In this document: in pieces, positions 1 to 21,606 of the stretch | How the letters are laid out: each line of letters starts with the position of its first letter | How positions within the stretch are numbered: the stretch's first letter is position 1 | Source: a virus | Virus record (IMG/VR): IMGVR_UViG_3300031857_001604 | Location: 1 to 21,606 of that record | Length of the DNA stretch: 21,606 nt | Strand: one strand, 5' to 3' | Translations under genes and position numbers: made by a program | The notes under the pieces: model-generated | Databases searched by the model: none | Seen by the model: the letters and a program-made list of their open reading frames with translations, nothing else | What the model was told of the DNA's origin: nothing

Positions 1-466
1 GCGTCCCGAACCAAAACGCGATGATTGAACTCAGAATCAACATCTCGTCGTCCGAGAAGACATTCTCCATGGCAATCGCAAACGGGATGCCGGTGGTGTA
101 CGCATACCAAACCCCGGCGACATTCAGCGCCACGAGTTCCAGCACGAAGATGTATGTCACGACCGGACGCACCGAAGCGCGAAGATTGATCATCCATTGA
201 GACGCACCTTTACCGATCTCGATGTCGTGCTGATAGAGAGCCTGACGTTCTTCGGCAGCGGTCTGAGTCTGGATCTGCTCCAGCTTAATCTCTTCAACTT
301 TTGCCTGTGCCAAGAAGCCTCGCTCAGCCAAAGCCAACTCACGCTCCTTCTGGGCAGCGACAAGTGCAAGTTCGTGCTTCTTATCCTGCCGGTCTTGAAA
401 GATCGACAAGATTTTGGGCAAGCCGCCTGCGAGGAATGAAAGGAACGTCGAGACTAGGGTCATCAT
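1..466 (-). CDS. Three-TM holin, GTA-holin type (3' end off the left edge)
   Basis: Probable holin that permeabilises the inner membrane at lysis. The visible 155 residues hold a hydrophobic N-terminal helix (about 3-23), a charged helical stretch rich in Glu, Gln and Lys (24-80), then the motif RASVRPVVTYIF, which opens a membrane helix at about 101-124. A second segment, LILSSIIAFWFGT, runs into the window edge. A [L/A]RASVRPV start plus a terminal FWFG is what I know from the GTA_holin_3TM family (gene-transfer-agent release holins). The start is the first ATG of an ATGATG pair, two bases after the oxygenase stop, with GGAG about 8 bases upstream. The last few codons lie outside the window. 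Family call fairly secure; lytic role inferred from the family. Confidence 0.85.
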   Translation of the reverse strand, partial: MMTLVSTFLSFLAGGLPKILSIFQDRQDKKHELALVAAQKERELALAERGFLAQAKVEEIKLEQIQTQTAAEERQALYQHDIEIGKGASQWMINLRASVRPVVTYIFVLELVALNVAGVWYAYTTGIPFAIAMENVFSDDEMLILSSIIAFWFGT

Positions 467-468
467 GA

Positions 469-1128
469 TTAGAACTCCACCCAGCCAGTGATGATGTATT
501 TGGTATCTTTCAGCGGAGGATTGCCACGATGTGTGTGGGTATATCCAGCAGGCCAAAGCACAACACGGCCAGTAACCGGTTTTACGCGCTTACTCAAGTA
601 CAGGAACTCGGTCTCACCGCCATCTTCAATATCGTTCAAATAGACAATAAAAGTCAGCAGGCGATTACGTTTTAGCCGCGTCGTATCTTCACAGTGCCAA
701 ATGTGGTACCCCTCTTTCGGACGAGTACGCTGTATTTTGACTTCGTAAATTTTGTGTTGGTCTGCTGTCTTCAGTATCGAAAACTTTTCAGCGTATAACG
801 CATAACAAGCTTCCCAAAACGCGACGTTAAACTCGCCGCATTCAAGTTTCATACTGTGGTCATGATAGAACGCCGCGTTTGCATAGTCTATTGACTGGTC
901 AGCATTTATATGACCATCACGTTGAAGTCCTTGTAATCGGTTATAGCCAAACCCATTAGCGTCTGCGGTTTCAAAATGCTTGATCCAACGGTCGCAGTAT
1001 TCTTTACTGAACAGACCATCGTATATCCCAATGAAGTCATCACCAACTTCATACTTGAGCGCAGGATATTTCTGCGCCAACACTTGCGCGATGCTTGGGG
1101 TGGTGCACTTGTCCATTCCGTCAATCAT
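469..1128 (-). CDS. 2-oxoglutarate/Fe(II)-dependent oxygenase, prolyl-4-hydroxylase-like
   Basis: Predicted non-haem iron dioxygenase of 219 aa that couples 2-oxoglutarate decarboxylation to hydroxylation of an unknown substrate. The double-stranded beta-helix core is readable: an iron-binding H-x-E (His145, Glu147 in WHCED), the LLTFIVYLNDIEDGGETEF strand pair (158-175), the distal ligand His200 in THTHRGNPP, and Lys210 in TKYIITGW as the likely 2-oxoglutarate contact. The second ligand is Glu rather than the commoner Asp. The ATG overlaps the previous stop by four bases (ATGA), so the two genes are probably coupled. It follows the fibre and adhesin genes and precedes the holin; this suggests a virion or host-surface target, but the sequence does not show one. 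Such enzymes are common in aquatic phages. Confidence 0.88.
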   Translation of the reverse strand: MIDGMDKCTTPSIAQVLAQKYPALKYEVGDDFIGIYDGLFSKEYCDRWIKHFETADANGFGYNRLQGLQRDGHINADQSIDYANAAFYHDHSMKLECGEFNVAFWEACYALYAEKFSILKTADQHKIYEVKIQRTRPKEGYHIWHCEDTTRLKRNRLLTFIVYLNDIEDGGETEFLYLSKRVKPVTGRVVLWPAGYTHTHRGNPPLKDTKYIITGWVEF

Positions 1129-1505
1129 TGCGGCTTCTCATCCTGACGAACCGGGGCTGTCAAAATTTCTGTTGCGCGAGCAGGTACAAGCAGCCCTTTG
1201 CTAACCATCATATTGATACCGTCAATAGTTCGGGTATCGCCAAGGTCAATCGCTCCAGCAGCGTAAAAACGGTCTAGCCAACCTTGCACTTCAACGTCAG
1301 TCTTTGCAGCAGACAGGATGCCCGTATACTCAGCATCAAGGAACCGAGTAATCATGGCAATTTTCGTAATAATGGCTGGATCAACAATCAAAGACTCGGG
1401 ACCTTCCAGCCTGTACCGACCGGGGTAAGCAGCTTCTACAAAAGCCTCGTCAGCAACAATTCTGTTAATGACTTCGCCAACGTCGTTTAAAATTTGATAA
1501 ATCAC
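1125..1505 (-). CDS. Conserved phage protein of the tail-fibre region, 126 aa
   Basis: Function unknown. The N-terminus (MIYQILNDVGEVINRIVADE, then AAYPGRYRLEGPE) resembles the start of several small phage tail-fibre-associated or assembly proteins. The C-terminal half has a helical repeat-like segment (AAKTDVEVQGWLDRF, IDLGDTRTIDG, SKGLLVPARATEIL) that I recognise from other phage tail-region proteins. The open frame reaches back to a TTG at 1517, inside the glycine-rich gene, but GGAG at 1515-1512 sits six bases before a GTG at 1505, so I place the start there, two bases after the upstream stop. Its position between the adhesin-like gene and the oxygenase is compatible with an accessory or chaperone role in fibre assembly, which is inference. 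Confidence 0.8.
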   Translation of the reverse strand: MIYQILNDVGEVINRIVADEAFVEAAYPGRYRLEGPESLIVDPAIITKIAMITRFLDAEYTGILSAAKTDVEVQGWLDRFYAAGAIDLGDTRTIDGINMMVSKGLLVPARATEILTAPVRQDEKPQ

Positions 1506-1507
1506 AA

Positions 1508-2497
1508 TTAACTCCAAGCGATAATTACGAATCCGTTACCGCCTCTACTAGTACCGTTAGAACCGCCACCAGAACCGCCGCCATAAACAACAAGCCCACT
1601 GATCGAGTTCTCAGCAGCACCGCCACTGCCGCCAAGACCCATCATAGTAGGGCCAGTACCACCCGCTGATGTACCACCACCTCCACCGCCCCAGTCTGCG
1701 GCACCGCCACCTTGTGCGCCGCCCCACCCAGCGGGATTTAAAAGATCTTGTGAAAAGTAGAGAGTATTGTTGGTGAAACCGTTTAATCCCGCTCCGCGAG
1801 AGTTGTTGGCTGAACCAAACCGATTGTCTGTAACCGCAGGGCCGGGGCCAAAGGCTCCGCCACCACCAGAAGCGCATTGGTCATTATTTCCAGTAGCTGT
1901 ACCACCTGATCCGCCAACGCCAGCACCGCCAGCACCTACAAACCAGTTAGATGTAATCGCGGTTCCACCAGCGTAGCCAATACCGTTCCATGCAACCGCA
2001 CCGCCTCCTGAAGCGGCTTGTCCACCGCCGCCGTTAATTTGCACTACTCCGCCAGCGCCGCCAGTAAAATTAAAATCGCCACCGCCCGCAGTGCCGCCAC
2101 CGCCGCCGTTCCACGTTCCAGTACTACCACCTACAATACCGCCAGCGCCGCCACCGTTTGCTGTGACGTTAATTCCACCACCAGCTACGTTAGTTGCTCC
2201 ACCACCAGTACCGTTTGCAACAAAACCTACAGCGCCAGTGCCACCAGCGCCAATCGTCATAACAAGGTTAGTGCCTGCATTGAAGTAAGCGGTTTTGATG
2301 GCGAGACCCCCGGCTCCACCGCCAAGAGCAGCGGCAGGAAGACCCCAAGAAGGTCCGAGCGATCCACCACTTCCGCCAGCACCGCACACATATAAACGAT
2401 ATGTACCCGACTGCGGAATAGTGAACGTACGCGAGCTAGATATCAGCGTGTATCGACCGCCCGTAGTAGTGTTAGTAAATTGAGTGAACAAACTCAT
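1508..2497 (-). CDS. Glycine-rich adhesin-like protein (candidate receptor-binding tip)
   Basis: A 329-aa protein with 109 glycines by my count (about 33%). Residues 1-40 look like a beta-structured lead-in (RTFTIPQSGTYRLYVCGAGG), the pattern of phage glycine-rich domains in which a short strand pair opens into Gly-rich loops. Residues 40-320 alternate runs of 3-5 glycines with short aromatic, Asn and Thr patches (TWNGGGGG, WFVGAG, AGWGGAQGGG, ADWGGGGGG). The protein ends in a hydrophobic strand, FVIIAWS. Gly-run adhesins such as gp38 of T-even-like phages fold into polyglycine-II sandwiches at fibre tips and bind receptors; the resemblance is compositional and positional only. It begins one base after the S74 fibre stop. 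No strong Shine-Dalgarno is visible, so it may depend on translation of that gene. Confidence 0.82.
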   Translation of the reverse strand: MSLFTQFTNTTTGGRYTLISSSRTFTIPQSGTYRLYVCGAGGSGGSLGPSWGLPAAALGGGAGGLAIKTAYFNAGTNLVMTIGAGGTGAVGFVANGTGGGATNVAGGGINVTANGGGAGGIVGGSTGTWNGGGGGTAGGGDFNFTGGAGGVVQINGGGGQAASGGGAVAWNGIGYAGGTAITSNWFVGAGGAGVGGSGGTATGNNDQCASGGGGAFGPGPAVTDNRFGSANNSRGAGLNGFTNNTLYFSQDLLNPAGWGGAQGGGAADWGGGGGGTSAGGTGPTMMGLGGSGGAAENSISGLVVYGGGSGGGSNGTSRGGNGFVIIAWS

Positions 2498-2498
2498 A

Positions 2499-4031
2499 TC
2501 AGTTTTTCGCCTCTAGTTCTGCAACACGTGCGCGTAGTGACTGAACTTCTGCAATCAACAGCGGAACCAAAGCACTGTAGTCCATCTGTTGATAAATCGG
2601 CTTTCCTTTATCGTCAACAGCATTAGGCTGACCTGTCACGCAATAAGGTGTGACCTGCTGCGCTTCATCCGCAATCATCATTGGGTACTGAGTCGTGCCC
2701 CAGTTCATTTTCCCGGTATAAACCTTCAGTTCATCAACAATCTGGCCGCTATTAGTAACAGGCCCGTAAATTGTTTTTGCGCGACGATCAGAGGTCGTGT
2801 TGTATGCAACCTGACCAGCGCCTCTGTTATAGGTAATACTTCCTCTTACGTCAAAAGTACTTTCTGTGAAGAAAACAGCAAAAAGATTATCACCTGTACT
2901 CGCTTCGTTCCAAAAAGAAACACACTCTCTAGGTTGCTGAATGCTCTTGACCAACATGCCGTAAATTTTTCCAGATGTACTGGCGAAAACATTCATGGCA
3001 TAACTGCCAGCAAGATAAGGAGCAGTGGTGTTGACGTTTACCGCACCAGTCCCGTTAGCCATCAGATTGATATTCTGATTGGTATTTACAGACGCAATAG
3101 TTGCGCTGGTAAACGTGATATCGCCGGTAGAACCCGTTGCTGAAATAGTGATAGACCCAGCACCGTTGGTAATAGAAACGCCGGTACCTGCCGTCAGGTT
3201 GGACAGCACAAAGCTTGTGCCGTTACCAATCAGTAAACGACCGTTCGCAGGGGCTGAAGTTTGTCCTGTACCGCCCAACGAAATCGGTACAGCACTAGCA
3301 AGACTGATCGTAATTGACTGCGTGCCTACTGACTGAAGCGGTGAAGTCGCGTTGACCGAGCCGATAAAGCCCGTGCCCGTGGCCGTGATGGTGATAGAGC
3401 CAGCCGCGTTCGTGATGCCGACACCGGGGCCACCGTTCAGAGTGTTGAGCGTAAATCCCGTACCATTACCAACCAGAAGTTGTCCGTTAGACGGGGTGAG
3501 GCTACTACCCGTACCGCCTTGAGCAATGCCCAGAGCATTGGAAACAACAAGACTGGTCGCACGAAGATTCGTGATCGTGGCAGAGCTTGAAGTTAGCACT
3601 GTGATGTTGGCGCTAACTCCATTGATGTAAGAAGTCGCATCAACAATGTCCGTACCGTTCGACACCAAAATCGTCTTCACGCCATTCGGCACAGACACGC
3701 CGGTTTGTCCTGCCACTTTGACCGTGACCTGACCAGACGAGGTGTTGTTATAGATGAAGTAGAGCTTCTTGTTGGCAGGGACAATCAGGTTGGTGTTCGT
3801 ACCACCCGTGCCCGTCAACTCTATATACATATTACGGGCGACACCCGTAGCACCACTTGGGATCGTGATTACCGTATCTGTTCCGGTAGAGACTGCCTGC
3901 GTGACGTACCCCGAGATGGCCTGCTCAATGAGCGTGCCGAGGTTCGTGTTGGTGGTGTTACCCCATGCACCGGCCTGATCACCTGTTCCGATCAGTTCGA
4001 TGCCAAGATTGGTTGAGTATGTACTAGCCAT
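2499..4031 (-). CDS. Tail fibre with C-terminal S74 intramolecular chaperone domain
   Basis: Fibre of 510 aa. Residues 1-135 form a conserved N-terminal module (GDQAGAWGNTTNTNLGTLIE, then IYNNTSSGQVTVKVAGQTG), probably the particle-proximal part. Residues 138-166 are Ser/Thr-rich beta-repeats. Two copies of a GGTG module (GGTG..., NGQLL[VI]GNG or NGRLLIGNG, GV.ITN.AGSIT) occupy 168-219 and 249-300. Residues 414-510 are the peptidase S74 / ICA domain: SDRRAK with Ser414 and Lys419 spaced as in the known Ser-Lys dyad, then MIADEAQQVTPYCV, YSALVPLLIAEVQSL and a closing coiled coil. In this family the domain trimerises the fibre and then cuts itself off, which would leave a mature chain of about 413 aa. 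The start ATG has GAGGT five bases upstream. Confidence 0.94.
   Translation of the reverse strand: MASTYSTNLGIELIGTGDQAGAWGNTTNTNLGTLIEQAISGYVTQAVSTGTDTVITIPSGATGVARNMYIELTGTGGTNTNLIVPANKKLYFIYNNTSSGQVTVKVAGQTGVSVPNGVKTILVSNGTDIVDATSYINGVSANITVLTSSSATITNLRATSLVVSNALGIAQGGTGSSLTPSNGQLLVGNGTGFTLNTLNGGPGVGITNAAGSITITATGTGFIGSVNATSPLQSVGTQSITISLASAVPISLGGTGQTSAPANGRLLIGNGTSFVLSNLTAGTGVSITNGAGSITISATGSTGDITFTSATIASVNTNQNINLMANGTGAVNVNTTAPYLAGSYAMNVFASTSGKIYGMLVKSIQQPRECVSFWNEASTGDNLFAVFFTESTFDVRGSITYNRGAGQVAYNTTSDRRAKTIYGPVTNSGQIVDELKVYTGKMNWGTTQYPMMIADEAQQVTPYCVTGQPNAVDDKGKPIYQQMDYSALVPLLIAEVQSLRARVAELEAKN
3132..3287 (-). repeat. GGTG fibre module, copy 2 in the S74 fibre
   Basis: Encodes residues 249-300 of the S74 fibre: an I.LGGTG start, NGRLLIGNG, then GVSITNGAGSITI. 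It matches the module at 3375-3530 in the same gene and one at 6086-6235 in the 802-aa fibre at protein level, with clearly related DNA. Confidence 0.85.
3375..3530 (-). repeat. GGTG fibre module, copy 1 in the S74 fibre
   Basis: Encodes residues 168-219 of the S74 fibre: GIAQGGTG, NGQLLVGNGTG, then GVGITNAAGSITI. Modules of this type recur along aquatic phage fibres as beta-structured shaft units. Confidence 0.85.
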
Positions 4032-4039
4032 TTAAAACC

Positions 4040-4735
4040 TCACGCCGCTATATCTATCCAATTAGGCGTTTGTGTATCGTCAATCGGTGTCCATGTACCC
4101 GCCTGCGAATCATCCACAGGAGTCCAAGGCCCGGTCGGAACTGGGACAATCTTACCCCAAACAAGGACTTGACCAATAGCGCCGGTTCCGGTAACGCCGG
4201 TCGGGAACACGACAGCCGAGCCAGTAACAGAGACAGTACCGACCGCACCTGTGGCTGACACCCCCGTGACTGGGACATCCTTGGGGATACTGACCGTGAC
4301 CGTGCCAAGTTCCGCCGTGCCTTCAACGCCGGTAACGGAGAAAATAGCAATACCGGTAACGAACACATCGCCGGTCTCACCCGTGCCGACAACCCCTGAT
4401 GGGAATACAACCGACTCGGCAACGACAGTGACATCGCCAACTGCACCAGAAGCCGAAACGCCTGTAACCGGAGCATTAGCCGATGCCGCAGCACGAGCAT
4501 CACCAACGAAACCTGTAGCTTCAAGGCCCGTGACTTCGATGATGAAGACGATCTGGATAGTGACATTACCCAGTTCCGCCGTAGCAGATACACCTGCCGG
4601 AAATACGTCGGCCTGAGCGATGATAAGGACATCACCAAGCTGTCCGGTGGCTTCTACCCCAGTAACCTGTACGTTTACATCGCCGCTACCAAGATCTGCA
4701 AATGGCGCGGCGGCAAATGGGGTAAAGCCGAACAT
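4040..4735 (-). CDS. Protein of eight tandem 22-residue repeats, probable fibre/spike shaft
   Basis: Structural-type protein of 231 aa. After a hydrophobic lead (MFGFTPFAAAPFADLG), residues 22-197 are eight repeats of exactly 22 residues with core [V/F]xxTGVxATGxxGxV. Every third unit starts VFP instead of xVTG, giving a 66-residue higher-order period. The last 34 residues carry two short Trp motifs (GPWTPVDDSQ, GTWTPIDDTQ) and end in NWIDIAA. Regular Gly/Val/Thr repeats without gaps suggest a beta-solenoid or beta-prism rod. There are no Cys and no enzyme motif. It lies between two fibre genes, four bases after the 802-aa fibre, so it is probably a fibre segment, spike or connector. I know similar repeat proteins from marine phages, all uncharacterised. 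Confidence 0.85.
   Translation of the reverse strand: MFGFTPFAAAPFADLGSGDVNVQVTGVEATGQLGDVLIIAQADVFPAGVSATAELGNVTIQIVFIIEVTGLEATGFVGDARAAASANAPVTGVSASGAVGDVTVVAESVVFPSGVVGTGETGDVFVTGIAIFSVTGVEGTAELGTVTVSIPKDVPVTGVSATGAVGTVSVTGSAVVFPTGVTGTGAIGQVLVWGKIVPVPTGPWTPVDDSQAGTWTPIDDTQTPNWIDIAA
4145..4672 (-). repeat. Eight in-frame 66-bp coding repeats
   Basis: The span is 528 bp, exactly 8 x 66, and encodes residues 22-197 of the repeat protein. Units 3-4-5 and 6-7-8 correspond one to one (xVTG[VL]E, PVTGVS, VFP types), showing a 198-bp superunit. Unit 1 is of the first type. Unit 2 looks like a hybrid, with a VFP start followed by a GVSAT core. Confidence 0.9.
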
Positions 4736-4738
4736 GGC

Positions 4739-7147
4739 TTAACAGAATACCCAACCCATCGTGGCATCGGAGAAGCGAAGCTGAACTGCGGCGTATGCCG
4801 CATCCAACGTCATGTTTTCTGCCAAACCTTGGATGTTCTGTCCGTTACGAGCAATGACGTTATCAGAGCGACCGTTGGATACCGTGACCCACACTAGAGC
4901 GCCCGCAGCAGGCGATGCAGGCAAAGTTACCGTCGTAGCGCCGCCACGCAAAATGTAATGATTACCAGCCGTCGCAGCAATACTTGTGGACGAGGTTACG
5001 TTAACGATTGGAAGGCCGTTATCGGCTACTCGGCAGGAATCAACTCGAACGCCGTATGTACCTGCGCCATTCCAGCCCATCAAAGTAGGATACGAAGCAA
5101 TCCAAGGAGAGCTTGAATTGGTATTATTTACCGCCCCACCAGCAGGACTCGTACTTGCTGAAGCATCAAAGATAACGTGGCTATTACCGTAGTTCTTCCA
5201 CGCCATCAAGCCAACTACGTTACTGATTACAGACGGAGCATTGCTCCAATCTGATGATGTCTTAGCAGGTACAGCGTAAGTATTATAGTTACCCGCATTG
5301 AGAACACGTTGCCCGTTTACGTCAAGTTGACCACCGGGCATAGAATATGTGGTGCCGTCCCAATACAGATAACGAGTGGCGCTACTACTTAAGAAAATGA
5401 CACCGGTTGTACCACCAGAACGATACGAATAAATATCGCCGTTAGAATCCCATCTAGCCCCAGTCGCAGAAACTGAAAGTGCATTAGGAACATAAACATT
5501 ATTGATGGTCGCAGATGCGCCACGCAACTGAGTAGCACCAGTTGTACCAAACGTCGTACCGGTGAGAGTCGTGATGTTAGCCGAGGCAATACTGAGATTG
5601 CTCAGCGTAACGCTGGTCACATTCAGATTCGTGACCGTGGCAGACGTATAAGTAGCCGTCGTGCCGGAGATCGTTGAGACTGTCGCACTCGTGAAGTTAC
5701 CGTTGGAATAGGTAGCGTTCGTACCAGAGACGCTGGCAATCGTCGCAGAGGTCGCGCCGAACTGAGTGATCGTGCCGCTTGAGAACGTAGTCGTTGTTCC
5801 CGAGACAGTTGTAATACCCGCCGAGGTGCCGCTCAGTTGAGTGATAGCCGCGCTGCTGAACCGTGCCGTGGTGCCGGAGACGGTGGTAATGTTAGCCGAC
5901 GTACCCGTGATCGTCGTGATGGACGCACTGAGTGCAGCCGTGATCGTGGCACTGGAGATGGTCGCGCCTTGATCTAGAACAACACTACCCGTACCAGTCG
6001 TATTGGCAATGCTGATATCAGGAGTCGTGCCGCCTGACGAAGCCAAAGGCCCAGTCGCTGTAACAGCCGTGACCGTACCGCCCGCGCCCGTCGCAGAGAG
6101 CGTGATGCTGCCAGCACTGTTCGTGATGGAGACACCTGATCCTGCCGTAAGGGTCGAGAGTGTGTAGCCCGTGCCGTTACCGATCAGCAGTTGGCCGTTG
6201 GTCGGTGTTGTAGTCAGCCCTGTGCCGCCATTAGAAACAACAACAGGCGAAGCGAGTGAAATAGTCGTAGCGGTAAGACTGATGCCATTACCGGCTGAGT
6301 AGACTTGTGCCTGACTGAACTCGCCAAACGTAATCGGCGTCGTACCGAACGTAATCGTGCCCGCAGTGTTGCAGACAAAAGCAGCGCCCTTTAACGACGT
6401 ACCACCCGTGACGAAGAAGTAGCTACCCTCGTCAAGCGATTCAGCGCCCTGCTCACCGTACGTATCAGCATCAGATGCGCGGGTCATTACATAAGCGGTA
6501 GAACCGTCGCCCACCGTTGTAACTACGTAAATCCCGTTCTCGGCCTGATCGTCGCAGTCCTTAATCAAAACGCGCTGAGCCGCCTGAGCAACCGTGCTGT
6601 CAATCGTCAGGGTGCCATTGGCTGTCGCTGTCAGAGTTGCGCTAACACCCGCTGTGCCGTTGTTGTAAGTATCGTTACGTCCCGAACTTGCTGGAGTCGC
6701 AAGGACAACTGCCTCGTGAACGTGCAGCGCAGCCGTCGTCATGTTATCGACGTATTCTTTCGTAGCCGCATCCGAATTCAGGCTAGGCGCACCAAGATTG
6801 ATGATCCTGCCTGTAGCAGCCGTGATGTCGCCCGATACGTTGAAGTTGACTGACTTTTCAGACGGGTAGGTAACGAAGACGTTCTTAGTACCTGCGGAGA
6901 GCGTAACCTTTGCGCCGCTTGCGCTAGAAGACAGCACCGTATCTCGGGAGAGCGTTGTCCCCGAAGCCGTATAGGTGCCGATGCCCACTTCCCACTCAGC
7001 ACCGTTAGCAATGGTGTAGTAGGTCTGGTTGCCGTTACCAACAGCCGAAAACGACTGATACCCCGGCTCTGCACCAGCTAAGGTAATCGTGCCACTACCA
7101 GCAGTGGTCGTCGTCTCTAGGACGCGATCCGCAAGTACGAGGGCCAT
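4739..7147 (-). CDS. Large tail fibre, 802 aa
   Basis: Long modular fibre. Residues 1-100 form a conserved N-terminal beta module ([20 protein letters not shown], ending [12 protein letters not shown]). Residues 125-280 contain a second conserved module with [19 protein letters not shown] module is at 305-354. About 400-535 is Ser/Thr-rich with repeating SGT and SATIT motifs (period about 25 residues where clearest), probably a thin beta-structured shaft. The C-terminal part holds a distal domain with [20 protein letters not shown] (686-705) and a closing beta module ([18 protein letters not shown], ending MGWVFC). No S74 domain is present, so it needs no self-cleavage or relies on a separate chaperone. 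GGAGG five bases before the ATG is the best ribosome site in this region, fitting a high-copy virion protein. Confidence 0.92.
5543..5947 (-). repeat. Ser/Thr-rich fibre repeats ([13 protein letters not shown] type)
   Basis: Encodes residues 401-535 of the 802-aa fibre. Two 25-residue units (starting [11 protein letters not shown] and [11 protein letters not shown]) are nearly aligned end to end, followed by more diverged units ([33 protein letters not shown]). A short relative (ANITVLTSSSATITNL) is in the S74 fibre at residues 141-156. Confidence 0.75.
6086..6235 (-). repeat. GGTG fibre module in the 802-aa fibre
   Basis: Encodes residues 305-354: [18 protein letters not shown], then [13 protein letters not shown]. 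It is the third copy of the module found twice in the S74 fibre, so the two fibre genes share homologous sequence. Confidence 0.85.
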
Positions 7148-7159
7148 GTTACCCTCCGA

Positions 7160-7615
7160 TTAAGCGATACGCAGAATAGCAGTCGAAGCAGCCGCAGCCG
7201 GGAATTGGATAGTGAAGTTACCTGCCGTCGAGGTCTTGTCACTACCAAACGCCAACACCGCAACCGCCTTGTTACCCTGAGTCGCGTTGTAGATCAGCGC
7301 ACCGTTGGCCGTAATCGTGGCGCTCGGGAACGTCAGATCATCAAAGTCGATAAAGGCCGTCGTGCTGCTCGAAGTCGGCACCTGCGAGATCGTCAGCGTC
7401 AAACCACCAGCCGGGTAGTTCGTGCCAGACGAAGAAACCTCGTCAGCCGAAGAGTACGCCGTAGTCGTGGCGCTCAACGTAGCCGAAGAAGTAAACAGGG
7501 CCAGCTTGAACACATCCGCAGCCGTCGAAGCGCGGATCACGCCGGTACCAAAGTTATGAATGCCGTCAAGGATCTCAACCTTAAACGACGTAGCCATTGC
7601 CTGAGTAATCGCCAT
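7160..7615 (-). CDS. Conserved phage structural-type protein, 151 aa
   Basis: No enzymatic motif; a beta-rich, Ser/Thr/Ala-rich chain. The signature segments are MAITQAMATSFKVEIL, FKLALFTSSATLSATTTAYS, TITANGALIYNATQGNKAVA and FGSDKTSTAGNFTIQFP. I recognise these as a protein very common next to fibre genes in uncultured aquatic phages, usually called a structural or tail protein without proof. It directly precedes the 802-aa fibre in the transcript, 12 bases away. The start is supported by AGGAG before ATG within a 17-base leader that also precedes the 58-aa gene at 8697-8873. Role as a distal tail or fibre-attachment component is inferred from position. Confidence 0.82.
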   Translation of the reverse strand: MAITQAMATSFKVEILDGIHNFGTGVIRASTAADVFKLALFTSSATLSATTTAYSSADEVSSSGTNYPAGGLTLTISQVPTSSSTTAFIDFDDLTFPSATITANGALIYNATQGNKAVAVLAFGSDKTSTAGNFTIQFPAAAASTAILRIA

Positions 7616-7616
7616 T

Positions 7617-7859
7617 TCAGTCTCCTAAACGCGCTGCCGCGTCGTCAAAACCTTGTTCAATCAACGTACGTCGCGCAGTCTTCAAGGCCGAGTCTTGCGC
7701 CTCTTGCAGATACTTAATTAGTACCTGCTTCAAACCTTCTTGTGAGTCCACGCGAATCGCACGATTAACCGCACGCTCCGCAATCTCTTCTACCGTATGT
7801 TCACGATGGTCTGTCGTTTGGACAAACACATTACCGATTTCTGTTCCTGCGTTAAACAT
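7617..7859 (-). CDS. Conserved phage protein, 80 aa
   Basis: Function unknown. A short hydrophobic and polar N-terminus (MFNAGTEIGNVFVQTTDHRE) precedes a helical body (HTVEEIAERAVNRAI, then a charged C-terminal helix with LIKYLQEAQDSALKTARRTL). The GNVFVQTTD...HT.EE.AERA pattern is one I associate with a small conserved protein in the connector region of aquatic phages. Its ATG shares one base with the adaptor stop (TAATG), so translation is probably coupled. No membrane segment or cysteines. An internal virion or assembly role is possible but not shown. Confidence 0.78.
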   Translation of the reverse strand: MFNAGTEIGNVFVQTTDHREHTVEEIAERAVNRAIRVDSQEGLKQVLIKYLQEAQDSALKTARRTLIEQGFDDAAARLGD

Positions 7860-8497
7860 TAAGTCACCGGAACCCTAACTTGACCAGAACGGTACGCATC
7901 CTGACGATCCAAGCCATCGCCAAGGCGCTTCAGTTGACCCAGCGACTCCTGATACTTTTGCTCGTAGTAGTTCATCATGTCTTCGGAGCCTTTCAAGTAG
8001 GTATAGGCTTCACGAAGCGAACCGTACAGCAGCACCGTCTCAAAGTTGGTGCCGAGCCAAGAAGTACCCGAGTTCACGATGGAAGTTGGGTAGTAGTAAT
8101 AGTGCAGTTCAATCGTATACGCCGCATCCGGAGTCGGCCCCAGCAACATCGTCGTGTCATCGAAGATGGCGTAGTAAGCAGGCTTGCCGGTGCTGGTCGG
8201 AGGCGGGTACGCCGCACGGATGTAGTTCACATCCTTATTGAGCAGGTACTCGTAATCCTGAGTCGTGGGGTCAATCACGGCCATTGAGAACGTCGAGAGC
8301 CAGTCTGATGGCAACGAGAGATATTGGTTCCCGTTGCTCGTGCTACCCGTCACGTTCTTACGAATGGCCGGAAGTTGAACCGTGTTGTAAATCCGCTCTT
8401 CAGCCAACTGCACAAACGTAGGAATATTCGCCACGAAGCTCTGCTCCGTGGACTCACAATAGTCCTGAATCAGCGTAGTAAGCTGAGAGTAGTTCAC
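7859..8497 (-). CDS. Head-tail adaptor-type protein, 212 aa
   Basis: Likely forms part of the ring joining the portal to the short tail. The N-terminal helices (YSQLTTLIQDYCESTEQSF, then FVQLAEERIYNTVQLPAIRK) are followed by a beta-rich middle (QYLSLPSDWLS, TTMLLGPTPDAAYTIELHYY) and C-terminal helices (VLLYGSLREAYTYLKG, MMNYYEQKYQESLGQLKRL). This helix-beta-helix plan with LPSDW and LLYGSLREAY segments matches phage adaptor proteins of the SU10 type and the gp11-like connector family. It starts with GTG overlapping the preceding stop (GTGA). Neighbours are a second connector candidate and the fibre genes. Confident as a connector, less so about which ring. Confidence 0.85.
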   Translation of the reverse strand: MNYSQLTTLIQDYCESTEQSFVANIPTFVQLAEERIYNTVQLPAIRKNVTGSTSNGNQYLSLPSDWLSTFSMAVIDPTTQDYEYLLNKDVNYIRAAYPPPTSTGKPAYYAIFDDTTMLLGPTPDAAYTIELHYYYYPTSIVNSGTSWLGTNFETVLLYGSLREAYTYLKGSEDMMNYYEQKYQESLGQLKRLGDGLDRQDAYRSGQVRVPVT

Positions 8498-8691
8498 GGC
8501 GACCAGCCCGCCCTGTACTTGGCGTTGTTCTCAAGGTTGATCTGCGACACGAACTTCTTACCCTTCGTGGCAGCACCAGCACCCTTCATTTCCATGTGGG
8601 TGACGCCCTTGTTCACATCCTTCTCCGGGTAGCCATTACGCCCCGTGGAGTCCGTGTTCGGCCTAATTTTGCCGGGATTCAGTTCTTTCAT
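8494..8691 (-). CDS. Small conserved basic phage protein, 65 aa
   Basis: Function unknown. Polar, Gly/Lys-rich chain with signature NTDSTGRNGYPEKDV and KGVTHMEMKGAGAATKGKKF, which I recognise as a recurring small protein of aquatic phages near connector genes. No membrane segment and no cysteines. ATG is five bases after the previous stop with GAGG about eight bases upstream; its stop overlaps the GTG of the adaptor gene. It could be a minor virion protein. Confidence 0.78.
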   Translation of the reverse strand: MKELNPGKIRPNTDSTGRNGYPEKDVNKGVTHMEMKGAGAATKGKKFVSQINLENNAKYRAGWSP

Positions 8692-8696
8692 GGCAA

Positions 8697-8873
8697 TTAC
8701 CTCGGGCCAGAAGAGCCGCGCATCGGGCTGCGTTGGTTCATCACCTTCGCCATACCGCGACCGTACTTCTTCATTTCGCTGTTGGTCTTGCCACCAGCAC
8801 GAAAGCCCTTGGCGTTCTTACCGTGGGCCTTATTCGCCGGAAGTTTGGCGTGTTCTTTTAAAGTCATAGCCAT
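8697..8873 (-). CDS. Very small basic phage protein, 58 aa
   Basis: Reads MAMTLKEHAKLPANKAHGKN, continuing AKGFRAGGKTNSEMKKYGRG and ending MAKVMNQRSPMRGSSGPR. It is strongly basic with no acidic stretch and no hydrophobic segment. The GGKTNSEMKKYGRGMAKVMNQR tail pattern is one I associate with small aquatic-phage proteins. It is supported as a gene by an AGGAG ribosome site nine bases after the previous stop, by filling the gap between two genes exactly, and by the same 17-base leader as the 151-aa structural gene. Function unknown; Lys/Arg content would suit binding DNA or an acidic virion surface. Confidence 0.75.
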   Translation of the reverse strand: MAMTLKEHAKLPANKAHGKNAKGFRAGGKTNSEMKKYGRGMAKVMNQRSPMRGSSGPR

Positions 8874-8882
8874 TTCAGTCTC

Positions 8883-9260
8883 CTAGGTCGTAACGACCGT
8901 AACCGTTCCAACTTCTCCAAACGGCGCTAAGTCGTTAGGAGTTAATCCTGCATCATCTGCTCTGGCCCCGCCTACGGGTGCCCAGCCCCATTGTATCTGA
9001 CGACTGCCATTCGCGCCGTCATTGCCCACCGCAAAGTAGCTCGTGTCCGGCCTTGGATTCCGCAACGCCTGCGGGTCGTCCACCGGGTAAAGACCAAGCG
9101 ACAACTGGGGCTGATCTGGCTCCCAGCACTCCGGACAGACCAAGATATTCACGTTCTTGGTCTTGATCACTAGCGACTTTAACTGGCGGAGTTTGTACTG
9201 AAACCCACACCGGTCGCACATCGCAATCGCGTGCTTGCCACTTGCAAACCTGTTCGGCAT
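8883..9260 (-). CDS. Four-cysteine zinc-ribbon-like phage protein, 125 aa
   Basis: Two CxxC knuckles, Cys15-x2-Cys18 (CDRCGFQYKLRQL) and Cys42-x2-Cys45 (CPECWEPDQPQL), separated by 23 residues with a predicted strand pair, make a classic zinc ribbon. After LGLYPVDDPQALRNPRPD the remaining half is low in charge, Gly/Ala-rich and probably extended (QIQWGWAPVGGARADDAG). I know similar proteins between connector genes of aquatic phages; none has an assigned function that I am sure of. The ATG overlaps the upstream stop as TAATG. The position suggests a structural connector component stabilised by zinc rather than a transcription factor, but that is inference. Confidence 0.82.
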   Translation of the reverse strand: MPNRFASGKHAIAMCDRCGFQYKLRQLKSLVIKTKNVNILVCPECWEPDQPQLSLGLYPVDDPQALRNPRPDTSYFAVGNDGANGSRQIQWGWAPVGGARADDAGLTPNDLAPFGEVGTVTVVTT

Positions 9261-9985
9261 TAGTAACCACCCAAGAAACTCTCACGTGGTACGAACCGCA
9301 CTGCCGCTTTTTCTCGGTCTTCGCCAGCCGCCAAATCCCAAGCCTCGTCGTACTGAGCCTTCAGCATTTGCGTGCGAGCGTCAGCATTCGGAATCTTCAT
9401 TGACAGCATATACGCCAAGCCTGCCACCATACAGGGCAAGAAGCGAAACGGAATATCTTGTCCATTCACACCTGTGCCGGGGTCAGTCATACGAACAAGG
9501 CGCGTGTAGAACAGTGTCCAAGTCGTGCTGTTGTCCGGTTTCGGCCACACCGTATATTGCGGGTAGATAATCGTACCAGCCGCATCCGTTGCACCCGTAC
9601 GACGATTGATCCAGATCTGAATCGGGCGACCCGTCGCATTCTTGTTCGGGATCGACACGTACGTGCTAGATGAGATACGCGAGATGTTGATGTCCTGCTG
9701 GTTCGTGCCAGACCCGGTGCGGATCACATGGTCAAGCAGGTCAACCGTATCTACCGGCAGGTCATACGTACCGACGTTGTACGTCAAAGTTTGGGTACCG
9801 GTCTCCAACGTCCAGAGGTTAATACCACGGTTTGCCCAGTCCATGAGCAATAGACCAAGACTGCGCTTGGCGGTACGGAAGTCGTAACCCGTCCGCAACT
9901 CAGCACCACAACGCTCAAAAGCCTCTTCGATGATCGTGTTGAGATCAAGGTTGAAGTCCGTCGTTGCTGTAGTCTTGTAGGCCAT
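9260..9985 (-). CDS. Head-tail connector / tail-tube-type structural protein, 241 aa
   Basis: The N-terminal helix pair (LDLNTIIEEAFERCGAELRT, then DFRTAKRSLGLLLMDWANRG) is followed by a beta-rich middle (LTYNVGTYDLPVDTVDLLDH, IIYPQYTVWPKPDNSTTWTL) and a C-terminal helical part (LPCMVAGLAYMLSMKIPNA, MLKAQYDEAWDLAAGEDREK). The plan resembles the adaptor at 7859-8497 and podoviral gp4/gp11-like connectors, and I recognise the ERCG.ELRTGYDFRTA start from uncultured phage structural proteins. It opens the connector block, after the small-gene island. Its stop overlaps the zinc-ribbon gene. The exact connector position (ring one, ring two or nozzle) cannot be read from sequence. Confidence 0.82.
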   Translation of the reverse strand: MAYKTTATTDFNLDLNTIIEEAFERCGAELRTGYDFRTAKRSLGLLLMDWANRGINLWTLETGTQTLTYNVGTYDLPVDTVDLLDHVIRTGSGTNQQDINISRISSSTYVSIPNKNATGRPIQIWINRRTGATDAAGTIIYPQYTVWPKPDNSTTWTLFYTRLVRMTDPGTGVNGQDIPFRFLPCMVAGLAYMLSMKIPNADARTQMLKAQYDEAWDLAAGEDREKAAVRFVPRESFLGGY

Positions 9986-9989
9986 TTAC

Positions 9990-10238
9990 TTACCCTTTGC
10001 CCCTTTGACGATACGCACGGGTTTTTTGCGATATACCCTTGGGCTGCGCGACGAACTGCTTGCCTTGGGCTTTGCCTCGTCGCTTGGCGGCAGTGGTTCG
10101 GGCGTACTCAGCAGGGCTGAGAGCTTTAATCGCAGCCTCTGGAAGATACCTTTCGCCCGTGTCAGAAGATCGTTTACCACTCTTCGTTCTCCACTTCTGG
10201 TCGCCCCAAGCCTTCAAGGACTGCTGCGGGGACTTCAT
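9990..10238 (-). CDS. Small basic phage protein with GERYLPEAAIKAL motif, 82 aa
   Basis: Function unknown. Strongly basic chain: QQSLKAWGDQKWRTKSGKRS, then a conserved block TGERYLPEAAIKALSPAEYA and a Lys/Arg/Gly-rich C-terminus (KRRGKAQGKQFVAQPKG). I recognise the W.QKWRTKSGK...TGERYLP pattern from many aquatic phages and some large eukaryotic viruses, always unassigned. The ATG overlaps the previous stop (ATGA). The -1 frame also stays open here (10180-9986), but this frame has the known motif. Confidence 0.78.
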   Translation of the reverse strand: MKSPQQSLKAWGDQKWRTKSGKRSSDTGERYLPEAAIKALSPAEYARTTAAKRRGKAQGKQFVAQPKGISQKTRAYRQRGKG

Positions 10239-10492
10239 TTGTTGCGCTCTTCCATCAACTTGACCCGCACTTGCAAGTCATGGATGTCTTCCATGATCTC
10301 GTCTTTAAGTTCTTGCCGCTTGGAGGCGCTCAACGGGCTGTCGGTCGGAACGCCGTCTTCGGTAATGAGGATCGGAATCTTCGACTCGATAGCAATCAGC
10401 CGATTGTTGAATGATGCAATCTCGGCCAATAGCCAGCCAACGGCGGCCAGAAGAACCGGAAACAACATATCTACAATCTTCTGCATGTTCAC
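10235..10492 (-). CDS. Small membrane protein with C-terminal coiled coil, 85 aa (holin-like)
   Basis: One N-terminal membrane helix (about residues 9-25, MLFPVLLAAVGWLLAEI), then a helix, a linker (LITEDGVPTDSPLS) and a charged coiled coil (KRQELKDEIMEDIHDLQVRV). The single-TM plus coiled-coil plan is seen in some phage holins, antiholins and spanin-like proteins, but no family motif settles it. The frame opens with GTG overlapping the upstream stop (GTGA); an ATG two codons later is an alternative. It is coupled to the two-TM gene at 10489-10902. Its architecture parallels the 78-aa protein at 12566-12802. Confidence 0.78.
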   Translation of the reverse strand: MNMQKIVDMLFPVLLAAVGWLLAEIASFNNRLIAIESKIPILITEDGVPTDSPLSASKRQELKDEIMEDIHDLQVRVKLMEERNK

Positions 10493-10902
10493 TTGCTTGC
10501 CCTAACCACATCATCACCCTTGGTGACGGTCACATGGTCGCCCTCGACATCGACCCTCATGGGCATTTCCTTGCGATCCAGCCGATCCAACTTGGCGATA
10601 AGTTCCTTGATGACCGCGTACTCGGGCTTCTCTTCCTTCTCAACCGTGCCTGCAATGCCGTTCAGCATCGAGATCAAAGCGGTCAGAGACGCGCCAAGCA
10701 GCCCCATCACGGCAGCGATCTTGTCGTTATCCAAGAAGAGGCTAGAGACGACGCCAATCACGACGATGGCTGTAATGTACTTCAGACCGTCTTTGCCGAT
10801 AGCCTTACCAGCAACAGTCTTAGCAGACGCCTTGGCCTCAAGCCGATTTAGTTCAGCCTGAACCTGCGCTTTGAAAAGTTCGATGTCAGTCCCGGTATCC
10901 AC
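10489..10902 (-). CDS. Two-TM membrane protein, holin candidate, 137 aa
   Basis: A charged amphipathic N-terminal helix (FKAQVQAELNRLEAKASAKT) precedes two hydrophobic helices at about 41-57 (KYITAIVVIGVVSSLFL) and 62-84 (IAAVMGLLGASLTALISMLN). A charged helix (YAVIKELIAKLDRLDRKEM) and a short strand-rich tail (VDVEGDHVTVTKGDDV) follow. A two-TM hairpin with charged ends is the class II holin topology, but similar small proteins also occur in phages with unknown function. The start is GTG at 10902, with GGAG seven bases upstream; the gene begins 17 bases inside the preceding one. A GTA-type holin is also encoded at the left edge, so this may not be the main lysis pore. Confidence 0.8.
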   Translation of the reverse strand: MDTGTDIELFKAQVQAELNRLEAKASAKTVAGKAIGKDGLKYITAIVVIGVVSSLFLDNDKIAAVMGLLGASLTALISMLNGIAGTVEKEEKPEYAVIKELIAKLDRLDRKEMPMRVDVEGDHVTVTKGDDVVRASK

Positions 10903-11182
10903 CGCCCTTCTCCTTGTACCGCTTGGCTAACAACTGCGCCTTACGCGCTGACCACTGCCCTGCACCGGTGCCCTGCGTTGCCGAAGCCTTGATGGACTCA
11001 AACAACTTCTTACGCATACCCGGCTTGGTGTAGTTGCCAGCCTGATTGACCTTCGACTCGCCGCCTTTCTTAAAGGTGCGGATGGGCTTACCCGTGCCTT
11101 CTACAGGCTTAGAGTCCCCCCGGCGTTTAGCACGGGGGATCTTCTTCGGACTAATTGCACCCATTCCGCGAGAGGGCATCAT
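10886..11182 (-). CDS. Conserved basic phage protein with WSARKAQLLAKRY motif, 98 aa
   Basis: Function unknown. The N-terminus is Lys/Arg-rich and disordered-looking (ISPKKIPRAKRRGDSK). The conserved part reads KVNQAGNYTKPGMRKKLFES, then TGAGQWSARKAQLLAKRYKE and ends KGGGYRD. I recognise both blocks from small proteins of aquatic phages and of large algal viruses; the repeated Trp, Lys and Gly positions suggest a compact helical fold that may bind nucleic acid, which is inference. I chose the ATG at 11182, which overlaps the upstream stop as TAATG; a GTG at 11188 is in frame and would add two residues. Confidence 0.82.
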   Translation of the reverse strand: MMPSRGMGAISPKKIPRAKRRGDSKPVEGTGKPIRTFKKGGESKVNQAGNYTKPGMRKKLFESIKASATQGTGAGQWSARKAQLLAKRYKEKGGGYRD

Positions 11183-11793
11183 TAGCACATCTTCCCACGA
11201 GTCTTACCGCGCTGTGCGATACCGTCAGCACGCTTAGAAGCGGAGCCGACTGAGCCGCCCTTGCGATAACTCATCGCTTCACGGGCTTCACGAACGCGCT
11301 TGGCCTTACGCTCAGACTCATTTGAGCCGCGAGCAAGACGCTCATAAACGCTATCCGTATTCTTCATGCTGCTGGTCGAACCACGGATTGACGCGCCAAT
11401 CTTCTCATCAATCTTGGCTTCAACCTTCTTAGACGCTTCAGGATCACGAGCGCCGCCGCGACGGGGGACACCGCGACTACCAGCGCCAGCCTTATCCGTC
11501 ACCTTGTCCATCTCGTAAATCTTAGAGAAGTCAGGACGCTTGCTAGTCACTTCAACTTCGGTCAAGGACTTCTCGGCCTTTTTAGCCTTATCTTCCTTGG
11601 TGTCTGTTGAGTATTCCTTGCCACGCCATGTGAAAGTCTTCAGGCCCTGTTTGCGAGCAGCGCGAAAGGCTTCGCCAAAACTGATGTTTGTGCCACCGGC
11701 ACTGCCGGACTCGGCGTAATCAGTCGCACCGCCTTCTTCAAACTTACGCATGCGCTTCTTTGTGCCGAAGCCACGGCTACCAAAACCTTTCAT
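11182..11793 (-). CDS. Basic protein with RADG-RGKTRGKM C-terminal tag, 203 aa (largest of three tagged paralogues)
   Basis: Function unknown. It opens with MKGFGSRGFGTKKRMRKFEE. Residues about 38-66 hold a recognisable small block (SFGEAFRAARKQGLKTFTWR, then GKEYSTDTKED) that recurs in aquatic-phage proteins. The middle (70-180) is highly charged and probably disordered or helical, with Arg/Lys/Glu-rich helices. The last 20 residues (SASKRADGIAQRGKTRGKMC) match the ends of the next two upstream proteins, preceded by the same Y[RK]KGG motif. It ends in Cys, with no other Cys in the chain. The ATG overlaps the previous stop (ATGA). Composition and expression-unit position suggest a minor virion or assembly protein, but this is unproven. 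Confidence 0.8.
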   Translation of the reverse strand: MKGFGSRGFGTKKRMRKFEEGGATDYAESGSAGGTNISFGEAFRAARKQGLKTFTWRGKEYSTDTKEDKAKKAEKSLTEVEVTSKRPDFSKIYEMDKVTDKAGAGSRGVPRRGGARDPEASKKVEAKIDEKIGASIRGSTSSMKNTDSVYERLARGSNESERKAKRVREAREAMSYRKGGSVGSASKRADGIAQRGKTRGKMC

Positions 11794-12110
11794 ACCATCT
11801 TACCTCGTGTTTTGCCGCGAACAGCGCAGCCATCAGCACGTTTGGAAGCGGAGCCGCCACCGGCCATCTTCTTGACCTTACCGCCCTTCTTATAGCCCGG
11901 CGAGTCAGACTCGGAACTACGGCCAAAACGCTCGTAAGCTTCCTGCATCTTGGTGGACATATCACTGTCCTCGACAGCCTGCATTGCCTCACGACGCTTT
12001 TTATCAGCCTCGTTCTGACCGGGATAACGCCGCCGACCTTGCGGACCTTTTGAAAGCGGTCTAACAGGTTCAGGGGGTTTTTTGATATGTCCGCCCATTT
12101 TGTACTTCAT
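11790..12110 (-). CDS. Basic protein with RADG-RGKTRGKM C-terminal tag, 106 aa
   Basis: Function unknown. Begins MKYKMGGHIKKPPEPVRPLS and carries a charged helical middle (NEADKKRREAMQAVEDSDMS, then KMQEAYERFGRSS). It ends YKKGGKVKKMAGGGS followed by ASKRADGCAVRGKTRGKMV. The C-terminal 25 or so residues are almost the same as in the 203-aa downstream protein, so the two are paralogues or share a swapped tag. I place the start at the ATG overlapping the upstream stop as TGATG; a GTG six bases earlier (12116) is the alternative. No strong Shine-Dalgarno, so translational coupling is likely. Confidence 0.78.
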   Translation of the reverse strand: MKYKMGGHIKKPPEPVRPLSKGPQGRRRYPGQNEADKKRREAMQAVEDSDMSTKMQEAYERFGRSSESDSPGYKKGGKVKKMAGGGSASKRADGCAVRGKTRGKMV

Positions 12111-12430
12111 CAGCACTTACCGCCGTAGTTCATACGAACCATCTTGACCTTGGTCTTGCCCTTAGAGGCGATACCGTCAGCGGCCTTACGGAAGGAACCA
12201 CCGGCCATACCGCCCTTCTTCATGCCGTACTCGGCTTTCTCGTGCTTGATCATGGACTTCGGAGCGCCCTTCTTCTTCATGAAGGAGATCTCTTTCTTGG
12301 CCATTGCTTTTGACTCGGCCTTACCGCCCTTCTTCATGCCCATCTGGGGCTGCGGAGCCATCATTGCGCGGCCAGCACGGTCGGCCATACGCGCTTTCGC
12401 CATATTCATCGCTTTCGGTGACATGCCCAT
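12110..12430 (-). CDS. Met/Lys/Gly-rich basic protein with related C-terminal tag, 106 aa
   Basis: Function unknown. An unusually methionine-rich chain: MGMSPKAMNMAKARMADRAG, then MMAPQPQMGMKKGGKAESKA. The motif MKKGG occurs twice (within MGMKKGGKAE and YGMKKGGMAGG). Residues 79-98 (SFRKAADGIASKGKTKVKMV) are a diverged copy of the tag in the next two genes, followed by RMNYGGKC, a terminal-Cys end. The alternation of Met, Ala, Lys and Gly gives short amphipathic helices, with one more ordered-looking helix at about 46-68 (KEISFMKKKGAPKSMIKHEK). The start ATG has GAGG about eight bases upstream, inside the preceding gene's end. Confidence 0.78.
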   Translation of the reverse strand: MGMSPKAMNMAKARMADRAGRAMMAPQPQMGMKKGGKAESKAMAKKEISFMKKKGAPKSMIKHEKAEYGMKKGGMAGGSFRKAADGIASKGKTKVKMVRMNYGGKC

Positions 12431-12432
12431 GA

Positions 12433-12576
12433 TTATTTCCTCTTAAATTTGCGGCCTTTGTCGGCCTTGACGTACTCTTTGCCCACTTTTTGTGGGATAC
12501 CCAATCGCTTGGCTGCTTTCGGATCGTTAGCGACCAAGGCCATTAGTCGGTGCTGTTTGCCTGACTTACTTGGCAT
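12433..12576 (-). CDS. Tiny basic phage protein, 47 aa
   Basis: Reads MPSKSGKQHRLMALVANDPK, continuing AAKRLGIPQKVGKEYVKADK and ending GRKFKRK. The pattern [K/A]QHR.M...A..P..AKR.GIPQ.VG.[E/D][F/Y]V.ADKG is one I know from many phages, where it is an unassigned 50-80-aa protein. It overlaps the 78-aa membrane protein by 11 bases and ends two bases before the next ATG, so it fills an otherwise empty slot exactly. Strongly basic; function unknown. Confidence 0.85.
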   Translation of the reverse strand: MPSKSGKQHRLMALVANDPKAAKRLGIPQKVGKEYVKADKGRKFKRK

Positions 12577-12802
12577 GATTCACCAACCTGTCAATCTTTT
12601 GCTCCAACCGATCAAGCCGGTCAAGCAGCATTTGTGCATCAGCCCGTACTTCCGCACGGGTCACGTGATCCCTAGCAACTTCTTCCCGAGTTCTGTTGAG
12701 AAGGATGCCGAGACGCTTGAGTTCTTCAAACTTCTCTTTCACAACAAAACCCAAAATGGCCACGATTCCCGTAAGAACCATGTTCCAGACAACCATCTCC
12801 AT
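12566..12802 (-). CDS. Small membrane protein with C-terminal coiled coil, 78 aa
   Basis: One N-terminal membrane helix (about residues 4-21, VVWNMVLTGIVAILGFVV) is followed by an unbroken charged helix with heptad spacing (KEKFEELKRLGILLNRTREE, then LLDRLDRLEQKIDRLV). The open frame extends to 12853, but ATG at 12802 lies one base past the previous stop with GGAAG seven bases upstream, and it begins at the membrane helix, so I use it. The topology would suit a holin partner, antiholin or inner-membrane-anchored assembly protein; I cannot choose. I have seen close relatives (KEKF.ELKRLGILLNRTREEVAR.HVT) in aquatic phages without a function. Confidence 0.82.
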   Translation of the reverse strand: MEMVVWNMVLTGIVAILGFVVKEKFEELKRLGILLNRTREEVARDHVTRAEVRADAQMLLDRLDRLEQKIDRLVNHAK

Positions 12803-12803
12803 A

Positions 12804-13058
12804 TCAGCACTTCCATGCTCTAAGAGACTTGTTGATACGGGAGTTGGGGTCATTGGCAGTCTTGGCGCTCGTGAGTTTCTTCTTCATCCCAGACATCCGG
12901 GCACAGAAGGATTTCTTACGAGAGCCGCCTTCAGGCTGCGGAGCCTTGAGTCCCGGCTTGCCGGGGTTAGCCCGGTTGTAGGAAGCCCTGCCTTTAGCAT
13001 TTAAGCCGCCAGCGGGGTTCTTACCTTCCTTACGCTGCCAAGCGGGAGACTTAGCCAT
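12804..13058 (-). CDS. Conserved basic phage protein (AWQRKEGKNPxGGLNAKGR family), 84 aa
   Basis: Begins MAKSPAWQRKEGKNPAGGLN with AKGRASYNRANPGKPG following, then a basic region (KKSFCARMSGMKKKLTS) and the tail NDPNSRINKSLRAWKC. The first 40 residues match a widespread phage family of unknown function (DUF6321, to the best of my memory). Some relatives have the same order: a GLNAKGR block, an RK.SFCARM.GM block and a ...N.RI..SLR.W.C end. The ATG overlaps the previous stop by eight bases. It is very basic. Nucleic-acid binding or virion packaging is a guess. Confidence 0.87.
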   Translation of the reverse strand: MAKSPAWQRKEGKNPAGGLNAKGRASYNRANPGKPGLKAPQPEGGSRKKSFCARMSGMKKKLTSAKTANDPNSRINKSLRAWKC

Positions 13059-13350
13059 AAATGACCATCGTCGAGACTACGGCTGACGGGACGATGTAGA
13101 TGCTCGTTTGGAAGAGCAATCCTTCACCCGGCATCAGGATGTAGTCAGGAGTGGTGGAAGAGGCCAACGTGTTGATCTGAATTTTTACCGGGCCACTGAC
13201 TCCACCATCACGAAACGTGACCGTGCCAGCACCCGTATCCGGAACAACATAAATCGCCTTCACGCGAGAGCGGCCAATAACGAGGCTATTTTGATCCAGC
13301 AGGTCGCCAGCATTTGTGGCGACCTTACTAGCTAAGACATCTGTTTGCAT
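13051..13350 (-). CDS. Small conserved structural-type phage protein, 99 aa
   Basis: A beta-rich, weakly charged protein: MQTDVLASKVATNAGDLLDQ, VIGRSRVKAIYVVPDTGAGT, FRDGGVSGPVKIQINTLASS, and a hydrophobic end (YIVPSAVVSTMVIYG). The alternating strand pattern suits a capsid decoration or tail-surface beta-sandwich, but there is no family motif I can name firmly; relatives occur just after capsid genes in aquatic phages. AGGAGA lies seven bases before the ATG. A GC hairpin sits in the 49-base gap before it. Probably a minor head or head-completion protein. Confidence 0.78.
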   Translation of the reverse strand: MQTDVLASKVATNAGDLLDQNSLVIGRSRVKAIYVVPDTGAGTVTFRDGGVSGPVKIQINTLASSTTPDYILMPGEGLLFQTSIYIVPSAVVSTMVIYG

Positions 13351-13374
13351 TCTGGTTCTCCTGTAATGGATGAA

Positions 13375-13390
13375 GGGGGCTTACGCCCCC
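13375..13390 (-). other. GC hairpin with GNRA-type loop in the intergenic spacer
   Basis: The minus-strand RNA would read GGGGGC-GUAA-GCCCCC: six G-C pairs closing a GUAA tetraloop, a very stable stem. It lies 10 bases after the 77-aa gene stop and 25 bases before the next ATG. The following bases (UUCAUCC) are not a U-tract, so an intrinsic terminator is unlikely. It could block exonucleases and protect the mRNA of the upstream genes. Confidence 0.6.
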
Positions 13391-13399
13391 CACGAAATC

Positions 13400-13633
13400 T
13401 TACGGAACCAGACTGGCGTACAGACCGATGTAGAGCGTCGTGCTGCCGATGAGAACCGGGATGCGACCGGCCTGAACCGATACCGTGCCCGATACCGAAC
13501 CCGTGGTCAGCTTGGTGCTGCCAATCGTCAGGGTCGTGCAAAGAAGGTTAGTAACAACGGCAGAATCGGAAGCAATAACGCCAATGAAACCATTGTCGGA
13601 AGCAACCGGGCCGCTAAAAGTTGTACGTGCCAT
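13400..13633 (-). CDS. Small structural-type phage protein, 77 aa
   Basis: A neutral, Ser/Thr/Gly-rich beta-strand protein: MARTTFSGPVASDNGFIGVI, then TLTIGSTKLTTGSVSGTVS and IPVLIGSTTLYIGLYASLVP. The MARTTFSGPV..DNGF start resembles short phage proteins that follow the capsid gene and look like decoration or fibre-base domains. It is the first gene after the post-capsid terminator, with GAGG eight bases before the ATG. Because it sits behind the terminator and a candidate promoter, its level could be set apart from the capsid gene. Function unknown. Confidence 0.75.
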   Translation of the reverse strand: MARTTFSGPVASDNGFIGVIASDSAVVTNLLCTTLTIGSTKLTTGSVSGTVSVQAGRIPVLIGSTTLYIGLYASLVP

Positions 13634-13654
13634 TTCAAATCCTCACATGCGAGT

Positions 13655-13701
13655 AGGTTTATCAGTCTGCATGTCGTCAGTCGGGTCTGTCTGATAAACC
13701 T
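13655..13701. repeat. Perfect 11-bp inverted repeat with 25-base spacer
   Basis: Arms AGGTTTATCAG (13655-13665) and CTGATAAACCT (13691-13701) are exact reverse complements. They lie between the terminator/promoter candidate and the 77-aa gene. On the transcript this would be a long-looped hairpin in the 5' leader; on DNA it could be a two-site operator. Confidence 0.8.
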
Positions 13702-13720
13702 GTTAATCCCGATGAACGAC

Positions 13721-13749
13721 TGTATATCACTAAAAAAGAGGGGCTACAA
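13721..13749 (-). promoter_or_regulatory. Candidate sigma-70-like extended -10 promoter
   Basis: The minus strand has TATACA (13726-13721) preceded by TGA, i.e. TGnTATACA, with TTGTAG (13749-13744) 17 bases upstream. The -35 is weak (three of six) and falls in the 3' arm of the terminator stem. It would start a transcript just upstream of the inverted repeat and the small-gene operon. Match only; a chance occurrence cannot be excluded. Confidence 0.35.
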
Positions 13750-13769
13750 GCATTGCTACTTGTAACCCC
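13732..13769 (-). terminator. Intrinsic terminator after the major capsid gene
   Basis: On the minus strand GGGGTTACAAG (13769-13759) pairs over 11 positions (one G-U) with CTTGTAGCCCC (13750-13740) around an 8-base loop, followed by TCTTTTTT. It begins 26 bases after the capsid stop. This is the clearest terminator in the window and would give a capsid-ending transcript with partial read-through. Confidence 0.9.
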
Positions 13770-13794
13770 CCAATCTCTCTAGGTCATCAACCTA

Positions 13795-14703
13795 TTAGGT
13801 CGAACCCGGCGAACCGAACATGCCGAGCGGATCCGACCAGCCGAAGCTATAACGCTCGCGGCTCTTGTACCGGACGTTGCCGGTGTCGAAATCGCCGTCC
13901 ATGCTGTTAGCCAGCGGGGTACGAACGAAGTGCTTCATGCCGTTCGGAACGTCCGTGGTCAGGAACCACGCATTCGTGTCGGTCAGGAAGTGGTTGACGG
14001 TGTAGCCGCCCGGAATCGAACCCATCGCCTTCAGAGCGTTGATGTCGTTATCGGCGGTCGCAACACGGAGTTCCGTGTCGAGAAGACGCTTGGCAACGAA
14101 CATCAAGGCCGGGGGAACGATGAGCTTATTGGGCTTCGCCGCGATCAAGAGACCGCGCTCGTCCGTCCAACCAGCGATCTGAATAACCGCAGCTTCCAAC
14201 GAGGTTTCGTTGAGATCCGAGGCCGTCAGACGGTTGCTGTTGGTGCCGCCTGAGACAAGCGGGTGGTTCGCGCTGAACAGAGCCTGACCGTCGCCACCAA
14301 CGTAGCTGGACGAGAAGCCATTGTTCAGAACAGAAGCCGCCTTGACTTGCTTCGTGTACGCCATAGCGCGAGCAAGAGCCTTCGTATAACGCTTGCTGAG
14401 CGAGTCGTACAGGTTGTCTTCAACCGCTTCTTCCGTGATGGAGAAGCCGAGAGCAATCGTCTCGTGGTTGTAGCGAGCAGTCCATGCTTCCTGCGCGTTG
14501 TCATACGCAATCGCAGCACCTTCGGCCTTTACCGGAGCGGCGCTGAAACCAGAAAGCTTGGTCTCTTCTTCGAAGGAACGCTCAGAGGTCTCAGTTTCGT
14601 AGATCTCTTTGTGCTCTTCGCCATAGGTCTTGTACTCAAGGCCGAACAGGGCGTTCAAGCCCGGAAGGAGTTCCTTAAGTAATTGTGCGCGTGAAATAGC
14701 CAT
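13795..14703 (-). CDS. Major capsid protein, HK97-fold
   Basis: The 302-aa shell protein. The N-terminal helix MAISRAQLLKELLPGLNALF is followed by an acidic extended arm (EEHKEIYETETSERSFEEET), which would be the E-loop region. Core blocks are GFSITEEAVEDNLYDSLSKR (86-105), the spine-like helix KALARAMAYTKQVKAASVLN (108-127) and the motif GDGQALFSANHPL (137-149), which is typical of capsid proteins of the Mu gpT-like branch. Later blocks are LIVPPALMFVAKRLLDTELR and the C-terminal RYKSRERYSFGWSDP. It follows scaffold and decoration-type genes, has GGGAG before the ATG, and is followed by the terminator, as expected for the most abundant protein. No separate protease domain is visible in or beside it. 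Confidence 0.93.
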   Translation of the reverse strand: MAISRAQLLKELLPGLNALFGLEYKTYGEEHKEIYETETSERSFEEETKLSGFSAAPVKAEGAAIAYDNAQEAWTARYNHETIALGFSITEEAVEDNLYDSLSKRYTKALARAMAYTKQVKAASVLNNGFSSSYVGGDGQALFSANHPLVSGGTNSNRLTASDLNETSLEAAVIQIAGWTDERGLLIAAKPNKLIVPPALMFVAKRLLDTELRVATADNDINALKAMGSIPGGYTVNHFLTDTNAWFLTTDVPNGMKHFVRTPLANSMDGDFDTGNVRYKSRERYSFGWSDPLGMFGSPGST

Positions 14704-14719
14704 GTCTTAGAACTCCCTA

Positions 14720-15379
14720 TTAAACGCCAGTCGGGTTGTTGTAAGAGTGACCACCCTCGATCACACCAGAGTTCACGTAAGCTGCATTGAACTTAACGAT
14801 GACTTCCGGGTAATAGACGGTGCCGCTCGACACGAAGGCCGTGTCTTCAACAACATCAACGATGCGGATCGGCAGAGACAGCGTGGTGCTGGCCGACGAG
14901 ACCAACAGACCCTGCTGCGAATCACCACTCGTGGTGTTCAGCGTATTGGCTACGAGAGCCACGTTGTTGCCAACGTTCGAATACGTGAAGCCACCCGTGG
15001 TGGACACAACGAGCGAAGCCGTCACGCCCACAGCCTTGAACAGGGTGTCCGGATCATCAGCCACATACGCAACAATGTACGTGTTGGCCTTGACCGAGGT
15101 ACCCGAAGTCCACTGCTGCGAGTAGGTCGGCTGACCCGTCACAGAGGACACGAACGTGCAGCCCAAAAACACACCGGCAAAGCCAGCGGTCGGGGCCGTC
15201 GTCGTGGCAGTCGTTACTTTAACGGTGCCGTCCGATGCGAACTCCAACGGGTCGCCGAAACCAATGCTATCCGCACTGGAAGCGATACGACGCTGACGGG
15301 TCGAACCGGCAAACACCTGCCCACCGATCAAGTTGATCGGCTTCAAGCCATAAGGCTTGTCAACGGAAGGATAAGCCAT
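14720..15379 (-). CDS. Putative capsid decoration or head-stabilising protein, 219 aa
   Basis: The N-terminal block MAYPSVDKPYGLKPINLIGG, then FAGSTRQRRIASS and IGFGDPLEFASDG, matches a protein regularly found beside phage capsid genes; after it come Thr/Val/Ser-rich beta strands (FAGVFLGCTFVSSVTGQPTY, AYVADDPDTLFKAVGV, LPIRIVDVVEDTAFVSSG). It has no helices of note and no catalytic motif. I take it as a capsid-surface or decoration protein from fold type and position directly upstream of the capsid gene in the transcript; this is not proved. GGAG is six bases from the ATG. Confidence 0.8.
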   Translation of the reverse strand: MAYPSVDKPYGLKPINLIGGQVFAGSTRQRRIASSADSIGFGDPLEFASDGTVKVTTATTTAPTAGFAGVFLGCTFVSSVTGQPTYSQQWTSGTSVKANTYIVAYVADDPDTLFKAVGVTASLVVSTTGGFTYSNVGNNVALVANTLNTTSGDSQQGLLVSSASTTLSLPIRIVDVVEDTAFVSSGTVYYPEVIVKFNAAYVNSGVIEGGHSYNNPTGV

Positions 15380-15399
15380 TTGTTACTCCAATAAAGAAA

Positions 15400-15849
15400 T
15401 TATTTACCCTTGCCGAACGAGACCGATGTCTTCCTCTCGTTAAAGAGTGGCATACGCTCATCGTTCAGCCTCATAAAGTTGTTGTCTACAGACTGGATCT
15501 GAGACTGCGCCTGCTTCGCGTAATAATCATCACGCTGCTTCATCAGTTCAGCCGGAGCCTTACAGAGCAACAACCCACCAATCTCAATGTTGTCTTTAAA
15601 ACGTCCATTGGGATCGGCTTGCAACATTAGCTTAGGTTGTTCGGCAGCTTTGACTGGCTCCCAACCTTCACGAAATTTTGCAGATGTATTAGTGGGATCA
15701 GCCTGACCCATAATACTTGTCCGAATCCATCGGAACACCCAACCTTCCTGCGGCTCCGGTTCGGGGAGCGTTTGGGGCGGTGCCCACGATGCTTTCCGCT
15801 GCGCGGCGTCTCTATTCTCAACTTCTCGTTGCAGACGATTCTCAGCCAT
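15400..15849 (-). CDS. Conserved head-region phage protein, 149 aa
   Basis: Function unknown but a clear family: W[VA]FRWIRTSIMGQADPTNTS, AKFREGWEPVKAAEQPKLML, NIEIGGLLLCKAPAELM, VDNNFMRLNDERMPLF, ending SVSFGKGK. I know this order of blocks in proteins located between scaffold and capsid genes of aquatic phages. The N-terminal 30 residues are charged and Pro-rich. It overlaps the scaffold stop by eight bases, which suggests co-regulation with head assembly. It may be a minor head protein or assembly factor. Confidence 0.85.
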   Translation of the reverse strand: MAENRLQREVENRDAAQRKASWAPPQTLPEPEPQEGWVFRWIRTSIMGQADPTNTSAKFREGWEPVKAAEQPKLMLQADPNGRFKDNIEIGGLLLCKAPAELMKQRDDYYAKQAQSQIQSVDNNFMRLNDERMPLFNERKTSVSFGKGK

Positions 15850-16816
15850 TGTCGTTCTCCAGTTTCATAAGTTCCCGTGCATACTGTTCATTACTCAAGC
15901 CAAGTTTCTTAGCCAGAGCAACTTGCGTAGCTGTCAAACGAATCTGACGAGGCGCGGTTCCCCGCGTCACAGGAGCCACGTTTGTGGACGGCTTGGGCTT
16001 GGGAGCGGTTTTGGCCACTTCCTTCTGAGGTTTGGCTTCCTCTTCAGCGTCTTCGAACGCCTCCGGAAACCGCCTCTTCATCGTCGCATCGATCTGTTGG
16101 TAGTAGTCGTCACTACGCGGATCGATTCCAGACCTGACCAATTTTTCATGAAGGCCGAGCGCGAGGGCGGTCATCTCCTCGTCCACACCGAACCAAGTGT
16201 TATTCCGTTTCCAAGCATCGGCTTTTGGGTCGATAGCTGGAGCAGGCGCTTGTGGTGTCGTTACCTGTTGGTTTTCTTGTACACGCGAATCTTCGTCTTG
16301 TAAAGAGGGTCGGAAATTTTCGTACTGCTTCAAACGCAGCTTGGCATCGGTCATAGCCTCCTGTGCCGAGGCAATACTCTCCGAATCACCCGAATCATAA
16401 GCTTGCTTAAGTTTATCTTTAGCGACTGCCAACTCGGTGTTAGCCGCCTTAGTTACCTCTTGGATGAAGACACGCTCACCAACGCCAAGGCGCTGTTTGA
16501 GACGCTTGTTCTCCTCCATTTGGGCTTGAGCAAACTTGAGGGCTTCCTCACGCTCACGAGCAGCAGATTCCTTGGCCCGACGCTCGTCGTTCCAAACCTT
16601 CTTCATCTGCTTGAAGCGTTCCTTTACATCGTCTGAATACTGGTCAAGTTCGTCCTTTTCCAGATTCTCAACGATCTCCTTCGGCATCGGCTTAGCGTGT
16701 GCCCGATCCTCTGGAGGCATGTCATCGATGACCTCAATGCTGAAATCATCGGCTCCCGGCGTGGCTTTGGCTTCAGCCTCTACCTCGTCTGGGAATTTAA
16801 ATTCTTCATTAGCCAT
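15842..16816 (-). CDS. Capsid scaffolding-type protein, 324 aa
   Basis: Very acidic N-terminus (1-65), long charged coiled coil (about 66-165, e.g. ERRAKESAAREREEALKFAQ), a Gln/Pro/Ala linker (180-200), a folded-looking block (DAWKRNNTWFGVDEEMTALA, then RFPEAFEDAEEEA), a second Pro/Lys linker (262-285) and a C-terminal helical hairpin (LTATQVALAKKLGLSNEQYA, 294-313). Acidic coiled coil plus a small basic C-terminal helical domain that binds the shell is the normal plan for phage scaffolds, and the gene lies two genes before the decoration and capsid genes. No protease motif. The ATG has a strong AAGGAG site. No internal cleavage site can be read with confidence. Confidence 0.88.
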   Translation of the reverse strand: MANEEFKFPDEVEAEAKATPGADDFSIEVIDDMPPEDRAHAKPMPKEIVENLEKDELDQYSDDVKERFKQMKKVWNDERRAKESAAREREEALKFAQAQMEENKRLKQRLGVGERVFIQEVTKAANTELAVAKDKLKQAYDSGDSESIASAQEAMTDAKLRLKQYENFRPSLQDEDSRVQENQQVTTPQAPAPAIDPKADAWKRNNTWFGVDEEMTALALGLHEKLVRSGIDPRSDDYYQQIDATMKRRFPEAFEDAEEEAKPQKEVAKTAPKPKPSTNVAPVTRGTAPRQIRLTATQVALAKKLGLSNEQYARELMKLENDNG

Positions 16817-16826
16817 AAATCACTCC

Positions 16827-17204
16827 TTATGCGCGGCGGATACCACGGGGGTCATCGACCACCGCTTCCACACTGTCGTCGTTGATAAGTCGGAACTCGC
16901 GGCCATGAATGACCACACGGGTGCCCGCGTACGGGCGAGTGAGGACGAAATCCCCCTCTTTGCACCAAGGGCCGGTAGGAAACCGATCCTTATCGTTGTA
17001 GGCCATGTCACCCATCTTCACGACGAAGAGAACAACCGTAGTCAGTTCCTCCGTTCGCTTGGTGTCTTCGGCCTTGACGATTCCGCCTTCAAATTCCTCT
17101 TCTACATGAGGAACCGCGCACAGCAACCGATACCCTCTCGGCGCTGGGAGCAAGGAAGCCTTCTTCGCTTCCTCCTGTGTCTTCTCAATATCAATGTTAC
17201 TCAT
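16827..17204 (-). CDS. GroES-like co-chaperonin (Cpn10), 125 aa
   Basis: Predicted lid for a host or phage chaperonin. From the ATG at 17204, residues 20-116 follow GroES block by block: PAPRGYRLLCAVPHVEEEFE (first strands), FEGGIVKAED (mobile-loop region containing the GGIV hallmark), LTTVVLFVVKMGDMAYND, CKEGDFVLTRPYAGTRVVIH, and REFRLINDDSVEAVVDD. The insert RFPTGPWCKEGD is longer than in GroES. The frame extends to 17258, but GGAG seven bases before ATG 17204 and an ATGAGTAA overlap with the previous stop set the start. It lies between the portal block and the scaffold, so it likely helps fold the capsid protein, as gp31 does in T4. No GroEL is visible. Confidence 0.87.
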   Translation of the reverse strand: MSNIDIEKTQEEAKKASLLPAPRGYRLLCAVPHVEEEFEGGIVKAEDTKRTEELTTVVLFVVKMGDMAYNDKDRFPTGPWCKEGDFVLTRPYAGTRVVIHGREFRLINDDSVEAVVDDPRGIRRA

Positions 17205-17394
17205 CGCCTGTCTCCATCCGTTTTTCAAGGTCATTAATATGAACTTTGGCGGCATCAAGACCTTGGATGATCCCGCACAATCTTCGGTACTCCTCGATGT
17301 CCTTCAGCGTGCCCTGAGACAGAAAAGACACGATGTTGGAACGCTCGTCCTCAAGTTTTGATTTGAGGTACTCAAGAGGTGTCGTATAACTCAT
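17197..17394 (-). CDS. Small conserved protein between portal and co-chaperonin, 65 aa
   Basis: Helical, charged protein: MSYTTPLEYLKSKLEDERSN, then LKDIEEYRRLCGIIQGLDAA and IHDLEK-like end (INDLEKRMETGDE). I recognise the LEYLKSKL...G...YR...G.I.GL..A...I.DLE pattern from phages of this gene order, as an unassigned short protein right after the portal gene. The ATG lies directly on the portal stop. The predicted helical-hairpin fold would suit a small packaging or connector cofactor, but nothing shows this. Confidence 0.85.
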   Translation of the reverse strand: MSYTTPLEYLKSKLEDERSNIVSFLSQGTLKDIEEYRRLCGIIQGLDAAKVHINDLEKRMETGDE

Positions 17395-19968
17395 TTACTC
17401 CTTCTTGCCCTTTTGGGGGCGGTTGCGCTGAAGATCAGCGGATTCTTTGGCCTTGGCGATGTCGATACCCATGCGGACTCCATCTGCCTGCTGTTTGGCG
17501 GCGAGGGATGCCTTGTGCTTCTGGATATCAGCGCCCATTCTGGCTGCTTCAATTTGTTGACGATTTGAGATCTCGGCCTGACGGAGTTCGATCTCGTCAG
17601 CCTTAAGAGCCGCATCAATCTGCAACTCCTTCTCCTTGCGCTGCTGATCAGCCATCTTGACCTGAGCATCAAGTTGCAACTTCTGCTGCTGGATTTGAGC
17701 GTTAAGCTGCAATTTTTGAGACTCGATCTGCAACTCCTGCTGTCGGAGTTGAAGCTCCATCTGCTGCATCTGGACGACAGGATCTTGAGCCTGTTGCTGG
17801 GCCTGCTGTGCTTGAGCCTCGGCCTGATCCTTCTGTAGCAGTTTGGCAGCGGCTGCTGCGGCAAGTTGAGAGATCTGAACCTCGGCTGCTTCTGGCAGGA
17901 AGTTCTCGTCCTTCTCCGCATCGGGCATCGGCGGGAGATTTGCTCCCAACTGTTTCTCGATTTCCTTGCGGTATTGAAAGGCAACGTGCTCCATGATGTG
18001 AGCAGCGCCAGCGGCCATGATTGCCTGAGCCTGCGGGTTTTGACCCACAATCTGCATGATCTTTGGATCCTGCATAGCCATCATGTGAACCTGTAGATGC
18101 GCCTCGTGGTCTTGGTAATAGAACGCCTTCACGGGTTTGCCGTTCATGATGTTCATATTTTCCGTCACGGGGTCTACGGGCTTCTGATCATCAGGCGACG
18201 GGACGATCTTGTTGGCGTTTCGTATGCCAAGCGTCTCAATCATCTGACGATGCAAATAGGGTAGATCGTAAATTTGTGGAGCAGACTGCGACAGTTGAAG
18301 CACTGCTTGGTACTGCACCACTTTCTGCGACATCGTTGCCGCATTCGGATCACTGACTGGGAGGATATCGACGTTATCGTAGTCAGACTTCTTGGCCTTG
18401 CGACCGCCGACTTCCGGCTCGTACGAATACTCATCCGGGGTGTAGTCACGAATAATCGCAGCGAGGAGCTTGAACTCCTGCTTCATCGTGTAGTGAATGC
18501 GAGCCTGAACAGCCGACATCACCTTCAACACGCGCTCCAAGATAGCGAGCGTAGTGCCCACCGGAGCCTGCGAAGACATATCCGATACCTTCAGATCCGA
18601 CACCGCAGCGAAGCGGCGTCCTTCCTCGACCACCCGATCCATAAGGGTAGCCAAAGTCTGCGAAGGTTCTTTGTACGGAAGCGGGAGGATATTGTCTTTG
18701 ATCGCACCCGAGGGTACGTCTACATCTCGCCACTCTCCCGGTGCAATCGGAGTATCGTCTCCCTTAATTCGTAGTCCTCTAGACTTAAGTCCTCCGGGGA
18801 GATTTGAGAGAGTTCCTGCATCGATAAGTTGTCGAAGGAGGGACGTTGCAGCCTTACTATGTCCCCCGATGAGGTGAATAAGGCCGAAGTAGTAAAATCC
18901 AAATCCGGGTATATATCCGTAGTGGACGAAATGCTGTCGCTTTTGCTTGAGCTTGTCATCTTCCCTCCAATTCCTTCGGATTGCTAAGATCGTCCCCGTA
19001 CCCTTCTCAATCGTCACCACGTACGGCAACGCAATCCCAGTCTCACTATTGTCGTCATCAACGTCCGGGTAGTCCTTGAGATCCAAACTCACGTGCATCT
19101 CAAGCAACTGGAACCGCTCGTCCATGCTCGCGCTGAAGCCTTGATCTTCAGCCTTCTGCTTCTCAACCTCGTCCATGACACGGATCGGATCACCCAGATC
19201 CACATCCTTATAGAAGCCTGCGTACTGAAGCTTCTTCACCTCATTCTTAGTCTTACGCATCCGGTGCGTAACACGCTCGGCTGACTCAATGTTGGCAGCG
19301 CCGTATGGCACCACGATATCTTCAGCCGGGATATAGACCGCAGTCTGACGACCAAGCGACGGGTCGTAGTACACCTTCTTAAAGGAGTTACCCGCGAGGG
19401 CTAGGGACAGGAGGAGGCGTTCGTGTTCTGGCCGATACTCCTTCATCTCCTCGGTCAACTTATAGTTCATGTCATCCGCGACACGAATGGCCGAGTCTTT
19501 CTTCTCTGCCGTCTCCTTGCCGATGATCTTGGTCTTGACCGGCCCCATCGCAGGGAAGGTCTCCATGATCGTCTCGGACTGGAACTTGACCGCACTCTCC
19601 ATAAGAAGCGGGTGGAACACACCACACGCACCGGGCCACGGCTCTGTCCGATCCTCGTATCGGATACCCAGAATCTTCAAACCTTTGACGTAGGTATCCA
19701 GCCAGTCTTTGCGGGAGGAGAGGTCTTGCTCGTAATCTCCAATCAACTCGGAGGCAAGAATCTGAAGTTCCTGCTCGTCAATAAAGTCTGCAAGGTTGGC
19801 GTTGAAGTCATCGGCACTCGGTCGATCTTTGCCGATCTCAATCTCTACCCCATCGATGCCAATCCGTACTTCTTCCGGATCAACGATCTCAATCTCAATC
19901 GGCTCCATGTCCATCGCCATGCCAGCAATGCCTTGCGGAGCTTCCATCAAACTTTTATCGACGGCCAT
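17395..19968 (-). CDS. Portal protein with long Gln-rich coiled-coil C-terminus, 857 aa
   Basis: The dodecameric vertex ring through which DNA passes. The N-terminus is disordered and acidic; the core begins about residue 60 (LIGDYEQDLSSRKDWLDTYV) and holds the known block PWPGACGVFHPLLMESAVKF, followed by ETIMETFPAMGP, the portal stem and clip regions (HYGYIPGFGFYYFGLIHLIG) and the DLKVSDMSSQAPVGTTLAIL segment. About residues 710-845 are an almost unbroken Gln-rich helix (QAQQAQQQAQDPVVQMQQME, KLQLNAQIQQQKLQLDAQ) with a repeated RMGxDIxK near the end, and a basic tail. It is longer than P22 gp1 (about 725 aa), with the excess at the C-terminus, where P22 has its barrel. AGGAGA precedes the ATG, and the gene follows terL by 10 bases. 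Confidence 0.95.
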   Translation of the reverse strand: MAVDKSLMEAPQGIAGMAMDMEPIEIEIVDPEEVRIGIDGVEIEIGKDRPSADDFNANLADFIDEQELQILASELIGDYEQDLSSRKDWLDTYVKGLKILGIRYEDRTEPWPGACGVFHPLLMESAVKFQSETIMETFPAMGPVKTKIIGKETAEKKDSAIRVADDMNYKLTEEMKEYRPEHERLLLSLALAGNSFKKVYYDPSLGRQTAVYIPAEDIVVPYGAANIESAERVTHRMRKTKNEVKKLQYAGFYKDVDLGDPIRVMDEVEKQKAEDQGFSASMDERFQLLEMHVSLDLKDYPDVDDDNSETGIALPYVVTIEKGTGTILAIRRNWREDDKLKQKRQHFVHYGYIPGFGFYYFGLIHLIGGHSKAATSLLRQLIDAGTLSNLPGGLKSRGLRIKGDDTPIAPGEWRDVDVPSGAIKDNILPLPYKEPSQTLATLMDRVVEEGRRFAAVSDLKVSDMSSQAPVGTTLAILERVLKVMSAVQARIHYTMKQEFKLLAAIIRDYTPDEYSYEPEVGGRKAKKSDYDNVDILPVSDPNAATMSQKVVQYQAVLQLSQSAPQIYDLPYLHRQMIETLGIRNANKIVPSPDDQKPVDPVTENMNIMNGKPVKAFYYQDHEAHLQVHMMAMQDPKIMQIVGQNPQAQAIMAAGAAHIMEHVAFQYRKEIEKQLGANLPPMPDAEKDENFLPEAAEVQISQLAAAAAAKLLQKDQAEAQAQQAQQQAQDPVVQMQQMELQLRQQELQIESQKLQLNAQIQQQKLQLDAQVKMADQQRKEKELQIDAALKADEIELRQAEISNRQQIEAARMGADIQKHKASLAAKQQADGVRMGIDIAKAKESADLQRNRPQKGKKE

Positions 19969-19978
19969 CTAAACTCTC

Positions 19979-21487
19979 CTAGTAGTAGCCTTCGCGCCGA
20001 TGGCTCTTGAACCACTTTGTTGGTTCCGGCTCGTCTGACGGAAGTCGAATAAACCCACCCTGCCTGAAGCGCAGGAGGGCGAGAGTAGTAGAGTCCACCA
20101 AGTCGTCGTGTGTACCGCTCGGGAAGTCGTTACACTCCTCGACTACTTCTCTGGCCCACCTATGGTCAGTACACCAGACTATACCTGAAGAAAACAAGTC
20201 TGACACCGCATTGACCCGGCTGATCTTGTCCTGACCCTTACCCGGCGTGAACTCACTGATGGGCACACCCATCCGGCGGAACTCCTGATACAAGGCCGCG
20301 CCGTTGGACTTCTTCTCCACGATGAAGGTGTCCGGGTTCCACTCCTTGTACTCCTCCAACACCATCGCCTTTAACTCAGGGAATTCAAGTCGCTGCTTGA
20401 TGGAGTTGAGCAGGATTATGTTGTAGTTTTTTGTCTCTTCATTAAAGAAAACACCCCACGTTGTGAGGGCGTTGAAGTCCGACCGGTTTGATTTCTCTTG
20501 GGCAGCGTCGAGGCTCATGATGATGTGCTCGCACGGGGGCGGATTATCTCCCTCCCATACCTGCCACCACTCCCGCTTGAGAAGCGCACCTTCTTCCGAG
20601 GTCGGCTGCTGCATGTACTGGGCTTGCCAATACCGCACATCCATACTGGCCTTTTTAGCCAGCAACTCGTCGATATCCCAGAACTCAGGCCAAAGCGGTT
20701 TCTCGTTGAGGATGGCGGGAAACTCGACTACTTCCCACTGATCTGCACCCTCTTCGCGGGTCATGTGATCGACGATCTTCCCCGTCAGATCCATCTTCGA
20801 CCACCGGGTCATCACCACGATGATCGCACCGCCCGGCATTAGTCGTTGGACGGGGCCTGACTGGAACCATTCCCAAGCAGGCTCAAATACATCAGCCCTT
20901 CCTTGCTTGGCCTCTTGTTCAGAATGAGGATCATCAATAATGAATAGATCAGCACCCCGACCAGCCAAGGCACCGCCAACACCAATAGCAAAATACTCAC
21001 CATTAAAGTTCGTACCCCAGCGAGAAGCACTTTTAGAGTCAGCTTGGAGAGAGACGTTGGGGAAGATGTCACGGTAATTCTCTGCTCCCACTAAGTTACG
21101 CACCCGACGACCAAAATTTACCGCAAGATCTGCGGTGTGTGAGGCCATGATGACCTTCTTCTGCGGAAATTTGCCTAGAAACCACGCCGGAGCAAGGTAA
21201 GAAATCATCTCAGACTTACCATGTCGCGGGGCAATGTTAACGATCACTCTCTTCTTCTTGCCTTCGGCTATGTCTTCGAAGATTTTTGCCAATTTCCGGT
21301 GATGTGGGCCTACTTTGTACCCCGGATACACGTGATGAATGAAATCTAGGAACGAATCCTTGCCTAGTTTCTGCGTAATTTGGTTCTGATACTGCTTCAG
21401 GAGGTCGGCAACGCGCCGTTTCTCCTTATCCGGCAGAGTCGGCAAGGCTTGACGCAGTTTGGCGAGGTTTTCTTGGGTCAGTTGCAC
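19979..21487 (-). CDS. terL: Terminase large subunit
   Basis: ATPase-nuclease that cuts and translocates phage DNA, 502 aa. ATPase: Walker A APRHGKS (86-92), Walker B LFIIDD (181-186) with the catalytic acid next to it, and the coupling motif VVMTRWS (224-230). The RNase H-like nuclease has Asp327 in MSLDAAQ, Glu391 in FIVEKKSNG, and Asp461/Asp462/Asp465 in HDDLVDS, ending with RREGYY. The arrangement matches the Terminase_6 / TIGR01630 type. The N-terminal 50 residues are a helical small-subunit-interacting region. The start is GTG at 21487: an in-frame TAA lies nine bases before it, and no good Shine-Dalgarno is visible, so expression may depend on the upstream gene. All expected active-site residues are present. 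Confidence 0.97.
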   Translation of the reverse strand: MQLTQENLAKLRQALPTLPDKEKRRVADLLKQYQNQITQKLGKDSFLDFIHHVYPGYKVGPHHRKLAKIFEDIAEGKKKRVIVNIAPRHGKSEMISYLAPAWFLGKFPQKKVIMASHTADLAVNFGRRVRNLVGAENYRDIFPNVSLQADSKSASRWGTNFNGEYFAIGVGGALAGRGADLFIIDDPHSEQEAKQGRADVFEPAWEWFQSGPVQRLMPGGAIIVVMTRWSKMDLTGKIVDHMTREEGADQWEVVEFPAILNEKPLWPEFWDIDELLAKKASMDVRYWQAQYMQQPTSEEGALLKREWWQVWEGDNPPPCEHIIMSLDAAQEKSNRSDFNALTTWGVFFNEETKNYNIILLNSIKQRLEFPELKAMVLEEYKEWNPDTFIVEKKSNGAALYQEFRRMGVPISEFTPGKGQDKISRVNAVSDLFSSGIVWCTDHRWAREVVEECNDFPSGTHDDLVDSTTLALLRFRQGGFIRLPSDEPEPTKWFKSHRREGYY

Positions 21488-21499
21488 GGTTTTTTATGT

Positions 21500-21606
21500 T
21501 TATTCTAGGTTTGGCAGGGCTTTCTTCTCGTCCCCGCTGTCCAAAACCTTGTACTCAATCCCCTCCAGCACGCTCATTAGCTCTCGCTCCACCTCTTCGA
21601 TGGGCT
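21500..21606 (-). CDS. C-terminal end of an unidentified protein upstream of terL
   Basis: Only 34 codons and the stop are in the window: ...PIEEVERELMSVLEGIEYKV, then LDSGDEKKALPNLE. The segment is acidic and helical and ends 12 bases before the terminase start. In many phages this slot holds the terminase small subunit, but the fragment carries no motif that identifies it, so the role is position-based inference. Confidence 0.6.
   Translation of the reverse strand, partial: PIEEVERELMSVLEGIEYKVLDSGDEKKALPNLE

What the first reader, a model, noticed from the sequence alone, without database searches (positions are those of the whole stretch)
11182..12430. Three consecutive basic proteins share a swapped C-terminal tag (ADGxAxxGKTxxKM)
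The proteins ending at 11182, 11790 and 12110 are unrelated over most of their length. Yet each carries a basic tag of about 20 residues: SASKRADGIAQRGKTRGKMC and SASKRADGCAVRGKTRGKMV close the first two, and a diverged copy sits eight residues from the end of the third. The tag follows a Y[KR]KGG or MKKGG motif in all three. The bodies differ in length (106, 106 and 203 aa) and content, so the tag has been kept while the rest diverged. A tag reused on different proteins suggests a shared docking or sorting function, such as packaging into the head, binding DNA or binding one partner. This is the best candidate here for an undescribed small protein system.
Basis: partly seen in the sequence, partly recalled or inferred. 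Interest (0 to 1): 0.7.

Follow-up and report, generated by a model that had tools for sequence, protein, structure and literature searches.

The report
Shared tail-tag on hypervariable phage proteins
A lineage of uncultured phages ends one to four otherwise unrelated small proteins, encoded between its capsid and neck genes, with the same 20-residue tag, most likely an address label that loads a changeable set of proteins into the virus particle, although that role is inferred and untested.

Summary
Three adjacent minus-strand genes carry the tag; their bodies are unrelated, and homology is confined to the tag. In IMG/VR contigs I found 710 non-redundant tags in 276 loci. 425 end exactly five residues after the GKT core, 43 end two after it, and 137 are a longer type ending GG.C. 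The tag sits on about 199 body families. All 153 tagged loci of 9 kb or more belong to one podovirus-like lineage, and 440 of 469 tags lie between the MCP and neck genes. In loci fetched with MCP rather than the tag, 28 of 30 carry it. Synonymous codons are nearly saturated while the peptide is kept, so selection acts on the peptide. No isolate phage record has it and no held paper contains the motif strings.

Best explanation (0.5): a C-terminal docking peptide that recruits interchangeable, mostly basic and disordered proteins into the head, working like T4's capsid-targeting sequence or encapsulin cargo peptides but homologous to neither. Virion location and partner are inferred. A DNA-binding tail is the main rival.

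The parts
12110..12430 (-). Tagged gene 1, 106 aa, long-type tag; body belongs to the large family of long-type proteins (cluster 0)
   Evidence: ORF; cluster 0 of tagged bodies; stop overlaps the ATG of the next gene
12137..12187 (-). Long-type tag core KAADGIASKGKTKVKMV (residues 82-98), followed by RMNYGGKC*
   Evidence: alignment; 137 of 710 non-redundant tags end 12-16 residues after GKT
11790..12110 (-). Tagged gene 2, 106 aa, body cluster 2
   Evidence: AF2 pLDDT 60, one helix at 34-65, tag as coil
11793..11852 (-). C-type tag SASKRADGCAVRGKTRGKMV*
   Evidence: sequence; relatives in at least 411 IMG/VR stretches
11182..11793 (-). Tagged gene 3, 203 aa, N-terminal part with an FGEAFRAARKQGLKTFTWRGKEYST module shared by other tagged proteins
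   Evidence: L071 homologue shares about 70 N-terminal residues, then diverges, then has the tag
11185..11244 (-). C-type tag SASKRADGIAQRGKTRGKMC*
12433..12576 (-). 47-aa MPSKSGKQ... ORF. The same module begins many long-type tagged proteins in relatives and occurs in head-annotated proteins of jumbo phages
   Evidence: sequence; phrog_16759, phrog_22033, phrog_25121; phiKZ165.1 and 121Q gp51
12804..13058 (-). DUF6321 protein upstream of the slot; relatives carry the tag on it
   Evidence: PF19846 E=3e-20; DUF6321+tag fusions, cluster 5, 11 members
10886..11188 (-). Basic protein of phrog_17747, downstream border of the slot
13795..14703 (-). Major capsid protein, upstream anchor of the slot
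   Evidence: Phage_capsid_4 and Mu-like gpT; 75-100% identical across tagged loci
9260..9985 (-). Neck/adaptor-like protein, downstream anchor of the slot
   Evidence: SU10_adaptor E=8e-9; 440 of 469 tags lie between MCP and this gene

Best explanation
The tag is a short docking peptide, usually the exact C-terminus after a flexible KKGG-type linker. It recruits a changeable set of small, mostly basic and disordered proteins to one structural partner during head assembly, so that they travel in or on the virion. The locus between capsid and neck genes is a cargo slot: bodies are replaced often, the tag is kept. Shown: tag conservation at peptide level, C-terminal position, body turnover, confinement to one virus lineage and one slot, and codon evidence for translational coupling through the tag's last codons. 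Inferred: that the partner is a head protein, that the proteins are in the virion, and that they are delivered to the host (least certain).
For: Tags end exactly 5 residues (425) or 2 residues (43) after GKT, or in the long form (137), among 710 non-redundant tags. 498 C-type bodies fall into 199 clusters, 146 of them singletons. In MCP-selected loci 28 of 30 carry tags, all within 6 kb downstream of MCP; of the two others, one contig ends before the slot and one has a degenerate tag. All 153 tagged loci of 9 kb or more carry this lineage's MCP or neck gene. Codon identity at conserved tag residues is 0.45 between contigs against 0.41 expected from codon usage, so the peptide is selected. Tags within one contig are more alike than permuted ones (0.77 against 0.70, maximum 0.72 in 1000), with little sign of recent copying (1% of pairs), as expected if they fit one partner in each genome. 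Loci with MCP 90-95% identical share no tagged body cluster in 54% of pairs. The same YRKPT body (66% identity) has the tag in this lineage and a different C-terminus in phage DSL-LC04. The MPSKSxKQ module on many long-type proteins matches PHROGs annotated 'virion structural protein'. MCP, portal and the putative scaffold are acidic; tagged bodies are basic. T4 internal proteins have the same plan: small basic bodies that differ, plus a 10-residue targeting sequence (PMC9026906).
Against: No virion proteomics exists for these phages and no partner was found: the distance-matrix test was inconclusive (best is a 219-aa pre-MCP protein, rho 0.235, p=0.019 uncorrected, and the head-versus-downstream difference has a CI including 0). 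The tag is strongly basic, so DNA binding explains part of the pattern. Within-contig tag similarity could partly be shared ancestry. No prohead protease of the T4 kind was recognised in the window. Sister phages with 62-74% identical MCP do without the tag.
Confidence: 0.5

Rival explanations
1. The tag is a DNA-binding tail: the proteins coat or condense phage DNA and need no protein partner.
For: The tag has about six K/R in 20 residues with K and R interchangeable at several positions; neighbouring conserved proteins (DUF6321, 10886-11188, 9990-10238) are even more basic, +16 to +21 per 100 aa.
Against: Invariant D, G, G and T, the hydrophobic last residues and the exact distance to the stop are more than charge requires; the tag is confined to one virus lineage although DNA is common to all.
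Confidence: 0.2
2. The tag docks the proteins to a partner outside the head, such as the neck, a phage or host chaperone, or a host protein, and they act during late infection rather than in the virion.
For: No virion data; the neck/adaptor and GroES genes are conserved in the same block; a core copy occurs N-terminally in a protein next to the adaptor gene in about 24 loci.
Against: The slot is fixed inside the virion structural gene block next to MCP, and one body module belongs to families annotated as virion proteins.
Confidence: 0.17
3. The tag is mainly a cassette connector: its DNA carries the Shine-Dalgarno sequence and overlapping start for the next gene, and it helps shuffle genes, with little role as a peptide.
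For: The Gly codon near the end is GGA/GGG in 169/216 tags followed closely by a start, 12/31 otherwise, and 34/480 at the other tag glycines; 145 of 240 next starts overlap the stop.
Against: Codons at the other conserved residues are near random while the amino acids are invariant, so the DNA is not what is conserved; only 1% of within-contig pairs look like recent copies.
Confidence: 0.06
4. The three proteins are ordinary divergent duplicates of one gene.
For: Some bodies share short modules and KGG linkers.
Against: No body similarity between the window proteins; 199 body clusters; tags also on DUF6321 proteins.
Confidence: 0.03

Closest known systems
T4 internal proteins IPI/IPII/IPIII and their capsid-targeting sequence
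   Same: Short terminal tag shared by small basic proteins with different bodies; [quoted passage not shown]
   Different: T4's tag is N-terminal and removed by the prohead protease; here it is C-terminal, unrelated in sequence, and no such protease was recognised in the window
Encapsulin Family 1 targeting (cargo-loading) peptides
   Same: C-terminal short peptide on different proteins, acting on an HK97-fold shell (PMC8346489)
   Different: Consensus SDGSLGIGSLKRS has no resemblance to KRADGCAVKGKTKGRMV; encapsulin cargo is enzymes; this is a virus with terminase and portal
Crassvirus and P22/T7 capsid cargo and ejection proteins
   Same: Proteins stored in the head and ejected (PMC10172136)
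   Different: Those are few and large, and no shared terminal tag is described in the passages read; here they are many, small and exchangeable
DUF6321 (PF19846) C-terminal module of aquatic phage proteins
   Same: Short basic conserved module at the C-terminus of different phage proteins; sits beside this slot and is sometimes fused to the tag
   Different: About 80 residues, predicted helical, found in 548 isolate records; the tag is in none

Membership tests
T4-type internal protein / capsid-targeting sequence | Short shared terminal tag on small basic proteins with otherwise different, variable bodies | tested here: met
T4-type internal protein / capsid-targeting sequence | Tag at the N-terminus, homologous to the T4 CTS | tested here: not met
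   Tag is C-terminal and unrelated in sequence
T4-type internal protein / capsid-targeting sequence | Tag cleaved by a prohead protease | tested here: inconclusive
   No separate protease gene recognised among the portal-MCP genes tested; MCP weakly matches a head-protease fusion PHROG
T4-type internal protein / capsid-targeting sequence | Proteins found inside the head and injected | not testable with these tools
   Needs virions; no cultured phage has the tag
Encapsulin Family 1 cargo peptide | C-terminal position | tested here: met
Encapsulin Family 1 cargo peptide | Consensus SDGSLGIGSLKRS | tested here: not met
   Tag consensus KRADGCATKGKTRGKMV; encapsulin consensus from PMC8346489
DUF6321 | Pfam PF19846 match in the tagged proteins | tested here: not met
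   None of the three window tagged proteins matches; only DUF6321+tag fusions in relatives do

The most novel reading that the evidence does not exclude
A previously undescribed viral cargo-delivery address: one C-terminal peptide loads an open-ended, fast-changing set of effector proteins (for example anti-defence) into the heads of a widespread uncultured phage lineage, and from there into the host.
Probability: 0.25. Interest if true: 0.85.

Novelty: new variant of a known kind. Interest (0 to 1): 0.62.

Why it matters
If right, the tag marks by sequence alone which unknown proteins of a common uncultured phage lineage are virion cargo, and gives a catalogue of about 200 body families, nearly all without any Pfam or PHROG match, to test for host-takeover or anti-defence roles. 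It would also supply a new C-terminal address for loading proteins into a phage head.

Tried and rejected
Gene duplication: rejected, homology only in the tag. DNA/RNA element: rejected by near-random synonymous codons, apart from the Shine-Dalgarno-like codon at the last Gly. Known family: no Pfam, PHROG or PDB sequence match for the tag and no paper in the held library with the motif strings. Partner by distance-matrix correlation: inconclusive; an apparent head signal on unequal locus sets did not hold firmly on a common set. AF2 of tagged protein 2: low confidence, tag as coil. DUF6321 model: helical, no PDB fold match. Known defence/counter-defence: only two weak PADLOC hits among 148 tagged proteins. 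A tagged acyltransferase in L092 (Patulibacter MAG) was set aside: the tag is joined to a truncated bacterial ORF at the contig's end, most likely an assembly chimera.

Full report
WHAT IS THERE. The window is the virion gene block of a podovirus-like phage on the minus strand: terminase large subunit 21487-19979, portal 19968-17395 (phrog_1216), GroES-like 17258-16827, putative scaffold 16816-15842 (inferred from position and acidic composition), MCP 14703-13795 (Phage_capsid_4/Mu gpT-like), DUF6321 protein 13058-12804, the tagged trio 12430-11182, phrog_17747 protein 11188-10886, two SU10_adaptor-like proteins 9985-9260 and 8497-7859, then tail genes. The nearest isolates by terminase are DSL-LC04, 023Pt_psg01, HTVC027P and HTVC023P at about 50% identity. 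Their similarity is confined to the tag.

HOW WIDE IT IS. One scan of IMG/VR with the second protein gave at least 411 relatives, most matching only about residues 72-106. Further scans with tag alignments and with MCP brought 366 sequences under study. A tag profile (top score on reversed ORFs 13.8, cut-off 15) finds 710 non-redundant tags in 276 loci: 425 end five residues after GKT, 43 end two after it (GKTRA*), 137 end 12-16 residues after it (long type, GG.C*), 105 other. Core consensus KRADG[CI]A.[KR]GKT[KR]G[KR]; R, D, G, G and T were invariant in 236 C-type tags (the pattern used to pick them required R, D, G, G and T, so the looser profile counts are the fairer guide to variation). 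C-type bodies number 498 in 199 clusters, 146 of them singletons; by a crude charge-hydropathy rule 82% of representative bodies are disordered, and 86% carry net positive charge.

WHERE IT SITS. Most loci were fetched by the tag itself, so the unbiased test is the MCP scan: of 30 loci with 4 kb or more downstream of MCP, 28 have one to four tags, all 0-6 kb downstream and none elsewhere. Of the two others, L179 ends before the slot is reached and L198 has a degenerate tag (...GIESKGKTKCKMR*) and an untagged FGEAF-body protein ending YRRGGKMK*. All 153 tagged loci of 9 kb or more have this lineage's MCP or neck gene, and 440 of 469 tags lie between the two. Most exceptions are a core copy near the N-terminus of a small protein beside the adaptor gene (FKKSADGIAKKGKTEGKNLGDSGPTV...). 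MCPs of tagged loci are 75-100% identical; the nearest isolate MCPs are 74% (MinM2), 66% (DSL-LC04) and 62-63%, and no isolate record shows the tag at E up to 10 (a short control query does find itself). The tools warn that records very near the window may be left out. Only four contigs among 84,980 bacterial and archaeal genomes matched, one of them a probable chimera.

WHAT IS SELECTED. At conserved tag positions two contigs share codons 45% of the time, against 41% expected from codon usage: the amino acids are kept, the DNA is not. The exception is informative: the Gly codon near the end is GGA/GGG in 169/216 tags closely followed by a start, 12/31 otherwise, and 34/480 at other tag glycines, so the tag's end probably doubles as the ribosome-binding site of the next gene. 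Tags of one contig resemble each other more than permuted tags (0.77 against 0.70; maximum 0.72 in 1000), with codon identity 0.45 against 0.38 expected and 1% of pairs looking like recent copies. This fits adaptation to one partner per genome; shared ancestry is not excluded. Bodies turn over quickly: 54% of locus pairs with MCP 90-95% identical share no tagged body cluster. A YRKPT body 66% identical between DSL-LC04 and a tagged locus has two different C-termini.

INTERPRETATION. A terminal peptide with fixed residues, a fixed end and a flexible linker, reused on replaceable bodies encoded beside the capsid gene of a single lineage, is best read as an address to a structural partner of that lineage. 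The plan is that of T4's internal proteins (small, basic, differing bodies plus a 10-residue targeting sequence; PMC9026906) and of encapsulin cargo peptides (C-terminal; PMC8346489), but sequence and, for T4, the end of the protein differ, so this is likeness of working, not membership. Supporting hints are the MPSKSxKQ module shared with PHROGs annotated as virion structural proteins and the opposite charge of tagged bodies and MCP/portal/scaffold. The partner could not be named, and virion location is untested. DNA binding is the strongest rival. My confidence: observation about 0.99; peptide-level docking tag of some kind about 0.75; head cargo 0.5; delivered effectors about 0.25.

Noticed in passing
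L004 (HTVC023P) 21655-22392, 32480-32863, 33143-33508; window 8494-8691: Three different small proteins of pelagiphage HTVC023P share a motif near or at their C-termini (RGxGAAxRGxxFxG), possibly an analogous tag; the window's 65-aa protein has a similar KGAGAATKGKKF.
   Followed up: partly
window 12804-13058: DUF6321 protein, about 80% identical to proteins of unrelated aquatic phages (548 isolate records, mostly cyanophages and pelagiphages); it also forms the C-terminus of much larger proteins. AF2 gives a helical model (pLDDT 77) with no PDB fold match.
   Followed up: partly
window 12433-12576: 47-aa ORF below the 50-aa listing limit; the module also occurs as phiKZ165.1 and at the start of structural proteins of 121Q-like jumbo phages, yet here in a phage lineage with contigs of roughly 50-65 kb.
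   Followed up: partly
L028 6432-6654 and about 23 other loci: A copy of the tag core lies near the N-terminus of a small protein beside the adaptor gene, followed by NLGDSGPTV; the window homologue (8697-8873) lacks it.
   Followed up: no
L095 1170-1541, L011 5920-6306, L071 and others (tagged bodies): Bodies are mosaics of short recurring modules, e.g. PDLTGDGKVTRADVLKGRGVF (calcium-binding/dockerin-like in appearance) and FGEAF..ARK.G.KTF.W.GK.Y.T, the latter also in Rhizobium, Roseobacter and gut phages.
   Followed up: partly
L092 6584-8425: Acyltransferase ORF in a Patulibacter MAG joined to a phage tag at the contig end; probable assembly chimera.
   Followed up: yes
window 469-1128 and 16827-17258: A 2OG-Fe(II) oxygenase-like protein beyond the tail genes and a GroES-like co-chaperonin between portal and scaffold.
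   Followed up: no
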